A program made the position numbers and the translations under genes. Under the pieces are notes generated by a model. It saw nothing but the letters and a program-made list of their open reading frames with translations, was not told the DNA's origin and made no database searches. A DNA stretch of 64,000 bases from Candidatus Brocadia sinica JPN1. Lineage in GTDB: Bacteria; Planctomycetota; Brocadiia; Brocadiales; Brocadiaceae. Location of the stretch: NCBI RefSeq assembly GCF_000949635.1, contig NZ_BAFN01000001.1, positions 2,356,001 to 2,420,000 on the forward strand, read 5' to 3'. Below are positions 1 to 64,000 of the stretch, one piece after another; position 1 is the stretch's first letter; each line of letters starts with the position of its first letter.

Positions 1-65
1 CTACAAGGGAAGATATTTCAGTTCCTGTTCAAGAACAGTTAGTAGTTGAACTGTGTTCTAAATAA
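1..65 (+). CDS. rpsD: 30S ribosomal protein S4, C-terminal end (partial)
   Basis: Only the last codons are in the window. Reading from base 3 gives REDISVPVQEQLVVELCSK and a TAA stop at 63-65. This matches the conserved S4 C-terminus, which ends in a Gln-Glu-x-Leu-x-Val-Glu-Leu-x-Ser-Lys pattern. S4 is a primary 16S rRNA binder of the small subunit and normally lies directly upstream of rpoA in the alpha operon, as here. The rest of the gene lies to the left of the window. Confidence 0.85.
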   Translation, partial: TREDISVPVQEQLVVELCSK

Positions 66-219
66 GTTATTTGGTCAGTTCAATTCATTCCACAACTGTA
101 ATACCAGCGAATGATTGTAAATAGCCTCACGATTTTTGTTTTTCTTATTAGATAATATTATTCACGACCAACATTAATTTATTTTAAAATCCCTTATTAA
201 CTGGATTAGGGGGAAAAAT

Positions 220-1236
220 ATGCGAATAAGGTGGAGAGGTCTTGAGCTTCCTGTCCGTGTGGATGTGGAAAAAGAGACTTTGACCGATAAATATGGCAAG
301 TTTATAGCTGCTCCTTTTGAGCGAGGTTTTGGGCATTCTATAGGTAATAGTTTACGTAGAATTTTACTTTCTTCGTTAGAGGGAAGTGCGGTTGTATCTG
401 TTAAAATAAATAGTGTAAGTCATGAATTTACTACTATTTCTGGTGTTGTTGAGGATGTGGCAGATATCATATTGAATATCAAAAATCTTGTTGTGAAGCT
501 ACACACTGACCAACCTAAGGTAATAAGAATTGACGCGAACAAAAAAGGGGAAGTAAAAGCAAAAGATATTATAACGGATGCCAGCGTGGAGGTCGTAAAT
601 GGAGATTTGCACATTGCCACGCTCTCGGAGGATATAAATTTTACTGTAGAAATGGAAGTGCGAAAAGGCCGGGGGTATGTTACGGCTGAGGAAAATGAGC
701 CAGATGAACAGGAATTTGGATTAATTCCCGTCGATTCTTTATTTTCTCCCGTAAGAAATGTTCGTTATACTATTGAAGAAACTCGTGTTGGAAGACGTAC
801 GAATTATGATAAGCTCGTTATGGAAATATTTACGAACAGTGTGGTTTCCCCTGAGATGGCCTTAGTTGAAGCAGCAAAAATTATGAGGAAACATCTAAAT
901 CCTTTTGTGCAGTATTTTGAGATAGGCCGTGAGTTGCAACAAGTAGAAAAGAGAATGGGAATAGAATCAGTTTCAGAGATATCCGAGGAAGAGCTCAATA
1001 AAAAACTAGGTATACCGATAACAGAGTTGGACTTATCAGTAAGGGCTTCCAATTGTCTTGAGACTTCAGGCATTGCTACGGTGGGAGATCTTGTAGCAAA
1101 GACGGAAGAACAACTGCTAAAGATAAAAAATTTTGGTAAAACCACATTAAAAGAAGTAAAGGCGAAATTGTCACAGTTAAACTTGTCGATAGGAATGCCT
1201 GTGGCAGTTAAACAAACGGAAGAAGGGAAAGGATAG
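220..1236 (+). CDS. rpoA: DNA-directed RNA polymerase subunit alpha
   Basis: Alpha subunit (338 aa) that nucleates core RNA polymerase assembly and contacts UP elements and activators. The N-terminal assembly domain (about residues 20-230) carries the classic ERGFGHSIGNSLRRILLSS segment. After a linker, the C-terminal DNA-binding domain (about 265-325) has the LDLSVRASNCLETSGIATVG helix-hairpin-helix region. The ATG follows a purine-rich AGGGGG site. It lies between rpsD and rplQ, the usual order of the alpha operon, with only 4 bases to rplQ, so the two are almost certainly co-transcribed. About 150 bases separate it from rpsD. Length is normal for the family. Confidence 0.98.
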   Translation: MRIRWRGLELPVRVDVEKETLTDKYGKFIAAPFERGFGHSIGNSLRRILLSSLEGSAVVSVKINSVSHEFTTISGVVEDVADIILNIKNLVVKLHTDQPKVIRIDANKKGEVKAKDIITDASVEVVNGDLHIATLSEDINFTVEMEVRKGRGYVTAEENEPDEQEFGLIPVDSLFSPVRNVRYTIEETRVGRRTNYDKLVMEIFTNSVVSPEMALVEAAKIMRKHLNPFVQYFEIGRELQQVEKRMGIESVSEISEEELNKKLGIPITELDLSVRASNCLETSGIATVGDLVAKTEEQLLKIKNFGKTTLKEVKAKLSQLNLSIGMPVAVKQTEEGKG

Positions 1237-1240
1237 TTCC

Positions 1241-1801
1241 ATGAGACACAGAATGAGAGGAAGACATTTATCAAGGACTGCCGCTCACAGAAAGGCATTA
1301 AGGCAGAATATTGTAAACAGCCTTTTTACCTATGGGAGAATTATTACAACACTTGAAAAGGCAAAAGAGACGAGATCGTTTGCTGAAAAGGTAATTACCA
1401 CTGCTAAAAAAGGCTTATTAAAAAAGAATGCTGATAAACCGGGTTATGTCCATTGTTATCGACAGGTCCTTGCGAAATTAAGAAATGTCGATGTCGCAAG
1501 GAAACTGTTTGGGGAAGGGCAGTGGCGGGAAACGGGTGGTCTTGCCCAGAGATATATGGACAGGAATGGCGGATATACAAGAATATTAAAACTATCAGGG
1601 ACTCGGTTAGGAGTTCTGTCGGGTGGTAGTGTCGGGAAAATACCGGAACTTGAATATAACATGGAAGGCAGAGATCGAAAATTACGGTTGCTGGGAAGAC
1701 GACTCAATGATAATGCATCCCGCGTAATCTTTGAGTTAGTCGAAGGTGCGGTTGAAACACAATCTGCTGAGGAAATTAAACCAGAAGTTACTACAGCCTA
1801 G
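1241..1801 (+). CDS. rplQ: 50S ribosomal protein L17
   Basis: Large-subunit protein near the exit tunnel. The N-terminus MRHRMRGRHLSRTAAHRKAL is the family signature, and GGYTRILKL marks the C-terminal part of the fold. At 186 aa it is much longer than typical L17 (about 120-130 aa). Roughly 30 residues are inserted between GGYTRILKL and the final strand region (DNASRVIFELVEG), followed by a charged tail. The ribosome-binding sequence (AAGGGAAAGGA) lies inside the end of rpoA. A strong intrinsic terminator follows at 1843-1879, so this is the last ribosomal gene of the operon. Confidence 0.97.
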   Translation: MRHRMRGRHLSRTAAHRKALRQNIVNSLFTYGRIITTLEKAKETRSFAEKVITTAKKGLLKKNADKPGYVHCYRQVLAKLRNVDVARKLFGEGQWRETGGLAQRYMDRNGGYTRILKLSGTRLGVLSGGSVGKIPELEYNMEGRDRKLRLLGRRLNDNASRVIFELVEGAVETQSAEEIKPEVTTA

Positions 1802-1842
1802 CTGGGGAATATAAGCGGGTTTTTTAACGGTGCCGTAATCTT

Positions 1843-1879
1843 ACCCTTCTGCTAAATGAATAGTAGAAGGGTTTTTTTA
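1843..1879 (+). terminator. Intrinsic terminator after rplQ
   Basis: An 11-bp stem with one G-T pair (ACCCTTCTGCT / AGTAGAAGGGT), a loop of about 8 bases and a run of seven T. It ends 5 bases before the ATG of the next gene, so the 3' arm of the hairpin (AGAAGGG) is also the only Shine-Dalgarno-like sequence in front of that gene. Confidence 0.85.
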
Positions 1880-1884
1880 TTAAA

Positions 1885-2472
1885 ATGGAAACTATTCTCA
1901 AGAAGCGTTTAGTGCTGGCTTCAAATTCGCCAAGACGGATTGCCTTGCTAAAAACGTTGGGACATCATTTTGATGTTATACCACACAATATAGAGGAATG
2001 CTTTCCCGACAATTTTTTGCCGGTGGAGTTAGTTCAGAATCTGGCCTTTTTAAAGGCATATAATGTTGCCAGAAGAGTGGATAATGCCATAATTATCAGT
2101 GCAGACACAATCGTGGTACAGAATAAAAATATATTAGGTAAACCAAAGGATACACAAGATGCCAGAAGGATCCTTTCCTTACTGAGTAATTCAGAACACG
2201 ATATTCTTTCAGGGGTATGTATTATCGATATGCCTTCAGAAAAGAAACTATTGCGGATCGGTCAGACACATATTAAAATGAAGTACATCAGTGAAAAGGA
2301 AATTGAGATGTATGTTAGATCCGGTGAACCTATGGATAAGGCTGGCGCATACGCTGTGCAAGGGGAAGGAAAAAAATTTATTGAAAAAATAGAAGGTAGC
2401 TATTCAAACGCAATTGGTTTGCCTTTGAAAATAGTGCATGAAATGCTAAACAATTTTATAGGTACAAAATAA
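1885..2472 (+). CDS. maf: Maf-family nucleotide pyrophosphatase
   Basis: Maf/Ham1-like nucleoside triphosphate pyrophosphatase, a cytoplasmic house-cleaning enzyme that hydrolyses non-canonical or modified dTTP/UTP/CTP-type nucleotides to the monophosphate. Visible family motifs are LASNSPRR near the N-terminus, ISADTIV in the middle, GKPKD, and DKAGAYAVQGEG followed by IEGSYSNAIGLPL near the end. The 195 aa length is typical. The start sits immediately after the rplQ terminator with no other obvious ribosome-binding site. A phosphatase gene follows after 5 bases, so the two probably share a transcript. Confidence 0.93.
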   Translation: METILKKRLVLASNSPRRIALLKTLGHHFDVIPHNIEECFPDNFLPVELVQNLAFLKAYNVARRVDNAIIISADTIVVQNKNILGKPKDTQDARRILSLLSNSEHDILSGVCIIDMPSEKKLLRIGQTHIKMKYISEKEIEMYVRSGEPMDKAGAYAVQGEGKKFIEKIEGSYSNAIGLPLKIVHEMLNNFIGTK

Positions 2473-2477
2473 TTCTA

Positions 2478-2939
2478 ATGCCAAGAAACTTTAGTTGGGT
2501 TATACAAGATGAAATTGCCGGTATGGCGAGACCTTTGTCAATCGTAGCAGACCTTGAATTTCTCAAGGATAATGGGATTGAGGCAATAGTTTCTCTAACG
2601 GAATTACCACTTCCTAAAACTTTAATAGAAGAATTTGGGTTTGAATACAAACATATTCCCATTGCAGATCTTACATCACCGACTCAGGAACAAATCGAGG
2701 AATTTGTCACTTTTGTAAATGGCCTTATATTCTCCAAAAAAAGAATCGTTGTTCATTGTGATGCTGGAATTGGCAGAACTGGAACTATGCTAGCCTGCTA
2801 TCTTGTAAGCAAAGGTTACAATGCAAAAAAGGCTATTGCGGAAGTGCGCAAAAGGAGGCCAGGTTCCATTGAAACAATGGAACAGGAAGATACGATAATA
2901 AAATATGAAGAAAGACTCTTAAAGAAACGCAAGGACTAA
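2478..2939 (+). CDS. Dual-specificity / tyrosine phosphatase-like protein
   Basis: Cytoplasmic cysteine-based phosphatase of 153 aa. The catalytic P-loop HCDAGIGRTG (Cys-x5-Arg-Thr) lies about two-thirds along, and a general-acid Asp probably comes from the PIADLTSPTQEQ segment just upstream. The substrate cannot be told from sequence. Protein phosphotyrosine/serine and small phosphorylated metabolites are both known for the superfamily. It follows maf by 5 bases on the same strand and is probably translationally coupled. The gene ends facing the next gene, which is on the opposite strand. Confidence 0.88.
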   Translation: MPRNFSWVIQDEIAGMARPLSIVADLEFLKDNGIEAIVSLTELPLPKTLIEEFGFEYKHIPIADLTSPTQEQIEEFVTFVNGLIFSKKRIVVHCDAGIGRTGTMLACYLVSKGYNAKKAIAEVRKRRPGSIETMEQEDTIIKYEERLLKKRKD

Positions 2940-2992
2940 TCCTACATTATTTCCTAAGCTAAAAAAGGGTAGTGACGATTATCCGGTTGTAG

Positions 2993-3793
2993 CTATGCTG
3001 TGTTATGCGTTTTGGTAAAATGTTCACTGGCAATGATGGCCGCTCCTAATGCTGTGGTGATTTGTGGGTCTGAAGGGACATGTAAATCTACATTCAATTC
3101 TTGTTCCAACGCACTCTTTAGTCCTTTATTAAATGCAGGGCCCCCATCAAAGAAGACCGCTTCTTTAATGCCAATTTTTTTGACCATAGAACCTACCCGC
3201 TTGGCAATAGACTTATGGATGCCGGCAATAATATCTTCCACCATTCTCCCTTGGGATAATAATGAAATGACCTCGGATTCACCAAAGACTGTGCACAAAC
3301 TATTTATATGGGGTATATCTTCTGCCTTTTCGGACAGTATGCCCAGTTCGTCCAATTCCACCTCAAGGATGCGGCTCATAACCTCTAAGAATCGCCCCGT
3401 TCCGGCTGCGCATTTGTCGTTCATCGCAAAATCTGTCATTATACCATTATCATCCAGGGAGATTACTTTGCAGTCCTGTCCACCAATGTTGATAAGGGTT
3501 CTTACGTTTACTTTATCGCGCATAAGCCATTTAGCGGCCTTAGCATTAGCCGTTATCTCTGTGATAATTTCATCTGCGGGGATTATTCTGCGACCATAAC
3601 CAGTAGCTACGGTGTATTGAATTTCATCCTCTCTGAGATTGTAATCTTCAAGCATCTCAGTGAACAATAGTTTTACTGTTCTTTTGCAATTTGTTCCTGT
3701 GGAGGAAGTTTTTGAACCGATGATTGTATGCCCGCGCATTATTACGACCTTTGTAGTCGTTGAGCCGATGTCAATTCCTGCAACCGTTTTCAT
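2993..3793 (-). CDS. 2-hydroxyacyl-CoA dehydratase / benzoyl-CoA reductase activator ATPase (BadF/HgdC type)
   Basis: ATP-dependent one-electron activase of the ASKHA fold. Homologues transfer an electron to a (R)-2-hydroxyacyl-CoA dehydratase or benzoyl-CoA reductase. The phosphate-binding GIDIGSTTTK motif opens the protein. Two conserved cysteines, in NDKCAAGTGRFLE and NSLCTVFGESEV, match the ligands of the single [4Fe-4S] cluster bridging the homodimer. I start at the ATG giving MKTVAGIDIG, about 266 aa, rather than 12 codons upstream. The dehydratase-like partner is not adjacent; a candidate lies at 56265-57344. Substrate unknown. Confidence 0.9.
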   Translation of the reverse strand: MKTVAGIDIGSTTTKVVIMRGHTIIGSKTSSTGTNCKRTVKLLFTEMLEDYNLREDEIQYTVATGYGRRIIPADEIITEITANAKAAKWLMRDKVNVRTLINIGGQDCKVISLDDNGIMTDFAMNDKCAAGTGRFLEVMSRILEVELDELGILSEKAEDIPHINSLCTVFGESEVISLLSQGRMVEDIIAGIHKSIAKRVGSMVKKIGIKEAVFFDGGPAFNKGLKSALEQELNVDLHVPSDPQITTALGAAIIASEHFTKTHNTA

Positions 3794-3921
3794 ATTCCCA
3801 ATATTAACCGCTATAGACATGCAAGGCAAGGCAATATTAAGTGATATTATTTAGGCGATTGTATGATACATAGATATGTACAACGAATTATTTTAAACGA
3901 CCTATAGAGAAGGAGCCAGGT

Positions 3922-4335
3922 ATGCTACCTGTAAAACCAGAAATCATATCGTTCCTTATTGCAGACATGGTTATTCAGGAAAAGGGGACAAACAAATGGA
4001 GTGCAATAGGAATATTCGATAGAATTCGAGCCGCAAACTTTCCATACATACATCCCTGTCTTGCCCTGTATATCCGCCTGGCAGATGCGGAAGGAGATTA
4101 CGATATTCGCGTTGAATTTTGTGACGATAGCGACCGTATATTTGCTGTTTTTGAAGGAATAACCCTGTCGATTCTTTCCCGGTTGCATCATCCGGATCTG
4201 GGAATCAGGGCAGGAAATCTGCTTATTCCAAAATCAGGAAAATATTATTTTAAACTGTATTTTAATGGGGTATTTGCTAAAGGGTTTCAACTGGATGTAG
4301 ACGAAATACCATCACTAAGGCAAAGAAGTGAATAG
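3922..4335 (+). CDS. DUF6941-like conserved protein
   Basis: A 137-aa cytoplasmic protein without signal or membrane segments. The pattern of a short start (ISFLIADMVIQE), a GIFDRIRAANFPYIHP block and a later KYYFKLYFNGVF strand resembles the DUF6941 family, which is frequent in Planctomycetota. I recognise this from memory and cannot confirm it. A clear ribosome-binding site (AGAAGGAGCC) precedes the ATG. It stands alone, divergent from the activase gene and convergent with the reductase gene. No function is known. Confidence 0.7.
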   Translation: MLPVKPEIISFLIADMVIQEKGTNKWSAIGIFDRIRAANFPYIHPCLALYIRLADAEGDYDIRVEFCDDSDRIFAVFEGITLSILSRLHHPDLGIRAGNLLIPKSGKYYFKLYFNGVFAKGFQLDVDEIPSLRQRSE

Positions 4336-4455
4336 GTTGTATGGATAACGGAATATGACGTTAATCCGGTGTCATCCTTTTCAACAAGTATTTTTGTGTC
4401 CTTTTCTTTGTACGAATTATTGTATGTTTTCCATAATAAGTTCAATTGAATACCA

Positions 4456-5508
4456 TTACAACGGCATGAGATTTCTTCCGGCTATTTTTGCGCCTAACTT
4501 CCACGATACCGTGGTTTGCCTTCTTTCCAGCTTTGTTAAATCAGTATACGTCGCAAGTGCATTCATTCCTGATTTTATGCTCTTACTTACCGCTTCTGCG
4601 GCGAAAAGTCCCGTTGATAATGCGCATGAGATACCTTCGCCGAAGGCATTCAGGAATCCTCCCGCTTCTCCAACCAGAAGCACATTACCCTTTCCCAGAT
4701 AAAATCTTCCTGTTGTACACATGTCATTGCCCAGGCAGCCTGCTTTTCTCACCATGTTTTTGAGTTTTAAGCCAAATCTTTTTTCTAACATCTCGGTATA
4801 TTTGCTAAGATAGGGATACATCTTAACGCCTCTTTTTACGGCAGTGCCAAAGATTTGCAGCCCGTCCTTTACATTAAACCATGAATACACGTCGCCATAT
4901 TGTGCATCCAGGAATCCATGGTAGAAACAGGGGTCTAAATCTGAATTGCCTTCATAATAATTCTGATACGCAACAAACCATTTTACACCTTTTTCAAATT
5001 CGGGATCAAGCGCTGCCCTGATTATCGATCTACTGCCTTCGGCGCTTATCAGGTATCGGCATGTGATAAGCTTCGTTTTGCCATGTGAGGTATTATAACA
5101 TTCTGCAGTTATGTGATTCCCTGAGTCCTGAAATCCTTTCAGACAATAGCAATCCCACACTTCTGCCCCGGAATTGTTTATAAGCCAATAATCATATTCA
5201 GAGCGCCATACGTTGGGTGCGCCGCTGCCATCCTTGCTGAATGGCCAATCAGTATACTGCTCATCATGAGACCAGAATCTTACCCCCTTTAAAAAATTTG
5301 GGGCAACATATGCTGGGTTAGGAATTTTTCCAAAATATTTTTCTGTAATATCCTGCGATTTTTTGAAGATAATACCGGAACACATCTTGTATCGGGGGAG
5401 TTTCTTTTTTTCTATGACAAGGACTTTTAACCCTTCGTTCACGAGCCCTTTGGCTGCTGCTGCGCCTGAAGGCCCAGCTCCTGCTATAACAACATCGTAT
5501 TCCACCAT
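4456..5508 (-). CDS. FAD-dependent oxidoreductase, geranylgeranyl-reductase family
   Basis: Flavoprotein of 350 aa. The N-terminal Rossmann motif VIAGAGPSGAAAA and the acidic end of the second strand (VIEKKKLPRYKMCSG) bind FAD. A second FAD motif, LLVGEAGGFLNAFGEGI, lies near residue 285. This layout fits the geranylgeranyl reductase/halogenase-like family that reduces isoprenoid or other double bonds, but the substrate is open. A GAGGAG site precedes the ATG. It lies 33 bases downstream of the diguanylate cyclase gene on the same strand and may be the last gene of a three-gene unit. Confidence 0.8.
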   Translation of the reverse strand: MVEYDVVIAGAGPSGAAAAKGLVNEGLKVLVIEKKKLPRYKMCSGIIFKKSQDITEKYFGKIPNPAYVAPNFLKGVRFWSHDEQYTDWPFSKDGSGAPNVWRSEYDYWLINNSGAEVWDCYCLKGFQDSGNHITAECYNTSHGKTKLITCRYLISAEGSRSIIRAALDPEFEKGVKWFVAYQNYYEGNSDLDPCFYHGFLDAQYGDVYSWFNVKDGLQIFGTAVKRGVKMYPYLSKYTEMLEKRFGLKLKNMVRKAGCLGNDMCTTGRFYLGKGNVLLVGEAGGFLNAFGEGISCALSTGLFAAEAVSKSIKSGMNALATYTDLTKLERRQTTVSWKLGAKIAGRNLMPL

Positions 5509-5541
5509 CTGTGAAACTCCTCAAATCAGATAAATTTCATA

Positions 5542-7524
5542 TTAGATACGGATATTCAAATTAGGATTATAGAATTGAAAGGTGTTTTTGCCCTGCCCCT
5601 TCGCCAGATACATGGCAATATCAGCCTGTTTGATAAGACTGTCTTTGGTGTCTGCATCCAGGGGATAGATGCTAATGCCTATGCTTGCAGTGGTAGAGAG
5701 TTTGTGACTGCCCAGGAAAAAAGGTTGCTGTAATACATGAATAATTTTGCTTGCTACCGGAGCGGCATTGAGCGCATCGGCAAGATCGGGAAGGATCAGC
5801 ATAAATTCATCGCCACCCATGCGTGCAAGCGTGTCACCTTTACGGATACACCGGCTTAGTCGCTCGGCAGCAGCCTTAAGCAGCAAATCACCCACTTGAT
5901 GTCCGAGAGAGTCATTAATGGTTTTGAAACTATCCAGGTCAAGAATCATAATAGCCACAATGCCATTGGTGCGCCTTGCCTGAGTTATCGTCATTTGCAG
6001 GCGGTCTTGCAACAGATTGCGGTTTGGAAGGTTTGTAAGGGCATCATAATAGGCAAGGTGATTAATAAGAGTCTCTGTTTGCCTCCGTGCCAGGGCTCCT
6101 CCTATTATTCCCGACGTGATACGGAGCAGGGAAATATCCCTTTCCTCAGTTGATAAGACATTATCCAACCGAACAAATCCCAGCAATTTCTCCTCGATAT
6201 ACAAGGGAAGAGACAGGACTGATTGAACACCTTGCCTTTTCAGAGACTCCTTTTCAGGAGCAGCCTCCGGTGGCATTTGAGAAACATCAGGAATATAAAT
6301 TACGTTATTGGCGTGCAAGTTTTTCATCCACCAGGGAAATAGTGCAGTTTGAAAATGCTTGATTTCAGACATGACGCCCACTTCACGCCATTCATGGGTA
6401 TTATCCATTATCCCACCATTATCGCAGAACTGAAACAGTTGGACTCTGCATGCCCCGCTTAGTCGCCCAATATCAGCCAACGATGCGGTAATTGCGTTAT
6501 CAAAGTCTGTGAACTTAACGAATCTGGCGGAAATATTCGACAGGATTTGTTCCTTATCTATTCTTCTCCTGAGCGCTTCCTCCGTCCGTTTCCGTTCGGT
6601 AATGTCCTGAACCGTTCCGTTCATCCCGATTGCCTTGCCCGTATCGTCAAAAACAACTTCAGCCTGTGCATGGACAATCCGTTCTGTGCCTTCCGGTAAG
6701 ACGATGCGGTAGTCAATGTTGCACGGTATTTTTTCATGTAAGGTTTTGTTCACGGATTCTTTTACGCATTCCCTGTCATCAGGGTGAACGGAGTTCAGAA
6801 ACGCTTCATAGGTAGCGCCGAATTCCCGTGGAGCGAGACCAAATATTCGGTAGACTTCATCAGACCATCGCACCTTATTTATTACGATATCCCATTCCCA
6901 ATTTCCCAAATGGGCAATTCGTTGCGCATTGGCGAGGCTTGCTTCGCTTTTTCTGAGGGACTCTTCCACACGCTTGCGGTCCGTGACATCCAGAATTATA
7001 CCAATCAAACCAACAAGCGCTCCTTTCAGATCATAAAAAACCGCTTTGTGAAAAACGACATCACGTGTAGAACCGTTGCTGGGCTTCACGTGAGCTTCAT
7101 AAACCTGACTATCCTTGCTCTGAAACAATGCCTTATCCGCTTCATAATAGTAGGCGGCGAGTTCTTCCGGCGCAACATCAAAGACTGTTTTACCAATAAT
7201 TTCTTCCTTCTTCATGCCTAAAAAATCTTCAAATGCCTTATTGCAGCCTGTATATTTTCCATCTGTGTTCTTGTAAAATACCGGCGCTGGAATCGAATCC
7301 AAGAGGGTTTGCAAAAACTGTTCGCTGGCCTTTATTGCTTTTTCAGCTTTTTTGCGCTCTGATATTTCTCCATACAATTTATCCGTTTGTTGAAGCATAG
7401 TTTTTTCGTATACATCGAGCAACTGTTCCAAGGCTGCTATTTGAGACTTAAGGGATTGATTTTCTGTATTTTCAGCACTATTTCCCATACGGACAATCTC
7501 TTTCCATTCAAGTGAATACCGCAT
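5542..7524 (-). CDS. PAS-PAS-GAF diguanylate cyclase
   Basis: Soluble sensor enzyme making cyclic di-GMP from two GTP. Order: N-terminal coiled coil (about 20-65), PAS (66-185, ending DVTDRKR), PAS (195-315, ending DITERKR), GAF (330-480) and GGDEF (490-655). The active site reads RMGGDEF (G570-F574). The product-inhibition site RxxD (R561-D564) sits exactly five residues upstream, so feedback inhibition is expected. There is no EAL domain. The start at 7524 overlaps the upstream sensor gene by 17 bases. An alternative ATG at 7488 (MGNSAEN) would remove the overlap. Probably co-transcribed with the genes on both sides. Confidence 0.93.
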   Translation of the reverse strand: MRYSLEWKEIVRMGNSAENTENQSLKSQIAALEQLLDVYEKTMLQQTDKLYGEISERKKAEKAIKASEQFLQTLLDSIPAPVFYKNTDGKYTGCNKAFEDFLGMKKEEIIGKTVFDVAPEELAAYYYEADKALFQSKDSQVYEAHVKPSNGSTRDVVFHKAVFYDLKGALVGLIGIILDVTDRKRVEESLRKSEASLANAQRIAHLGNWEWDIVINKVRWSDEVYRIFGLAPREFGATYEAFLNSVHPDDRECVKESVNKTLHEKIPCNIDYRIVLPEGTERIVHAQAEVVFDDTGKAIGMNGTVQDITERKRTEEALRRRIDKEQILSNISARFVKFTDFDNAITASLADIGRLSGACRVQLFQFCDNGGIMDNTHEWREVGVMSEIKHFQTALFPWWMKNLHANNVIYIPDVSQMPPEAAPEKESLKRQGVQSVLSLPLYIEEKLLGFVRLDNVLSTEERDISLLRITSGIIGGALARRQTETLINHLAYYDALTNLPNRNLLQDRLQMTITQARRTNGIVAIMILDLDSFKTINDSLGHQVGDLLLKAAAERLSRCIRKGDTLARMGGDEFMLILPDLADALNAAPVASKIIHVLQQPFFLGSHKLSTTASIGISIYPLDADTKDSLIKQADIAMYLAKGQGKNTFQFYNPNLNIRI

Positions 7525-8272
7525 TTGTAAATGGCAATACTGCCACCTTTACACATAATGACAGGGTCTTGAAAAAATCAGCAACCTCTTTCGAAACCGG
7601 AACCTTAAAAAACATAATAACTGCAAAAATATCTTCCGATGGGAGCGTTCCACCAAACCCTAAAACCGATTTTATCCCATAGGGGATGATAAATTCTTTC
7701 TGAGCAGGGATATAGGGACTATTTGGGGCATCAGGTACATAAAAGACATTGTAGGTGCTCTGTTCGCTATCTAACAGGAGTTTTAGGTCTGGTTTGATTA
7801 CCATGTTTATACTTAATCCCAATTGAAGAATCAGATTCCGGATCATTGGGATCTGATAAACCGCCTGTTTACCTGGCAGGGGAATTGCCTTGTGCCCCTT
7901 TGAGGTTTTTCTTGAGTTCCACTCCGGATTTTCCCCAACAGTAGCCAGGAGGGTTAAACACTTTGTCTCCGGTAAAAAAGAGTCGTTCTTTAATAAACCC
8001 CAGGAAAAAATCCGAAGTTCATCATCGAGCTCTTCATAGGGATGGGTTTTGAAAAAGCGAACCAAAGAACATACCTGATTGCCACTTTCCCCATCGATCA
8101 GGTTGTCGTACAAATGGTGAACAATTCTGTTGGCTGTTTCTTCCATGCTTTTGGCGCCTTTTCCTATATTGCGCAGGATTTTCCCGAATTCAGTCATATC
8201 ACGAATAGTAAAATTTACTAAGTCATAGGTCGTAGACTTTTCTTCTTGAGTATTCATACTTTTCTCACCCAT
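7508..8272 (-). CDS. GAF-like sensory protein upstream of diguanylate cyclase
   Basis: A 254-aa cytoplasmic protein without catalytic motifs. The stretch around GKGAKSMEETANRIVHHLYDN followed by CSLVRFFKTHPYEEL resembles an input domain often found at the N-terminus of bacterial histidine kinases and cyclases, and the C-terminal half (FIIPYGIKSVLGFGG... FKVPVS) is GAF-like. It overlaps the PAS-PAS-GAF-GGDEF gene by 17 bases, so the two probably act together. One reading is that it is a detached input module for the cyclase. The ligand is unknown. The start (MGEKSMNTQ) could also be the second Met, four codons later. Confidence 0.7.
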   Translation of the reverse strand: MGEKSMNTQEEKSTTYDLVNFTIRDMTEFGKILRNIGKGAKSMEETANRIVHHLYDNLIDGESGNQVCSLVRFFKTHPYEELDDELRIFSWGLLKNDSFLPETKCLTLLATVGENPEWNSRKTSKGHKAIPLPGKQAVYQIPMIRNLILQLGLSINMVIKPDLKLLLDSEQSTYNVFYVPDAPNSPYIPAQKEFIIPYGIKSVLGFGGTLPSEDIFAVIMFFKVPVSKEVADFFKTLSLCVKVAVLPFTNAVFT

Positions 8273-8577
8273 GCATCATAACAATTTAGTTTTTTGAAAA
8301 AAAATATCACTACATTGTATCAGTGTAGAAGCAATTTTCAAAAAAATTAAACTAATACAAGACATCCTAGCAAACAAAATACCCCTTAATTTGGCGTTTC
8401 CTTTAAAGAGTAAAGCAATGGTGAAAGCTAATTTATCTATTTTACAAAGGATATATAATTGATAATTTCGCTTAAACTTACAAAAATGTCCACTTCAGAG
8501 AATTTAGGCGTTATTTTTGCGCAAATGTTTGCCACATAATAGGAAATTATGCCTTATTGTGTAAGTTTTAAACAATT
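8273..8577. other. Intergenic region between divergent signalling and synthase genes
   Basis: No gene is supported here. The region must hold promoters for the leftward sensor operon and the rightward polysaccharide locus. An inverted repeat pairs 8290-8300 with 8335-8345 (TTTTTGAAAA / TTTTCAAAAA), with a smaller pair inside it (CTACA 8310-8314 / TGTAG 8324-8328). It could be an operator or a leader hairpin of the leftward genes. A short ATG reading frame at 8549 stops after 15 codons and is out of frame with the synthase. Confidence 0.5.
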
Positions 8578-11118
8578 TTGTATAACATTTGTATAAAAAA
8601 AGAACAATATAAATTGAAAAAGGGACAAATAAAGTATCAGGTGGTTATCGTCTTCATGTTGGGCGTTTATCTTTATTACCTTGTATATCGGTTTCGCTAT
8701 ACGATCAATCCGAATGCGTTGTTTTTTTCTCTGCTTTTTTTTTATGCCGATGTTCATGGCTTCATTTCTCTTTCCCTTTTTGCCTTTCAGTTGTGGGGGC
8801 AAAGAGCGAGAAAACCTCGTCCACCGCTTCCCGGTTTATCGGTAGACATATACATTCCTACGTACAATGAAGACGTCTCTATTGTTAAGAAGACAGCGCT
8901 TGGCTGTATGAACATAAGGTATCCTCATAAAACGTATATCCTGGATGATGGGAATCGCCCTGAGTTAGCTCAGAATGCAGCCGAATGGGGTTGTGGATAT
9001 ATTACCAGAAAGGAAAGGTCGCATGCAAAAGCAGGGAATCTGAACCATGCGCTTTCACTTACCGGAGGGGATTTTGTGGTTATATTTGATACCGACTGTG
9101 TCCCTCAGCCAGATTTTCTGGATAAGACGCTCGGATACTTTCATGACCCAAAGGTTGCCTTCGTCCAAACGCCGCATAATTATTATAACGTCGACTCGTT
9201 TCAGTTCAGAGTCAACATGAAAAGGGAAAGATATTGGAATGAACAGAATCTTTTTTACCGGTTGATTATGCCGGGGAGAGATTATTGGAATTCGGCCTTT
9301 TTTGCGGGAACCGCTGCTATATTCCGGAAAAAACCCCTGGAAGATATCGGGGGATTTGCCACAGGAAGCATTACAGAAGATCTTCATACGACAATTTGCC
9401 TCTATTCCCGTGGCTGGAGTGGTGTCTATCATAACGAGATCCTCTCGAACGAACTTGCAGCCAAAGACCTGAAGAACTACCACGTCCAGCAACTTCGCTG
9501 GGCCGAGGGAAATATCGGTATGTTTTTAAAGTGTAATCCACTCATTATAAGGGGATTAACCATTCCTCAAAGGATCTGTTTTTTTTCAACGATCTTCGGC
9601 TGGCTTTTTGGATTTCCAAAATGTATCTACCTTGTTATACCACCGGTTGCGGCTTTTACTGGAATGAATCCCATACGGTCATTTGATTTCTCTTTTATAT
9701 GGAGATGTGTATTTTTTCTTTGTGTACTTGTATTCGGTTTCGAATTTGTGACCCGCGGATATGGCAAAATTATATACTGTGAGTGTTTCAATACAACGAA
9801 TTTTTTTGTTGTCATAAAGGCTGCATTTCGGAGTCTTTTTGGGCTTTTTGGCTTAAAATCTATTTTCAAGGTGACGGGGAAAGGCGGCCATGAATCTGCC
9901 AGCATCTCCGACATTATCCCTCAATTGATAATTTGCCTCTTTTGCTTTGCCGGGGCCGCGTGGGGAGGTTTAACGCTGTATTACGGTATATCTGCTGCTT
10001 TTATGGGTGTTGGGGCAGTCATTTTCTGGAATTGTGTGAATGGATTTTTTGCCGTGTCCGTAATCGAAAAAGTGACGAAACCACACCATAAGCGTAATAA
10101 TTTTAGATTCATGGGCACAGTGCCGGTGCGATATTCCGTTGGTGAAGGCGTTGGTTCTGTGCATGGTCTGGGGGTTACGAAAGATATTAATGAAGACGGT
10201 ATTTCCCTGGTTACCTTTGTTCCGTTGCCGATTGGTAAAAAAATCACTCTTTATATCTACTTAAACCAAAGAATTTTACCGTGCAGGGCAAGTATCCTTT
10301 ATGTGGCAAGCGCCGATCTTATTCAGGAGAAAGCGTTTGTTCATGGCGTTAAATTCGAGGAATTAAGCGATGAAGACAAAGACATCATCAGTCTCTATTG
10401 CTTTAACACCATCCTGCCCAGGTTTCAACATCGGTTTGGTAAAAAACCTTCCACCTTGGTGAAACTCATTTTCAAATTTTATAATCAAGAACGATTCAGG
10501 CGACACGTTCGGAGAAAGATACCGCTTCCCCTTGTTGTTCAAACCAAGAGGAATACTTCTCTTGCCGCAGTCACCAATGATATCAGCGCGTCAGGACTCT
10601 CTTTCATCAGTTATCTTCCATTAGAAATAGGAGAAATCCTGAACATGGAGGTTATTACACCGTCGAAAACGTTGATTGTCAGGGGAGAGGTAAGGCAGGT
10701 GCGCGAAATTACGATTGGACATTCTTATTTTATTGGCGTTAAATTTATCGAATTTTTGCAATTAAGAAAACAGATCCGCAGGAAGATAACTCTCCCTCTT
10801 GTAATTCAAAACGAGCGAAATGGTTCCCTTGCTGCTGTAACCAATGATATGAGTGTCTCCGGACTCTCTTTCACCAGTTATGCTCCGTTAGAATTGGGAA
10901 CCATACTGGATATAGAGGTCTTTACCCCATTGGGAACATTGATTCTTAAAGGGGAGGTGCGACATACGAGAGAAGTTGATAGGGGGTACTCTTATATTAT
11001 AGGTGTCAAGTTTGTCGAAGTTCTTAATTGCTCAGAGAATGCTCTTTTGCACCGCTACAAAATAGTGTCCCGGTGCAAAAAAGGCTGTCACCTATCTTTT
11101 TCAAACAAACGTTCTTAG
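8578..11118 (+). CDS. BcsA-like family 2 glycosyltransferase with three PilZ domains
   Basis: Membrane beta-glycan synthase that would extend and translocate a polymer (cellulose or related glucan) from UDP-sugar. Two N-terminal membrane segments (20-38, 48-72) precede the GT-A domain with DDGN (123-126), DTD (171-173), TED (266-268) and QQLRW (304-308). Further membrane segments (332-395, 445-495) flank the gating-loop motif FKVTGKG (430-436), which is conserved in BcsA. The C-terminus holds three PilZ units with RxxxR and DxN/SxxG pairs: 506-510/536-541, 641-645/668-673 and 730-734/757-762. Canonical BcsA has one. The start is uncertain: a TTG at 8578 or 8614 is needed. The polymer is not proven. 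Confidence 0.88.
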   Translation: MYNICIKKEQYKLKKGQIKYQVVIVFMLGVYLYYLVYRFRYTINPNALFFSLLFFYADVHGFISLSLFAFQLWGQRARKPRPPLPGLSVDIYIPTYNEDVSIVKKTALGCMNIRYPHKTYILDDGNRPELAQNAAEWGCGYITRKERSHAKAGNLNHALSLTGGDFVVIFDTDCVPQPDFLDKTLGYFHDPKVAFVQTPHNYYNVDSFQFRVNMKRERYWNEQNLFYRLIMPGRDYWNSAFFAGTAAIFRKKPLEDIGGFATGSITEDLHTTICLYSRGWSGVYHNEILSNELAAKDLKNYHVQQLRWAEGNIGMFLKCNPLIIRGLTIPQRICFFSTIFGWLFGFPKCIYLVIPPVAAFTGMNPIRSFDFSFIWRCVFFLCVLVFGFEFVTRGYGKIIYCECFNTTNFFVVIKAAFRSLFGLFGLKSIFKVTGKGGHESASISDIIPQLIICLFCFAGAAWGGLTLYYGISAAFMGVGAVIFWNCVNGFFAVSVIEKVTKPHHKRNNFRFMGTVPVRYSVGEGVGSVHGLGVTKDINEDGISLVTFVPLPIGKKITLYIYLNQRILPCRASILYVASADLIQEKAFVHGVKFEELSDEDKDIISLYCFNTILPRFQHRFGKKPSTLVKLIFKFYNQERFRRHVRRKIPLPLVVQTKRNTSLAAVTNDISASGLSFISYLPLEIGEILNMEVITPSKTLIVRGEVRQVREITIGHSYFIGVKFIEFLQLRKQIRRKITLPLVIQNERNGSLAAVTNDMSVSGLSFTSYAPLELGTILDIEVFTPLGTLILKGEVRHTREVDRGYSYIIGVKFVEVLNCSENALLHRYKIVSRCKKGCHLSFSNKRS

Positions 11119-11128
11119 GTAAATAAGT

Positions 11129-11566
11129 ATGAACTCAATCAATCTGATACGGAATAAATGGTTTCTCTCGATCGTTTTTCCCCTTTTTTTGGGCATAGTC
11201 TGGGTTTCCTTTCAAATGGTGTATAAGACGGAACTCATTCTGCGGGAAATATACAAGGATGATAGCCCTCCTGATACAGCAAAGATCATGATGGTCTATA
11301 ATAAAATGATGAAATCTAAGCCTGGTCGGAAAGAATGTAATTCATATTATTATCTCGTTAAAATTTTATCAAGGGCAGAAAAGAAGAATGAAATGATACA
11401 TGTCTTAAGAAGGTTAGTAAAAACCGTTCCTGAAGATCGTCATGTAAGGTTTTGGCTTGCACTGGAGCTCCATAATCAAAAAAAATACCGTGAAGCAGAA
11501 AAACATTTTGTTATTCTGTTGAAGAAAGAATCTAAAGATAAGGCATTTCCCTTTCGAAAAACATGA
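11129..11566 (+). CDS. Small membrane-anchored TPR-like protein
   Basis: A 145-aa protein with an uncleaved-looking N-terminal membrane segment (about residues 12-32), then a helical part with two or three TPR-like hairpins (LVKILSRAEKKNEMIHVLRR, LALELHNQKKYREAEKHF). It lies 10 bases after the first synthase and 18 bases before the second, all in one direction, so it is very probably part of the polysaccharide operon. It could dock the synthase to the large TPR exporter downstream, but that is inference. I recognise no specific family. Confidence 0.7.
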   Translation: MNSINLIRNKWFLSIVFPLFLGIVWVSFQMVYKTELILREIYKDDSPPDTAKIMMVYNKMMKSKPGRKECNSYYYLVKILSRAEKKNEMIHVLRRLVKTVPEDRHVRFWLALELHNQKKYREAEKHFVILLKKESKDKAFPFRKT

Positions 11567-11584
11567 ATACCAGACTAATTCTGA

Positions 11585-13831
11585 ATGAAAGAAAAAATGG
11601 CTATGAAACCAAGCCAACGAAAATATCAGATTGTTATTGTGATAACGTTGGGTGTATATCTTTATTACCTTGTATACCGATTTCGTTACACCATTAACCC
11701 AGACTCGTTTGTTCTCTCAATCGGTTTCTTTTATGCAGAGGTTCATGGTTTTATCGCGCTGTTTTTTTATTTTTTTCAGATATGGAAAATCACGGAGAGA
11801 AAGGCGTCTTTGCCAACTTCAGGGTTAACTGTCGATGTGTACATTCCAACGTACAACGAAGATATTTTTGTTTTGAAAAAAACGGCGCTTGGTTGTATTA
11901 ACATAAAGTATCCACATAAGACCTATATCCTGGATGATGGGAATCGTCCTGAATTAGCAAAGAGAGCGGCAGAATGGGGATGCGGATATATTGCCAGAAA
12001 GGAAAGGATGCATGCAAAGGCAGGGAATTTAAACAACGCATTCCAACTAACGCAGGGTGAGTTTGTGGCAATATTTGACGCAGATTTCGTACCCCAAACG
12101 GATTTTTTAGATAAAACACTTGGTTACTTTCGGGATCAAAAAGTTGCCTTTGTCCAGACACCGCATAACTATTATAATATTGATTCCTTTCAATTCAGGA
12201 TAAATAAGAAAAAAGAGAAGTCATGGAATGAGCAGGATATCTTTTACCGGCTGATGATGCCCGGGAGAGATTACTGGAATTCTACTTTTTTTGCAGGAAC
12301 TGCTGCCGTGCTCCGGAAAAAAGCCCTGGAAGACATCGGAGGATTTGCTACGGGAACTATTACCGAAGACCTTCAGACTTCAATCCTTCTCTATGCGCAT
12401 GGTTGGAAGGGAGTGTATCATAATGAAGTTTTGTCGAATGGACTCGCCGCCAAAGATTTTAAAAATTACCATATTCAGTTACTACGCTGGGCGGAAGGGA
12501 ATATCGGTCTTTTCTTTCGAAATAATCCTTTCGTTGTTAGGGGATTGACGATTCCCCAGAAAATTTGTTTCTTTGCGGTAATTTTTGGCTGGCTGATTGG
12601 GTTTCCGAAACTTATCTATTTTGTTATGCCGTCAGTCATGATCCTGACAGGAGGATATCCTATTGGGTCATTTGACTTCCCCTTTATATGGCGGTACGTG
12701 ATGTTCCTTGCCGTAATTATAGGGGGATTCAAATTTGCCAGTCGCGGATATGGAAAAATCAGATATGCTGAAAGCTATGTGATGATGAATTTCTTCATCC
12801 TTATTAAAGCCGCTTTCAAAAATATTTTTCGGATGAAATCGATTTTCAAAGTAACGGGAAAGAGCGGTCGTGAATCGATCGGTGTGTTGAATGTAGTTCC
12901 GCAATTATTGATGTGTTTTCTATGCCTTGCCGGAATTACGTGGGGAGGTTTGAAATGGTATTATGGAATATCGTCGGACTTTATAGGCATTGGTGTAGCC
13001 ATTTTTTGGAGTATCGTTAATGGATTTTTAGCCTTGTCGACCATTGAGCTTGTAACAAGGCCATATCAGAAGCGCAGAGATTTCAGATTCCTTGGTGCAG
13101 TGCCTGTACAATATTCAATTGACGAAGATCTTGGTACGATACACGGTGTGGGAGTTACGAAAGATATTAATGAATATGGTATTGCCCTGGTCGCATTTTC
13201 ACCGTTGCCGGTTGACAAAAAAATCACTCTTTCCCTGCATTTAAACCAGAGAATATTGCATTGCAAAGCGGACGTGCTTTATGTTACTCCTGCAAACGGC
13301 ATTCGGGATACTACATTTGTTTACGGAATTAAATTTGATGGGTTAAGCGAAGAAGAAAAGAGTATCATAATCCAGTATTGCTTTACTACAACCCTTCCCA
13401 GATTTCTCCATAAATTCAGCAAACGACCCTCTTTCGTTTCGAAAATGTTTTTCAAATATTATAATCAAGAGCGGTTCAGAAAGCATGTTCGCAGGAGAGT
13501 CGATCTGCCTCTCATTGTCCGGAATAACGGGAATCCTTCTTTTATAGCCGTTACAAATGATATTAGCATGTCCGGGCTCTCTTTTATCAGCCATGTTCCC
13601 TTCGAATTGGGTGAAATACTGAAAATCGAGGTTTTCACACCATTTGGGACGTTGGTTGCAGATGGTGAAATACGACGAACAAAGGATATTGCGTCTGGAC
13701 AATCATATTTCATAGGCGTTAAATTTACTCAATTTTATGAAAATTTGAAGAGTGATTTTACAAATCAACATGGTACATCAAGGCGCATGGCGAAGGAAAT
13801 AATTTCGGCGTATGAAGATTTAACGGGGTAG
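11585..13831 (+). CDS. BcsA-like family 2 glycosyltransferase with two PilZ domains
   Basis: Paralogue of the synthase at 8578, nearly collinear over its whole length, so the pair arose by duplication. GT motifs are intact: DDGN (117-120), DAD (165-167), TED (260-262) and QLLRW (298-302). The gating-loop segment reads FKVTGKS (421-427). The first PilZ unit has RRDFR (497-501) and DINEYG; the second has RKHVR (632-636) and DISMSG. The third PilZ copy of the sister protein is missing, and the C-terminus ends in a short unrelated tail. The start ATG at 11585 gives MKEKMAMK; the third Met is also possible. Whether the two synthases make the same polymer or form a heteromer is unknown. Confidence 0.9.
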   Translation: MKEKMAMKPSQRKYQIVIVITLGVYLYYLVYRFRYTINPDSFVLSIGFFYAEVHGFIALFFYFFQIWKITERKASLPTSGLTVDVYIPTYNEDIFVLKKTALGCINIKYPHKTYILDDGNRPELAKRAAEWGCGYIARKERMHAKAGNLNNAFQLTQGEFVAIFDADFVPQTDFLDKTLGYFRDQKVAFVQTPHNYYNIDSFQFRINKKKEKSWNEQDIFYRLMMPGRDYWNSTFFAGTAAVLRKKALEDIGGFATGTITEDLQTSILLYAHGWKGVYHNEVLSNGLAAKDFKNYHIQLLRWAEGNIGLFFRNNPFVVRGLTIPQKICFFAVIFGWLIGFPKLIYFVMPSVMILTGGYPIGSFDFPFIWRYVMFLAVIIGGFKFASRGYGKIRYAESYVMMNFFILIKAAFKNIFRMKSIFKVTGKSGRESIGVLNVVPQLLMCFLCLAGITWGGLKWYYGISSDFIGIGVAIFWSIVNGFLALSTIELVTRPYQKRRDFRFLGAVPVQYSIDEDLGTIHGVGVTKDINEYGIALVAFSPLPVDKKITLSLHLNQRILHCKADVLYVTPANGIRDTTFVYGIKFDGLSEEEKSIIIQYCFTTTLPRFLHKFSKRPSFVSKMFFKYYNQERFRKHVRRRVDLPLIVRNNGNPSFIAVTNDISMSGLSFISHVPFELGEILKIEVFTPFGTLVADGEIRRTKDIASGQSYFIGVKFTQFYENLKSDFTNQHGTSRRMAKEIISAYEDLTG

Positions 13832-13968
13832 TTTAATTTTTATGTCTTTGGTATGTAATTTGGTTGTATGAAGAAATAGCAAATAAAAAGAGGGGCTGAG
13901 GTGTTGCTGTTTTTGGCATAACTTGGTACACCTCATAGTACGAACCAGGTAATTTGGGGGTAGAGAGT

Positions 13969-16900
13969 ATGCAAAAAAATAAAAAACTTGATAAATCACT
14001 CCATGATTCTGAAGAAAAATATCGGAAACTCTTTGATGCTTTTCATGAAGCCATTTTTATTGTAGATACAAAGTCAGGAACAATCATCGATACAAATAAA
14101 AGGACTGAATATTTGTTCGGTTATACCCGAAAAGAAATTATTGGTATGAATGAAACAGATATTTACCGTAAGAGCGAATTGCCTCCTTACTTCGGTAACA
14201 CCGAAGAAACCTCAAATGAAGGAGAATGCGCTGGTCATGATACCTACATTGAACACAAAAATGGATTTAGAATACCTGTCGAAATAAATGTTCGTTTTGC
14301 CATGTTGTATGACAGGGAGGTTAAATATGTCTTTTTGAGGAATATTGCAGAACGTAAAATATATGAAACAAAAATCAAGCAGTGGGCACTGCAGCAAGAA
14401 GTTGTTGCATTCATAGGCCAAAAAGCTTTGGGGGAATATGACGTCTCTACTTTATTGAATGTGATAATTAAAAAAACTTCTCAAACCCTTGATGTGGAGT
14501 ATGGCAAAATATTAGAACTCCTTCCGGATGGAAAGGGGCTACTATTACGTGCAGGAGTCGGGTGGAAGAAAGGATTAATTGGCAAAGCAATTGTTGGTAC
14601 AGGATTTAACTCGCAGGCTGGTTACACCCTGATTTCCAAAGAACCAGTGATTGTCGAAGACCTTCGAACGGAAACGCGATTCAGTGGTCCGTCATTGCTT
14701 CATGAACACGGGGTAATTAGTGGCATGAGTGCCGTTATTTATGGTAAGGATAAACCATTTGGAGTTATTGGCGTACATACGACCAGAATACGGGAATTTG
14801 ATATAAATGAAACCAACTTTTTACAATCAATAGCGAATATAATCGCTTCTATCATTGAGCAAAAGCGACAGGACGAGCAAGTTCGCCTGTTGTTTCATGC
14901 CGTAGAACAGAGCCCGGCTTCTATTGTTATTACCGATACGAAAGGCAATATTGAATATGTTAATAAAAAATTTACGACGATAACCAAATACACTTCTGAA
15001 GAGGCTATAGGAAAGAATCCCAGGATACTAAAATCAGATAAAAAAAACCCTGAAGAATACAAAGAACTTTGGGAAACTATTACATCTGGCAAAGAATGGG
15101 CCGGAGAATTTGTTAACAAGAAAAAGGATGGGCAAACGTTTTGGGAGTATGCTTTCATTTCACCAATAAAGAATCAGGATGGAGTGATTACGCATTTTGT
15201 TGCAATTAAAGAAGACATTACCGAGCGTAAAAAAGCAGAGGAAGAGCTACAGGAGTATAGTAATTTTAATAAAAGTCTTATTGATTCCCTTCCCTTTGGC
15301 ATGAATGTTGTGGACGAAGAAGGTAATATCCTCTATGTGAGCGAAAAATTTGAAACCCTTCTGGGTAAAAAGCTAATAGGAGAAAAATGTTGGAATATTT
15401 ACCGTGACAACAAAAAGCAGTGCGAGAATTGCTGCCTGAAAGAAGGCATGAGAACAAAAGAAACAGAAACTATTGAATTAGAAGGTATCTTAGGTGGGAA
15501 AGTATTTCAGATAACTCATGTTGGCTTAGTATATAAAGGTAAAAAGGCGGTTTTGGAGATTTTCAATGATATTACCGGTCTAAAGCGAGCCGAGGAGGAA
15601 CTGCAGCTACGACATAAAGAGTTATTACAATACTATGAAGAACTTGAAATACAAAAAAAGAATGTTGAAGAAAAGAATAATGAGTTGGAAAATGCAAAGA
15701 AGTTGGCGGATGAGGCCAGCCGTGCCAAGGGTGAATTTCTTGCCAACATGAGTCACGAGATACGCACGCCAATGAACGGTATCATAGGTATGACTGATCT
15801 GTTGCTAGATACGAAATTGACTCAGGAACAGCATGATTATGCAGAGACGATTCGCAATTGTGCCAATTCCTTGCTGTCCATTATCAATGATATCCTGGAT
15901 TTTTCCAAGATAGAGTCTGGCAAACTGGAGATGGAGAACATCGATTTTGATCTACGTATTGCTGTGGAAGGTGCCATCGACATCCTGGTCATAGGGGCAG
16001 AGAAGAAAGGTCTGGAATTTTCTTATTTTATCGATCCGGAAGTTCCTTCGCTTTTGCGTGGAGACCCTGGCCGATTGCGGCAAGTGTTAATTAACCTTGG
16101 TAATAACGCCATAAAATTTACGAAAGACGGCGAGGTAGCCGTCAGCGTGACCCTGGACAAAGAAACTGATTCGCAGGTAACCTTGCGGTTTGCTGTTAGA
16201 GACACCGGCATCGGCATTCCTGCCGATCGTATGAAGCGTTTGTTCCAGTCATTTTCCCAGGTAGATTCTTCTACCACCAGGATGTACGGCGGTACCGGGC
16301 TGGGGTTGGCGATTTCCAAACAGCTTGCTGGGATGATGGGTGGTCAAATAGGTGTGGAAAGCGAAGAGGGTAAGGGATCAACGTTCTGGTTTACGGCAAT
16401 ACTGGAAAAACAACCTTCTGTCCGGCAACGGATGCCATATGAACCTGGCGTTATCGAAAACATGCGTGTGCTGGTTGTTGATGACAATCATACGAACCGA
16501 CGTATCTTTAGGGCATATCTCGAATCGTGGCGTTGCAGGGTTGAAGAGGCAGCCTCGGCTGAGGAGGCGATGAAAAAGCTTCATGTGGCTGTCAACGAAG
16601 GTAATCCGTTTCAGATTGCCTTGCTTGACCGTTGTATGCCGAAGGTGGATGGAGAATCACTTTGCAAGGAAATCAAGGCAGATCAGCAACTCAAAGGCCT
16701 GATCCTGTTGATACTGACTTCAATTGGCATGCGTGGCGATGCTGAGTATTTTAAAAGGCTGGGATTTGCGGCGTATCTGCTCAAACCGGTAAAACAGTCA
16801 CAGTTGCTTGAATGTCTCAGAATTATTACTGGGAAAACTGCGAGTGTCGGGAAAGATACTCCAAGTCAGATCGTCACGCGTTATTCCATATCCGAGGATC

Positions 16901-17325
16901 ACAAGCGAAGTCTTCGCATCCTCGTGGCAGAGGACAACGTTGTCAATCAGAAGATTATTTTGCGTATTTTGAAGAAGAAATTCGGATATATGGCTGATGT
17001 AGTTATGAATGGGAAGGAGGCCATAGAGTCGCTAGAGAGATCAGATTACAATCTTGTTCTGATGGATTGCCAGATGCCCGAGTTGGACGGTTATGAGGCT
17101 ACCCATATCATACGTAATGAAAATTCATCTGTTAGGAATCATAATATCCCAATAATAGCCATGACTGCCAGCGCTATGAAGGGTGACCGCGAGAAGTGTC
17201 TTGAGGCAGGCATGAACGATTATGTTACCAAACCGGTTAACATGCAGGTACTTGCCGATGCAATCAAGCGGAACCTCCATGATGGTATAGAGCATCAACC
17301 CTCGTCGGCTTCGCTTTCAAGGTAA
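13969..17325 (+). CDS. Hybrid sensor histidine kinase (PAS-GAF-PAS-PAS-HisKA-HATPase-REC-REC)
   Basis: Cytoplasmic hybrid kinase of 1118 aa. In order: PAS (about 15-125), GAF (145-300), PAS (305-425, ending DITERKK), a PAS with a cysteine cluster (430-545; CWNIYRDNKKQCENCC), coiled coil, HisKA with MSHEIRTPMNG (phospho-His near 596), HATPase with DTGIGIPADRM and GGTGLGLAI, then two receiver domains (LLDRCMPKVDG and LMDCQMPELDG carry the phospho-Asp). The ATG at 13969 has a GGGGG site; a TTG 15 bases upstream is less likely. The next gene is an Hpt protein, then a response regulator, giving a full phosphorelay. No transmembrane segment is visible, so the signal is probably cytoplasmic. Confidence 0.93.
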   Translation: MQKNKKLDKSLHDSEEKYRKLFDAFHEAIFIVDTKSGTIIDTNKRTEYLFGYTRKEIIGMNETDIYRKSELPPYFGNTEETSNEGECAGHDTYIEHKNGFRIPVEINVRFAMLYDREVKYVFLRNIAERKIYETKIKQWALQQEVVAFIGQKALGEYDVSTLLNVIIKKTSQTLDVEYGKILELLPDGKGLLLRAGVGWKKGLIGKAIVGTGFNSQAGYTLISKEPVIVEDLRTETRFSGPSLLHEHGVISGMSAVIYGKDKPFGVIGVHTTRIREFDINETNFLQSIANIIASIIEQKRQDEQVRLLFHAVEQSPASIVITDTKGNIEYVNKKFTTITKYTSEEAIGKNPRILKSDKKNPEEYKELWETITSGKEWAGEFVNKKKDGQTFWEYAFISPIKNQDGVITHFVAIKEDITERKKAEEELQEYSNFNKSLIDSLPFGMNVVDEEGNILYVSEKFETLLGKKLIGEKCWNIYRDNKKQCENCCLKEGMRTKETETIELEGILGGKVFQITHVGLVYKGKKAVLEIFNDITGLKRAEEELQLRHKELLQYYEELEIQKKNVEEKNNELENAKKLADEASRAKGEFLANMSHEIRTPMNGIIGMTDLLLDTKLTQEQHDYAETIRNCANSLLSIINDILDFSKIESGKLEMENIDFDLRIAVEGAIDILVIGAEKKGLEFSYFIDPEVPSLLRGDPGRLRQVLINLGNNAIKFTKDGEVAVSVTLDKETDSQVTLRFAVRDTGIGIPADRMKRLFQSFSQVDSSTTRMYGGTGLGLAISKQLAGMMGGQIGVESEEGKGSTFWFTAILEKQPSVRQRMPYEPGVIENMRVLVVDDNHTNRRIFRAYLESWRCRVEEAASAEEAMKKLHVAVNEGNPFQIALLDRCMPKVDGESLCKEIKADQQLKGLILLILTSIGMRGDAEYFKRLGFAAYLLKPVKQSQLLECLRIITGKTASVGKDTPSQIVTRYSISEDHKRSLRILVAEDNVVNQKIILRILKKKFGYMADVVMNGKEAIESLERSDYNLVLMDCQMPELDGYEATHIIRNENSSVRNHNIPIIAMTASAMKGDREKCLEAGMNDYVTKPVNMQVLADAIKRNLHDGIEHQPSSASLSR

Positions 17326-17380
17326 GATGGTTTTAGTACCTTACAAAATATATTTTAACATTTACAGCAAAAATATTTTT

Positions 17381-17408
17381 GTAGTGGCAAGGCGCGCCTT
17401 GCCACTAC
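17381..17408. repeat. Perfect 28-bp palindrome (REP-like)
   Basis: The 28 bases are identical to their own reverse complement, centred on GGCGCGCC (GTAGTGGCAAGG and its mirror on either side). It lies between the hybrid kinase and the Hpt gene. It looks like one unit of a dispersed intergenic palindrome family; a terminator role is unlikely because no T-run follows. Confidence 0.8.
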
Positions 17409-17439
17409 GGTCTTTTCCGATTCATTCGGGTTAGGGTGG

Positions 17440-17463
17440 CACGGACAAACTTGTTTGTCCGTG
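17440..17463. repeat. Inverted repeat with 10-bp arms (REP-like)
   Basis: Arms CACGGACAAA and TTTGTCCGTG pair perfectly around a CTTG loop, 32 bases after the palindrome at 17381-17408 and just before the Hpt gene. Together the two hairpins fill most of the gap between two genes that should be co-expressed. Confidence 0.75.
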
Positions 17464-17491
17464 TTAAATGAATGTAAGGAGGAATTTTAGA

Positions 17492-17890
17492 ATGAAAGCA
17501 AATTCAAATGATATCGCTGATTGCAGTAGAGAAAAGGGACAAAATAACGAGATCGTCTTTGACAAGGATGAAGCCCTCGGAATAATTGGTGATGAAGAGG
17601 AATTTCTCAAAGAACTGGCGGAAATGTTCCTTGATGACTTTCCAGAGCAAATCTCAAAAATAAAGGAGGCGATTAATAGCCACGACAGTAAAGCCCTTGA
17701 GAAATCAGCCCATAAACTGAAGGGGGCAGTTGCCAATTTTGGGAAAAATACCGTGTTTAAGGCAGCATTGAGCCTGGAGATGATAGGAAGAGAAAACAGA
17801 TGGGACGATGTTGAAGAAACATATGGGGCTTTGACACGAGAAGCAGAGCGTCTTGTGTGTACGTTAAAAGAGTTTGTTAAGCCAAAATAA
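17492..17890 (+). CDS. Histidine phosphotransfer (Hpt) protein
   Basis: A 132-aa helical protein with the Hpt signature SAHKLKGAVANFG (phospho-His about residue 74). It would carry phosphate from the last receiver of the hybrid kinase upstream to a separate receiver, probably that of the REC-GGDEF-HD protein 91 bases downstream. A strong TAAGGAGG site nine bases before 17492 fixes this start; a reading frame open from 17468 lacks a site. No catalytic domain is present. Confidence 0.9.
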   Translation: MKANSNDIADCSREKGQNNEIVFDKDEALGIIGDEEEFLKELAEMFLDDFPEQISKIKEAINSHDSKALEKSAHKLKGAVANFGKNTVFKAALSLEMIGRENRWDDVEETYGALTREAERLVCTLKEFVKPK

Positions 17891-17981
17891 TAATGATTGC
17901 ATTTTAACAATAATTATGCTATGAAGATACAGGCAATTGACAAAGGGCAATAGGCAGTGAAATGAAGGTTTTCGGTGGTAT

Positions 17982-19616
17982 ATGAAAATATTAATAGCAG
18001 AAGACGAAAATATTGCACGGCACAGGTTAGAGAAGTTTTTGGAAGGCATGGACTATGAGGTTATATCGTGCAAGGATGGTCTTGATGCATGGAATGTCAT
18101 TCAGTCTGAAAATGCCCCAAACCTTCTAATCCTCGATTGGATGATGCCGGGTATGGATGGTGTAGAGATATGCCGCAAGGTTCGGGAGCAGGGTAGAGAA
18201 CCCTATACGTACATCCTGTTGCTTACTGTGAAAGACAAGCAGGAGAATATTATCCATGGAATGGAAGCGGGTGCGGACGACTATATCACCAAACCATTCA
18301 ATCAAAATGAACTCAGGGTGCGCCTGAAAGCTGGAAGGCGTATTGTCGAATTGAATAAAGAGCTTTTTGACACACGCAATGCCTTGCGTAAAAAGGCCAC
18401 CTATGATGAGCTGACCGGTTTATATAATCGTCACTCTATGGGAGAAATCCTTGAGAAGGAGTATACACGTGCATTAAGATATCAAACCGATTTATCCTGT
18501 CTGCTGGTTGATATCGATTATTTTAAAGTTATTAACGATACTTTTGGTCACATTTTCGGTGATTCAATATTACGCAAATTTTCTGCTTGTTTAAAACGAA
18601 AAGCAAGAAAACATGACTTTGTTTTTCGATATGGCGGGGAAGAGTTCATGGCACTTCTTCCCAATACAGGTATTGACGGGGCACGGAGTGTAGCTGAAAA
18701 AATTCGTTCTGCCTGCGAGTCAAAAACGTATAAGAATGAAAACAATGTAATAATTGCAACCGTGAGCATAGGCGTGGCATCCATGAAACATCATCAACCA
18801 TCTGAAAGTAAAGAACTTATAGCATTTGCTGACAAGGCTCTTTACCGCGCCAAGTCAGAAGGGAGAAATAGAGTCTGTGTTTACTTGAAAGATTCTTCAA
18901 TGAAATCTATAGAAGATAAGATTAGCGAAACCAAGGATTTCAGTTACCTGAAAGAAAATATTTCATCTATTTTGGAAAAAACAAAAAAGGCGTCTATCCA
19001 ATCTTTGTGTCTCATGGTTCAAAATTTAGGAGCCTCTCAATACCAGAAGCACAACCATCAGGTTATACAATACATTGGACTCATAGGGGAAAGGTTTAAT
19101 CTTCCGCCTTCTATTATAGAGTCTTTTAAAAATGCGGCGTTGCTTCATGACAACTTTAAAATCTTGCAGAAAAAGACGTTGAAAAAGAAAAGCAAAGGGC
19201 TGAAAACAAGGGATAAAATAGAGATTGAAAGCCATCCTGATATGATGGCAGAACTGACAGAACTGTTCAACTTTTTTGCCAATGAAAGATCGCTTCTTCA
19301 GCATCATCATGAAAATTTTGATGGCTCTGGTTATCCCGTGGGGCTTAAAGGTAATGAAATACCTCTGGGCGCCAGGATATTTGCCGTAGTCGATTCAATG
19401 GTTGCCATGTTATCTGAACGGCCTTTTAGGAAAGGCCTTCCACCTGAAAAGGTCATTGAAGAATTCGCTGATAATGCTGGAACGCAGTTTGATCCCAAAC
19501 TTGTTTTTATGTTATTTGATATCATTGAGAAGCAAGGACTACTCTCTGTGCCAGAAGCAGTTTTAATGAAGGTAAAGGAAAGAGCACAAGAAGCCATGGG
19601 AAAATGTTATTCTTAA
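17982..19616 (+). CDS. Response regulator with REC, GGDEF and HD-GYP-like domains
   Basis: A 544-aa cyclic di-GMP switch. The receiver domain (1-118) has phospho-Asp 52 in LILDWMMPGMDG and Lys in YITKPF. The GGDEF domain (135-300) reads RYGGEEF (218-222) with an intact inhibition site R209-D212. The C-terminal HD domain (360-525) keeps H389-D390, H418, the HHENFDGSGYP motif (442-452) and ARIFAVVD, but the usual HDIGK is HDNFK. It may therefore both make and break c-di-GMP, switched by the phosphorelay of the two upstream genes. Its likely readers are the PilZ domains of the two synthases. Confidence 0.9.
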   Translation: MKILIAEDENIARHRLEKFLEGMDYEVISCKDGLDAWNVIQSENAPNLLILDWMMPGMDGVEICRKVREQGREPYTYILLLTVKDKQENIIHGMEAGADDYITKPFNQNELRVRLKAGRRIVELNKELFDTRNALRKKATYDELTGLYNRHSMGEILEKEYTRALRYQTDLSCLLVDIDYFKVINDTFGHIFGDSILRKFSACLKRKARKHDFVFRYGGEEFMALLPNTGIDGARSVAEKIRSACESKTYKNENNVIIATVSIGVASMKHHQPSESKELIAFADKALYRAKSEGRNRVCVYLKDSSMKSIEDKISETKDFSYLKENISSILEKTKKASIQSLCLMVQNLGASQYQKHNHQVIQYIGLIGERFNLPPSIIESFKNAALLHDNFKILQKKTLKKKSKGLKTRDKIEIESHPDMMAELTELFNFFANERSLLQHHHENFDGSGYPVGLKGNEIPLGARIFAVVDSMVAMLSERPFRKGLPPEKVIEEFADNAGTQFDPKLVFMLFDIIEKQGLLSVPEAVLMKVKERAQEAMGKCYS

Positions 19617-19663
19617 ATCCATAACATTTAGACCCTCACGCATGAAAAAGAGAAGTAGTTAAT

Positions 19664-20557
19664 ATGAGTTTTGATAAGATTTCTGTACTTATTTCTAAGA
19701 TAAATTCTATTCCCACGTTGCCAACCATAGCGTGCCGGGTTATGGAAATTACTGCCGATCCGAACAGCTCGGCAAACGACCTTATGAAAGTTATTATTCC
19801 CGATATATCTCTTAGCACGAAGCTACTTAAAATGGCCAACTCCCCTTTTTTTGGCGCCACAAGGGGGGTTACCTCTCTGCAACACGCTATAACAGTTTTG
19901 GGTTTTAAAGAGGTGAGAAACCTGGTTATATCCGCAGTTGTATTTGAGAGTTTCATGAAAATTGAGAAAAATGAAAATTATGACATTGGAAAATTTTGGA
20001 AGCATTCATTTGTTTGCGGTCTTGCAGCAAAGATTATTGCGGCCGAGCTTAAAAAAACGAGTAATGAATTTTTTGTGGCCGGTCTCCTTCACGATATAGG
20101 AAAGCTGGTTATATACATTACTTTACCTAATGAGTTTTTTAAACTGGTTGACACTGCAAAGCATTTGAAATTGAAATTCACGGCCTTTGAGACAGAGAAA
20201 GGAATCATTGGAATGACTCATGACGAAGTTGGAATGAGGCTTTTGAAAAAGTGGATGTTTCCGGAAAGTTTACTGACAGCCATTGGGTTTCATCATCGTA
20301 TTCAGGAAACGGATACAAAATCTCTTTTACCAGTAGTTGTACATATTGCTGATATATTTGCCCATATATATGAAATGCAAACAGTGGTTGAAGAGGATGA
20401 CCCTCTTAAGACAGAAACACTTTTTCCTGATATTATCAAACTGGCTCAATTGTATGGAATAGAATGGGATGAGTCCGATCTGAACAGGCTTCAACTGGCG
20501 TTGGCAGAGGGTATTGAAAAAGAGGCGGTTACATTTAGACTGTTCTTTGGGAATTAA
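19664..20557 (+). CDS. HDOD domain protein
   Basis: A 297-aa protein formed almost entirely by an HDOD domain: LPTLPTIACRVMEI at the start, DISLSTKLLKMANSPFFG, SLQHAITVLGFKEVRNLV, then AGLLHDIGKLV. HDOD proteins are non-enzymatic or weakly enzymatic relatives of HD-GYP proteins and act as signalling scaffolds. It follows the REC-GGDEF-HD gene by 47 bases on the same strand and closes the signalling block before the exporter gene. Partner unknown. Confidence 0.9.
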   Translation: MSFDKISVLISKINSIPTLPTIACRVMEITADPNSSANDLMKVIIPDISLSTKLLKMANSPFFGATRGVTSLQHAITVLGFKEVRNLVISAVVFESFMKIEKNENYDIGKFWKHSFVCGLAAKIIAAELKKTSNEFFVAGLLHDIGKLVIYITLPNEFFKLVDTAKHLKLKFTAFETEKGIIGMTHDEVGMRLLKKWMFPESLLTAIGFHHRIQETDTKSLLPVVVHIADIFAHIYEMQTVVEEDDPLKTETLFPDIIKLAQLYGIEWDESDLNRLQLALAEGIEKEAVTFRLFFGN

Positions 20558-20647
20558 TGTAGTTGTCAAGAAATGATAAAAGAAAGTTGCCATTGCGAAG
20601 TTTCTTGGAATAACTCAGGTCATGCTCTGCCTGAAATAATCTCAAAC

Positions 20648-20721
20648 AACCCCCTGAATCCCCCTTTATTAACCAGGGGGACTAGAGAAAATCCCTCTTA
20701 GAAAAGGGGGCAAGGGGGTTG
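20648..20721. repeat. C-rich/G-rich inverted repeat in intergenic gap
   Basis: The left part carries two C-runs (AACCCCCTGAATCCCCC) and the right part two G-runs (AGGGGGCAAGGGGG), forming a long imperfect inverted repeat with a further CCAGGGGGAC in the middle. Such elements are widespread as short non-coding repeats in several phyla. It separates the HDOD gene from the TPR exporter gene. Confidence 0.55.
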
Positions 20722-20833
20722 TAACCGCGCGCAATGACAATTGTAATGTCAACTTATTTAAGACGTTTACTATAGTACCTTCAATAGATTGCATCCTTGC
20801 CTTCTATACTGTGAAGAGCCAAAAAGTAGGAAA

Positions 20834-23800
20834 ATGAAAAGAACGTTGATAGCAGTTATCCTGGGAATTTCTATTTTTTTGGGTCTCATGGTATCCCTTC
20901 ATGCACAAGAAAAGAAAGAGGATGAATCGTTCATTCTTTTAATGGCCGCTAGAAATGCTGCCAAGGGTGGTTTGACCCATAAAGCCATCCAAAGGTACAA
21001 GAGGTATCTTAAAGAAAAACCAGAAGAGAGGGCTGTTGAACTGGAATTTGCTGATTATTTACAAGATATCGGACATTATGAAGAGGCAGGGACACATTAT
21101 GAAAACTTGGTACAAAAGATGGGAACTGTGCCCGATGGGAAGGATAATTTTACAAAAAAACTTTTCCTGAATGCAGCAAGGAATGCAATCCGAAACAAAA
21201 ATGAAGACCTCGCAATCAGGTATTACCAACACGTACTGCTGCTTGACAAGGATGATGTAAGGGTTGCAGGGGAACTGGCAGATGTTTTTGCCAATTTGGG
21301 AAGGATTGAAGAGGCGCTGGCGCTGTGCGAAAAGGTTTTATTAAATGACCCGCAAAACCTTGAAATAGCAACTTTAAAAGTCAACCTTCTCATACATTCA
21401 GGAAAATATACCGAGGCAAAAGAAACCCTGAAAAAAATCCCTCATGAAAAAAAGGATACTCTGAAGTTATTGCAGCTGGAAGCAAATGTTGATGCATGGT
21501 CAGGAAATTATGCGAGTGCAATCGAAGAATATCAACATCTGGTGAGCAGATTTCCGGAAAATCGTGACATTTGGACACAATACCTTAGGATCTTATCGTG
21601 GGCCAAGAAGTGGTCTCTTGTCCTGGATGCTCTGAAAACAGCGGGGGACAAGGTTGAGTTTACCGATGAGATTCGTGCCATCGTAACCGATGCATACCTT
21701 TCGTCAGGTGACGAAGAAAAGGCAATCGGGATATGGAATACCATGAACAAAGAATCCGATGCCTGGCGCACAGCTTCTTTGCGGGTTATCGATAATTTTC
21801 TTTCCCGTAGAAAATTGGTGGAGGCATCCAGTATCCTTGAAGAAATCTTGCCAGTCAGTAAATCCGCTCCTGAAGTTCACCTCCTGGCAAAATTGGCAAT
21901 TGTTTATACTTATCGGGAAATGCCAGGCAAGGGATTTGAAATCCTGAATCAATTTCCCGTCTCTCCCCAATCAAAATCCGTTATTGACATTACAAAAGCC
22001 GAAATATTGGCTCTTACCGAACGGTATGAGGATGCATTGTCAATACTCTATACACTGGAAGGAACTAAGGAAGTTGGCTTACGTCCACGAATTATAGAGT
22101 TGGAATGCTACTACGCTTTAGAGAAAGACGAAATGCTTCTTGAAAAATCATTGCCGGTATTGCAAAAACTGTCTCACGAAGAACAGCTTGATAAGTCTAA
22201 GATTTTAACGCTCCGTATTCTTTCTCAAATACGCATGGGACTCTATAAAGAAGCCGAAAAAGAGATTGAATTATTATCAAAGGTAGACGAAAAGGATTTT
22301 GGACCGGCAATTTTGACGGTTTTGTTACATGAAGCGAAAAGGGAGCTAGAAGAATATGAGAAGTCAATTCATGCCTTAGGCAGGTTGTTATCGGGGTATT
22401 CAGCGGAAACAGAAATGGTCAGACCTCAACTCCTTGATGACGCGCCACGTTCCGCCTGGAAGGCTGCTGATGAGGTCGCCATGCATCACAATCGAGAGGT
22501 AACAGCCCAATATGCAAGAGCGGAATTTAAAGCCGGTAATTTTCAGCAATCGTTAATTCTTTTCAAAGAACTGTATGAAAAAAATAATGCCCTGGAATAT
22601 AAACTTGGGATGGTGGAATGTTACCTGAATCTGAATGAGGAGGTAGAAGCGAACAAGGTATTTGATGAGATTCAAATACCCAGTTTGCCCGAGAAAGAAA
22701 TAGCACATTACTTTGAGGCATTGGTAAAATTAAAGGGAAACAAACAGATTCTTTATGCTGGGTTGTCTCAATTTTCAAAGGATATTTCACAAAAGACTGA
22801 TATTAAGGCGATTATGGTAATTGCAAATATTCAATCCGGGGATGACGATGTCGCGCATGGGATGATAAAAAAATATCTTTCCGATCAGCCAGAAAATATT
22901 CTTGTCTTCCAAACAGTCATGGAACGGGTTGGATACTTCGACAGGGGCAGACAAAGCAAGAACTATGTATTTGCAAAAGACTGGTTACGTCATGCGGTTG
23001 AACAATTTCCCCGTGATATAGGGCTTCGGTATCAATATGCTAAACTCCTGGCTACCCACAATGATTATGATTTAGCAAGCGAACAATTCTCTGTGCTTCA
23101 AAAGGACGATTCAGAGGATGTGAGACTCATCCGATGGCTGGCGCAAGTAAATAGCTGGAGATATGAATATGAGGAATCGTTAAAATGGTATAGTTCCTAT
23201 TTGAAAGAACGGCCTGCTGATTTTAAACGACGTCGCGAAGTTGCCAGGGTATATGGTTGGGCTTTGCGTTTGCGAGAGGCTAATGAAGCTTACAAAAATC
23301 TTTGTCTGGATTACCCGGAAGATCCTGAAATATATTGGGAATGGGAGGCAAAGAGGAATAATTGGTTGGGGCGGAAAAGGACTGCAATATCTTTTTACAA
23401 TAATCTGGTCGAACGCCATCCTGAAGATGCTGAAATGCTCTTTGATTTGGGTCAAATGTACTCCCTGCTCAATGTTAGTTCAAAGGCGGAAAATGCTTAC
23501 AAAAAATTACTTGTTTATGCACCGGAACATAATCGTGCCTTATTCGCTGAAGAATCAGAACAATGGAGGCGCAGGCAATCAGTAGGGTTGAAACAGTCGT
23601 ATATCCACCAGAAAGGCAGCGGTGATGATTTTGGAAATTTTGAGATCACCATGTTCAGAACAGATGTTGAATATTCGCCGGCAAGGCTTTCTGAGGCAAT
23701 GGATCTTTCGGTGGGTGTAGGGACCACAGTTTTTAAATTTACGAAGTACGGGGGTTCAACAGCCGAACATCTTGCCGTAAATCTGAATAAGTATTTTGAA

Positions 23801-24454
23801 AATGGTATTGCGGCGTATCTGGATGGAGAATTGTCTACCTATTCTGAAAACCACCATGAAACGGCACAGTTTGATACGGGTGTTTGGTATAGAATTTTCG
23901 ATATTTTTGATGTTACGTTATCAGGAGGCAGAGAGGATATTTTGCAAAATTTTAATACCCTGGCGAACAGCAGGTCGCGTTATTTTACGGGAGTACACCT
24001 TGCATGTGATATTTCTCACCGCGCGGATATTTTCAGTCAGGTCAGAAAGCATTGGTATGATGACGGTAACAACGGCACGGAAGATTACACCGCTATAGGT
24101 TATAAACTGTCTTTATATCCCAGAATTCTGAAAATTATCATAGATACCTATGGTTACGATGTCCATTCCCGAAAAACCGGATATTGGTCGCCGGACAATT
24201 ACCGGAAATATATGGCTGGCCTTTCCTGGAGGCACCATCTCGGAAAGGAGCATTATAACGGGGCGCAAAAGCTTTACTATGAAATTGCTATAAAACAGGG
24301 TATGGACAATGATAGTGTTGATTTTACCGAGCCAAAGTTTGAGTTTGGATGGGACAATCAGCGCCGCTGGAATGTAGGCCTCGAACTGAAGCCCATGCGA
24401 TCGGCTGTCTATGATGAAGAGGTCGCGAATATCTATCTCAATGTTCGCTTTTAA
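20834..24454 (+). CDS. TPR-rich outer-membrane exporter (BcsC/PgaA type)
   Basis: A 1206-aa exported protein. The ATG at 20834 (after AGTAGGA) gives a clean signal peptide, MKRTLIAVILGISIFLGLMV then SLHAQ. Residues of about 30-900 are tandem TPR-like helices (repeated EEALALCEKVL, YEEAGTHYENL, LFDLGQMYSLLNV). The last 300 residues are beta-rich with alternating aromatic strands and end in YLNVRF, a terminal Phe as expected for an outer-membrane barrel. This is the architecture of BcsC, PgaA and related polysaccharide exporters, in which TPRs span the periplasm. It lies between the signalling block and the GH8 gene. Substrate inferred from the locus. Confidence 0.85.
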   Translation: MKRTLIAVILGISIFLGLMVSLHAQEKKEDESFILLMAARNAAKGGLTHKAIQRYKRYLKEKPEERAVELEFADYLQDIGHYEEAGTHYENLVQKMGTVPDGKDNFTKKLFLNAARNAIRNKNEDLAIRYYQHVLLLDKDDVRVAGELADVFANLGRIEEALALCEKVLLNDPQNLEIATLKVNLLIHSGKYTEAKETLKKIPHEKKDTLKLLQLEANVDAWSGNYASAIEEYQHLVSRFPENRDIWTQYLRILSWAKKWSLVLDALKTAGDKVEFTDEIRAIVTDAYLSSGDEEKAIGIWNTMNKESDAWRTASLRVIDNFLSRRKLVEASSILEEILPVSKSAPEVHLLAKLAIVYTYREMPGKGFEILNQFPVSPQSKSVIDITKAEILALTERYEDALSILYTLEGTKEVGLRPRIIELECYYALEKDEMLLEKSLPVLQKLSHEEQLDKSKILTLRILSQIRMGLYKEAEKEIELLSKVDEKDFGPAILTVLLHEAKRELEEYEKSIHALGRLLSGYSAETEMVRPQLLDDAPRSAWKAADEVAMHHNREVTAQYARAEFKAGNFQQSLILFKELYEKNNALEYKLGMVECYLNLNEEVEANKVFDEIQIPSLPEKEIAHYFEALVKLKGNKQILYAGLSQFSKDISQKTDIKAIMVIANIQSGDDDVAHGMIKKYLSDQPENILVFQTVMERVGYFDRGRQSKNYVFAKDWLRHAVEQFPRDIGLRYQYAKLLATHNDYDLASEQFSVLQKDDSEDVRLIRWLAQVNSWRYEYEESLKWYSSYLKERPADFKRRREVARVYGWALRLREANEAYKNLCLDYPEDPEIYWEWEAKRNNWLGRKRTAISFYNNLVERHPEDAEMLFDLGQMYSLLNVSSKAENAYKKLLVYAPEHNRALFAEESEQWRRRQSVGLKQSYIHQKGSGDDFGNFEITMFRTDVEYSPARLSEAMDLSVGVGTTVFKFTKYGGSTAEHLAVNLNKYFENGIAAYLDGELSTYSENHHETAQFDTGVWYRIFDIFDVTLSGGREDILQNFNTLANSRSRYFTGVHLACDISHRADIFSQVRKHWYDDGNNGTEDYTAIGYKLSLYPRILKIIIDTYGYDVHSRKTGYWSPDNYRKYMAGLSWRHHLGKEHYNGAQKLYYEIAIKQGMDNDSVDFTEPKFEFGWDNQRRWNVGLELKPMRSAVYDEEVANIYLNVRF

Positions 24455-24474
24455 AAGCGAAATGGGAAAAAAAT

Positions 24475-25584
24475 ATGAATTATAAGAATATATTTTTTGT
24501 AATAACCATCCTTTGCTTACCCTTTATTGGTTGTACTGCCATGAAAAGACCCCCTGAAACACAATTACAAACCTGGTGGAGATCATACAAAAAAAACTTT
24601 ATCCTTCCTGACGGACGTGTACAGCGACCGGAACACGATTTTGATACGGTAAGTGAAGGGCAGGCCTATGCCATGCTTTTTTCCGTCTTCATGAAGGACA
24701 AAAATACGTTTGATTTGATCTTTGATTGGACGGAAAAACACCTGAGCAGAAGCCGTAAACACGGTGACAGCCTCCTTGCCTGGTATTGGAAGGATGGTGG
24801 CGTAAATGATTGGATGGCGGCTTCGGATGCCGATTGTGATTATGCATTTGCCCTATTGCTGGCTTCAAACCGATGGAGGGAAAATGCCTATCGAGAGAAG
24901 GCCGTACAGGTGATTAATGACATTTTGAAGCTTGAGACGGCACGTGGGGCCGATAATCGTATTTTTTTGTTACCCGGTTTATGGGGTACTGAAAAAGATG
25001 GATACCTAGTACAAAACCCATCTTATTACAGTCCGGTGGCATTTCGCTTGTTTTCCGAAATAACTCAAGACCGCCGATGGCTGGATTTAACTGAGACTGG
25101 TTATTGGATTTTACATCAATCCGGCATTCATCTGGGTAGTGTAAGTGGGTGTGGTTTGGTTCCAGACTGGTGCGTTGTAGATCTTCATGGAAATATTTTA
25201 ACGATGGAAGGTAAATCAAATGACTACGGATGGGAAGCGGTTAGAATTCCAATGCGAGTAGGACTTGATCTCCTCTGGCACAAGTCTGAAGAAGGGTATA
25301 AGGTTTCAGAAAAAATGTTTCATGTCTTACAGAAATACAACTCAGATTCAGGAGAGATAAAGGCTGTATATCGATATACGGGAGAGTCAGCGGTTGAATA
25401 CGGCGGTTTACCATCAAGCGCAATGGCTTATTTTACGGCACTGGTATTAAATACTAAAGCGGATAAATTTGAAGTCTCATTCAGGAATAAACTGAGCGAG
25501 AAATCTTTGATTCTAAACTATTACGGACAAAGTCTGGCATTTTTCCCCCTGGCATTCGAAGATGGAATTTTACAAAAACCGTGA
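24475..25584 (+). CDS. Glycoside hydrolase family 8 lipoprotein (BcsZ-like endoglucanase)
   Basis: A 369-aa lipoprotein; the signal peptide ends in FIGC with the acylated Cys at 20. GH8 hallmarks are TVSEGQAYAML (proton-donor Glu 61), the Trp-rich LLAWYWKDGG region and the ASDADCDYAFALLLA motif (Asp 118/120), equivalent to the DGDLDIAYAL motif. BcsZ-type enzymes trim beta-1,4-glucan during export in cellulose operons. It starts 20 bases after the exporter gene, so both are probably co-expressed. Its presence is the best argument that the polymer has beta-1,4-glucosidic links. Confidence 0.88.
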   Translation: MNYKNIFFVITILCLPFIGCTAMKRPPETQLQTWWRSYKKNFILPDGRVQRPEHDFDTVSEGQAYAMLFSVFMKDKNTFDLIFDWTEKHLSRSRKHGDSLLAWYWKDGGVNDWMAASDADCDYAFALLLASNRWRENAYREKAVQVINDILKLETARGADNRIFLLPGLWGTEKDGYLVQNPSYYSPVAFRLFSEITQDRRWLDLTETGYWILHQSGIHLGSVSGCGLVPDWCVVDLHGNILTMEGKSNDYGWEAVRIPMRVGLDLLWHKSEEGYKVSEKMFHVLQKYNSDSGEIKAVYRYTGESAVEYGGLPSSAMAYFTALVLNTKADKFEVSFRNKLSEKSLILNYYGQSLAFFPLAFEDGILQKP

Positions 25585-25639
25585 TTCTCGGGAGTCGGCA
25601 TTTTTGACAGTGAAAATTTACAACGTAAATATCTGACCT

Positions 25640-27148
25640 CTATTTTAACGTTACAAAGCCTTTATTCTTTACATAAACACTTACCGTCATGTCTTTCTCC
25701 AGGAACTCGTCCATGAGGGCCATGAACTCCGGAACAGAATTTACCTCTTTTGTGCCGACTTTTGTGATCAAATCACCGGGACTTATACCAGCACGCTCGG
25801 CCGGGCTACCTACTTCGACATCGACAACCAAAACGCCGCTCTCACCTTCAAAACCCAGTGATTTTGCAATCGCAGGATTTAAATCATTGACCACCAATCC
25901 TAAAGAAAATTTGGTAGGTTCATCTACTTTCCGAATAGCAAGGTAAGTTTTCCCTGCAAGGTCTTCCGGCTGTCGCTCCACTGTAACCTCTAATGCACTT
26001 TCTACCCCGTTTCGTACGATCTTTACAATAATCTTTTCATCCACTTTTGCTCGACGAATGGCCTGCTGCAGATCCGTTGTGCCACCGATTTTCTTCCCGC
26101 CTATCTCAGAAATAACGTCGCCGGGGGAGATGCCTGCCTTTGATGCAGGGGTATCACTCCATACTTCTAAAACAAATGCCCCTTTTTCTGATAATAAGCC
26201 AAAATGATGGATAATTTCTTTTTTATCTTCTAAGCCAAGCGTCATAGCCAACTCATCGTTAATATCATGGGTTCCTACCCCTAAATATCCTCTCACAACA
26301 CTCCCGGTAGCTACGATATTTTCAACAGTTTCTTTTGCAATACTGGCAGAAATTGCGAATCCTACGCCCTGGAATCCGCCTGACCTGGTAGCAATGGCGG
26401 TATTTACCCCAATTAATTCTCCCCTGAGATTGACGAGCGGCCCACCGCTATTACCCGGGTTAATGGCTGCATCGGTTTGGAAAAAATCTTCGTAAATAAA
26501 AGGCAGTTCGAACGGGATGACGTGAGTTCTCCCTTTGGCACTGATGATACCCGCAGAAACTGTTTGCTGATATCCGAAGGGGCTACCAATGGCAATAACC
26601 CAGTCGCCTACTTGCACATCTTCAGAATTACCAAATTCGAGAGGCAGGAAATCCTCTCCTTCTATTTTAATAACCGCAATGTCTGTGTTCGGATCGACTC
26701 CAACAATCTTGGCATTCTTATATTGTTCTCCATCGTGTGTAACCACAGTGATTTCATCTTCAGAAAAACCGCTGATAACATGATTGTTCGTTAAAATGTA
26801 ACCACGTTCATCGATAATAATTCCCGAACCCAGCCCTTTTTTGGGTAGATTTTCCACGTGCGGGTCATGTTTCGGTGAAAAATTTTGGTAGGGTGGTAAT
26901 GTCTCTGTTTCTTTGCCATTCTTCGAATGGTCCTTTTTCTCTGTACTGAGACTGACAACCGATGGGCTGACGAGTTGTGCAACTTTTCTGAACGTTTGTA
27001 TAAGCGGATTGGTGACCTTCTCAAGTTCCAGGAGATCTTTCTTTAATCTGTCAGTTTCAGTCTTCTGACCGGCAAAGATAGAAACACTATAAAAGAAAAA
27101 GAAACAGCTTGCCATCCACCAGAAAATGAATATTTTTATACTTTTCAT
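25640..27148 (-). CDS. HtrA/Deg family periplasmic serine protease
   Basis: A 502-aa exported protease/chaperone of the DegP/DegQ class. The N-terminal hydrophobic segment is a signal peptide or anchor (about 5-25). The trypsin-like domain shows the triad His (LTNNHVIS), Asp (NTDIAVIKI) and Ser (NPGNSGGPLVN). Two PDZ domains follow (about 280-380 and 400-495; SPGDVISEIGG and SPGDLITKVGT). Its start overlaps the stop of the small membrane-protein gene upstream by 4 bases (ATGA), so they are translationally coupled. Confidence 0.95.
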   Translation of the reverse strand: MKSIKIFIFWWMASCFFFFYSVSIFAGQKTETDRLKKDLLELEKVTNPLIQTFRKVAQLVSPSVVSLSTEKKDHSKNGKETETLPPYQNFSPKHDPHVENLPKKGLGSGIIIDERGYILTNNHVISGFSEDEITVVTHDGEQYKNAKIVGVDPNTDIAVIKIEGEDFLPLEFGNSEDVQVGDWVIAIGSPFGYQQTVSAGIISAKGRTHVIPFELPFIYEDFFQTDAAINPGNSGGPLVNLRGELIGVNTAIATRSGGFQGVGFAISASIAKETVENIVATGSVVRGYLGVGTHDINDELAMTLGLEDKKEIIHHFGLLSEKGAFVLEVWSDTPASKAGISPGDVISEIGGKKIGGTTDLQQAIRRAKVDEKIIVKIVRNGVESALEVTVERQPEDLAGKTYLAIRKVDEPTKFSLGLVVNDLNPAIAKSLGFEGESGVLVVDVEVGSPAERAGISPGDLITKVGTKEVNSVPEFMALMDEFLEKDMTVSVYVKNKGFVTLK

Positions 27149-27363
27149 GGTTTGTTTGTTGGAACTTTTAATTTATAAACTAAATATCCGCTTCCTGCAA
27201 AAATACATAAATCCATAAAGAAAGTTAAAATAACTACCTTTTTTGCGAGTGCAGGATTTTTTGTTCTATGTACTCTTGCAACAGCGTAAAAAGTCACATA
27301 TACAATTAAAATATATGCCAGGAATAAGCCTATAATCAAGGGTATTTTCTTTGATGGTTTCAT
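27145..27363 (-). CDS. Small protein with two membrane segments
   Basis: About 72 aa from the ATG (MKPSKKIPLI); a TTG five codons upstream is less likely. Two hydrophobic helices (about residues 6-26 and 43-62 of the 72) are joined by a basic loop (RVHRTKNPALAKK), so the protein sits in the inner membrane with positive residues in the loop. Its end overlaps the HtrA start by 4 bases and it follows the lipoprotein gene by about 30 bases. This suggests a role with the protease in envelope quality control, but no family is recognised. Confidence 0.7.
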   Translation of the reverse strand: MKPSKKIPLIIGLFLAYILIVYVTFYAVARVHRTKNPALAKKVVILTFFMDLCIFAGSGYLVYKLKVPTNKP

Positions 27364-27394
27364 TGATGAGCACAACAAATGTAAGCGTCTCTTT

Positions 27395-27847
27395 TTATGG
27401 AAGCAGTGGAGGCGTGGTCTTCTCTTTTCCCTCCCCTTTCATGTCTAACTTCATTGTTTCCAATCGATTAGACAACTCAATTTCGGCCTTTTCAATGTCG
27501 TCTATCCGTTTGTTAATTTTTTCTCCTGTAGTTTTGTGATTAGTTTCCAGACTTTCAATGCGACCATCTAAATTTTTGATCACTATTCCTACATCTTCTG
27601 TCTTTTGCTGGATATTCTTACTGTAGGTCTTCAGATCATCCATTTCGTTATGGAGTCCATTCCCATCAAGTACGAGTAATGAAATAGACCTGGACAGATC
27701 GTCTATCTTTTTTCCCAATGTCTGAGTTGTTTGGGAAAGCTTAACTATTCTGCGGTCAATATCCCTACACTTCTCCTGAGAAATGGTACTGCACCCGACT
27801 AAGAATATCAGTAACAGCCAAGCATAATTTAGTAAGTATCTTCTCAT
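27395..27847 (-). CDS. Coiled-coil lipoprotein
   Basis: A 150-aa lipoprotein with lipobox LVGC (Cys 19) after a hydrophobic signal. The rest is almost wholly a heptad-type coiled coil rich in Asp, Lys and Leu, ending in a short Pro-rich tail. It resembles small periplasmic scaffold or spacer lipoproteins but has no recognised domain. It is the first gene of a leftward group with the small membrane protein and HtrA. Confidence 0.72.
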   Translation of the reverse strand: MRRYLLNYAWLLLIFLVGCSTISQEKCRDIDRRIVKLSQTTQTLGKKIDDLSRSISLLVLDGNGLHNEMDDLKTYSKNIQQKTEDVGIVIKNLDGRIESLETNHKTTGEKINKRIDDIEKAEIELSNRLETMKLDMKGEGKEKTTPPLLP

Positions 27848-28022
27848 TTTCTATAGTCAAACAATTATAATTTAATTATGTATAAACACAAAAACAAATT
27901 TCTTGTCCTTGGGAACTTTTTTTTCATCAAATATGTTATTAATGGCATAATTGTTCTCCTTTTAGCAAGCTGATTTTTCGCTTTCCTCCTTTTCTTCGAA
28001 AATCAGCTTGCTATTCCTTTCT

Positions 28023-28355
28023 CTATAGGTAGATATCCAAAAAAGAACCCACAGGTTCTCTGCGATGGTTCTTTCCTGTATTTACCGGTTTAAACTGCTC
28101 TATTGTTCGAATATCTTTACCTGGCGGTTGCCTTTTGCTATCTTCGACTACAGGAATAGATATATTGTTTTTTTTCTGGATCTTTTCCAGATTCGGCAAA
28201 TTTGTACCCTTGAATATGTTGATATTGGTAGCCCGATTGTTCAATACATCTTTTCTAAAATCAAGACGATTCTTTTCTTTTTGCGTTGTATCCCCTGATA
28301 ATCTTTTAATTTGTTCGAGAAGTTTGGATGCCGAAGGGTTTACATTATTTACCAT
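28023..28355 (-). CDS. Hypothetical protein, 110 aa
   Basis: A polar, basic protein without signal peptide or membrane segment. An AAGGAAAG site lies ahead of the ATG, which supports a real gene. The C-terminus (REPVGSFLDIYL) looks like a conserved tail rather than random sequence. About 175 bases separate it from the coiled-coil lipoprotein gene. No family recognised. Confidence 0.6.
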   Translation of the reverse strand: MVNNVNPSASKLLEQIKRLSGDTTQKEKNRLDFRKDVLNNRATNINIFKGTNLPNLEKIQKKNNISIPVVEDSKRQPPGKDIRTIEQFKPVNTGKNHRREPVGSFLDIYL

Positions 28356-28371
28356 AATACTTTCCTTTTGA

Positions 28372-28871
28372 ATGAGATTATGAAATTAATAGCGTATCTA
28401 TAATATGTTTAACAAGCGATTTTTATACCTAAATTGGGATTCAGTCATAAGAAAATATGAAATTTATTATCATGGTCATTATGGCTTCAGTTTTCTGGGA
28501 AATAGTTGTTTTTTAGATAGTATTTTTATAACTATTTTAATATCATAATATTACAATTTTATCAATTTTTGCCCACACGTCTTCATTTCAAGGGAAGTGT
28601 GATTGGGCTATGGCATTGCGTTAGAGAAAAGGTATAGATTTATTGTAATTTGTTTAATAAATAATGATCCTTAATTATAGTTCATACAAATGCGTTGTGA
28701 AATTCAACTGATAGAAAGGATTTGTTGAGTTGTATTTTTGCGTTTAAAATGATATAATATAGTAGAAAATGAATGGATATAATCTCAAATGAGAAGTAGA
28801 TTAAATTGTTACCAAAATTGATAATACAGTGATTTTAGATGATTTGAATTCATAAACCTTTAATTAAAAGA
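28372..28871. other. AT-rich region upstream of ssrA
   Basis: No protein-coding gene is supported. The region is very AT-rich and must hold the ssrA promoter. The best match is given separately at 28730-28758. Another TATAAT occurs at 28777-28782 without a good -35 box. Confidence 0.6.
28730..28758 (+). promoter_or_regulatory. Candidate sigma-70 promoter for ssrA
   Basis: TTGTAT (28730-28735), a 17-base spacer and a perfect TATAAT (28753-28758). Transcription would start near 28766, about 105 bases before the mature tmRNA 5' end, which implies a leader removed by processing. Sequence match only. Confidence 0.4.
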
Positions 28872-29227
28872 GGGGGCGAAAGGATTCGACCGGACAAGTT
28901 GAGGTATAGGTGGCGTATTGAGGTTGTCAGGCGGCCTCATTAAAAACCTGGCAAAATGATTTAAATGCCGAATATCCAATGGCAATGGCTGCTTAATTAA
29001 CAGCCACGTTTCATTAGTCTTACCTGCGAGGTTAATGAAACGACGACTAGCAGGTTAGTTCAGTCTCTTTGGTAGGTGGGGACCGAATGAACCCTTAAAC
29101 CTAGCTGGTTATCGGAAACCCTGTCTATTGGGGCTCTGGATGACGAGATTTAAAAAATAGACTATGTACGTAGAAGCCTATGTTGAAATGTCTAGGGACG
29201 CGGGTTCAATTCCCGCCGCCTCCACCA
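28872..29227 (+). ncRNA. ssrA: Transfer-messenger RNA
   Basis: One-piece tmRNA of 356 nt that rescues stalled ribosomes. The 5' GGGGGCG pairs with 3' CGCCTCC to form the acceptor stem, and the 3' end encodes ACCA (29224-29227). The 5' GGGGGCGAAAGGATTCGAC and 3' GCGGGTTCAATTCCCGC T-arm are diagnostic. The tag reading frame ends at TAA 28994-28996 and reads NDLNAEYPMAMAA, perhaps with one Gln codon before it. The resume codon is not certain. The last 28 bases form the attachment site of the element that follows. Confidence 0.97.
29200..29227 (+). repeat. Left attachment repeat inside the ssrA 3' end
   Basis: 28 bases identical to 38196-38223, covering the tmRNA T-arm, acceptor strand and CCA. 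This is the usual crossover region for tyrosine integrases that target tRNA or tmRNA genes. The functional ssrA copy is at this end. Confidence 0.93.
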
Positions 29228-29249
29228 TAACATATTGATATTGCTAGAC

Positions 29250-30521
29250 TTACAAAACCACTTTTTCTGCTGGTGACGGTTTGGTGACGGTTTGATCTTT
29301 TAGCGATAGGTTTATGATGTCTGCTTTCAGTCTTCCAACATCGGTATGAATGTAGTATTTTTCGGCCATTTTTGTTGATGAATGCCCTAATAACTTCGCC
29401 ACGTTAAGAAGTGGTATGCCTTTATTAGCCAACTGAGACGCTACGGAATGCCTTGTTGCATCGTAGAGACGGATTGACTGGCTTAATCCAACTTTCTCCC
29501 TTATATCATCCCATATTCTTCTGAGACTATTTTCTGAATAATGCTTACCGGTTTTAGAATTTACAAACACGTAGGCATTAGGAAGATTGTTTTTTATACG
29601 GTCTGTGATATATGGAAGCAATTCTGGATGAAGTGGAATTGTAGAATCCTTTGAATTTCTTCCTTTCCTTCTTTCCAGAAACACCCTACCGGAAAAGGTT
29701 GATGATATAGTAATCACACCATGTTCTAAATCAATGTCCTTACACTTTAAAGCCCGTGCTTCCGATGGACGGCATCCATGCAACATTAAAAAGGCAAAGA
29801 TAGGTTTGTGATCATCCGGAACGACCTCAAAGACTTTCTGTTGTAACTCCTGGGTAAGCCAGGTAATCTTTGGTTGTGGCACACCAATAACAGGGAATGA
29901 CGGAACAACGTCTAGTATTTCAAGGTCAGATTTTAAGTAGTTCAAGAAGGTTTTAAAATTGTCCAGAATGTTTTTAACAGTCTTTTCGCTGAAGTCAAAA
30001 TTTTTAGCAAGATGTTCCCGGTAGTTTATTACATCTATCTTCCGAAGCTCTCTTGCATCCGTACCGCCAAAGTAATCTTTTGCAATCTGTACAAACCTTC
30101 GATAATCCTTTTTATAGCTTGGCGCAATAGAATCAATTTTGAATGTCAGAAACTTATCTAGTAAAGTTGAAACATAAAATTTTTCAAGGTCTTGCTTAAC
30201 GTATCTTGTGGGATCGAAAGTGCGGTTCTGGATTTCGTAATTGATGTGGCTAAGTAAGCTTGATGCTCTCTGATAAGTATCAATGGCCTGTCCATGTTTA
30301 TCTGAGAATAAACGAATCCGTTGGCCTTTGTGGAATAGGTCGATGTAAAAACGGTTAGGTACCGTCTTATGTTCTGCACAAATAAACCCAAGTTTTTTAA
30401 CTTCGGTAAAACTACCCTGACAAACGGGACAATGCCCCTTTGCTCTTATAGCCCCTTTCATGGCATCTTCTCCTTTCTCCTGGAGAAGATACGCTATCAA
30501 TTCGTTATTTGTCAAGGTCAT
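29250..30521 (-). CDS. Tyrosine recombinase integrase
   Basis: A 423-aa phage-type integrase that would recombine the element with the ssrA end. The N-terminal part has a zinc-ribbon-like cluster (GHCPVCQ... FICAEH, about 30-56), followed by an arm/core-binding SAM-like domain (115-205). The catalytic domain (225-405) has Arg in LHGCRPSEARAL, TRHSVASQLANKG, LGHSSTKMAEKYY and the nucleophile Tyr in that last motif. Box II begins with Tyr instead of the common His (LYDATRH). The stop codon is only 22 bases from the att repeat, a typical position. A clear start is MTLTNNELIAYLL. Confidence 0.95.
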   Translation of the reverse strand: MTLTNNELIAYLLQEKGEDAMKGAIRAKGHCPVCQGSFTEVKKLGFICAEHKTVPNRFYIDLFHKGQRIRLFSDKHGQAIDTYQRASSLLSHINYEIQNRTFDPTRYVKQDLEKFYVSTLLDKFLTFKIDSIAPSYKKDYRRFVQIAKDYFGGTDARELRKIDVINYREHLAKNFDFSEKTVKNILDNFKTFLNYLKSDLEILDVVPSFPVIGVPQPKITWLTQELQQKVFEVVPDDHKPIFAFLMLHGCRPSEARALKCKDIDLEHGVITISSTFSGRVFLERRKGRNSKDSTIPLHPELLPYITDRIKNNLPNAYVFVNSKTGKHYSENSLRRIWDDIREKVGLSQSIRLYDATRHSVASQLANKGIPLLNVAKLLGHSSTKMAEKYYIHTDVGRLKADIINLSLKDQTVTKPSPAEKVVL

Positions 30522-30667
30522 AAAAAAATATTTTTTATCGCTCGTTGTCCAGCAAACTATTTTTTCTTAACTCAGTGTGAGATAAACACACTTTTGAGCC
30601 TTTCGTATCGTTTTGACGTGCCTTAAACCACGTTGAAGACATTCTGAAACGTTTTTAGAAGGCGAAA

Positions 30668-31013
30668 CTATACGATTGTGGCATGCCTTTTAGAAAATTT
30701 AAACCGTTCCAAGTGTGAAGTTACGCCCGCCTTTATTTTAGGATTACGTCCAAGTCTGTACGGATGCAAATAACAAAGCCTGTCTTCAAAAAGTAGTTTC
30801 CCTGTGCACTCCTTAACCTCTTGTCGTGTCTCAACACAATCAAGGCAATGGGATTTGATACGCTTCAGAGGGGATAAGGTTACGTCTTTTAACCCCACTG
30901 CACCATTTACATTCAAGTCTGATTGCTGTCGCTGGTGTCATGGATGCATCGGCCATATCCAGCAACCCCAGTTCATTCCCCGTAGGAGTCTGCGTTAACT
31001 TTAATTCTGCCAT
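30668..31013 (-). pseudogene. Cysteine-rich (zinc-ribbon-like) phage protein, frameshifted
   Basis: A strong start (ATG at 31013 with GGAGGG seven bases away) opens a frame beginning MAELKLTQTPTGNELGLLDM and running to TPATAIRLECKWCSG, but it stops at 30840. A second frame, with no proper start, continues from about 30916 as LSPLKRIKSHCLDC, then KECTG and LHPYRLGRNP, ending at 30668. Together the two frames look like one small phage protein with two Cys-x2-Cys units that has lost its frame, possibly with a short deletion. It lies between the integrase and a 50-aa ORF. Function unknown. Confidence 0.6.
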
Positions 31014-31153
31014 TCTTTACCCTCCATAAGCTCAATTTGTGCCTTCACTGCAATGGCTTCATTTATCAACAACTTCATTTTGCACATTAATTCAAAATAC
31101 TTCAGCCATAAAACGGTTAATTGCTCGGTCTTGCTTTCTTCAATTTTTATCAT
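31001..31153 (-). CDS. Small protein, 50 aa, of the integrative element
   Basis: Starts at an ATG overlapping the end of the small terminase gene by 14 bases, with a GGAGG site nine bases before it inside that gene. The sequence is predicted to be a single helical hairpin (LTVLWLKYFELMCKMKLL, INEAIAVKAQIELMEG). Its end overlaps the start of the next, frameshifted gene by 13 bases. The tight packing and strong site support a real gene. No family recognised. Confidence 0.6.
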   Translation of the reverse strand: MIKIEESKTEQLTVLWLKYFELMCKMKLLINEAIAVKAQIELMEGKEWQN

Positions 31154-31643
31154 CGTTTTCAACCTCCGGTTGATTAAGATTGTTTGATAAATTTTCCAAC
31201 GCCTGGCGAAGTTCTTTGCCCAAAATTTCATGCACCCTGGTTTTATCAATCTTGCCCGATGTACTGATTTCGCCGGCCAAGAGAGAAGCCACCCTATCGG
31301 GAACAGCAAGGATAGCATCCCTGGTCATCCTGGCCGCTTGAAAGGCTGCCTTCTTTACTTCAGCTGCACTAACAAGCGAACCGCCCAGGCGCTCATAATT
31401 GAGTTTAACCGTCTTTGCCCTCCATAACTCTTTTTCAGCACGTGCAGACTCATAATCACTGCTTGTTGCTTTGGAATCTTTTAAAATCTTTTCCCTCCAT
31501 TGAACGCATTCAGATAAATTGAATGTGTAGCCTTTATGTGTCCGCTCATGCGGAAGGCCTTTGTCCAGCCAATTGCGGACTGACACCTGAGAAATTCCAA
31601 ATGCCCTAGCTAACTGTTTCAAATTCAACCTTTTTTCCGACAT
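31140..31643 (-). CDS. Phage terminase small subunit, Nu1-like
   Basis: A 167-aa protein whose N-terminus is a winged helix-turn-helix (LNLKQLARAFGISQVSVRNWLDKGLPHERTHKGYTF). The body (ESARAEKELWRAKTVKLNYERLGG, then VSAAEVKKAAFQAARMTRDAILAVPDRVASLLAGE) is the pattern of lambda Nu1-type small terminases. These recognise the packaging site and recruit the large terminase. An AGGAGTGG site precedes the ATG. No large terminase, portal or capsid gene is present in the element, so it would have to work with packaging proteins from another phage. Confidence 0.85.
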   Translation of the reverse strand: MSEKRLNLKQLARAFGISQVSVRNWLDKGLPHERTHKGYTFNLSECVQWREKILKDSKATSSDYESARAEKELWRAKTVKLNYERLGGSLVSAAEVKKAAFQAARMTRDAILAVPDRVASLLAGEISTSGKIDKTRVHEILGKELRQALENLSNNLNQPEVENDDKN

Positions 31644-31870
31644 TTTCCACTCCTATAAAAATTGCATTTTTGGGGTCACAATCTGTGAATGTTTCGAGGT
31701 CGTCTTGCCCCCGTACAAAAACGCTTTCTGGAAGTACCTTAGCCTTTGCCCCGCAACAACTTACAACACGCTTCCTATTTCATGTGAAGTAATGGCTGCC
31801 CGCTATGAAACAGTAACCGGGAGAACGAGCAGCCGTGGAGGACTCCCGTTTTATCTTACGACCTTCCCGC

Positions 31871-32491
31871 CTACGATCTTTGCCTTGCCCCCCTTTGTGC
31901 TTTCATGCATGCCTGATAAGAGCTAAGTGATACAAACTCCGCCCTGATGCTTGAATTCGTTTCCCAGTTATGGAGAATTTCTTGCTCAAAGGTCACGATC
32001 TTTGGTTGCCTAGGTATCACGGCTTGTGGATAGCTCCGAGTAAACGGGACACCCGCCCGCAATTGTGCAATGGCATTCATCGCCTCTTGCTGTGTGGGTG
32101 TAATCGTTGGAGCTTCGGCCTTGCTTGGTGTCTGTGCTTCAGCTAATTGGGTTTTAGGACGTTCACCCTTGCAACCACCCCTGATAAATTGCAGTGTAGC
32201 CCAATGCTCCCGTCTCCAGGGTTCGTTACTGATATCAGCTTCCGTTTTACCCTCAAATTTTCTTTCAAGATAAGACTTTATTTTCGTCAAAGGTTCATGA
32301 TTCTTAGGATCATCCGGGCAATAATGTTGAAAACTATCTAATCCAACCGGACATCGTTTCGTTTTTTCCATGATTCGTATCCTTTTGAAAAAAAGTGTTT
32401 TAGAATTTAAGGAGCATGGGTGCTGGTTGATGGACGGACACCCATGCCCCGGCCTGTGGAGGAATAGGCTTACTGATTCGTTAATTGACAT
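31871..32491 (-). CDS. Hypothetical protein of the integrative element
   Basis: Up to 206 aa. Two starts have good sites: 32491 (GGAGGG eight bases away) and the internal ATG at 32371 (AAAAGGATAC), giving MEKTKRCPVGLDSFQHYCPD. The shorter form starts with a Cys/His cluster followed by a polar, Pro- and Gln-rich middle. The segment before Met 41 looks less like folded protein. The C-terminus (NWETNSSIRAEFVSLSSYQACMKA) looks conserved. No family recognised. It lies between the small terminase and the 79-aa gene. Confidence 0.6.
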   Translation of the reverse strand: MSINESVSLFLHRPGHGCPSINQHPCSLNSKTLFFKRIRIMEKTKRCPVGLDSFQHYCPDDPKNHEPLTKIKSYLERKFEGKTEADISNEPWRREHWATLQFIRGGCKGERPKTQLAEAQTPSKAEAPTITPTQQEAMNAIAQLRAGVPFTRSYPQAVIPRQPKIVTFEQEILHNWETNSSIRAEFVSLSSYQACMKAQRGARQRS

Positions 32492-32549
32492 TTTTTAGCC
32501 CTCCAAAAAAAAGACTGATAAAGTTAAAACCCATAAAAAAAAGAAAGTT

Positions 32550-32789
32550 TTAAGAATTAAACGCCTTGTGCGCTTGAACAATTAAATCCGATAGCTCTTT
32601 CACCAAATTGGCCTCGACAAAATCACCGCAAAAAACAGCCTCAATCCAGGCCTTTGAAAAACCACGATTGTTGTATAGCCTGAACGTCTGATTGTTAAAA
32701 TGGCCTTTCACACATCTTGCAACTCCATTACGATAATCAATTCTTCCCTTTTTCCGCTCCCCGGACACGATAGGAATTTTTATCTTCAT
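32550..32789 (-). CDS. Hypothetical protein, 79 aa
   Basis: A small basic protein without membrane segment. Its ATG overlaps the stop of the PC4-like gene by 4 bases, so the two are translationally coupled and probably share a role in replication or regulation of the element. No motif is recognised beyond an alternating strand pattern in the first 45 residues. Confidence 0.6.
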   Translation of the reverse strand: MKIKIPIVSGERKKGRIDYRNGVARCVKGHFNNQTFRLYNNRGFSKAWIEAVFCGDFVEANLVKELSDLIVQAHKAFNS

Positions 32790-33010
32790 TGAGTTTTACC
32801 TGCTCCCTTTTGGAGTATTTTTATCATGGCTTCAATGAATTTTGGCGAAAAGGTAATGCCTTTCTTCGTTGGCAGATAGTTTCCATCATCGCCCTGGAAG
32901 AAAGTTCGCATGTCAACATATTTGTGTCCTCTGTATTCTTTGAGGCCGATTACGATTTTGTCGGTTTCCGACTTAACAATTTCGCCTAATACTGTGTCTA
33001 GTTGTTCCAT
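32786..33010 (-). CDS. PC4/YdbC-like ssDNA-binding protein
   Basis: 74 aa from the ATG at 33010, which has a GGAGGG site. The core DKIVIGLKEYRGHKYVDMRT, then FFQGDDGNYLPTKKGITFSP with a final helix, matches the transcriptional coactivator p15/PC4 fold: four strands and a helix, with the conserved PTKKGI. Bacterial and phage versions bind single-stranded DNA as dimers. Just downstream of the PrimPol-helicase gene, it probably serves the element's replication. A reading frame extended 13 codons upstream is unlikely. Confidence 0.82.
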   Translation of the reverse strand: MEQLDTVLGEIVKSETDKIVIGLKEYRGHKYVDMRTFFQGDDGNYLPTKKGITFSPKFIEAMIKILQKGAGKTQ

Positions 33011-33030
33011 TTTTGCCCTCCAAAAAAAAG

Positions 33031-33366
33031 TTAAATCATGCACGCACACCCTTTACAATCAGGTAATGCATCGTAAAGTTTTTGATACACAACGTCGTAA
33101 GCCTTTTCAGTTTTTAAAATTTCAGGAGCGTAATTTGGCGCAAAATAGCCCACCCGCCTTAAAATGATGGGTTTGTACTCTTTGTACCAGGTTTCGTTTG
33201 CACAAAATTTTTCACCTGGCTTAATGGTTTTAATCCCGTGCAATAGGTCATCAAAGTAAGGGTCGATTGCAATAATAGTTTCCCATGTGAGACTTCCCTT
33301 TATGGCCGTCTGCCTTGCCTCTCTTTCTTTACAAAAAGAGACAAAATCACTGTCGATAAGTTCCAT
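33031..33366 (-). CDS. Hypothetical protein, 111 aa
   Basis: Starts at MELIDSDF, where a GGAGG site lies eight bases upstream; the Met five codons earlier has no site. The protein is soluble with several Tyr and Trp residues, and the C-terminus carries a Cys-x2-Cys-x-Cys group (DCKGCACMI) that could bind metal. It lies between the PrimPol-helicase and the PC4-like gene with about 20 bases on each side, so it belongs to the replication operon. No family recognised. Confidence 0.6.
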   Translation of the reverse strand: MELIDSDFVSFCKEREARQTAIKGSLTWETIIAIDPYFDDLLHGIKTIKPGEKFCANETWYKEYKPIILRRVGYFAPNYAPEILKTEKAYDVVYQKLYDALPDCKGCACMI

Positions 33367-33386
33367 TCCGTATACCTCCATTAAAA

Positions 33387-35012
33387 TTAATTCGGTCGTC
33401 TCCAGCCACTCGTCTGGATAAATTTAATCCCGCCTACTAATTTGAATTCACATTCCATGCGATTTGGGTTAACATCGGGTTTTACCCAATTTTTTGCCTT
33501 TACAATCTTCAACCTTCCCGGCGACATACTCAGGTATAGCCGCGCCTTTTCTGCAGAGAAATCGCCGCCCCGCCCAAATTCCTGACCAGCCTTCTTTTGC
33601 AGGGCAATTAGCACAAAGCCCGTTTTTAGTCGGTCGAAAATCTCTTTTATATCCCTGGCGATTTCGTAGAAATTTTCGGACTTTTCCACATAGTCAACAA
33701 TGGTGAGGCCATCAGGCAGGATCAGGTCTTGGAAATTACAAGAACGTTCGATGAACTCAATTTTTTTCCATTCGGATTCAGGGACGCCTAAAGGCAATGT
33801 TCGACTTTTTATCTCTTCGCCGCTCATTTCTGAAGTCAAAAAGCGGACTTTCATACGCTCCCTGTTCATGCATGCAAAATTAAGGCAGAGAGCAGTTTTC
33901 CCAGCATCAGTCTCTCCAGCGACTACAGCGACAGATTTGGGCAACACGTAGACTTTTTCGTGAATTCCGAACGGCCATACAATTGGAAGAGGATTTATGG
34001 AAACACTTGACAAGTCTATAACTTCATAATCTTTTTTAATTTTACGAAAGCAACCGTTTTTTTCCCCGTGACGCTCAATAACGCCTTCCTCGCAAAGGCG
34101 TGACAGAATTTTTGACAAATTCTTTTGTTCGTCCCTTGACGACACTTGTAGACATTTGACGACGTCTGACGACAAAAAAACGCCGTTTGACGACAAAATC
34201 CACTCTTTTACTTCGTCTGAAAACTTCCCATCCCGCTTTTCTTGCCGTTTTAGTGCACTCTCAATTTTGTCATTTACCCATTTTTCATCAACTTCCTCGC
34301 CCCAGCTAAGTATCAGTCTTCTAAGCACTTCGGATGCAAGGTTAATATCAATGCCAGATTTTACTAAACCGTTTGCAACCGCAAAAAGGTCATTATCACG
34401 ACGCCCGTTTGCAAAAGGTGTCGTCAGATTTGTCGTCACACCCTCTATATATAATGTATTTTTATTTAATGGTGCACTCCCGTGAGGTCGTGCACACTTG
34501 CCAGGGGGTTGAGACAGAGTCTCAATTACATTTGAGGGCATAGGCTGTAAGGCATCTCGTGTAAGTCCGGAAACATTTAGCCAACTATATTTTTTACCTT
34601 GTGAATTAATAGAGGGGGGAGCAATAATTACGCCGCCATTTGCCCTAACATCAACTTTGGAAAAAACAGCTGTCTTAGTTTGAAGGTCTTCAGGGCATTG
34701 GAAATAATAATGGCGCCCCCCTCGTGGACTCACGGCGATTGGACTTTCAAACATTTCGGGAAGTATGAAATCAATCTTTTCACAGGCCTCGGACGAATCG
34801 CAATCAATAACACAAATCCCACTAATTTTGCCGGTAACAAGACCAATCATCGCCTTTGAATATTTCGAAAACATCTCTTTGGTTTCCTGCTCAGAAGGCA
34901 TTCGGGTTTGAAATTCAGCCCATTTCACCAATGGCTTTTTATCGGTCGGACTCATTGGAATTACCGGGAAGCCTTGCTCCAAATACATAAGAGCTGCATC
35001 AAGCGTTTTCAT
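33387..35012 (-). CDS. PrimPol primase with RecA-like helicase domain
   Basis: A 541-aa replication protein. Residues 1-165 form a bifunctional primase/polymerase domain (AEP/PrimPol): the metal-binding pair is D70-C-D72 in VIDCDS, followed by PRGGRHYYF with the catalytic His 101. Residues 200-255 resemble a primase C-terminal helical domain, and about 260-330 form a winged-helix segment. The C-terminal RecA-like ATPase has Walker A GETDAGKT (366-373) and probable Walker B GLTIVDYV. Such fusions start replication in plasmids, satellites and prophages. The start overlaps the upstream HTH gene by 4 bases. Confidence 0.9.
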   Translation of the reverse strand: MKTLDAALMYLEQGFPVIPMSPTDKKPLVKWAEFQTRMPSEQETKEMFSKYSKAMIGLVTGKISGICVIDCDSSEACEKIDFILPEMFESPIAVSPRGGRHYYFQCPEDLQTKTAVFSKVDVRANGGVIIAPPSINSQGKKYSWLNVSGLTRDALQPMPSNVIETLSQPPGKCARPHGSAPLNKNTLYIEGVTTNLTTPFANGRRDNDLFAVANGLVKSGIDINLASEVLRRLILSWGEEVDEKWVNDKIESALKRQEKRDGKFSDEVKEWILSSNGVFLSSDVVKCLQVSSRDEQKNLSKILSRLCEEGVIERHGEKNGCFRKIKKDYEVIDLSSVSINPLPIVWPFGIHEKVYVLPKSVAVVAGETDAGKTALCLNFACMNRERMKVRFLTSEMSGEEIKSRTLPLGVPESEWKKIEFIERSCNFQDLILPDGLTIVDYVEKSENFYEIARDIKEIFDRLKTGFVLIALQKKAGQEFGRGGDFSAEKARLYLSMSPGRLKIVKAKNWVKPDVNPNRMECEFKLVGGIKFIQTSGWRRPN

Positions 35013-35227
35013 TTGTGGGATACCTCAAATAATGCCTTTTTGATTTTTTCAAGGTCGGACTGCCTGAAAACACGATGACCATTGTCTAACGTTAAAAAAT
35101 CTTCGGCTTTTAATCTTTTGGATTCAAACAGGTAAATTAGTCGATGTCGTGGGATGTTAAGGATTCTCAATACCGCTGAGACACTGAGTAGCCTTTCTGT
35201 GTCGTGTGGATGCGAAAGATTTTGCAT
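35009..35227 (-). CDS. AlpA/MerR-like helix-turn-helix protein
   Basis: A 72-aa DNA-binding protein. RLLSVSAVLRILNIPRHRLI is the helix-turn-helix, followed by a wing with NGHRVFRQSDLEKIKKAL, as in excisionases and AlpA-type satellite regulators. It heads the replication operon (4-base overlap with PrimPol). It probably controls this operon or excision of the element, perhaps through the inverted repeat at 35280-35302, about 50 bases upstream. Confidence 0.8.
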   Translation of the reverse strand: MQNLSHPHDTERLLSVSAVLRILNIPRHRLIYLFESKRLKAEDFLTLDNGHRVFRQSDLEKIKKALFEVSHK

Positions 35228-35279
35228 CGTGTATACCTCTTAAAATTGTTTAGAATAAAAGGCTTTTCTATAGGAGGTA

Positions 35280-35302
35280 TATACGACTTTTGGAGTCGTA
35301 TA
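35280..35302. promoter_or_regulatory. Inverted repeat upstream of the replication operon
   Basis: Nine-base perfect arms (TATACGACT / AGTCGTATA) around TTTGG. It lies between the 401-aa gene and the HTH gene, both leftward. A role as operator for the HTH protein is likely. A terminator for the 401-aa gene is less likely, because no T-run follows in the leftward direction. Confidence 0.55.
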
Positions 35303-35337
35303 AAATTTTTTGTAGGATTTTTTAAAACTGTGGGATA

Positions 35338-36543
35338 TTATTCAAATTCCCAGAAGGTAGGTTCTTTCGGCTTGTAGGAAAAGGGAGTGCTTTTGTAGTT
35401 TAATGCATTCTCTAAATGTTTCCAAACAGGGTTTGATTTAGATTGAATATTTTTCAAAACTCTTGTAATTGCCCGATAAACTGCATCATACTTCTTTTTG
35501 TATTGAGGGTTTGAAATTTTATTTGGTGTTTTGAGTTCCTTTTCAATTTGCTCCTTTTCGTACAATAAATTTGCTATATCGATATCGCCTTGGGTTTTTT
35601 TGACAATCTCTAATTTATCGGCGATCTCATTTTCTATTGCACCAAGTCTTGATTTTAGTGTTAAAATATATTCTCCATCTCTCTTTTTTTCCTGCGGTGA
35701 ATATTCACAAACAGTTAAATCTTCCTCAATTGCTTCGGTTGTCTCTTTTTGCCCAGCCCTAATTCCGTTTATCGCCTGATACAGCGCATCCAATGAGAAT
35801 TCAACGGACTGATTTTTTATTAGATGTCGGATATACTCCAAACCTTTGAGATTTGGAAGCGTAAAATCATATTCCCCCAATTTAATAAACCATGATGCAC
35901 CTTCTTTTTTGAAAAAATTTCTTTTTGAATAATCAAGGGTTTCTTCTCCAATTTTAGCCAGCGGTTTTATATCCTCAACGGTTTTAGTCAATCCCTCTAC
36001 AACCCCGAAAGATGCTATTTCTTGCGCCTTTGCTAATAGCTGGACAGCTATTAGCACCTGCTTTAATATACCGGAATCGTCTTCTTTCTCTCGATAATAC
36101 AAAATATCTTCCAGGATGCTCCAAGCTGTCTCTATTGTCAAAACAGCCAATATTTCTACGTCAGTAATTCTTTCGTCTAGCGATGTGCTCTCACTTCTGG
36201 TTATATCAATAGCCTCTTTCCATGCTATATCGGGTGTTGCATCGTATCTATACGGGGAGTACCGATAAAGATATTTTTGCACTGAATAACAGGTTCTTGC
36301 GATAGTTCGGGCTGCTTTTAATTTCCAGTCAGGATATTTACTACATTCTTTTGGAGAGACTTCAAGAAGGATTAAAGGGGATATCTTTGGTGAGTTTTCC
36401 GGTGGTAGGTCTTCTGCTTCAGGCCATGACGTATCGGTTACGTGGAAAAAGGGATTGATACCCCATAAACTTCTTGCCTCTGTTATTATGCCGATACATC
36501 GGCTTGCCGGTGTGTTTGGTGTGTTATCCTCAATCTCTGGCAA
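35338..36543 (-). CDS. Unknown 401-aa protein, probable cargo of the element
   Basis: A large acidic soluble protein with no signal or membrane segment. The N-terminal 200 residues are helical. At about 210-260 a segment (SWFIKLGEYDFTLPNLKGLEYIRHLIKN) resembles a winged-helix-like domain found in some bacterial regulators next to ATPase or TPR domains. The C-terminal part (about 280-380) is a charged helical region, probably coiled coil. It lies outside the replication operon, beside the ASCH and HicAB genes, where satellites often carry accessory genes. No enzymatic motif is visible. Confidence 0.6.
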   Translation of the reverse strand: MPEIEDNTPNTPASRCIGIITEARSLWGINPFFHVTDTSWPEAEDLPPENSPKISPLILLEVSPKECSKYPDWKLKAARTIARTCYSVQKYLYRYSPYRYDATPDIAWKEAIDITRSESTSLDERITDVEILAVLTIETAWSILEDILYYREKEDDSGILKQVLIAVQLLAKAQEIASFGVVEGLTKTVEDIKPLAKIGEETLDYSKRNFFKKEGASWFIKLGEYDFTLPNLKGLEYIRHLIKNQSVEFSLDALYQAINGIRAGQKETTEAIEEDLTVCEYSPQEKKRDGEYILTLKSRLGAIENEIADKLEIVKKTQGDIDIANLLYEKEQIEKELKTPNKISNPQYKKKYDAVYRAITRVLKNIQSKSNPVWKHLENALNYKSTPFSYKPKEPTFWEFE

Positions 36544-36634
36544 ATGCCCAAATAAGGGACACCAGGGATTTTTAAATAAATCATCAACATCGTTTCCTAT
36601 CTGTCATTTCTCCTGAATGACTCTCCAAGATAAA

Positions 36635-36690
36635 AATTAAGGGAAACCGTTGGAGATACGGCTTTTCGCTGATCAGGCTATCCCTTAATT
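36635..36690 (-). terminator. Possible terminator after the ASCH gene
   Basis: Ten-base perfect arms (AATTAAGGGA / TCCCTTAATT) enclose a 36-base loop. In the leftward direction the last arm runs into TTAATTTTTATC, a weak T-rich end. The loop is long for a simple terminator, so another structured role is possible. Confidence 0.4.
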
Positions 36691-36694
36691 GCAT

Positions 36695-37036
36695 TTAATG
36701 TTGAAATTCAATATGAAAAAATCCAAGCTTTCCCTTAACTGGAAATGCTTTTATTTTGCGTATATTTGCCAGTTCCCATGCGTATAATCCTGGTTCATAT
36801 CCGCAACAAGCAAGCTTAGCATCTTTTTTCATGAAGGGTCGACAACCTACTATTTCAGCAATAGCTACGGCATGACCAAGTGGCAATTCGCCGATCTTCG
36901 GAAATTTGGAAGAGCAAAGGAGTATATCTCCTCGTATTTTCGTCTGCCATGAGCGGATTTCGAGTGTTTTTTTGCCCTCTAAAATCCAGCCGATAAAAGG
37001 TTGTTTTATTGAAATTGCTTTCACTGTATCATCCAC
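36695..37036 (-). CDS. ASCH domain protein
   Basis: A 113-aa single-domain protein of the ASCH superfamily (PUA-like fold). The pattern KAISIKQPFIGWILEGKKTLEIRSW, then RGDILLCSS and GHAVAIAEIVGCR, is characteristic. ASCH proteins bind RNA or modified nucleosides, and some are ribonucleases or N4-acetylcytidine amidohydrolases. They are frequent in phages and mobile elements. The catalytic Lys/Glu pair of the amidohydrolases could correspond to GKKTLE, but the activity here is not shown. Confidence 0.85.
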   Translation of the reverse strand: MDDTVKAISIKQPFIGWILEGKKTLEIRSWQTKIRGDILLCSSKFPKIGELPLGHAVAIAEIVGCRPFMKKDAKLACCGYEPGLYAWELANIRKIKAFPVKGKLGFFHIEFQH

Positions 37037-37117
37037 TCAGGAATGTGACCTTTTTGGGAGCTACCGTATCCCTTTTTTTACCACGTAAACATCAATCGAA
37101 ACGCTTCCAGTGCCTTC

Positions 37118-37321
37118 CTATTGCGTTCTATCGCTAATTTTACCGTATCCCTTCGACTTCCAATCCCGGTCGTAGATCGTAATATATCCGTTTTCAATAA
37201 TCACATGCTCTTTAACGCGCCCCTGGGTGTCGTAAACATCGATTACTCTGCGCTCCTGTCGGAATTCGGTGACGGTTCCACAACCGGCTATCAAAAGACA
37301 CAGGATTATTGCAAATCTCAT
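37118..37321 (-). CDS. Small lipoprotein of the element
   Basis: A 67-aa lipoprotein with a short signal (MRFAIILCLLIAGC), Cys 14 being the acylation site. The mature part is polar (VIDVYDTQGRVKEHVIIENG) and ends at SDRTQ. A GAGGATTT site precedes the ATG. Mobile-element lipoproteins of this size can act in superinfection exclusion or as lysis spanins; nothing here decides between these. Confidence 0.6.
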   Translation of the reverse strand: MRFAIILCLLIAGCGTVTEFRQERRVIDVYDTQGRVKEHVIIENGYITIYDRDWKSKGYGKISDRTQ

Positions 37322-37356
37322 GATAAATCCTCAGCTACATAACCGTTACAAAAGAC

Positions 37357-37701
37357 TCAATCTTTATGCACCAGTTCTTTTTCAATTGCCTTTTGGATAA
37401 GCCTATTTAATGTCGTACCCATAGACTTAGCCCTTTCTACGGCCATTCTATGAAGCTCCGGGGATATACGAACATTAAAGCCACCTTTGTATGATTTCAA
37501 AGGTTCTTTATTCATTTTTTTGCAAAGGTCAAGGTAGTCGTCCACTTCCTCGTGGAATGCTTTTATCAATTCCTCTACACTATGGCCTTCAAAGGTCACT
37601 AAGTCGTCTATCCCCTCTATTTTCCCATGAAATACCTTGTCCTCTGCACTAAAACGAACGGAACCTATAAAACCCTTGTATGTTAAAACATCTTTTCCCA
37701 T
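37357..37701 (-). CDS. hicB: HicB-family antitoxin
   Basis: A 114-aa antitoxin. The N-terminal partial RNase-H-like fold reads FHGKIEGIDDLVTFEGHSVEELIKAF, then VDDYLDLCKKMNKEP. The C-terminal ribbon-helix-helix domain (FNVRISPELHRMAVERAKSMGTTLNRLIQ) binds DNA and should repress the operon. Its ATG directly follows the hicA stop, and its AAGGGGG site lies inside hicA. Confidence 0.92.
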   Translation of the reverse strand: MGKDVLTYKGFIGSVRFSAEDKVFHGKIEGIDDLVTFEGHSVEELIKAFHEEVDDYLDLCKKMNKEPLKSYKGGFNVRISPELHRMAVERAKSMGTTLNRLIQKAIEKELVHKD

Positions 37702-37959
37702 TTAAATAACCCCCTTATGTTTAAGTATTCTCTCAATATCGTCCAACTGATACCGCTTAAGCTCAGGTCTCGGATGTGGCTTATGAAGTTTAATAATATG
37801 CCCAGTCTCAGGATTCATAAAAGCCACCCTTGACCCCGCCGTCTTGCCTGTACTTATATTCTCATACCCAAAACCAGCCAAAAGCCTTGTAAGCTCATCG
37901 TAGGTAAAATCCTTCGGCTTAGACAAGAAACGTTTCAGTAACTTTTCAAACCTACTCAT
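37702..37959 (-). CDS. hicA: HicA-family mRNA interferase toxin
   Basis: An 85-aa double-stranded RNA-binding-fold toxin that cleaves mRNA. The family pattern is present: DELTRLLAGFGYENISTGKTAGSRVAF then IIKLHKPHPRPELKRYQ, where the His of the HKPHP region (or the preceding strand) is catalytic. Toxin first, antitoxin second is the usual HicAB order. It is the rightmost gene of the element, about 240 bases from the right att repeat, a good place for a stabilising cargo module. Confidence 0.92.
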   Translation of the reverse strand: MSRFEKLLKRFLSKPKDFTYDELTRLLAGFGYENISTGKTAGSRVAFMNPETGHIIKLHKPHPRPELKRYQLDDIERILKHKGVI

Positions 37960-38067
37960 TTACTTATGATAACATTAAAACATTTTAATGCAACTATATT
38001 CTAGTTATATTAAATAGCAAAAGGCATTAACCCTGAAAATGAACGAAAGGTATGTTTTCGAGGTAAG

Positions 38068-38110
38068 AAAAAAGGCCATTAATCCTTGATAGAGTTAACA
38101 GCCTTTTTTA
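38068..38110. terminator. Bidirectional terminator near the right end of the element
   Basis: AAAAAAGGC (38068-38076) pairs with GCCTTTTTT (38101-38109), giving T-runs in both directions. It would insulate the element from transcription entering from the right. Confidence 0.6.
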
Positions 38111-38195
38111 ATTCTGGTGACGGTCTGGTGACGGTGTTTTTGAGGTTCAAAAAGTCATAAGTAGTTACATATACCACACTTAATTTTTTTTGGCG

Positions 38196-38223
38196 GCGGG
38201 TTCAATTCCCGCCGCCTCCACCA
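38196..38223 (+). repeat. Right attachment repeat (ssrA 3'-end copy)
   Basis: Exact 28-base copy of 29200-29227. No tmRNA body precedes it, so it is a non-functional fragment marking the element's right boundary. The sequence after it (from 38224) was probably the original flank of ssrA. Confidence 0.93.
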
Positions 38224-38373
38224 ATTAAGTTATTTAAAAGTAATAACTTGCAAATTTTAAGTTGTAAAAAATAACGTTTCCGATGTGTCCCCAAATTCAT
38301 GTAAGGTAAAGGTTTTTGTTGAAATAAAAATGGTCGTAGTTGGAAAGAGATAATAGGGGTAATGAACTATTCT

Positions 38374-38410
38374 AAAGGGCAACACTTATGCGATATTGCC
38401 CTTTATTTTT
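38374..38410 (+). terminator. Intrinsic terminator, possibly the original ssrA terminator
   Basis: AAAGGGCAA (38374-38382) pairs with TTGCCCTTT (38396-38404), followed by ATTTTT. No gene precedes it now. Before insertion of the element it would have lain about 150 bases after the ssrA end. Confidence 0.55.
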
Positions 38411-38464
38411 GGTAAGTATAAGAAATAGGGGTTCTGTGTCCTTAAGCAGATAGGGGGTATCCCC

Positions 38465-38584
38465 AGAAGTATCACATCAAACATTCAACATAGGAATCGG
38501 CTTCTGCAAACGTGCTTCTCAGATGAAGATTATAGGGATACCTATGGCGATCTCCATGTTCGTGCTGTTTGTACAAACCTTTGA
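38465..38584 (+). pseudogene. REP-associated tyrosine transposase fragment (N-terminal region)
   Basis: The frame reads RSITSNIQHRNRLLQTCFSD then EDYRDTYGDL and stops at 38582. It resembles the start of Y1/IS200-like REP-associated transposases, which typically read HVTQRGNRRQ then FFSDEDY. The upstream start and all catalytic parts are missing, so this is a dead fragment. Confidence 0.6.
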
Positions 38585-38621
38585 GAATATCATCGGTAAC
38601 CTGCTATATAAAATTGGGTAG

Positions 38622-38647
38622 GATGGGTTAAATGAAATGAACCCGTC
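38622..38647. repeat. REP-like imperfect palindrome
   Basis: GATGGGTT and AACCCGTC arms around a 10-base centre, one wobble pair. It has the form of the palindromes mobilised by REP-associated transposases, and a fragment of such a transposase lies 38 bases upstream. Confidence 0.55.
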
Positions 38648-39149
38648 GGCACAATAATCATGCCGGGGGGGCGCTTCCAGAGTGGGTTAAATGAACTTTT
38701 TTTGCTTCAAAAGTGGGTAAGAACTGTTATAAATTGCCATTTTTTGCACGTGTTTTGTCGCTTTTTAGCCCATAAAGTGGGGAATAAATCTCACGAAATA
38801 GGGTGAAATTGCCTATTTGACCCAGTCTGTTCGCTTCTCCCAACCCACAAAACTTCTTAATTTTTACCAACAATTCCATTCATCTGTGATAATTTCTTTG
38901 CCTATTATTTTTTCTACTTTTTGTATCATCATTCGAAGCTGAAGAATAGAGCATTCAGTATCTCCAATTATGGCAATATAATATCAACTTTTTAATGTCG
39001 TTCACTATAGTTGCCTGATGCCTTCAATCGGTAATTGGCAGATCGGTTGAATGAACCTGCTGAATTTCCGGATTCTTTGTCTCTTGACATCATTCATTTG
39101 TATATATATTATATGAGTATTAATTGTATGTCTGTTATGGAGGTAATAG

Positions 39150-39389
39150 ATGGGCTTACTAAAAAAATTGAATTTTTTTATAGAAGAAGATGTTCGCAAG
39201 GATCTGGATGAATTAGTGCCAGCCGGACAGAAAAGCAAGACAATCAATGAGGCGTTGCGGAAGGAGTTGCTCAGAATACGGCGAGAAAAGGTTACGGAAA
39301 AGCTTGTATTGTTAAAATCCAGGGGGCCAAAAGTTTCACAAAAAGAAATCGTTAAGCTTTTGAAGCAGAACAGGAACCGGAAAAGATGA
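39150..39389 (+). CDS. VapB-like antitoxin
   Basis: A 79-aa basic protein in front of a PIN toxin with a 4-base overlap (ATGA). The N-terminal half (LLKKLNFFIEEDVRKDLDEL, then SKTINEALRKELLRIRR) fits a ribbon-helix-helix DNA-binding domain. The C-terminal tail should wrap the toxin. It is assigned as antitoxin mainly by its position and size. Confidence 0.8.
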   Translation: MGLLKKLNFFIEEDVRKDLDELVPAGQKSKTINEALRKELLRIRREKVTEKLVLLKSRGPKVSQKEIVKLLKQNRNRKR

Positions 39390-39793
39390 AAATATTTGTG
39401 CCGGATGCCTCTATAATCCTGAAATGGGTGCTTGAAGATGGAGAAAGCAACCGTGATAATGCAACGGCGCTTCTTAGGGGATGGGTAGAACAAGAGCACG
39501 AGTTTGTCGTTCCGTCTCTTTGGCTTTACGAAGTTGGAAACGTTTTGGGTATAAAAAGATCAAAAGATGCTGAAAAGATAGTGGGAATTCTGCTTGAATA
39601 TGAGTTTAAGGAAATGAAAATTACAAAAGATGTTACCAGCATTGCATTTGCATTGATGAAAGAATATAGAGGAGCTACCTTTTACGATACAATATACCAC
39701 GCAGTAGCTATACGGAATAAAGGAGCCATGGTCACTGCAGATAAAACCTATTATGATATGGCAAAGGATAAAGGTTCGATACTATTGCTCTGA
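39386..39793 (+). CDS. PIN-domain ribonuclease toxin (VapC-like)
   Basis: A 135-aa PIN-fold nuclease. The acidic metal-binding residues are in place: D7 (VPDASI), E49 (LYEVGN), D101 (ATFYDTIYHAVA) and D119 (VTADKTYY). VapC toxins cleave tRNA or rRNA until bound by VapB. It overlaps the antitoxin gene by 4 bases. The pair sits between two decayed transposase fragments, which suggests it arrived on, or was retained with, mobile DNA. Confidence 0.92.
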   Translation: MKIFVPDASIILKWVLEDGESNRDNATALLRGWVEQEHEFVVPSLWLYEVGNVLGIKRSKDAEKIVGILLEYEFKEMKITKDVTSIAFALMKEYRGATFYDTIYHAVAIRNKGAMVTADKTYYDMAKDKGSILLL

Positions 39794-40109
39794 ACCAACT
39801 CATATTAATGAAGGATAACCACCCTGCACTACCCATTCCGACTCTTTAAATTAGAGGAATAATGGGGGATAGACACTATCAATTTGTGTTTTGTTTCTTC
39901 GTCTTGCACTCTGGCAAGGCGCTTACTATTCTCTCATCAATCCGGAAAAAATAGCGTAAGGCGATCTTTGTGATATTGAAAAAACATTTTGACGATAATT
40001 CCTTCTTTGGGTAATATGGTGAACAAAGTTTGGAACAACTACCATTGCAGTACGCGACAGATTCAAACATTTATCCCTCTTTGTCCTGACATTAAATTTT
40101 CCGGTAAAA
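39794..40109. other. Intergenic region between vapC and bioA
   Basis: Contains no intact gene. The right half is occupied by a transposase remnant on the minus strand (39926-40057). The left half shows nothing recognisable. bioA has no obvious strong ribosome-binding site or promoter here. Confidence 0.6.
39926..40057 (-). pseudogene. REP-associated tyrosine transposase fragment (N-terminus)
   Basis: The frame contains SRTAMVVVPNFVHHITQRRNY then RQNVF, which is the N-terminal signature of these transposases (R-x-V-V-P-x-x-x-H-H-I-T-Q-R-x-N-x-R-Q). The similarity stops soon after, and the frame ends at 39926. It lacks the catalytic Tyr region. It may be a remnant of the same family as the fragment at 38465-38584 but is in the opposite orientation. 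Confidence 0.75.
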
Positions 40110-41465
40110 ATGATCCACAAAACTTATAAAGAACAATTACAAACCTGGGACAAGCAGTATCTTTGGCATCCCTTCACCCAGATGCAGGATTACGTCAAAG
40201 AAATACCCCTGATCATTGAAGAAGGAAGCGGTGTTTTTCTTAAGGACGTTGATGGAAATGAGTACATTGACGGGATTTCTTCCATGTGGTGCAATCTGCA
40301 CGGCCACCGCAGGAAGGAAATAGACGATGCGATAAAACGACAACTCGATAAGATTGCGCATACCACACTCCTCGGCCCATCCAATATACCGGCCATTGAA
40401 CTAGCGAGAAAACTTGCAGAAATCGCACCGAAAGAACTAACGAAGGTTTTTTATTCAGATAACGGTTCCACCGCGAATGAGGTTGCACTCAAGATGGCCT
40501 TCCAATACTGGCAGCATAGAGGATTGAAAGATAAAACGCAGTTTGTAGCCTTACAATACGGATATCACGGAGATACCATCGGAACTATGGGTGTTGGCGG
40601 TATCGACATATACCATAAGGTCTTCCGACCGCTCTATTTTCAAACTCACTTTGCGCCTTCACCCTATTGTTACCGCTGTCCGCTTGGAAAACAATCCCAA
40701 AATTGTTCACTGGCATGTCTTGAAGGATTAGAAAATATCTTGAAAGGCAGTTCCGACCACATTGCTGCTATGATTATGGAACCCCTGGTGCAAGGAGCCG
40801 GGGGGATAATCACCCATCCAAAAGGTTATCTGTCAGGTGCGCGTGCCTTGTGCAAAAAATATAACGTGCTTTTTATTTTAGACGAGGTACTTACCGGATT
40901 TGGACGGACAGGTGAAATGTTTGCCTGTTTCCATGAAGATATTGTCCCTGATATCATGACGGTGTCCAAAGGCATCAATGGGGGATATATGCCACTGGCC
41001 GCCACACTTGCCACCGAAGAAATTTACCATGCCTTTTTAGGAGAATATTCTCAGCTTAAGACATTTTTTCACGGGCATACCTACACAGGAAATCCTTTAG
41101 GTTGTGCAGCCGGGCTGGCCAGTCTGGAATTATTTGAGCAGGAGCAGATACTGGAAAATTTAGCGCCAAAGATTCAGTATTTACGTGACGGTCTCAGACG
41201 TTTCGGAGCATTAGATCACGCTGGAGATGTCAGACAATGCGGCCTTATCGCAGCTATTGAACTGGTGAAGGACAAATCCACGAAAGAACCCTATCCCTGG
41301 GAAGAACGGGTCGGGATTAAGGTATGTATCGAGGCAAGACAACGTGGCTTGCTTCTGCGACCGCTTGGACATATTCTTGTTCTTATGCCGCCCTTAAGTA
41401 TCAAGATGAACGAATTGGACAGATTTCTCAATATTGTTTACGAATCTATACAACATGCAGTATGA
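40110..41465 (+). CDS. bioA: Adenosylmethionine-8-amino-7-oxononanoate aminotransferase
   Basis: A 451-aa PLP-dependent class III aminotransferase that makes 7,8-diaminopelargonate from KAPA using S-adenosylmethionine, in biotin synthesis. WHPFTQM near the N-terminus is the BioA-specific signature. GSTANEVALKMA binds the cofactor phosphate, ILDEVLTGFGRTG gives the Asp for the pyridine ring, and TVSKGINGGYMP holds the PLP Lys. Other bio genes are not nearby. The C-terminus overlaps the murD start by 11 bases. Confidence 0.95.
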   Translation: MIHKTYKEQLQTWDKQYLWHPFTQMQDYVKEIPLIIEEGSGVFLKDVDGNEYIDGISSMWCNLHGHRRKEIDDAIKRQLDKIAHTTLLGPSNIPAIELARKLAEIAPKELTKVFYSDNGSTANEVALKMAFQYWQHRGLKDKTQFVALQYGYHGDTIGTMGVGGIDIYHKVFRPLYFQTHFAPSPYCYRCPLGKQSQNCSLACLEGLENILKGSSDHIAAMIMEPLVQGAGGIITHPKGYLSGARALCKKYNVLFILDEVLTGFGRTGEMFACFHEDIVPDIMTVSKGINGGYMPLAATLATEEIYHAFLGEYSQLKTFFHGHTYTGNPLGCAAGLASLELFEQEQILENLAPKIQYLRDGLRRFGALDHAGDVRQCGLIAAIELVKDKSTKEPYPWEERVGIKVCIEARQRGLLLRPLGHILVLMPPLSIKMNELDRFLNIVYESIQHAV

Positions 41466-42837
41466 ATTTAAAAAGAAAAAGATCACCGTTATGGGATTAG
41501 GCTTGTTCGGAGGCGGGGTAGGCGTTGCCCAATTTCTTGCAAAGCAAGGCGCTCACGTTACCATAACTGACCTGAGAAATGCAACGGAACTCGCCCCATC
41601 CATAAAACAACTTGAAGGACTTCCTGTTACATACAAACTCGGTGGACACTGCGACGAAGATTTTGTCAATGCGGACATGATTATCGTGAATCCTGCGGTG
41701 CCAAAGGAATCAAGATTCATACAAATCGCAAGAGATAATCACGTCCCCCTGGATACAGAAATAAACATCTTTTTTCAATTATGTCAGGCCCCTATCATTG
41801 GCATTACCGGAAGCAACGGGAAATCAACTACCACTACCCTTACTGGTAAAGTCTTGCAACAGACACAACGTACGACGTGGGTTGGCGGGAATATCGGGAA
41901 ATCACTCCTGTTACACCTTGAAGAAATAAAGCCTTCCGACATTGCGGTCATCGAGCTTTCCAGTTTCCAGCTGGAAGAGCTCCGTACTGCAAAAAAAAGT
42001 CCAGACATCGGCATCGTAACCAATATATCACCCAATCATTTAGACCGGTACTCAAGTATGGACGATTATATTCAAGCAAAGAAAAGCATCATCTTACACC
42101 AAAAACCAGGCGATTATGCGATCCTCAATTATGATGATCCAGAACTGAGAACATGGGAAAAAGAGTGTAAAAGCGCTGTTTTGTGGTACAGCACAAAAGA
42201 CACGTTAACTGAAGGCGCCTTTGTAAAAAATGATACTATCGTCCTCTCTGTGAAGGGTGAGGCGATAGCAATATCATGCTTATCCAGGATCAGGATACCG
42301 GGCATCCATAATCTTCAAAACATTCTTGCTGCCTCCCTGGCAGCCTATCTGACCGGCGCCGGTAAACAATGCGTTGAGGAGGTTGTAACCACCTTTTCTG
42401 GATTAGAACACCGTCTGGAATTTGTGAGGGAGATAAACGGCGTACGATATTACAACGATTCTAAGGCCACTACGCCAGAATCGGCCATGGCTGCCATCAC
42501 GGCATTCCAGACACCGGTAATACTTATTGCCGGTGGATATGACAAAGGCAGTAGTTTCGAGAAATTTGCTGAGACATGTGCAAGACACACCAGGGCTGTT
42601 ATTCTTATCGGGAAAACAGCAAAGAGAATAAAAGAACTCATCCTGCAGAAAAAGACGCAAAAAGAGACCCCGTCAATACTCACACCAAATACCTTCCAGG
42701 AGGCATTTCAGCAGGCACATGTCCTGGCGAAGGCGGGGGATGTTGTATTACTTTCTCCTGCCTGCGCCAGCTACGACATGTTCCTTAACTACGAAGAGCG
42801 TGGAAGGCAATTTAAGGACATGGTGCAATCCTTATGA
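41455..42837 (+). CDS. murD: UDP-N-acetylmuramoylalanine--D-glutamate ligase
   Basis: A 460-aa cytoplasmic ATP-dependent ligase adding D-Glu to UDP-MurNAc-L-Ala in peptidoglycan synthesis. The N-terminal Rossmann-like domain has VMGLGLFGGGVGVAQFL, the ATP loop is GITGSNGKSTTTTL, and FSGLEHRLEFV and YNDSKATTPES are conserved Mur ligase motifs. The ATG at 41455 is chosen over an in-frame TTG at 41434 and still overlaps bioA by 11 bases. It stands apart from any other division or cell-wall gene in the window. Confidence 0.94.
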   Translation: MQYEFKKKKITVMGLGLFGGGVGVAQFLAKQGAHVTITDLRNATELAPSIKQLEGLPVTYKLGGHCDEDFVNADMIIVNPAVPKESRFIQIARDNHVPLDTEINIFFQLCQAPIIGITGSNGKSTTTTLTGKVLQQTQRTTWVGGNIGKSLLLHLEEIKPSDIAVIELSSFQLEELRTAKKSPDIGIVTNISPNHLDRYSSMDDYIQAKKSIILHQKPGDYAILNYDDPELRTWEKECKSAVLWYSTKDTLTEGAFVKNDTIVLSVKGEAIAISCLSRIRIPGIHNLQNILAASLAAYLTGAGKQCVEEVVTTFSGLEHRLEFVREINGVRYYNDSKATTPESAMAAITAFQTPVILIAGGYDKGSSFEKFAETCARHTRAVILIGKTAKRIKELILQKKTQKETPSILTPNTFQEAFQQAHVLAKAGDVVLLSPACASYDMFLNYEERGRQFKDMVQSL

Positions 42838-43087
42838 ACACAGTAGTCCCGCAGAACAAAAAATAAAATCGAATACAGGATAAGCAACGAAATGACAACA
42901 AGACAATCTTTCCAAATTAGTGATTGACAAAAATCGTTCTGAAGCTAATATAGCTCGATATTTTATAGCAGCGTTGTTTATGAATGAATATCATTCGCAG
43001 AGTTTAAAAATTTGTTATCGAGGTAAAACTGTTTTGCCAGAAATGTTTGTCCTGTGTCTCAAAATTCTTTTATGGTAAAGGAACATC

Positions 43088-44032
43088 ATGTTATTACAGA
43101 TTATGTTGTTTTTTGTAGGGCTTGGGGGACTCTATTTTGGGGCTGAATGGCTCGTCAGGGGAGCATCAAGATTTGCCCGTTCCTTCAATATCAAACCTGT
43201 GGTCATAGGACTCACGATAGTAGCTTTTGGCACGTCAACTCCGGAACTTGTTACTAGTGTAATGGCGGGTATTAAGCATTTAAGCGATATTGCCATGGGA
43301 AATATTATCGGAAGCAACATTGCCAACATAGGTCTTATATTGGGGCTATCGGCGCTCGTTCGACCCCTTAGTATCGATATGAAACTCCTCTATCGTGAAA
43401 TGCCAATTGTAGTTGGCATCTCCTGGCTTTTATATTTTATGGGATGGGATGGCACGCTCAGCCGTATGGAAGGTGGTATACTTCTTGGCGGTATTTTGGC
43501 TTATACCTGTTATGTATATCGTGTAGCCCTGACGGAGTCTGCCTCTATTGAGCAGGAATATGAAGAGTTTGTTGGAACAGCATACGATAGCATCAAAAAG
43601 GATATATTCTTAATCGTAATTGGACTCACAGCGCTCATAGCCGGGGCCCACTTCCTGGTTCATTCAGCAATATATATCGCAAGGGTCGTAGGAATCAGTG
43701 AGCTTGTTATCGGGCTTACAGTTATTGCAGTGGGAACGTCTCTCCCTGAACTGGCTACTTCAATGATCGCTGCTGTCCGGAAGGAATCCGATATCAGTGT
43801 AGGTAACGTGCTGGGTAGCAATATCTTTAACATCCTTGCAGTTCTTGGCATTGCCGCCATAATTCAACCTTTGCAGGTTAATGCAGCTTCCCTGATCGTT
43901 GATATACCTGCTATGCTCCTGTTCTGCATATTTCTGATTCCACTGATTACGTGGAAGTTTGTGCTTACCCGTGGACAGGGGCTGCTTTTATTGATTGGGT
44001 ACGGTATCTATGTACTTTGGTTATTTAAGTAA
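43088..44032 (+). CDS. K+-dependent Na+/Ca2+ exchanger family protein
   Basis: A 314-aa inner-membrane antiporter of the CaCA superfamily (YrbG type). Ten or so hydrophobic segments form two inverted halves, each with an alpha repeat: TIVAFGTSTPELVTS followed by GNIIGSNIANIG, and TVIAVGTSLPELATS followed by GNVLGSNIFNIL. The Glu and Asn/Ser of these repeats bind Ca2+ and Na+. Whether K+ is needed cannot be told. The gene stands alone and its end overlaps the convergent heptosyltransferase gene by 12 bases. Confidence 0.93.
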   Translation: MLLQIMLFFVGLGGLYFGAEWLVRGASRFARSFNIKPVVIGLTIVAFGTSTPELVTSVMAGIKHLSDIAMGNIIGSNIANIGLILGLSALVRPLSIDMKLLYREMPIVVGISWLLYFMGWDGTLSRMEGGILLGGILAYTCYVYRVALTESASIEQEYEEFVGTAYDSIKKDIFLIVIGLTALIAGAHFLVHSAIYIARVVGISELVIGLTVIAVGTSLPELATSMIAAVRKESDISVGNVLGSNIFNILAVLGIAAIIQPLQVNAASLIVDIPAMLLFCIFLIPLITWKFVLTRGQGLLLLIGYGIYVLWLFK

Positions 44033-45094
44033 TTCCAGGCTCGTTATGGCAACCCTTTCAGGCTTTATCTGTGTCATGCACCGGTGGTCCTTCGGACATA
44101 CTTTCAAGTGACAGGCAAGACAATCTACTTCTGCCCGGATCACCTGCCCTATCTCCGCCGGGGTGCCGGTATAGCGTGGATCATTCGGTCCCATCAAGGT
44201 AACAACAGGCCTTTTAAAGGCAACAGCGATATGTCTCGGGCCTGAGTCAACGGTAATTAATAAAGCGCATTTTTTTATCAGCGCCTTAAGGACATCCAGA
44301 GATATGACCTGACTTGCTAAATTTATCAGTTTGACGTTAGCCGCACGCTCAATATCCAGGGCCAGCTTTGTTTCGTTGGGAGCACAGACTATGACTATAT
44401 TACAATCAAATTGTTCCCTGATAAGTTCTGCCGTCCAGGCGAAACCTTCTGCAGTCCAGCATTTTGAAGAGCCATATGCCGCCCCGGGATTTAACAGGAT
44501 GAGTGGGCGGCCATTGTTCAGGTGGTAGTTTTCGAAGATTTCAGCTACACGCCGCTGGCTTTCCTCAGTAATAAATAATTCTAAGTCTTTCGATTGCACT
44601 TCACAGCCAACCGCCGTACACAAACGCAGATAATAGTCCCCCATATAGGTTGGGAGGAAACGCCCTTTTTCAGACAACCGATTTACTCCATCGGTAAGCA
44701 GCCATGAACGGGCATCCCTTTTATATCCTATGCGCCGTTTCACGCCACCCAGCCAAAACATGAGTGCAGAGCTGAAGGAATTAGGAAATAGAAAACCAAG
44801 GTCGTATCCTTTAGCCCGCATTTGCTTTATGAGGGAAATACCGTGTAGACTTCTCAGGCGCTGGTTACCTGTCCCTGTATATTTTGAATGGGAATTTCGA
44901 TCTAAAATAAGTACTTCGTCAAACCATGGAGCACCTTCGATAAGTTTCAGGACGTAGGATTTAAGGGCTATGGTGATTTCTGCATGGGGAAAGTTTTCCC
45001 TGATACAGCGGAAGGCCGGTGTGGCCATAACGACATCACCTACCCAATTGGGCGAACGGATAATGATTTTGCTTATATTTGTTGGTTTTTTCAA
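44021..45094 (-). CDS. waaF: ADP-heptose--LPS heptosyltransferase (GT9)
   Basis: A 357-aa cytoplasmic-face glycosyltransferase adding L-glycero-D-manno-heptose to the lipopolysaccharide inner core. RSPNWVGDVVMATPAFRCIR at the start and LNPGAAYGSSKCW, then ITVDSGPRHIAVAFKRPVV and LMGPNDPRYTGTP in the ADP-binding C-terminal half, are family hallmarks; the WaaF-like form is favoured by WVGDVVMATPA. It implies an LPS-bearing outer membrane. It is convergent with the exchanger and alone on its strand. Confidence 0.9.
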   Translation of the reverse strand: MKKPTNISKIIIRSPNWVGDVVMATPAFRCIRENFPHAEITIALKSYVLKLIEGAPWFDEVLILDRNSHSKYTGTGNQRLRSLHGISLIKQMRAKGYDLGFLFPNSFSSALMFWLGGVKRRIGYKRDARSWLLTDGVNRLSEKGRFLPTYMGDYYLRLCTAVGCEVQSKDLELFITEESQRRVAEIFENYHLNNGRPLILLNPGAAYGSSKCWTAEGFAWTAELIREQFDCNIVIVCAPNETKLALDIERAANVKLINLASQVISLDVLKALIKKCALLITVDSGPRHIAVAFKRPVVTLMGPNDPRYTGTPAEIGQVIRAEVDCLACHLKVCPKDHRCMTQIKPERVAITSLELLK

Positions 45095-45410
45095 TTGGAC
45101 TCCATAGCGGAAAGATAAATATCAAAGTCCATTCCTGACAGGTGCAGGAACACCAGCTGAATTCTACTGGAATACTTCATAAATTGTCAAGGTGCGTGTT
45201 ATTACCGAAGAGTCACCTTTCATGCTTTTTCTATTGACAGTGGCTTTTTTCACCAATATTATAAAATATCAGGTAACAGTTTACCGGGATCATCTGTCAG
45301 CTATCATGGCTTTCCTGATCCCTGCAAACGGTTACATTGAGCAATGAGAATATGTCCGCAACAACATTTGTATGTAAGTTAATTAAGACATCTATCATAC
45401 TGACCAGATT
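45095..45410. other. Promoter region of the histidine kinase operon
   Basis: No gene is supported. The region lies between divergent genes (waaF leftward, kinase rightward) and contains a good promoter match at 45234-45262. Nothing else stands out. Confidence 0.6.
45234..45262 (+). promoter_or_regulatory. Sigma-70-type promoter for the kinase operon
   Basis: A perfect TTGACA (45234-45239), a 17-base spacer and TATTAT (45257-45262). Transcription would begin near 45269 and leave a leader of about 140 bases before the kinase ATG at 45411. Confidence 0.6.
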
Positions 45411-47525
45411 ATGCCGCTTTACGAAATTATTTCACTCATAGGCTTTATCCTCGGTACCATCCTGCATATAGTCCTTTCTATTCTTATTGTTCAGAGAAAA
45501 CACAAAACGAGGAGTGAACTCATTTTTCTCTTTCTCGTTATCAGTGTGGCTCTGTGGCACTTTGGAAATACTATTTCTCTATCCAGTTTTATCCTGTTCG
45601 GCAGGAATATCCAATCCGTAGACCTTGTTGCTGATGCAATTTCTTATGGTGGGATAGGTTTCATGCCCAGCCTGCTGCTGCACACTGCGGTTTTGTTTTT
45701 TTTTGAAAGCAAACCTCGCATGAAAAAAGTTTTACAGCGGATCATTGTCACTGCCATTTATCTCCCGGTTATTCCCTTTTTGGTGGTTATAAAAAATTTC
45801 ATTTTGTCAGAAGACACCCATTTGCTAATAACTGCAGCGCCTTACGTTAAGCCTTTTGTGGTGTGGCTGATAATCTCTTTGTTTATTGCGGCAAATATTT
45901 CCCGATGGCTTGCAAAAACGGTGGAAGAAAAAGAAGAGAGAAAGTTTCATCTGGCCATTTACTGGGTAGTGATTTCTATTGCTGCCTTTATTGGATTTAC
46001 CGTGCTCCTGGAGGGAAATAAGATTGCCTACATTGGAGACTATCTTGTACTGGTTTCCATGCTCTCGTCAATCTTCCCGAGCATAATCTTCTCCTATTAC
46101 GTCTACCGATATAATTACATGGAATTTGTGCTTCGGCGTAGCGTCTTTTATTCGTTCCTTACCCTTATCCTGATTTGTCTCTATTATTTCGGGATCAAAA
46201 AATTGACGAAATCCCTGGAACATCATTATTTTGTAAATTCCAAGATGCTGGAGTCTGTCTTTGTTATAAGCCTGGTGTTCTGGTTTCCAACACTTAAGGA
46301 AAGGATACAGAAGCTTTTCAGAAAACTGATATTCTATCGCACCGGCGACAGTGAATATTTATTAAATGAATTGAGCCACGTTATTAGCACTGATCCCCTC
46401 GTTAACTTCACGAAACTGCTCCAATATGTAGTTGACTCTATTAAGAAGGCCACTGCGATCAAATCTGCTAACCTCCTTCTTTTCAAGAGTGAACGCGTTC
46501 AAATTATTGGGGATAAAAAACATGAACCTATAACCCAGTTACATACACAGCATATAGTACGGTTCTTTGCAAACGGAGAATTTGTTGTACTAAACCGATA
46601 TGAGGTAAAAGATGTTGCCATTATAAACGAAATGAGACTGCTGGATGCTGTTTTTATCTTCCCGATTTTTGTAAATCGTAAACTTACAGGCATTTTAACC
46701 CTTGGACGCGCAAGAAGAGGCCTGCCGATTGCTTCTGACAATCTCGACCAACTGATGATTATTGCCAATGAAATTGGTTCTGCGGTGGAAAAATCAAAAA
46801 TTATCGAGGAGAAGCTTGCCCTGGAAAGGAAGATGTATGAAAATGAAAAACTGTCCAGCCTTGGTCGTCTCTCTACCAGCGTAGCGCATGAGGTAAAAAA
46901 CCCACTGAGTTCAATAAAGGCCATTGTTCAGGTCATGCGGGAAGATATAAGGAAAAACGACCCTCTCCAGGAAGATCTCGCTATCATTGTTGATGAAATA
47001 GACCGGCTGACAAAGGTTGTTAATCAACTACTCCAATTTGCAAAACCAAGCAGCGAAATAAAAACCAGTGTCAGGATTAGCGATATCATTAATTCTACGC
47101 TGGTTGTGTTGAACCACGAGGGAAAACAGAATAAGATTACAACCTTTTGTCAGGTTCCCAATGACCTTCCGGAAATTATTGCCGATGAAGGGGCGTTAAA
47201 GGAGGTGTTTTTTAATTTACTTCATAATGCTATCCAGGCGATGCCATCCGGTGGGGAGATACATATTCATGCTCATTATCAGCCTGACAACCACATAATT
47301 CGGGTAACGATTGCCGATACCGGACCTGGCATACCACAAGAGTTTTTCCAAAAAATATTCGAGCCTTTTTATACTACGAAACAAACGGGAACAGGATTGG
47401 GGCTCTCCATTGTAAAAAAGAAACTGGAAGATATGGAAGCAACCATCCATGCCGAGAGCAACGGGAATGGCGCGTCATTTGTGATTAACTTTCCTTTAAA
47501 TGAACCTATATTCATGCAGACCTAG
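45411..47525 (+). CDS. Membrane histidine kinase with GAF domain (PrsK-like)
   Basis: A 704-aa sensor. The N-terminal 290 residues hold about eight membrane helices, a GAF-like domain follows (about 315-465), then HisKA with SVAHEVKNPLSSIKA (phospho-His) and an HATPase domain (GPGIPQEFFQ, TGTGLGLSIVKK). This layout resembles PrsK kinases of exosortase/PEP-CTERM systems, and the next gene encodes a matching sigma-54 regulator. No exosortase is in the window, so the link is only by resemblance. The regulator starts 4 bases after this stop. Confidence 0.88.
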   Translation: MPLYEIISLIGFILGTILHIVLSILIVQRKHKTRSELIFLFLVISVALWHFGNTISLSSFILFGRNIQSVDLVADAISYGGIGFMPSLLLHTAVLFFFESKPRMKKVLQRIIVTAIYLPVIPFLVVIKNFILSEDTHLLITAAPYVKPFVVWLIISLFIAANISRWLAKTVEEKEERKFHLAIYWVVISIAAFIGFTVLLEGNKIAYIGDYLVLVSMLSSIFPSIIFSYYVYRYNYMEFVLRRSVFYSFLTLILICLYYFGIKKLTKSLEHHYFVNSKMLESVFVISLVFWFPTLKERIQKLFRKLIFYRTGDSEYLLNELSHVISTDPLVNFTKLLQYVVDSIKKATAIKSANLLLFKSERVQIIGDKKHEPITQLHTQHIVRFFANGEFVVLNRYEVKDVAIINEMRLLDAVFIFPIFVNRKLTGILTLGRARRGLPIASDNLDQLMIIANEIGSAVEKSKIIEEKLALERKMYENEKLSSLGRLSTSVAHEVKNPLSSIKAIVQVMREDIRKNDPLQEDLAIIVDEIDRLTKVVNQLLQFAKPSSEIKTSVRISDIINSTLVVLNHEGKQNKITTFCQVPNDLPEIIADEGALKEVFFNLLHNAIQAMPSGGEIHIHAHYQPDNHIIRVTIADTGPGIPQEFFQKIFEPFYTTKQTGTGLGLSIVKKKLEDMEATIHAESNGNGASFVINFPLNEPIFMQT

Positions 47526-47529
47526 GGCT

Positions 47530-48921
47530 ATGATTAAACCGTCAGTATTAATTGTAGATGATGAAAAAGCTGCGCGTTACGGAATGAAGAAGATTCTTCA
47601 GAAAGATAACTACACGGTATATGAGGCAAAAGATGGTACCGATGCGCTACAAATTATAAAGAGTATGCATCCTGCATTGGTATTTTTAGACATCAACATG
47701 CCACAACTTGATGGTATGAAGACACTGGAAACGATCACCGATATGAAGAATCCGCCTCTTGTGGTTATTGTTACTGCTTATGGTTCCGAAAAGATCGCCG
47801 TTACAGCCATGAAAAAAGGTGCTTGCGATTATATTACAAAACCTTATGAAATTGACGAACTCCGGATTATCGCAAAAAATGCCTTCGAACGACTTGCATT
47901 ACAGGAAGAAAACGCCAGGCTTCGGTTAGAAATCGGCCGACTGGAAGGTATGGGAGAACTCATTGGTCAAAGCGAGGGCATGAAGTATGTCTTTGACAAG
48001 ATTGAAAAAGTTGTTACGACGGATGTTACGGTACTGATACAGGGTGAAAGCGGCAGCGGCAAAGAGCTTGTGGCCCGGGAAATTCATAAACGCAGTAAAC
48101 GCAGGAACGAGCCTCTTATTGTTATGAATTGTGCAGCAGTGCCGGAGACGCTGATTGAAAGTGAACTCTTTGGACATGAAAAAGGGGCATTTACAGGTGC
48201 GGCAGAAAGGCGATTGGGTAAATTTGAGTTGGCCAATAAGGGAACAATATTTCTTGATGAAATCGGAGACATGAGCGTCAGCACACAGTCAAAACTCCTG
48301 CGTGTGTTACAGGAACAAAAGTTTGAACGTTTAGGTGGCGCCGAAACGCTCGCGGTGGACGTACGAATTATCAGCGCTACCCATCGTGACCTAGAAGAAG
48401 AAATTGAGGAAGGCAGGTTCCGTGAAGACCTGTACTACAGGATCAATGTGGTAACCATAAAACTCCCTCCCTTAAGAAACAGAAAGGAAGACATTCCTCT
48501 GCTGGTGAATAGATTTATTCAATATTTTTCCGAAAAACATCAAAAAAGTATTGTATCAATCTCCAATGAAGCGACAAAGCTTTTGGTATCGTATAATTGG
48601 CCAGGGAACGTTCGTCAGCTCAAGAATGTTATTGAGAGCGCCGTGGTACTTTCCAACAATGAAATTCTTGATACCACAGACCTGCCAGAAGAGGTAAGAC
48701 ATCCGGAAAACCATGCGGTAACGTTAAAAAATATTGATTATCGCCTTTCATTCCGTGATGCGAAGAAGATACTGATAGAAAATTTTGAACGTGATTTTAT
48801 AAAAAAGAAACTGGAGGAGTTTTCGGGAAACATCAGCCGTACTGCTGAGGCGCTTGATATGCATCGTCAAAACCTCCAGCAAAAGATACGCGAACTCCGC
48901 ATAAATAAAGAAAGGAATTAA
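47530..48921 (+). CDS. Sigma-54-dependent response regulator (NtrC family)
   Basis: A 463-aa activator. The receiver domain has LIVDDEKAARYGMKKIL and phospho-Asp in LVFLDINMPQLDG. The AAA+ domain has Walker A GESGSGKELVAREI, the sigma-54-contacting loop GAFTGAAERR and FLDEIGDM. The C-terminal Fis-type helix-turn-helix is GNISRTAEALDMHRQNLQQK. The start ATG 47530 lies right after the kinase stop; an in-frame ATG at 47500 falls inside the kinase. The partner kinase is upstream and the targets probably have sigma-54 promoters. Confidence 0.95.
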   Translation: MIKPSVLIVDDEKAARYGMKKILQKDNYTVYEAKDGTDALQIIKSMHPALVFLDINMPQLDGMKTLETITDMKNPPLVVIVTAYGSEKIAVTAMKKGACDYITKPYEIDELRIIAKNAFERLALQEENARLRLEIGRLEGMGELIGQSEGMKYVFDKIEKVVTTDVTVLIQGESGSGKELVAREIHKRSKRRNEPLIVMNCAAVPETLIESELFGHEKGAFTGAAERRLGKFELANKGTIFLDEIGDMSVSTQSKLLRVLQEQKFERLGGAETLAVDVRIISATHRDLEEEIEEGRFREDLYYRINVVTIKLPPLRNRKEDIPLLVNRFIQYFSEKHQKSIVSISNEATKLLVSYNWPGNVRQLKNVIESAVVLSNNEILDTTDLPEEVRHPENHAVTLKNIDYRLSFRDAKKILIENFERDFIKKKLEEFSGNISRTAEALDMHRQNLQQKIRELRINKERN

Positions 48922-48922
48922 C

Positions 48923-49852
48923 ATGCGTAAGCTCATTGTATCTCTGGTATGTTTGGTTTTAACGTTGTTTCAGCCAGACGCATTTTCTGCAGAAAAAGAG
49001 CAATCCAGCGATATTATTGCCACGGTAAACGGTAAAAATATAACGCAAGAGATGCTGGTTATTCGGCTCAAAAATTTTACAGACACAGCCCCTGAAACAC
49101 TGAACGCTATCAGACAGGAAATCATTGATCAACTGATTACTGATATATTGCTGGAAGAATTCATTGATAAGCAGGGATTGATTGTTACCCCGGAAGAGAT
49201 TGAAAGAGAGGTCGTTCAGATAAGAAACAACATCTCCGGCAGTCAGAAGAATGCATTCCAATCATTGGAACAAATTCTCGTATCCATAGGCTCTAATATA
49301 GACGAATTCAAAAAAAGTGTAAAATATTCTATTGCCCTCGAAAAATATTTTCGTAACAAGTTTGATGATAAGACCCTGAAGAACTATTTTAAAGAAAACA
49401 AGGACATCTTTGGTGGCGGTTCTGTCAAGGTTAGCCACATCCTCATCGACACGAGAAATATGAAAACTCAGGAAGAAATTTCGCATGCGCTGGAACAGAT
49501 CAAAAATATCAAAAGTGAGATTGACCGGGGAGCCGCTTTTGATGAAATTGCAAAAAAGTATTCTAACTGCCCATCGGCTCAAAATGGAGGGAATTTAGGA
49601 TTCATTCAAAGAAAGGGTAACTTTGCAAAGTCATTTTTAGACACTGCATTTTCATTAAAGGTAGATCAGGTAAGCGAACCAGTTCAGACCGAATATGGAT
49701 ATCATCTTATAAAAGTCACGGAAAAGAAAGAAGGTACGAATATTCAATTTGAGGACGTCAGGGAAAAAGTACGCATAGAAATGCTGGATGCAGAAATACT
49801 CAAGCTGCTTGATCGGCTTCGAAAAGAGGCCAAAATAGTGATGAACCACTAA
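48923..49852 (+). CDS. Periplasmic peptidyl-prolyl isomerase/chaperone (SurA/PpiC type)
   Basis: A 309-aa exported chaperone. A signal peptide (MRKLIVSLVCLVLTLFQPDAFSA) precedes a SurA-N-like helical domain (about 30-160). A parvulin rotamase domain follows (about 165-265; VKVSHILIDTRN, YSNCPSAQNGGNLGFIQRK, VSEPVQTEYGYHLIKV). It would assist folding of outer-membrane proteins. It follows the sigma-54 regulator by one base, with AAAGGAA inside that gene as its site. This suggests envelope-related regulation. Confidence 0.9.
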   Translation: MRKLIVSLVCLVLTLFQPDAFSAEKEQSSDIIATVNGKNITQEMLVIRLKNFTDTAPETLNAIRQEIIDQLITDILLEEFIDKQGLIVTPEEIEREVVQIRNNISGSQKNAFQSLEQILVSIGSNIDEFKKSVKYSIALEKYFRNKFDDKTLKNYFKENKDIFGGGSVKVSHILIDTRNMKTQEEISHALEQIKNIKSEIDRGAAFDEIAKKYSNCPSAQNGGNLGFIQRKGNFAKSFLDTAFSLKVDQVSEPVQTEYGYHLIKVTEKKEGTNIQFEDVREKVRIEMLDAEILKLLDRLRKEAKIVMNH

Positions 49853-49855
49853 TCT

Positions 49856-50542
49856 TTATTGCTTTTCTTTGTAAATATAATCAGATATCTCCTTCGAAGT
49901 GGTAATTTTTTGTGCAAGTTCGTAGGTGAGATTTTGGATAGCATCGTCAACAGCAGGTCCAAATTTGGGGCCTGAGGTAATCCACCATTCTTGTTCAACC
50001 TGAGAAGTAACAACGTCTAAACTTTTGCCTTCCACCGCAACTACTGATTCCCAGATTTTATTCAATTTTGGGTCTAAAAATGATGCAGTGACCGAAAGAT
50101 TGTGCCGCCCTATGGCTCTCCATACGGAAGGTTCAATATAAAGTTCAATTTCCGAATTTTTTAAATTAACTGATAAAATTCCATCCAATGCCTCTTTACT
50201 CTGTACATTATCTATTACTATCACCTGCTTGAATACCATTTTTGCCATTTCCTCGATCTTCGAAGAAAGAGGTTTGCCGATGGGAAAAACAAAATTTGGA
50301 AAGACATACGTTGGTGTACCTGCCTCATATTGTTTCAGCGATGCTTCTTGGACGTAATTACGTAAATGGGGTTCGATGTAAAGGCCCATGGTAACGGGCA
50401 ATGGAGTTATTTGGGAAACCCGTTTGTCAAGTTTTGGCGAGACTCTCACTGGCGGTCTTTCCCCGCTTAAGCACCCCGCAAAGAAGACACAAGAGAGCAA
50501 AATGAGCCAAAATTTGTATGGTACAGGTTTCAAGAGATGCAT
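49856..50542 (-). CDS. Hypothetical lipoprotein
   Basis: About 228 aa from the ATG at 50542 (MHLLKPVPYK); seven extra codons are possible upstream. The lipobox is FFAGC. The mature protein (PLPVTMGLYIEPHLRNYV and ENLTYELAQKI-like end) is a mixed alpha/beta domain reminiscent of lipoproteins that help assemble outer-membrane machines, but I cannot name a family. It is convergent with the isomerase gene, with 3 bases between stops. Confidence 0.7.
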   Translation of the reverse strand: MHLLKPVPYKFWLILLSCVFFAGCLSGERPPVRVSPKLDKRVSQITPLPVTMGLYIEPHLRNYVQEASLKQYEAGTPTYVFPNFVFPIGKPLSSKIEEMAKMVFKQVIVIDNVQSKEALDGILSVNLKNSEIELYIEPSVWRAIGRHNLSVTASFLDPKLNKIWESVVAVEGKSLDVVTSQVEQEWWITSGPKFGPAVDDAIQNLTYELAQKITTSKEISDYIYKEKQ

Positions 50543-50634
50543 AGAATGACCTGAAAACCCCACTTTATTTAAACTGATATTTTCTTTCTACAAATCTATA
50601 CGTTACCAACGATATACTAAACATGAGGCCTTTG

Positions 50635-51159
50635 TCAATATTCTTTTTTTCTCTTCCACTTCATTGGAACATCGCCGCTTTCCCTACCGATTAGCACAAC
50701 CCCTTTCACTTTTTTTTGTTTATTGTAAATAGGATATGTCTTCAAAAGAAGAGGGGTACTGGTTTTGGGGCTTAGGATCTCACTGGTCATTATTGATCCA
50801 GTCTTCAATGTTTGCCATGTTGGGCAATTTTTACAAGCCAATGCAAATTTATGTTCGGTAAAAAAACATTTTTTCCCAATAGGGTATCCCGTAAAATAGT
50901 ACTTGGCTGCTTTGTTTATTTTGATTAAGTTAAACTCCGCATCGAATACAATTATGGGATCTGTTATTGCATCAAAAATGAGATCGACTCCGCCCCATTT
51001 TTTATCATACCTTCTTGCACGATTTGTATGTCCTTTGCCGGCATTCGTGCGAATTTGCGATGGGGTGTTCATATGTGGCGAACCAGATTTTGGATGAGTT
51101 TTCTTGTAAACAAACTTTACGCTCTCTTCTAAAACAATTTTAACTTGCTTCTCTGTCAT
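50635..51159 (-). CDS. PAS-domain protein with a cysteine motif
   Basis: A 174-aa soluble protein whose C-terminal 115 residues form one PAS domain (DLIFDAITDPIIVFDAEFNL then IKINKAAKYYFTGY). Cysteines in IGKKCFF and LACKNCPTW match the Cys pattern of a PAS subgroup, also seen in the third PAS of the hybrid kinase at 13969. There is no output domain; the protein might act as a stand-alone sensor. The first 55 residues are basic. An alternative ATG lies 29 codons downstream. Confidence 0.75.
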   Translation of the reverse strand: MTEKQVKIVLEESVKFVYKKTHPKSGSPHMNTPSQIRTNAGKGHTNRARRYDKKWGGVDLIFDAITDPIIVFDAEFNLIKINKAAKYYFTGYPIGKKCFFTEHKFALACKNCPTWQTLKTGSIMTSEILSPKTSTPLLLKTYPIYNKQKKVKGVVLIGRESGDVPMKWKRKKEY

Positions 51160-51504
51160 TCTCTAATTAGCCTGATCCAACGAGTCGGAAGAACAATGAA
51201 GGACGAGATTTTAGCCTTGCGTTTATTGCAGGAAAACAAACCGAAAGGTTTGCCCTACATCGTACCGGCAAAAATATCTTTCCGGAAAATACCACATTTC
51301 GAGAAGTAGCAATTAACATACCGTAAAATATATTAGAGCCCACGTCCTGTAATTAATGTGTGCACAAGTATTGAAAAAAGTACTATATAAGTAAATAATG
51401 CGTTAAATAATAATTTGTTTTATACGGAGCGGTGGTATTACAAAATGGCAGGTTTTTGGTGGTTATCAGCCAATACTGATCGTAGGTAATCGGGCTGAAC
51501 TTCC
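51160..51504. other. Intergenic region, nothing firm
   Basis: No gene with support. A plus-strand frame at 51196-51309 (ATG, 37 codons, MKDEILALRL) has no clear ribosome-binding site and no recognised family. The rest is AT-rich. Confidence 0.5.
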
Positions 51505-51966
51505 CTATGGCATTGAAAATACCTGTTTTGGAAGCCTTATGCTTAATACAGGACACGGTGCCTTTTGTATGACCCTTTCAGCAACACTCCCAATCAATAT
51601 GTGTTCCAGGCCGGTCCTGCCATGTGTGCCCATAACGATTAAATCTATCCGCTTCTCTTTGGCAGTCTTCATTATCTCCATAAATGGAATACCCTTTTCC
51701 ACGATGGATTCGGCGTGAATAGTTGCCCGTATATCGTGAGGTATCAAATTAAGAAGTTTCACCCTGAGACTCTCTATCTGTTCACCATCCAATAGTAAGT
51801 CAATTTGCTTCATTATATCTCCAATATCGCTTATGTGGGTTTCTATAACGTGTATTAAACATAATGAAGCATGTTCTTTGACTGAGAGATCAATTGCATA
51901 GCTTAATGCATATAAAGAACATTCTGAAAAATCAATAGGACAAAGTATTTTCTTTAATTTAATCAT
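51505..51966 (-). CDS. Universal stress protein (UspA family)
   Basis: A 153-aa single UspA domain. KILCPIDFSECSLYALSYAI opens the fold, and GTHGRTGLEHILIGSVAERV carries the nucleotide-binding G-x2-G-x9-G-S pattern, so it should bind ATP. It lies downstream of a secreted-protein gene, but a terminator at 51974-52017 separates them. Role in stress survival inferred from the family only. Confidence 0.92.
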   Translation of the reverse strand: MIKLKKILCPIDFSECSLYALSYAIDLSVKEHASLCLIHVIETHISDIGDIMKQIDLLLDGEQIESLRVKLLNLIPHDIRATIHAESIVEKGIPFMEIMKTAKEKRIDLIVMGTHGRTGLEHILIGSVAERVIQKAPCPVLSIRLPKQVFSMP

Positions 51967-51973
51967 TTCATGA

Positions 51974-52017
51974 ATAAAAAAGGCAGTTGTTAAGAGAGAT
52001 AACTAACAACTGCCTTT
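51974..52017 (-). terminator. Intrinsic terminator after the secreted-protein gene
   Basis: 13-bp perfect stem (AAAGGCAGTTGTT / AACAACTGCCTTT) followed leftward by a run of T. It ends transcription of the gene at 52062-52406 just before the uspA start codon. Confidence 0.85.
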
Positions 52018-52061
52018 AAGATATAAAATTGGTTAAAAACTTCGGCACGTTACTTAAATAA

Positions 52062-52406
52062 TTAGTGATGCCCGCTTGGATGAAGCGCTGCAGCACCCAA
52101 GTCCAATGAAATGAACCGAATGTCTTTTTCCTCAAGATTGACACTGGTATGAGCACTTGCACCACCATGTTCGTGTACTGAAATTTCGTACATCCCTGGT
52201 TTCAACTCGAATACACAGGTGCCATTCTTGCCGGTTGTACACGTGTTGTCGCCTACCTTAATTTCTGCTCCTTCAATTGGTGTACCAATGGCAATTGCGG
52301 TAACCCATAATTTTGCAGGTTTAACCTGATACGCGTGAGCACTTGTCATTCCAATTCCTGCGATCATTGCTACACCCACAAACCCTGCAAGTATCTTCTT
52401 AAACAT
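52062..52406 (-). CDS. Secreted Ig-like/carboxypeptidase-regulatory-like protein
   Basis: 114 aa from the ATG at 52406, which has a clear AAAGGAG site; a frame open 24 codons further up lacks a site. The signal peptide (MFKKILAGFVGVAMIAGIGM, then TSAHA) precedes a beta-sandwich (GTPIEGAEIKVGDNTCTTGK through YEISVHEHGG) resembling a carboxypeptidase regulatory-like fold with one possible disulphide (two Cys). The C-terminus ends HPSGHH, and the middle HEHGG also has several His, so metal binding is possible. Followed by a strong terminator, it is probably a single-gene transcript. Confidence 0.75.
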   Translation of the reverse strand: MFKKILAGFVGVAMIAGIGMTSAHAYQVKPAKLWVTAIAIGTPIEGAEIKVGDNTCTTGKNGTCVFELKPGMYEISVHEHGGASAHTSVNLEEKDIRFISLDLGAAALHPSGHH

Positions 52407-52668
52407 AACCCCCAATCTCCTTTCTTGTATTGATTTGATATTAAAGTCTTCTATAAATACCGTAATGCATATTCTCAATCAAGTAATGTTCCCCTTTATG
52501 TTCCACCCCCTTTCACCACACGAATTTATTATCCTTTAGCTAATAAATACCGATTCATTATACATGTTAAAATTTCTTCGTCAAGATATATATTTGTAAG
52601 GTTTTGTTCCTAGTCCAATGCCTGTCTGCATAGGTCTCTCAACTGGCAAGTTAACCAAAACGGAAGGG

Positions 52669-53145
52669 CTATTTTTCTCTCAATTGACTCATTTTCACAA
52701 TAAGTTCTCCTTCGTTATCCTTAAATCCTTTACCGTATAAACCAAGGATGTCATCGTTCATGGTGAGATATAAAAATTCACCATCTTCACTTGGAAGGAT
52801 ATGAATGGATCCGGAAGTACCCATCGTGAACATCCTGCCACAATCACCAATTCTACCCACAAGCATACCAATAGGCTGGCCCGGATATATATAACCTTTC
52901 AGTGCCTCGACTGGAATACCATCGCCACTATGCCCATCCGGAAATATCTGTGGATTAAAACTCCACAAATCATTTTCTGCTACTTTCCAATTCAAAGTTG
53001 TATTTTCCTGTGCCACGATGTCCGTCATTTCCCATGCTACGTTCGCATGGACTATTACCGTCTCAGCCCTTATTGCAGAAAATGCTGCTACTATAGTGCT
53101 CGTGGTGAATAAAGCGCAAATAAGCGCCTTCCATTTTAACTGCAT
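52669..53145 (-). CDS. Secreted PA-IL/LecA-like domain protein
   Basis: 158 aa from the ATG (MQLKWKALICALF). The signal peptide is followed by a beta-sandwich with the pattern VAWEMTDIVAQENTTLNWKV, then GMLVGRIGDCGRMFTMGTSG and FLYLTMNDDILGL, ending DNEGELIVKM. This matches the PA-IL-like family, calcium-dependent sugar-binding domains; the Asp/Asn of MNDD could bind Ca2+. The exact sugar and partner are unknown. A TTG two codons upstream is possible but less likely. Alone between two leftward genes. Confidence 0.78.
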   Translation of the reverse strand: MQLKWKALICALFTTSTIVAAFSAIRAETVIVHANVAWEMTDIVAQENTTLNWKVAENDLWSFNPQIFPDGHSGDGIPVEALKGYIYPGQPIGMLVGRIGDCGRMFTMGTSGSIHILPSEDGEFLYLTMNDDILGLYGKGFKDNEGELIVKMSQLREK

Positions 53146-53239
53146 CGGCAATATCCATAACCGAAAAGCTTACAGGAATAAAGACAAAATGGAAATGCAA
53201 TTTGTACCGCTGTATTCCCATGGTTTACCATCTCTGGTT

Positions 53240-53881
53240 TCATTTTAATTCCTTGATTACAAACATTCCCTTTGGTGGATTCATCAAGACCGCCTTAACT
53301 CTTTCATGCCAAAGTTCTCCAAATTCTTTTATCTCTGCATCAGTTCCCTTGCCCGTTACCGCCAATGGCATCAAATCACCCATTCTGGGATTTGCAGGAA
53401 GCATATAATTGCTGTAAGAAATTTCGATTTTTTTGTTATTGTCCATCCTTTCAAATACCACAGTGCACACAGCGTCTTCTTCTGCATTCTCCGTTTCAGC
53501 AAAAGACAGCAGATTTTGCCTGTTATATCGACCTCCACCTAACCCCTTAAAACCACTTTCACCTGCGGCGCCGGTAATCAAGGTGACAACTTGTGATATC
53601 GGGCCATTTACTTTGTAGTCAACACCTCCCTTAAATGTTACCCTGATTTGCCCACGTACCGGAGTTTCATTACCGTATAAACTTTTCAGAGCCAGTTGGG
53701 TTAGTTTATATGCGCCGGAAACCGCCGGACATGAATGGCCGGCAAATTTTACCGCATCCGTATAAGTAAAAACGAAGGCTTCGTTTTTATCCATAGCGCC
53801 CAGTGCAATGGCAAGCTGGTCTTTGATTTTGATCGGTTCTACAGCATCAAAAAAAGATTTATTGAATTTTGTTTGTTCCAT
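53240..53881 (-). CDS. FmdE-like domain protein
   Basis: A 213-aa protein. FKY-type start aside, the segment TDAVKFAGHSCPAVSGAYKL and later FKGGVDYKVNGPISQVVTLI, then TGAAGESGFKGLGGGRYNR, resembles the FmdE domain family (formylmethanofuran dehydrogenase subunit E-like). The Cys and His in GHSC are the likely metal or substrate ligands. Many non-methanogens carry single-domain FmdE proteins of unknown role. A GAGGAG site lies upstream. It follows acetyl-CoA synthetase on the same strand by 105 bases. Confidence 0.7.
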   Translation of the reverse strand: MEQTKFNKSFFDAVEPIKIKDQLAIALGAMDKNEAFVFTYTDAVKFAGHSCPAVSGAYKLTQLALKSLYGNETPVRGQIRVTFKGGVDYKVNGPISQVVTLITGAAGESGFKGLGGGRYNRQNLLSFAETENAEEDAVCTVVFERMDNNKKIEISYSNYMLPANPRMGDLMPLAVTGKGTDAEIKEFGELWHERVKAVLMNPPKGMFVIKELK

Positions 53882-53986
53882 TGATATCTATTTCTCCTCA
53901 TAGAAAAATTCGTTTTGCTGGTTACAATCCACTAACACGACAAGGGGCAAACCGCTGTTTGTTTGGCATACATCGCCTTGATCGGG

Positions 53987-55726
53987 CTAATCTTCGAGTG
54001 TAGAAATATCACCTGTGGGCAACCCCAGGTCTCTAGCCTTCAGGAGCCGGCGCATAATCTTACCACTGCGGGTTTTTGGCAAATTGGCGCAAAATTCGAT
54101 TTCTCTTGGGTACGCATGCGCTGCCAGACGATGTTTTATAAATATTTTTATTTCCTCTTCTAATTCCTTTGAATTCCGAAAACCTTCCCGCAACACCACA
54201 AATGCCTTGATAATCTCTCCCCTTTCTGCATCTGGTTTACCAATCACACCTGCCTCTGCTATGGCCCTATGTTCGAGTAAAGCGCTTTCTACCTCGAACG
54301 GGCCTACTCTATGGCCTGATGTATTGATTACATCATCGGCCCTTCCTACGAACCAGAAATAGCCATCCTCGTCCTTAAAGGCCGTATCGCCAGTAGTGTA
54401 CCAGCCATCGATGGAGAAATATTCTCTAAACCGTTTCTCATCTCCCCACACCGCCCTGAGCATCGATGGCCAGCCTGGTTTTAATGCCAAAAGGCCATGC
54501 TGTCCTGCAGGTAATTCATTGCCTTTGCCATCAACAATAGCTGCCTTAGTGCCCGGAAACGGCTTGCCCATAGAACCCGGTTTTATCGGTAAACACGGAT
54601 AATTTGCAATCATAATGGAACCCGTTTCCGTCTGCCACCAGGTATCGTGAATTGGTAAACCGTAAACTTTTAGGCCCCACCGAATTACCTCAGGATTAAG
54701 GGGCTCTCCTACACTGCAAATATACCTCAAACTGCTCAAATCATAGTTTTTTACAAGATCATCACCAGCCTTCATCAGCATCCGCAAGGCCGTAGGAGCG
54801 GTATACCATACGGTAATTTTATACGTTTGAATAATCTCATACCACTTTGCGGCATCAAAACGACCGTCAAAAACATAAGAAGAGATGCCGTTCAGCCACG
54901 GCCCCCATAACCCATACACTGTTCCCGTTACCCAACCGGGGTCTGCCGTACACCAGTAAACATCGTCGTCCCTCAAGTCCAGTACCCACTTGGTGGTAAT
55001 ATAATGCGAAATCATATCATTATGAACATGGGTTATCCCCTTGGATTTTCCTGTTGTGCCCGATGTATACAGGATATAAAAAGGATCTTCCAATTCCATC
55101 CATTCCATTTCAAACTTATCGGGGGCATCTTTCATCAATGTGGTATAACACACGTCTCTCTCGTCTAGCTCATGTTCTTCCTTGTTATTGACTAATACGA
55201 TACGCTCCAACCTTGGTAATTCCCAAAGTACCGTATCGACTCGCTCTTTCAGTTCAGGTGTGGTGATCAATACTTTGGCCTCGCTATTCTGTAAACGGTC
55301 ACGAACGGCGTCAGGACCAAATGCTGAAAACATTGGCCCGGCAACGGCGCCAAGTTTCGCAATAGCTATCAGACTAACATAGAGTTCCGGTAAACGAGGC
55401 AGGAATATGAAGACCCGGTCGCCTTTTTTTACACCGATCGAACGAAGCATATTTGCACACTTATCAGAGAGGTTTTTTAACTCCAGGAATGTATACTTCA
55501 GGCAGGTGCCATCGGGCCCCTCCCAGTATAATGCCACCTTATTTTTTCGCCAGGTCTGGGCATGCTTATCAATGGACTCGTAGGCAATGTTTATTTTATT
55601 CGTGGGATTATCAGTTAATGATAATTCTTTCTTAACAGTTTCCCACGAAAATTCTTTATAGATCTTTTCATAGTCCACAAGACCAGCTACTACAGGTTTT
55701 TTGCTAATTATTTCTCCGTTTTTCAT
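53987..55726 (-). CDS. AMP-forming acetyl-CoA synthetase-like enzyme
   Basis: A 579-aa adenylate-forming ligase activating acetate (or a short acyl substrate) to acyl-CoA. The AMP-binding loop is YTSGTTGKSKGITHVH, WWQTETGS is typical of acetyl-CoA synthetases, and GWYTTGDTAFKDEDGYFWFV closes the N-domain. KTRSGKIMRR near the C-terminus holds the acetylatable catalytic Lys. It is shorter than E. coli Acs (about 650 aa) and may belong to the AcsA/medium-chain branch. A GAGGGA site precedes the ATG. Probably a one- or two-gene unit with the FmdE-like gene. Confidence 0.9.
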   Translation of the reverse strand: MKNGEIISKKPVVAGLVDYEKIYKEFSWETVKKELSLTDNPTNKINIAYESIDKHAQTWRKNKVALYWEGPDGTCLKYTFLELKNLSDKCANMLRSIGVKKGDRVFIFLPRLPELYVSLIAIAKLGAVAGPMFSAFGPDAVRDRLQNSEAKVLITTPELKERVDTVLWELPRLERIVLVNNKEEHELDERDVCYTTLMKDAPDKFEMEWMELEDPFYILYTSGTTGKSKGITHVHNDMISHYITTKWVLDLRDDDVYWCTADPGWVTGTVYGLWGPWLNGISSYVFDGRFDAAKWYEIIQTYKITVWYTAPTALRMLMKAGDDLVKNYDLSSLRYICSVGEPLNPEVIRWGLKVYGLPIHDTWWQTETGSIMIANYPCLPIKPGSMGKPFPGTKAAIVDGKGNELPAGQHGLLALKPGWPSMLRAVWGDEKRFREYFSIDGWYTTGDTAFKDEDGYFWFVGRADDVINTSGHRVGPFEVESALLEHRAIAEAGVIGKPDAERGEIIKAFVVLREGFRNSKELEEEIKIFIKHRLAAHAYPREIEFCANLPKTRSGKIMRRLLKARDLGLPTGDISTLED

Positions 55727-55937
55727 AGATAATTCCCTCAGGCTGCAGGAATTTTGGTTAAAGAGATCATAATCTTATATCACTTATGTTTATAAGTCAA
55801 TGAGAAAGGTTTTGGCAATGGATTAAGCTGGTTATGAATCATCTGTCTGAATTAACAACCAGTATCATTCTCATTGAATTTGAGAATAAATGACGTTAAA
55901 ATGACCAATGTGACCACTATATAAAGGAGCAATCGTA

Positions 55938-56240
55938 ATGTTAAAAAAGGGTGTTAAGGAAATAAGGGATCATTTTACGCGGTATCTAAAGAGGGTAAAG
56001 CAGGACGAAGAAATTGTGGTTACGGAAAGGGGTAAACCAGTGGCGCTGCTCGTCCCAATACCTGAAGCAACTGGTTTTCAGGAAAAATGAGAATTGGCTG
56101 CCATGAAGGGCATTATCCGACTTCCCCAAAAGGAGGGGAAGATACCTATTTATAAAAAGATCAAGCTACCCGGAAAGTCTCTTACAGAGATCGTTTTGGA
56201 GGATAAGGAATTGTTTGGGGTAATTGGAGTGGGTATATAA
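55938..56240 (+). pseudogene. Phd/YefM-family antitoxin interrupted by an in-frame TGA
   Basis: Starts with AAGGAGC eight bases ahead of the ATG. The first 50 codons (MLKKGVKEIRDHFTRYLKRV, then EEIVVTERGKPVALLVP) are a standard Phd DNA-binding domain. A TGA at 56088-56090 follows, and the same frame continues without gap to 56240 with MKGIIRLPQKEGKIPIYKKI and LTEIVLEDKE, the typical Phd toxin-binding tail. So one TGG-to-TGA-type change splits the gene. No toxin gene follows. The N-terminal 50-aa protein could still bind DNA. Confidence 0.75.
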
Positions 56241-56264
56241 AAATTTGAATTTGTAATTTTTATC

Positions 56265-57344
56265 ATGAATCTAAAATTTAACGATCATTTACTTCCTACA
56301 CTTCCCATCATGGAAGACCTCCCGTTGGATAAGATTGTTGGGATTACATCAACCATTCCCATTGAAATCGTCTTTGCCGCCGGGTATATACCCATAGATC
56401 TGAATAATATTTTTATCTGCGACAGGTATGCTTACAGAATGGTTGAAGACGCCGAATCCTCCGGCCTTCCAAGAAATACCTGTGCCTGGATTAAGGGTAT
56501 CTATTCGGCTGTCAGAAAATACCACATAAAAAAAATCGTTAGTGTAATCCAGGGTGATTGTAGTAATAACCAGGCACTCATGGAGATATTCCAGTCAGAG
56601 GGTATTGAAACCGTCCCTTTTGCCTATCCACATAGTAAAACAGATAAGAGATTTTTGCATGATCAGTTGATGATGCTTGCTGATAATCTGGGAGTAGATT
56701 ATACAAAGGCAGAAGAGATGAAACAACGTCTGGATGCAATTCGGGCAAAAGTGCATGAAATTGATAGAATCACCTGGGTAGAGAATACAGTAACGGGCGA
56801 GGAAAACCACATCTGGACGGTATCCACCAGTGACCTGATGGGGGATTATACCGTCTTTGAGGAACGCGCCATAAGGTTTTTAAAATTGGTGCAGGAGCGT
56901 GAACCCGCTCAACATAACCTTCGTATTGGTGTTATTGGTATACCACCGATATGTGAAGACCTCTATCCTTTCCTTTCCTCCATTGGGGCACACGTCGTAT
57001 TTAACGAGATTCAAAGACAGTTCAGCATGCCATATCCCACAAAAACCCTGGTTGAGCAGTACAGTCAATATACCTATCCTTATGATATTTTTTCGCGTTT
57101 GGAGGATATGCAGGAAGCAATTAAGGAAAGGAATATCAAGGGGTTCATTCATTACGTCCAGAGCTTCTGTCATCGGCATATCCATGACAGCATTATTAGG
57201 AAACACGTCCAATTGCCGATTCTCACCCTGGATTGCGACCGCCCCGGACCGTTGGATGGGGCCATGAAGACCCGCATCGAGGCATTTGTTGAGATGCTGA
57301 AATACCACGAATCGGAAACTCCTGTTGAATCAGGGAGGCGTTGA
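56265..57344 (+). CDS. 2-hydroxyacyl-CoA dehydratase / benzoyl-CoA reductase-family protein
   Basis: A 359-aa protein of the HgdB/BcrB-like fold. It has cysteines in NTCAWIKG, QGDCSN and VQSFCHRHIHD, the three expected ligand positions for the [4Fe-4S] cluster, and the final LDCDRPGPLDG region matches the family. Such proteins need a dedicated ATP-driven activator; the gene at 2993-3793 is the candidate in the window, 52 kb away. It is a single-subunit form without the usual partner beside it, so the reaction could differ. Substrate unknown. Confidence 0.82.
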   Translation: MNLKFNDHLLPTLPIMEDLPLDKIVGITSTIPIEIVFAAGYIPIDLNNIFICDRYAYRMVEDAESSGLPRNTCAWIKGIYSAVRKYHIKKIVSVIQGDCSNNQALMEIFQSEGIETVPFAYPHSKTDKRFLHDQLMMLADNLGVDYTKAEEMKQRLDAIRAKVHEIDRITWVENTVTGEENHIWTVSTSDLMGDYTVFEERAIRFLKLVQEREPAQHNLRIGVIGIPPICEDLYPFLSSIGAHVVFNEIQRQFSMPYPTKTLVEQYSQYTYPYDIFSRLEDMQEAIKERNIKGFIHYVQSFCHRHIHDSIIRKHVQLPILTLDCDRPGPLDGAMKTRIEAFVEMLKYHESETPVESGRR

Positions 57345-57450
57345 AATAATCCTGGAATCACTCTTCCGGAATCAATACACTTGCTAACGTATGGTTAATC
57401 AGCACTCGCGCGGCAAGCATCCAAGTCAGATTCTGATTGTGACCAAATAG

Positions 57451-57663
57451 TTATGAAATAACTTCTAATTTCTCTGTTTTTTCGTCAAGTAATCGCATGA
57501 CTTCCTGGATCGTATCCACCTCAGTTTCTTCAAAGTATACTTCTCCGCATTGGGTGCACACACATACAGGGACCGCATCCAGCATCAGATGGTAACCTTT
57601 CCGATCGATATGAAAAGGTGTACTTCCACGCTTCATTTCTCCTTGACAATAGATGCACTTCAT
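57451..57663 (-). CDS. YgiT-type zinc finger protein (antitoxin-like)
   Basis: A 70-aa protein with two Cys-x2-Cys zinc knuckles (MKCIYCQG, CVCTQCGE), as in the N-terminal half of MqsA and in stand-alone YgiT proteins. A GAGG site precedes the ATG. The stop of a truncated DUF4258 frame upstream overlaps this ATG, as in intact DUF4258-YgiT pairs. It would act as antitoxin, but the toxin is broken. Confidence 0.85.
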   Translation of the reverse strand: MKCIYCQGEMKRGSTPFHIDRKGYHLMLDAVPVCVCTQCGEVYFEETEVDTIQEVMRLLDEKTEKLEVIS

Positions 57664-57806
57664 AATTCTTTCCTCTTTCTAAAACCCGTATGCCATTGGC
57701 GCAGGTCTGGCAGATAGGCCGTTATGATCGCCAAGTAGTCTTCTTTTGGAGAGCAAACGACATGAATCGCTCTACCCGTTTTGTCCACGTTTTTTCTACT
57801 TTGCAG
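57660..57806 (-). pseudogene. DUF4258 toxin-like gene, 5' truncated
   Basis: The frame ends with KTGRAIHVVCSPKEDYLAII then TAYLPDLRQWHTGFRKRKEL, the end of the DUF4258 domain (the HVV...T-x-Y-x-P...W...R-x-R-K pattern). A stop lies just upstream of codon 57806, and no start with the missing N-terminal half is found, only a GTG at 57788. It overlaps the start of the YgiT gene by 3 bases. Upstream DNA belongs to the SDR gene, so the 5' part was lost. Confidence 0.65.
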
Positions 57807-57870
57807 TTAACCTGCGAGCAACAAGCGATGGTAAGGAGCGAGTCAAATCGAGGCGTGGTAAAAGAAATGT

Positions 57871-58587
57871 TCACAACCTGGCATAAAGAAAACCTGGCAA
57901 TACCCTCAACAGCCAACCAACAAGAAACCACCGCTTTGTGATATAGGCATGTTTTGCCTTCCTTTGAATTATTCCATAAATCTGTCGTGCAGCTTTTTGC
58001 GGTGGAGCTACCCAAAAGAGTCCTTCACCTTTGGCCATCGCGGTATCAACAAAGCCAGCCTTTATATCAGTTACGGTAAGGGGAAGACCCGCCTTTAAAG
58101 CTCTGATCCTGAGACCTTCCAGGTAGTTTGAGATAAATGACTTTGAGGCATTGTAGGCCGGAGCTTCTCCGCTGCCACGGATTGCAGCTACAGAGGATAT
58201 GCCAACCAAATGTCCCCGACCAACCTGCTCGAAATGACGGTATGCAATGTTCGCCATGGCTACAAAGCCAGAGACATTGACGTCAATCGTCTTTTTCTCA
58301 TCCAGCCACTTAAGATCAGAATTAATGAACCCGATGCCAGCGGAAATGATAATGAGATCAACACCTCCCATCTCCTCAATCAAATCCTTGAGGAGATCCA
58401 TTGCTTTCAGATTATCAGAAACATCGACCTGCTTTGAAAAAGCGGGGTTGAAAAGATGGGTCTTCAGTTCTTCCAGAAGATAAAGGCGCCTTCCAATAAG
58501 GCCAACCATATAGCCATTCTGGGAAAGAAATATCGCAAGTTCCTTGCCTATTCCTGAGCTTGCCCCAATCACAATGGCTTTTTTCAT
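57871..58587 (-). CDS. Short-chain dehydrogenase/reductase
   Basis: A 238-aa classical SDR. The cofactor motif is GASSGIG at residues 8-14; the structural motif is ISAGIG; the catalytic residues are Ser (ISSVAAIRG) and Tyr-x3-Lys (YNASKSF). Asp of the DVS motif (VDVSDN) stabilises the adenine. Basic residues (GRRLYLL) after the second strand favour NADP(H). The C-terminus (WFLVGWLLRVLPGFLYARL) is hydrophobic and could attach to the membrane. The substrate is unknown. Confidence 0.9.
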   Translation of the reverse strand: MKKAIVIGASSGIGKELAIFLSQNGYMVGLIGRRLYLLEELKTHLFNPAFSKQVDVSDNLKAMDLLKDLIEEMGGVDLIIISAGIGFINSDLKWLDEKKTIDVNVSGFVAMANIAYRHFEQVGRGHLVGISSVAAIRGSGEAPAYNASKSFISNYLEGLRIRALKAGLPLTVTDIKAGFVDTAMAKGEGLFWVAPPQKAARQIYGIIQRKAKHAYITKRWFLVGWLLRVLPGFLYARL

Positions 58588-59085
58588 AAGAACTGCATCC
58601 CCGTGTGTTCCGAAGCTTTTATCTTTGCATTAGATTTCTCAGTTATTACATACTTTTCCATCATTCGGGATATCTCGCATCCAGTATATACCCTAAATTA
58701 AGCAAAATTCTATGTCTTTTAGGTGATATAATCAATCTTTTTTTGCTATAAAACTAAATTGCAGTATACTATAAAACCGTTTCTCACATCAAGCGGTATC
58801 CCGTAAATTATGGCAAAGCATTGGACAGAACAATATACGTGATACTACTTTTAAAAAATGAGATGTTTCGGTGAGTTCTCTCGCCGAAACAAAAAGCAGA
58901 CGATTAATTTTTGTTTATAAACTGACAAGTTCTTATTAGAATACTGAAGCTGCCTTACACTATACTTTATGAATCAGACCTTGCGAAATCTATTGTAAGA
59001 GGTTTTTAATTTAGCCCTTCGGCAATTTTTCAGAAAGTTAACGTAGAGCGCGTGCCACTTTGCTCTGTATGAAATCCTTTGTATA
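58588..59085. other. Intergenic region upstream of the WD40 gene
   Basis: About 500 bases without a gene. It holds a strong 11-bp hairpin at 58865-58890 and a promoter match for the WD40 gene at 59060-59087. Nothing else is recognised, and no c-di-GMP riboswitch motif could be supported. Confidence 0.6.
58865..58890. other. Strong hairpin in the gap
   Basis: GTTTCGGTGAG and CTCGCCGAAAC pair over 11 bases with one wobble around TTCT. On the minus strand a T-run follows six bases later (from AAAAAA at 58852-58857), so it could terminate leftward transcription. No leftward gene ends here, though, and it may be a leader structure or repeat. Confidence 0.5.
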
Positions 59086-59087
59086 AT
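59060..59087 (+). promoter_or_regulatory. Candidate promoter for the WD40 gene
   Basis: TTGCTC (59060-59065), a 16-base spacer and perfect TATAAT (59082-59087). Transcription would start near 59094, about 35 bases before the ATG at 59128. Confidence 0.45.
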
Positions 59088-59127
59088 GAGGCCTTTCATT
59101 TCCATGAATTATCCAAAAGGAGACGTG

Positions 59128-60222
59128 ATGAAGCATACAAAACATAATCGGTATCACAGAAGATGTCTGTTTCCTCTGTTTGCTGGTGTATTATTGTCCT
59201 GTCTTGTTTTGATTATCAGTAGAGGGGATGTCTTGGCTGAAGGAAAAGCAACGTCAAAGAATATAACCAAGACTGAGAAAAAATCTATTGATAGGCCGTG
59301 GACCTGTCACGAAAATGCCGTAAATAGCGTTGTCTTCAGTCCGGATGCCAAGATGTTGGCCTCGGGCAATGATAATGGGATTGTGATATGGGATTTGATG
59401 AGTATGAAATCCGCCGGTAACCCTCTTATTGGCCATAGTGGGGTGGTGTGGAGCGTTGCCTTCAGTCCCGATGGGAAAACGCTGGCGTCGGGTGGTGCAG
59501 ATGGTACCGTTATCCTGTGGGATATGGCGAGTATGAAGTCCAAAGGTGAGCCGATGACTGGACATGAAGGATGGGTGGAAGGTGTCTCATTCAGCCCGGA
59601 CGGTAAAATATTGGCCTCATGTGGTGCTGATGGACTCATTATGTTATGGGATATCGCGGGCATGAAAGCAATCGGTGAGCCTTGCATGGGGCACAGCGAA
59701 CCGGTGGAAAGCATAGCCTTCAGCCCGAATGGTAAGATGTTGGCTTCATGCGGAGTGGATGGAAACGTTATTCTGTGGGATATTGCGAACATGAAACAAA
59801 TTGACGAACCGCTTACAGGTCATACGATGTGGGTGGAAAGCGTTGCCTTTAGCCCAAATGGCACGTTGCTGGCGTCAGGCAGTGATGACGGAACGATTAT
59901 CTTGTGGGACGTGGCAGGAAGAAAGCCCATTGATAAACCCTTGACAGGCCATAAGGGAGCAGTGGAGAGCGTTGTATTCAGTCCGGATGGTAAGATGCTG
60001 GCCTCATGCAGTATGGACAAGTCCGTTATCCTGTGGAATATAGCAGACAGAAGGCCTATCGGTGAAGCTTTAACTGGGCATACAGAATCAGTGCAGAGCG
60101 TTGCCTTTAGCCATGATGGCACGTTAGTAGCATCGGGCAGTGAGGATGGAACCATTATTCTCTGGGATGTGGCAAGTCAGAAGCCAATCGGTATACCCCT
60201 GACTATCAGCAAAGAGGATTAA
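59128..60222 (+). CDS. Secreted seven-bladed WD40 propeller protein
   Basis: 364 aa from the ATG at 59128, which has AAAGGAG upstream. A basic N-terminus and hydrophobic core (LFAGVLLSCLVLIISR), with a signal-peptide-like end near VLAEG, direct it across the inner membrane. The rest is seven WD40 repeats of about 42 residues (each like SVAFSPDGKMLASGS then D-G-x-V-I-L-W-D). Exactly seven means one closed propeller. There is no fused kinase or NACHT domain. It probably acts as a periplasmic protein-interaction platform; partner unknown. The repeats are very alike, which suggests recent internal duplication. Confidence 0.9.
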   Translation: MKHTKHNRYHRRCLFPLFAGVLLSCLVLIISRGDVLAEGKATSKNITKTEKKSIDRPWTCHENAVNSVVFSPDAKMLASGNDNGIVIWDLMSMKSAGNPLIGHSGVVWSVAFSPDGKTLASGGADGTVILWDMASMKSKGEPMTGHEGWVEGVSFSPDGKILASCGADGLIMLWDIAGMKAIGEPCMGHSEPVESIAFSPNGKMLASCGVDGNVILWDIANMKQIDEPLTGHTMWVESVAFSPNGTLLASGSDDGTIILWDVAGRKPIDKPLTGHKGAVESVVFSPDGKMLASCSMDKSVILWNIADRRPIGEALTGHTESVQSVAFSHDGTLVASGSEDGTIILWDVASQKPIGIPLTISKED

Positions 60223-60254
60223 AGGCAAAATTAATACAAATGGATGCTGGAGTT

Positions 60255-60623
60255 TTATTCATAGTTTCCGATAAAGCTTATCCGAATTTGCTGAATATTT
60301 GCCGGAAGTTCCTGTAATTTTTGTAACCAATGGCCCGAACTGCTATCCCCAAAGGTAAATCCATCAAGGTCACGAGAATAAACGAGTCCACCCAGGGCAT
60401 CGTAACCGAGGACTTCGATGCGAAGTACCAATAACGCGAAAGTGATCTCTCCTGACCTGACATTCCGCCATACCTTTAAAGAAAGGCGACTGGAGTTATC
60501 TTTAGTGTTAAATGCTACACGGGCTTTTGCTGTTCCACCTCCAAAAAATTTGTCAAATAGATCGGCTTTCACGTTTTCTATTTCAGGCAAAATCCATAAA
60601 CCAGAAAACTGAAATTTCAACAC
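60255..60623 (-). CDS. Hypothetical protein, 122 aa
   Basis: Starts with GTG (MLKFQF...), preceded by AAGGAATAAG. The sequence is beta-rich (KVWRNVRSGEITFALLVLRI, VYSRDLDGFTFGD) without a signal peptide. It lies 8 bases after the 151-aa gene upstream, so both are likely co-transcribed. No family recognised. Confidence 0.6.
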   Translation of the reverse strand: MLKFQFSGLWILPEIENVKADLFDKFFGGGTAKARVAFNTKDNSSRLSLKVWRNVRSGEITFALLVLRIEVLGYDALGGLVYSRDLDGFTFGDSSSGHWLQKLQELPANIQQIRISFIGNYE

Positions 60624-60631
60624 TTACAGGC

Positions 60632-61087
60632 TTATTCCTTAGCAAGCATTGATACAATGGCCTTTTTGCAATCCATGAGGTTGGAGAGAGTCAGGCCGAA
60701 GATGCGTTGTCCAAAATTAGGAACCCATGCCCTCAGAGATAGCCGGCAATGTCGTTTCCCACCTTCTGGCGCATGGGATGGATAAATTGCCACGTCGTAT
60801 CCCGAGGCCTCCCGACAGATATCTTCATGTTCTCGTTGCCAGACTTGCTCATTAACCTCCAAATCCAGTCCAAACCTGATAAAGTGCTCACCCAGCGGTG
60901 CCTCACAATATAATTTATCCTCCTCTGGATTATCCCGGAATTGTATAAGAAACACCCCGTTCCAATTTCCATCAAAGGGAAAGTCCTCTGATTCCAGTTT
61001 AAAGTCGTGTTTGGCGCAGGCAAAATCCAGTATCTGATTTCTGATGGCCTCTAAATCTGATCTATCTGGTTTTCTTTTTTCCTTCAT
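60632..61087 (-). CDS. Hypothetical protein, 151 aa
   Basis: A soluble acidic protein. The middle (GVFLIQFRDNPEEDKLYCEA, LGEHFIRFGLDLEV) has several Trp, Phe and charged residues, and the end (FGLTLSNLMDCKKAIVSML) is helical. There is no recognised motif. It leads the two-gene unit with the 122-aa protein. Confidence 0.62.
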   Translation of the reverse strand: MKEKRKPDRSDLEAIRNQILDFACAKHDFKLESEDFPFDGNWNGVFLIQFRDNPEEDKLYCEAPLGEHFIRFGLDLEVNEQVWQREHEDICREASGYDVAIYPSHAPEGGKRHCRLSLRAWVPNFGQRIFGLTLSNLMDCKKAIVSMLAKE

Positions 61088-61247
61088 ACAGTTTCCATCC
61101 TTTCTCTCATAAATTTGTAAACTTCCCTTTATTTCTACAAAAAGTATGTGTTTTTGTCCATAGAGTAGTTATAATATTTTGGTCTTTGAGTATTGAGCAA
61201 AATTTCATAGGCTGAATCATTGTGTAAATTGGGGGTAGAAGGAGCGT

Positions 61248-62642
61248 ATGAAAATTCAATTTGTTGGTGCTGCCAGGACTGTTACCGGGTCATGTTGTCA
61301 TATCCGGACGAAAGATGCCAATATCCTTGTGGATTGTGGCGCCTTCCAGGGTACCAGGAAGAACGAAAAAAGGAATGTTACACCCTTTCCATTCAAGGCG
61401 TCAGAGGTTCAATATCTTTTATTAACCCATGCCCATCTGGACCATTCAGGTCTCATTCCAAAACTTGTCAAAGGCGGCTTTCAAGGCAAGATCTTTACTA
61501 CAAAAGCAACGGTGGATTTATGCGGTGTTCTGTTGCTTGATTCCGCACACATACAGGAACGTGATGCGGAATGGGAAAATAAGAGACGAATCAGGGCAGG
61601 AAAATCCCTGATTAAGCCCGTGTATACCATCCAGGAAGCTGTCGATAGTATTGCCTATTTCCAAGGGGTCAACTACAACGAAACAATAGACCTGGGTAAC
61701 GGGATTACAGTCAGGTTTCGGGATGCCGGTCACATCTTGGGTTCCGCTATAGTTGAATTATGGGTAACAGAAGATGACAGGGGGAAAAAACTCATTTTCT
61801 CCGGTGATATTGGCCAGAAGAATTTACCCTTAGTCAAAGACTTTACTCCTATTGAAGAAGGAGATTTTGTCTTTATGGAGTCTACGTATGGCAACCGAAA
61901 ACATAAAGGTGTGAATGAAACCATTGATGAATTTGCCAGGGCTGTAACAGAATCCTTAAAAAGGGGCGGCAATGTAATCATTCCTTCCTTTGCTGTAGGC
62001 CGGACACAAGATATTCTTTATATCCTGAACCAGTTGTCCAGGGAAGGGAAATTAAACAAACTTAAGGTCTTTGTAGATAGTCCTATGGCGCAGCAGGCTA
62101 CGCGTATTACCGTAAAACATCCCGAGTGTTTGGATAAAGAGACCTTAGCGCTTATAAAAGAGGAGAATTTTTTCAAAAATACCTCCATTGTGAAGTTTAC
62201 AGAGTCCATGGCCGACTCTATGGAAATCAATAAGATTAAGAGTGGGGCTGTCATCATATCCGCAAGCGGGATGTGCGAGGCCGGTCGCATTCGTCATCAT
62301 CTGAAGCATAACCTGTGGCGTCCGGAATGCAGCATCATTTTTGTTGGATTCCAGGCACAGGGCACGTTAGGTCGCATGATCGTGGACGGGGCTAAAAAGG
62401 TAAGGATCTTTGGCGAAGAAATTGCCGTGAAGTCCAGGATTTATACCATCGGTGGTCTTTCGGCTCATGCCGATCGGGACGAACTCCTTGACTGGCTCAG
62501 TAAATTCAAAAGGAAACCACAGCGTGTTTTTGTAATGCACGGTGAAGAGGATACCTCCATTGGCTTTGCCGAAACCATTCGAAACCAGTTAAACCTTGAT
62601 GCCTATGTACCCAGCAGTTTGGAAGAGATAGAGATGCTATAA
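61248..62642 (+). CDS. Metallo-beta-lactamase/beta-CASP ribonuclease
   Basis: A 464-aa RNA-processing enzyme. The MBL motif THAHLDHSG binds two zinc ions with later ligands in RDAGHILGSA and FSGDIG. The beta-CASP insertion is marked by ESTYGNRKH, IPSFAVGRTQ and ASGMCEAGRI, and YTIGGLSAHADRDELLDW holds the final His ligands. It belongs to the CPSF-like bacterial branch (TTHA0252/YSH1 type) rather than RNase J. An AGGAG site precedes the ATG. A single gene. Confidence 0.93.
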   Translation: MKIQFVGAARTVTGSCCHIRTKDANILVDCGAFQGTRKNEKRNVTPFPFKASEVQYLLLTHAHLDHSGLIPKLVKGGFQGKIFTTKATVDLCGVLLLDSAHIQERDAEWENKRRIRAGKSLIKPVYTIQEAVDSIAYFQGVNYNETIDLGNGITVRFRDAGHILGSAIVELWVTEDDRGKKLIFSGDIGQKNLPLVKDFTPIEEGDFVFMESTYGNRKHKGVNETIDEFARAVTESLKRGGNVIIPSFAVGRTQDILYILNQLSREGKLNKLKVFVDSPMAQQATRITVKHPECLDKETLALIKEENFFKNTSIVKFTESMADSMEINKIKSGAVIISASGMCEAGRIRHHLKHNLWRPECSIIFVGFQAQGTLGRMIVDGAKKVRIFGEEIAVKSRIYTIGGLSAHADRDELLDWLSKFKRKPQRVFVMHGEEDTSIGFAETIRNQLNLDAYVPSSLEEIEML

Positions 62643-62997
62643 ATGCAGAGACGTGTTCAAATTTTTAATCCTTGGTCTTTAATTTTGCAGGGAGCTTCGT
62701 AGTCTGAAATGAAGTACTTGGTGTAGGTGTGTCTTACGCGCCAAAGCAATTATTTATTTACCAAAATCCGTACTATCTTTCACACCCATTCCATCTCCGC
62801 CCCAATCTGGCGGATAAAGCCCGTTTTTCACATACCGGTGAAACGCCGAATACGGCCAATCCAGCGTTTTCCCAAACATGACCATGCTTTGCCGGATTCC
62901 CGGAGATGTGTAGTCAGTATGCCGTCTTTTGTTTTTGCTCTGCGATATTCTGGCATCACCCTTTACGTTCCTTATGGATTGGTGCGTGGAACGGACC
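62643..62997. other. Intergenic region with a transposase remnant
   Basis: No intact gene lies between the ribonuclease and the radical SAM gene. The minus-strand stretch 62754-62905 encodes the end of a REP-associated transposase in two frames (given separately). The rest shows nothing recognisable. Confidence 0.6.
62754..62905 (-). pseudogene. REP-associated tyrosine transposase fragment (C-terminus, frameshifted)
   Basis: One frame reads HISGNPAKHGHV, equivalent to the conserved I-H-x-N-P-V-K-H-G-L-V motif. The adjacent frame continues GKTLDWPYSAFHRYVKNGLY then PPDWGG, the standard C-terminal motif. A frame shift between them and stops upstream make it dead. This is the third fragment of this family in the window and the only C-terminal one. 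Confidence 0.75.
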
Positions 62998-64000
62998 CTA
63001 CTCTTTCTTGTACATTGCAGTCTCGACATTATGAATCAGTTTCCGGCTCATTTCTCTGATTTCATCAGGACTATAAGGAATTGCATTCGTTTCAAAATGA
63101 GAAAGGGTTCTGTCAAAAAGGGTGATCAATGTATTGTTTAATACATCCAATGAGGCTGAATTAGTACCCGCATTAAGTGTATCAAGTTTACAAATGAAGG
63201 TATTTGGGAGTTGGGATAAGGTAGTTCTGCAAATATTGGTAATAACCTCTGAGAATGCCTCGACCTTTTGGTCTCTTATCGTATAGGGAGCTTCGTAGCC
63301 TGTAAATGAAGCCGCGGTAGATCTGTCTGTTCCGCCAACAATCAATTGATAGTCTGACGTTCCTTCGAAGAGGGTCTGCCGGTGATAGAGCAGGTGGGCA
63401 GTTACGGCGGGGGTAGTCATGATACCCATTTCTTTCAGGAATTCAAAATTGTTCCGTACGCTTTCCATCGTGGAATTTGGTTCAAACATAATAAAACCGA
63501 AGGTGGGTTCAATTCCGTACTCTCGTAACAATTGAATAGCCTTTTTGTTTTCATCAACGGTCGCATGTTTTTTGAATCGCTTCAATGACGCAGGGTCTCC
63601 ACTCTCCAAACCCAGGAATACATTGGTAAGACCGGCCATCACAAGCCTGGAAAGGGAGTATTCTTCAATATCGTTTGCACGGCACTCAAAACCGAAGTTA
63701 ATGTCCAGATTGTTGGCAAGGATGAGTTCTGCCAGGGTAATTGTCCGTTCCTTTCCGGGTTTTCCAGGTCCAAAGAAATTGGCATCTGAAAAATAAAAAT
63801 TCGTTATGGAGTATTCTGTGTATAATTTGAAGATCTCGTCAAAGATATTTTTTGCGCTTCTGCCTCGCCATTGGTTTGTTTGTCCATAAAAGGGATTTAA
63901 ATAACAAAAGGTGCAATTCCCATAACATCCGCGACTTCCCTGTATGTACGTGACAATTCCCTTTTTCTGATAAAGGTTCATATCCTGCCGGGCAGGGTAA
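62998..64000 (-). CDS. B12-binding-type radical SAM protein (partial)
   Basis: A gene that continues past the right end; about 333 C-terminal residues are visible. The frame is open to the last base, and YPARQDMNLY just before the radical SAM core is typical of proteins with an N-terminal cobalamin-binding domain, so the Met at 63981 is not the true start. The [4Fe-4S] motif is GCYGNCTFC (Cys-x3-Cys-x2-Cys). Further core motifs are FSDANFFGPGK, LGLESGDP and GFIMFEPNST. The reaction is unknown; methyl transfer or ring modification is common in the family. Confidence 0.88.
   Translation of the reverse strand, partial: YPARQDMNLYQKKGIVTYIQGSRGCYGNCTFCYLNPFYGQTNQWRGRSAKNIFDEIFKLYTEYSITNFYFSDANFFGPGKPGKERTITLAELILANNLDINFGFECRANDIEEYSLSRLVMAGLTNVFLGLESGDPASLKRFKKHATVDENKKAIQLLREYGIEPTFGFIMFEPNSTMESVRNNFEFLKEMGIMTTPAVTAHLLYHRQTLFEGTSDYQLIVGGTDRSTAASFTGYEAPYTIRDQKVEAFSEVITNICRTTLSQLPNTFICKLDTLNAGTNSASLDVLNNTLITLFDRTLSHFETNAIPYSPDEIREMSRKLIHNVETAMYKKE

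Follow-up and report, generated by a model that had tools for sequence, protein, structure and literature searches.

A probable PICI-like, phage-dependent satellite with its own cos-like site and small terminase in the tmRNA gene of Candidatus Brocadia sinica

The tmRNA gene (ssrA) of Candidatus Brocadia sinica JPN1 carries an integrated element that is very probably a PICI-like, phage-dependent satellite of this Brocadia-type anammox bacterium, one that would use its own small terminase (TerS) to redirect the large terminase (TerL) of a GpA-type phage to its own cos site, with induction, TerS-TerL contact, cutting and transfer all inferred. The integration and its boundaries, a recurrent compact gene set, the lack of detectable terL and virion genes, and a conserved cos-terS unit related to the cos of GpA phages were observed. 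All coordinates are positions within the window, i.e., the whole 64,000-nt stretch analysed (NZ_BAFN01000001.1: 2,356,001-2,420,000, forward strand), and the features are collected in Table 1.

An initial annotation had proposed that an exact 28-base repeat of the ssrA 3' end bounds the element, and both copies of this repeat, GCGGGTTCAATTCCCGCCGCCTCCACCA, are indeed identical, with a period and hence an element length of 8,996 bp. The comparison with empty sites which that annotation called for was possible in four genomes of the same genus (G001, G002, G004 and G007), where the window flanks, with 29227 joined directly to 38224, matched the empty ssrA site in one unbroken stretch of 561-578 bp at 86-88% identity. 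Because the joined flanks align without a break, the 28-bp repeat is a genuine boundary. A fifth genome, G009, has a different element of 8,915 bp between the same repeats at ssrA, and its integrase is ~90% identical to that of the window. With its defined limits, specific att sites and own integrase, the integrated element fits what is expected of a phage satellite in this respect.

The integrase beside attL, the PC4-like ssDNA-binding protein, the PrimPol-helicase and the Nu1-like small terminase of the initial annotation were all recovered by profile searches (Table 1), with the reservations that the DnaB/RecA-like assignment at the PrimPol C-terminus is a weak match and that Pfam Nu1 gives terS merely 7.8e-4, below that family's cut-off. 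Relatives of the window integrase are 56-91% identical, lying at ssrA in G009 and adjoining ssrA in G046, while those of the PrimPol are found in the G008 and G030 elements (60-63%) and in Methanosarcina virus MetMV (39%). As a sequence match, with its function inferred, the PrimPol satisfies the expectation that a Gram-negative PICI has its own primase or replication module. The proposed AlpA/MerR-like regulator held up only in part: the HTH protein at 35009-35227 exists and has relatives in loci L045, L046 and L092 and in prophage L158, but it is not the AlpA of the element family. In relatives alpA sits between terS and int, and at that place alignment to E4 and G024 indicates that the window copy has lost the alpA HTH and that the Cys-rich neighbour is frameshifted by an internal deletion. 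The frame at 35338-36543 stays open further upstream, but without ATG, GTG or TTG. Capsid, portal, tail and large-terminase genes, reported as absent, were not detected by Pfam, PHROGs or tblastn, and neither were lysis genes, so that the requirement for a satellite without virion and lysis genes is met as far as detection goes. A search for defence genes with PADLOC yielded nothing beyond weak matches of HTH type, all of them to TerS.

Table 1. Features of the element integrated in ssrA (positions within the window)
Feature	Position	Strand	Support
ssrA (tmRNA), integration target; 3' end is attL	28872..29227	+	ARAGORN; Rfam RF00023
attL core, 28-bp exact direct repeat	29200..29227	+	repeat comparison; empty-site alignments
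Tyrosine integrase, 423 aa	29250..30521	-	PF00589 6.9e-26
alpA remnant fused to Cys-rich (zinc-finger-like) gene	30668..31013	-	alignment to E4 and G024
Small ORF, 50 aa, no assigned function	31001..31153	-	
terS, Nu1-type small terminase subunit; no terL after it	31140..31643	-	phrog_57 4.1e-27; lambda TerS 6hn7_B 3e-6
cos-like site, read on - strand	31655..31740	-	conserved block in sister elements
166-aa gene conserved among satellites, located upstream of cos, no assigned function	31871..32371	-	relatives in most sister elements
Small ORF, no assigned function	32550..32789	-	weak relatives
PC4-like ssDNA-binding protein	32786..33010	-	PF02229 3e-14
Gene without assigned function	33031..33381	-	relative in sister element E2 at 68% identity
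Replication module: PrimPol whose C-terminal part resembles a DnaB/RecA ATPase	33387..35012	-	PF09250 1.5e-27
Small HTH regulator, HTH_17/MerR-like, weak match	35009..35227	-	Pfam HTH_17
First gene after RNA leader, no assigned function	35338..36543	-	
int-alpA RNA (RF02996), operon leader at int-distal end	36622..36688	-	Rfam
ASCH-domain protein, accessory	36695..37036	-	PF04266 3.9e-10
Short lipoprotein-like ORF; recurs in E4 and elsewhere	37118..37321	-	
HicB antitoxin	37357..37701	-	PF05534 8.4e-17
HicA toxin	37702..37959	-	PF07927 1.5e-8
attR core, 28-bp exact direct repeat	38196..38223	+	repeat comparison; empty-site alignments

Sister elements, the cos site and the int-alpA RNA were missing from the initial annotation. 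Nine terS-bearing elements were identified in six genomes, four of them in the Brocadia sinica genome and five in relatives, and the flanking direct repeats (18-46 bp) mapped for 8/9 give sizes of 8.2-9.4 kb. The order of int, terS, cos and the replication genes is the same in all nine, and the compact plan is found at different sites with differing replication modules and integrases; at least seven relatives follow the same plan as the window element. The alpA/merR-type gene expected of Gram-negative PICIs is present in most sister elements and deleted in the window copy.

TerL, portal and capsid were not found in the satellites by tblastn, and virion genes were absent among the scanned PHROGs matches. 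Such elements could in principle be GpA-type prophages stripped of their head and tail genes but retaining int, replication genes, terS and cos. The satellites have terS, cos and primase-related genes in common with the full G025 prophage, whose integrase is 74% identical to that of element E3, and the deleted alpA and frameshifted neighbour of the window copy would also fit such decay. We nevertheless consider it quite improbable, since the same compact plan, in which int, terS, cos and the replication genes are intact and no remnant of terL is left, recurs in six genomes with varied replication modules and integrases, which makes independent decay to one end point unlikely; moreover, the terS frame is open and cos conserved in 9/9 elements. 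Homologous loci with capsid and tail genes would, according to the initial annotation, have refuted a satellite, and relatives at other att sites proved equally compact and without structural genes, which argues that the window element is not one decayed prophage. The E3 similarity, together with the occurrence of window-type integrases in filamentous prophages, means that on integrase evidence the elements do not meet another expectation for Gram-negative PICIs, namely integrases and att sites unused by phages.

The cos block shows lambda anatomy (cosQ-cosN) in 9/9 terS-bearing elements and starts 65-110 bp upstream of terS. In the window copy, on the - strand, it consists of a cosQ-like GGTACTTC (31738-31731), a cosN-like TACGG..ACCTCG (31715-31695) and a cosB-like segment (31694-31655). 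An nhmmer model trained on the nine satellite blocks gave 13 non-training matches, and 13/13 share the strand of a terS gene and lie no more than 3 kb upstream of it (p ~7e-15 against an expected fraction of 0.081), with 0-2 matches in shuffled controls. These matches place cognate cos sites upstream of the terS genes of IMG/VR phages and of one full GpA-type prophage. Across 59 genomes, the motif is almost confined to satellites and GpA prophages, and all four sites in the whole Brocadia sinica genome (4/4) are upstream of a satellite terS. The trained model has no match in lambda, whose cos junction fits only the degenerate cosQ-cosN anatomy pattern. The cosN-like dyad reaches 3.87 of 5 pairs as compared to 2.25 +/- 0.22 in controls, and it is weak in the window copy (2/5 pairs). 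On sequence alone, terS and cos provide the signal or gene for recruiting phage packaging that a satellite should possess.

Satellite and phage TerS are 38% identical at residues 59-157 and 15% at residues 1-58, and the satellite protein thus appears to keep a phage-like C-terminal half and to have its own DNA-binding half. Its profile matches lambda TerS (6hn7, 1j9i) and RppC (6hlk), with the RppC similarity confined to the HTH, and Foldseek on a model of moderate confidence gave a convincing match for the DNA-binding half only. IMG/VR contigs with a related TerS all carry a GpA-type TerL at or near terS, whereas no satellite carries one; INPHARED phage records held no terS relatives at the limit used. 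Homologous TerS beside GpA TerL in phages, along with the common cos motif, places the elements in the cos-type (GpA) packaging group. That terS is instead a domesticated DNA-binding regulator of a non-phage integrative element, with the upstream block as its operator or promoter, has some appeal because the half that binds DNA has a winged HTH of a generic kind and because related integrated elements such as E4 and E7 lack terS and cos. But phage blocks lie up to 2.7 kb from terS with genes in between, one block in G053 has no recognisable terS, the block displays cosQ-cosN spacing and the dyad, and the TerS half common to phages is the C-terminal rather than the DNA-binding one, all of which leaves such a regulator very improbable. 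Besides E4 and E7, both terS and cos are missing from element E6 and from the G025 element in L092, and a cos search in E4, E6, E7 and the ssrA-integrase loci L090-L092, L094 and L096 found none.

The satellite interpretation of the initial annotation is therefore supported, and strengthened by a terS-linked cos common to GpA-type phages, with induction, packaging and transfer remaining inferred. In the proposed mechanism, the integrase would recombine the element into the ssrA 3' end, and upon infection by a GpA (lambda-type) phage the element would excise, replicate with its own PrimPol module and produce its own TerS. The satellite-specific half of TerS would bind the element's own cos while the phage-like C-terminal half would recruit the phage large terminase, whose motor would cut cosN, so that satellite DNA would be packaged in phage particles. 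Since there are no particle genes, yet an own cos and terS, the satellite probably travels in the particles of other viruses. The search for a helper prophage with a compatible large terminase, suggested by the initial annotation, was unsuccessful: neither the GpA terminase PF05876 nor the G025 TerL was found in the resident genome, and there was none above cut-off in the genus. Any helper would therefore have to be an infecting phage or of another type. IMG/VR viral contigs scanned with the PrimPol and the coiled-coil protein revealed no satellite of the family, but these short peptide patterns can miss relatives.

The window copy itself looks partly decayed, and with alpA lost and the neighbouring gene damaged it may be stranded or need help in trans. 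Whether it is a dead relic, which is compatible with a satellite family and concerns this copy only, is in our judgement evenly balanced: the alpA deletion, the frameshift, the weak cosN dyad and the lack of a standard start codon in the first gene are set against intact frames for int, terS, PrimPol, HTH and PC4, exact att repeats, and an HTH protein at 35009-35227 that could stand in for AlpA.

Besides the window copy, eight other elements contain the int-alpA RNA (RF02996), an orphan RNA family that gains a biological setting through its link to satellites. A P4-type immunity RNA was rejected because P4 carries C4 (RF01695), which makes the two RNAs different families. We tentatively propose, while holding it to be rather doubtful in full, an undescribed satellite family of anammox bacteria, with a relative in a Deltaproteobacteria assembly, that carries a complete lambda-type cos-terS cassette, its TerS joining an exchanged DNA-binding half to a TerL-binding half that still suits phages, and that is induced under the control of int-alpA, the pseudoknotted RNA at the operon head. 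If true, this RNA would be a satellite switch analogous to the P4 immunity RNA.

Little is known about the phage biology of anammox planctomycetes, and we found no paper on Brocadia phage satellites; the literature searched covers satellites in Proteobacteria, Gram-positive cocci, marine bacteria and actinobacteria, with none in anammox planctomycetes. The trained cos model offers a tool with which metagenomes can be screened for satellites of this kind and for their helpers.

Among known satellites, P4 (NC_001609) resembles the family in having int, a primase, an excisionase/regulator of AlpA type and, leading its int-ward operon, an antisense RNA, but it lacks terS and encodes delta, sid and psu, whereas the Brocadia element has int-alpA and terS. 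PICMIs (PMC10803314) are also small, with int, alpA and primase and without structural genes, yet they are located at fis in Vibrionaceae with no terminase gene reported, in contrast to terS at ssrA here. In pac-type SaPIs (PMC5052747) an own TerS redirects the helper TerL as proposed here, but these have headful pac packaging and capsid-resizing cpmAB, while the family described here has a cos-type site, AlpA in most copies and no annotated cpmAB relative. No Stl/Rpr repressor, cpmAB or pti was annotated among Pfam, PHROGs and NCBIfam matches, and several element proteins match nothing. The cos SaPIs (SaPIbov4/5; PMC5052747) similarly carry a cos site; theirs is common with the helper and their terS is a 3' remnant, as opposed to an intact terS with its own DNA-binding half.

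The initial annotation regarded the gene content as unlike known families, which needs qualification: int, alpA, the replication module and cos follow the same logic as in Gram-negative PICIs (PMC6092414), but the layout of cos with an own TerS and the host lineage differ. Like PICIs of the EcCICFT073 type (PMC6092414, PMC9026076), the elements of this family are about 9-10 kb without structural genes, with int at one end, an alpA-type regulator in most copies, their own primase/replication genes and a lambda-type cosQ-cosN that closely precedes the gene of a packaging protein with a winged HTH; phylum, genes and integrases differ. In enteric cos PICIs that position is held by Rpp, which is presumed to have no C-terminus for TerL binding and needs the helper TerS (PMC6092414, PMC9026076), whereas the Brocadia element encodes a full TerS with a phage-like C-terminal half there, and thus does not meet the enteric cos-PICI criterion of an Rpp packaging redirector. 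Some Gram-negative PICIs are reported with a terS homologue, although no cos-terS pair is described in the literature consulted (PMC6092414, PMC9026076). The cos-terS cassette thus represents a directly testable packaging mechanism between that of pac SaPIs, with their own TerS, and that of enteric cos-PICIs, with their own cos and Rpp.

The 28-bp repeat that the initial annotation had placed around 8,996 bp at ssrA is exact in both copies (Table), and it is a true integration boundary. When the two flanks of the window element (E1) were joined and aligned to same-genus genomes, four of these (G001, G002, G004 and G007) gave unbroken alignments of 561-578 bp at 86-88%, with the tmRNA intact at each junction, so that the proposed empty-site comparison bears the boundary out. 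In a further genome, G009, the ssrA site is occupied by a different element, whose integrase is ~90% identical to that of E1 and whose remaining genes are mostly different. A relic adjoining the tmRNA gene was also seen in another genus (L096, G013:C61, 8702-10743), with an integrase C-terminal fragment (82%) and HicAB (77-84%) identical to those of the window.

Coordinates of E1, related elements and associated features (window positions unless a locus, contig or Mb position is given)
Feature	Position	Strand	Site or repeat	Length	Remark
ssrA (tmRNA gene)	28872-29227	+			ARAGORN, Rfam
28-bp repeat	29200-29227; 38196-38223		ssrA	8,996 bp spacing	exact copies
VapBC-like pair	39150-39793	+	adjoins attR		antitoxin 39150-39389, PIN-like toxin 39386-39793
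E2	C1:2.60 Mb				terS
E3	2.77 Mb		tRNA-Thr, 46 bp	8,542 bp	terS
E5	3.69 Mb		19 bp	9,383 bp	terS
E4	3.82 Mb			10,475 bp	no terS
E7	0.43 Mb		66 bp	10,433 bp	no terS
E6					no terS; remnant
G001 element			tRNA-Sec, 29 bp	8,206 bp	terS
G009 element			ssrA, same repeat as E1	8,915 bp	terS
G008 element				8,821 bp	terS
G030 element				8,692 bp	terS
G024 element				9,097 bp	terS
66-69 aa TerS-HTH-like protein	L010 8840-9049; L012 15696-15905; L043 6242-6442

E1 encodes an integrase (PF00589), PrimPol (PF09250), PC4, a small HTH protein, a small terminase (TerS; phrog_57, 4.1e-27), ASCH and HicAB; neither virion nor lysis genes were detected in this gene content, as had been claimed for the former. 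Its relatives carry a Cys-rich protein and an AlpA-like HTH between terS and int. The E1 copy looks partly decayed, because alpA is cut down to its first ~22 codons, the Cys-rich gene is frameshifted by an internal deletion, and the operon's first gene (35338-36543) has no ATG, GTG or TTG at the likely start. Among phage records, the PrimPol (33387-35012) has its nearest match in Methanosarcina virus MetMV, an archaeal virus (39% over 98%). Just beyond attR lie a ~150-bp dispersed repeat (~38678-38836), of which this genome has at least 5 more copies (74-95% identity) and other genomes of the genus have some, and a VapBC-like pair identified by eye.

E1 is a member of a family and not a lone island: its genome holds four terS-bearing elements (E1, E2, E3 and E5) and relatives without terS. 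No outer repeat of at least 15 bp was found for E2. Replication modules (PrimPol, DnaG-like primase, O-like initiator plus DnaB) are exchanged among the elements. Homologues bearing capsid and tail genes would have spoken against a satellite, and tblastn found no terL, portal or capsid relative in the family elements searched. A Deltaproteobacteria assembly (L101, 1-9824) contains a satellite-like element of 9,684 bp with a 45-bp tRNA repeat, an integrase, terS and a DUF3987/RepB-type primase, and with no TerL match. The collections were scanned with narrow peptide patterns, which give no measure of how rare such elements are beyond anammox bacteria. Integrases of the window type (63-65% identity) are found in filamentous-phage-like prophages too, L090 (G008:C276, 1683-10437; Zot, secretin and Rep_trans domains confirmed) and L091 (G016:C6), which resembles it by gene layout; IMG/VR contig L159 encodes one at 63%.

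The nine satellites (E1, E2, E3, E5 and those of G001, G008, G009, G024 and G030) all share a ~86-bp noncoding block whose order is that of lambda cos: GGTACTT (cosQ-like), ~17 nt, T(A/G)CGGG...ACCGC (cosN-like, 65-110 bp upstream of the terS start codon in 9/9) and another conserved stretch. An nhmmer model trained on these nine only was run on 32 other loci with a terS relative, and all 13 matches (E up to 5) lay at most 3 kb upstream of terS and on its strand (8% expected by chance; p 7e-15), with 0-2 matches in shuffled targets. The 13 are not fully independent, since some of the phages are mutually related. The top match (E 2.4e-6) fell in the G025 full prophage, 2.7 kb upstream of the terS gene there. 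Lambda cos itself, too distant, was not matched by this model, but once the lambda ends were fetched and joined, their known junction fitted the anatomy pattern. The cosN-like arms pair as a dyad, with a mean of 3.87 of 5 pairs (2.25 +/- 0.22 in controls, with a maximum of 3.13 among 2,000). A wider model of 15 sequences, including phage ones, found four sites in the window's genome, each upstream of one of the four satellite terS genes, and elsewhere in the 59 genomes nearly all sites were at satellites or GpA prophages. Two further sites were weak (G053:C29, at an integrase-bearing element, and G036:C39, without assignment), and an element in G053:C81 has a cos-like site without a recognisable terS.

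The satellite TerS profile matches lambda TerS structures (6hn7_B, 3e-6; 1j9i, 7e-6); its match to the PICI redirector RppC (6hlk, 0.009) is weak. Satellite and phage TerS are 38% identical over residues 59-157 and 15% over residues 1-58, whereas among satellites both halves are alike (53% and 44%); the comparison included one mis-called 52-aa phage ORF, which should not alter this pattern. The TerS of lambda-like phages binds cosB with its N-terminal half, and large terminase (TerL) binding has been proposed for the C-terminal end (PMC9026076). A GpA-type TerL is present on all IMG/VR contigs with this TerS, mostly directly downstream, but none of the satellites carries one. Our reading, based on sequence, is that satellite TerS would retain the region by which the phage motor is held and combine it with a DNA-reading region of its own, the TerS-TerL contact being inferred. 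Directly after terS, E3, E5 and the G001 element encode a 66-69 aa protein like the TerS DNA-binding half only, which by analogy could modulate TerS as Rpp does.

A helper prophage had been suggested as a search target in the host genome, but the GpA ATPase family was not found there, nor above cut-off in its genus, and occurs in 4 of 59 relatives. An infecting phage is therefore more likely as helper than a resident prophage. For the type of helper, the G025 prophage serves as a model: its integrase shares 74% identity with the E3 integrase, and one HTH gene and one gene related to primases are common to this prophage and satellites.

The int-alpA RNA (RF02996) passed the Rfam gathering cut-off in E1, E4, E7, G001, G008, G009, G013, G030 and G053, toward the int-distal side and upstream of the first gene of an operon; none was detected in E2, E3, E5, G024 or the G025 prophage. 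All three matches in the window's genome lie within such elements, and 14 control genomes had none. Its loop is complementary to the 3' tail over 6-7 nt in 9/9, with several different sequences (mean 6.33 vs 3.37 +/- 0.25 shuffled), which supports a predicted pseudoknot. A role of the RNA in controlling induction is guessed from its position only. The comparable RNA of P4 belongs to another family, C4.

The initial view that the element is unlike the known satellite families holds only in part. The overall logic of int, regulator, replication and cos without virion genes is that of PICIs (PMC6092414). The cos/terS arrangement is different: enteric PICIs have Rpp at the terS position and borrow the helper's TerS (PMC9026076), pac SaPIs have TerS but no cos, and cos SaPIs have cos but only a terS remnant (PMC5052747), whereas the nine terS-bearing elements have both terS and a cos-like site.
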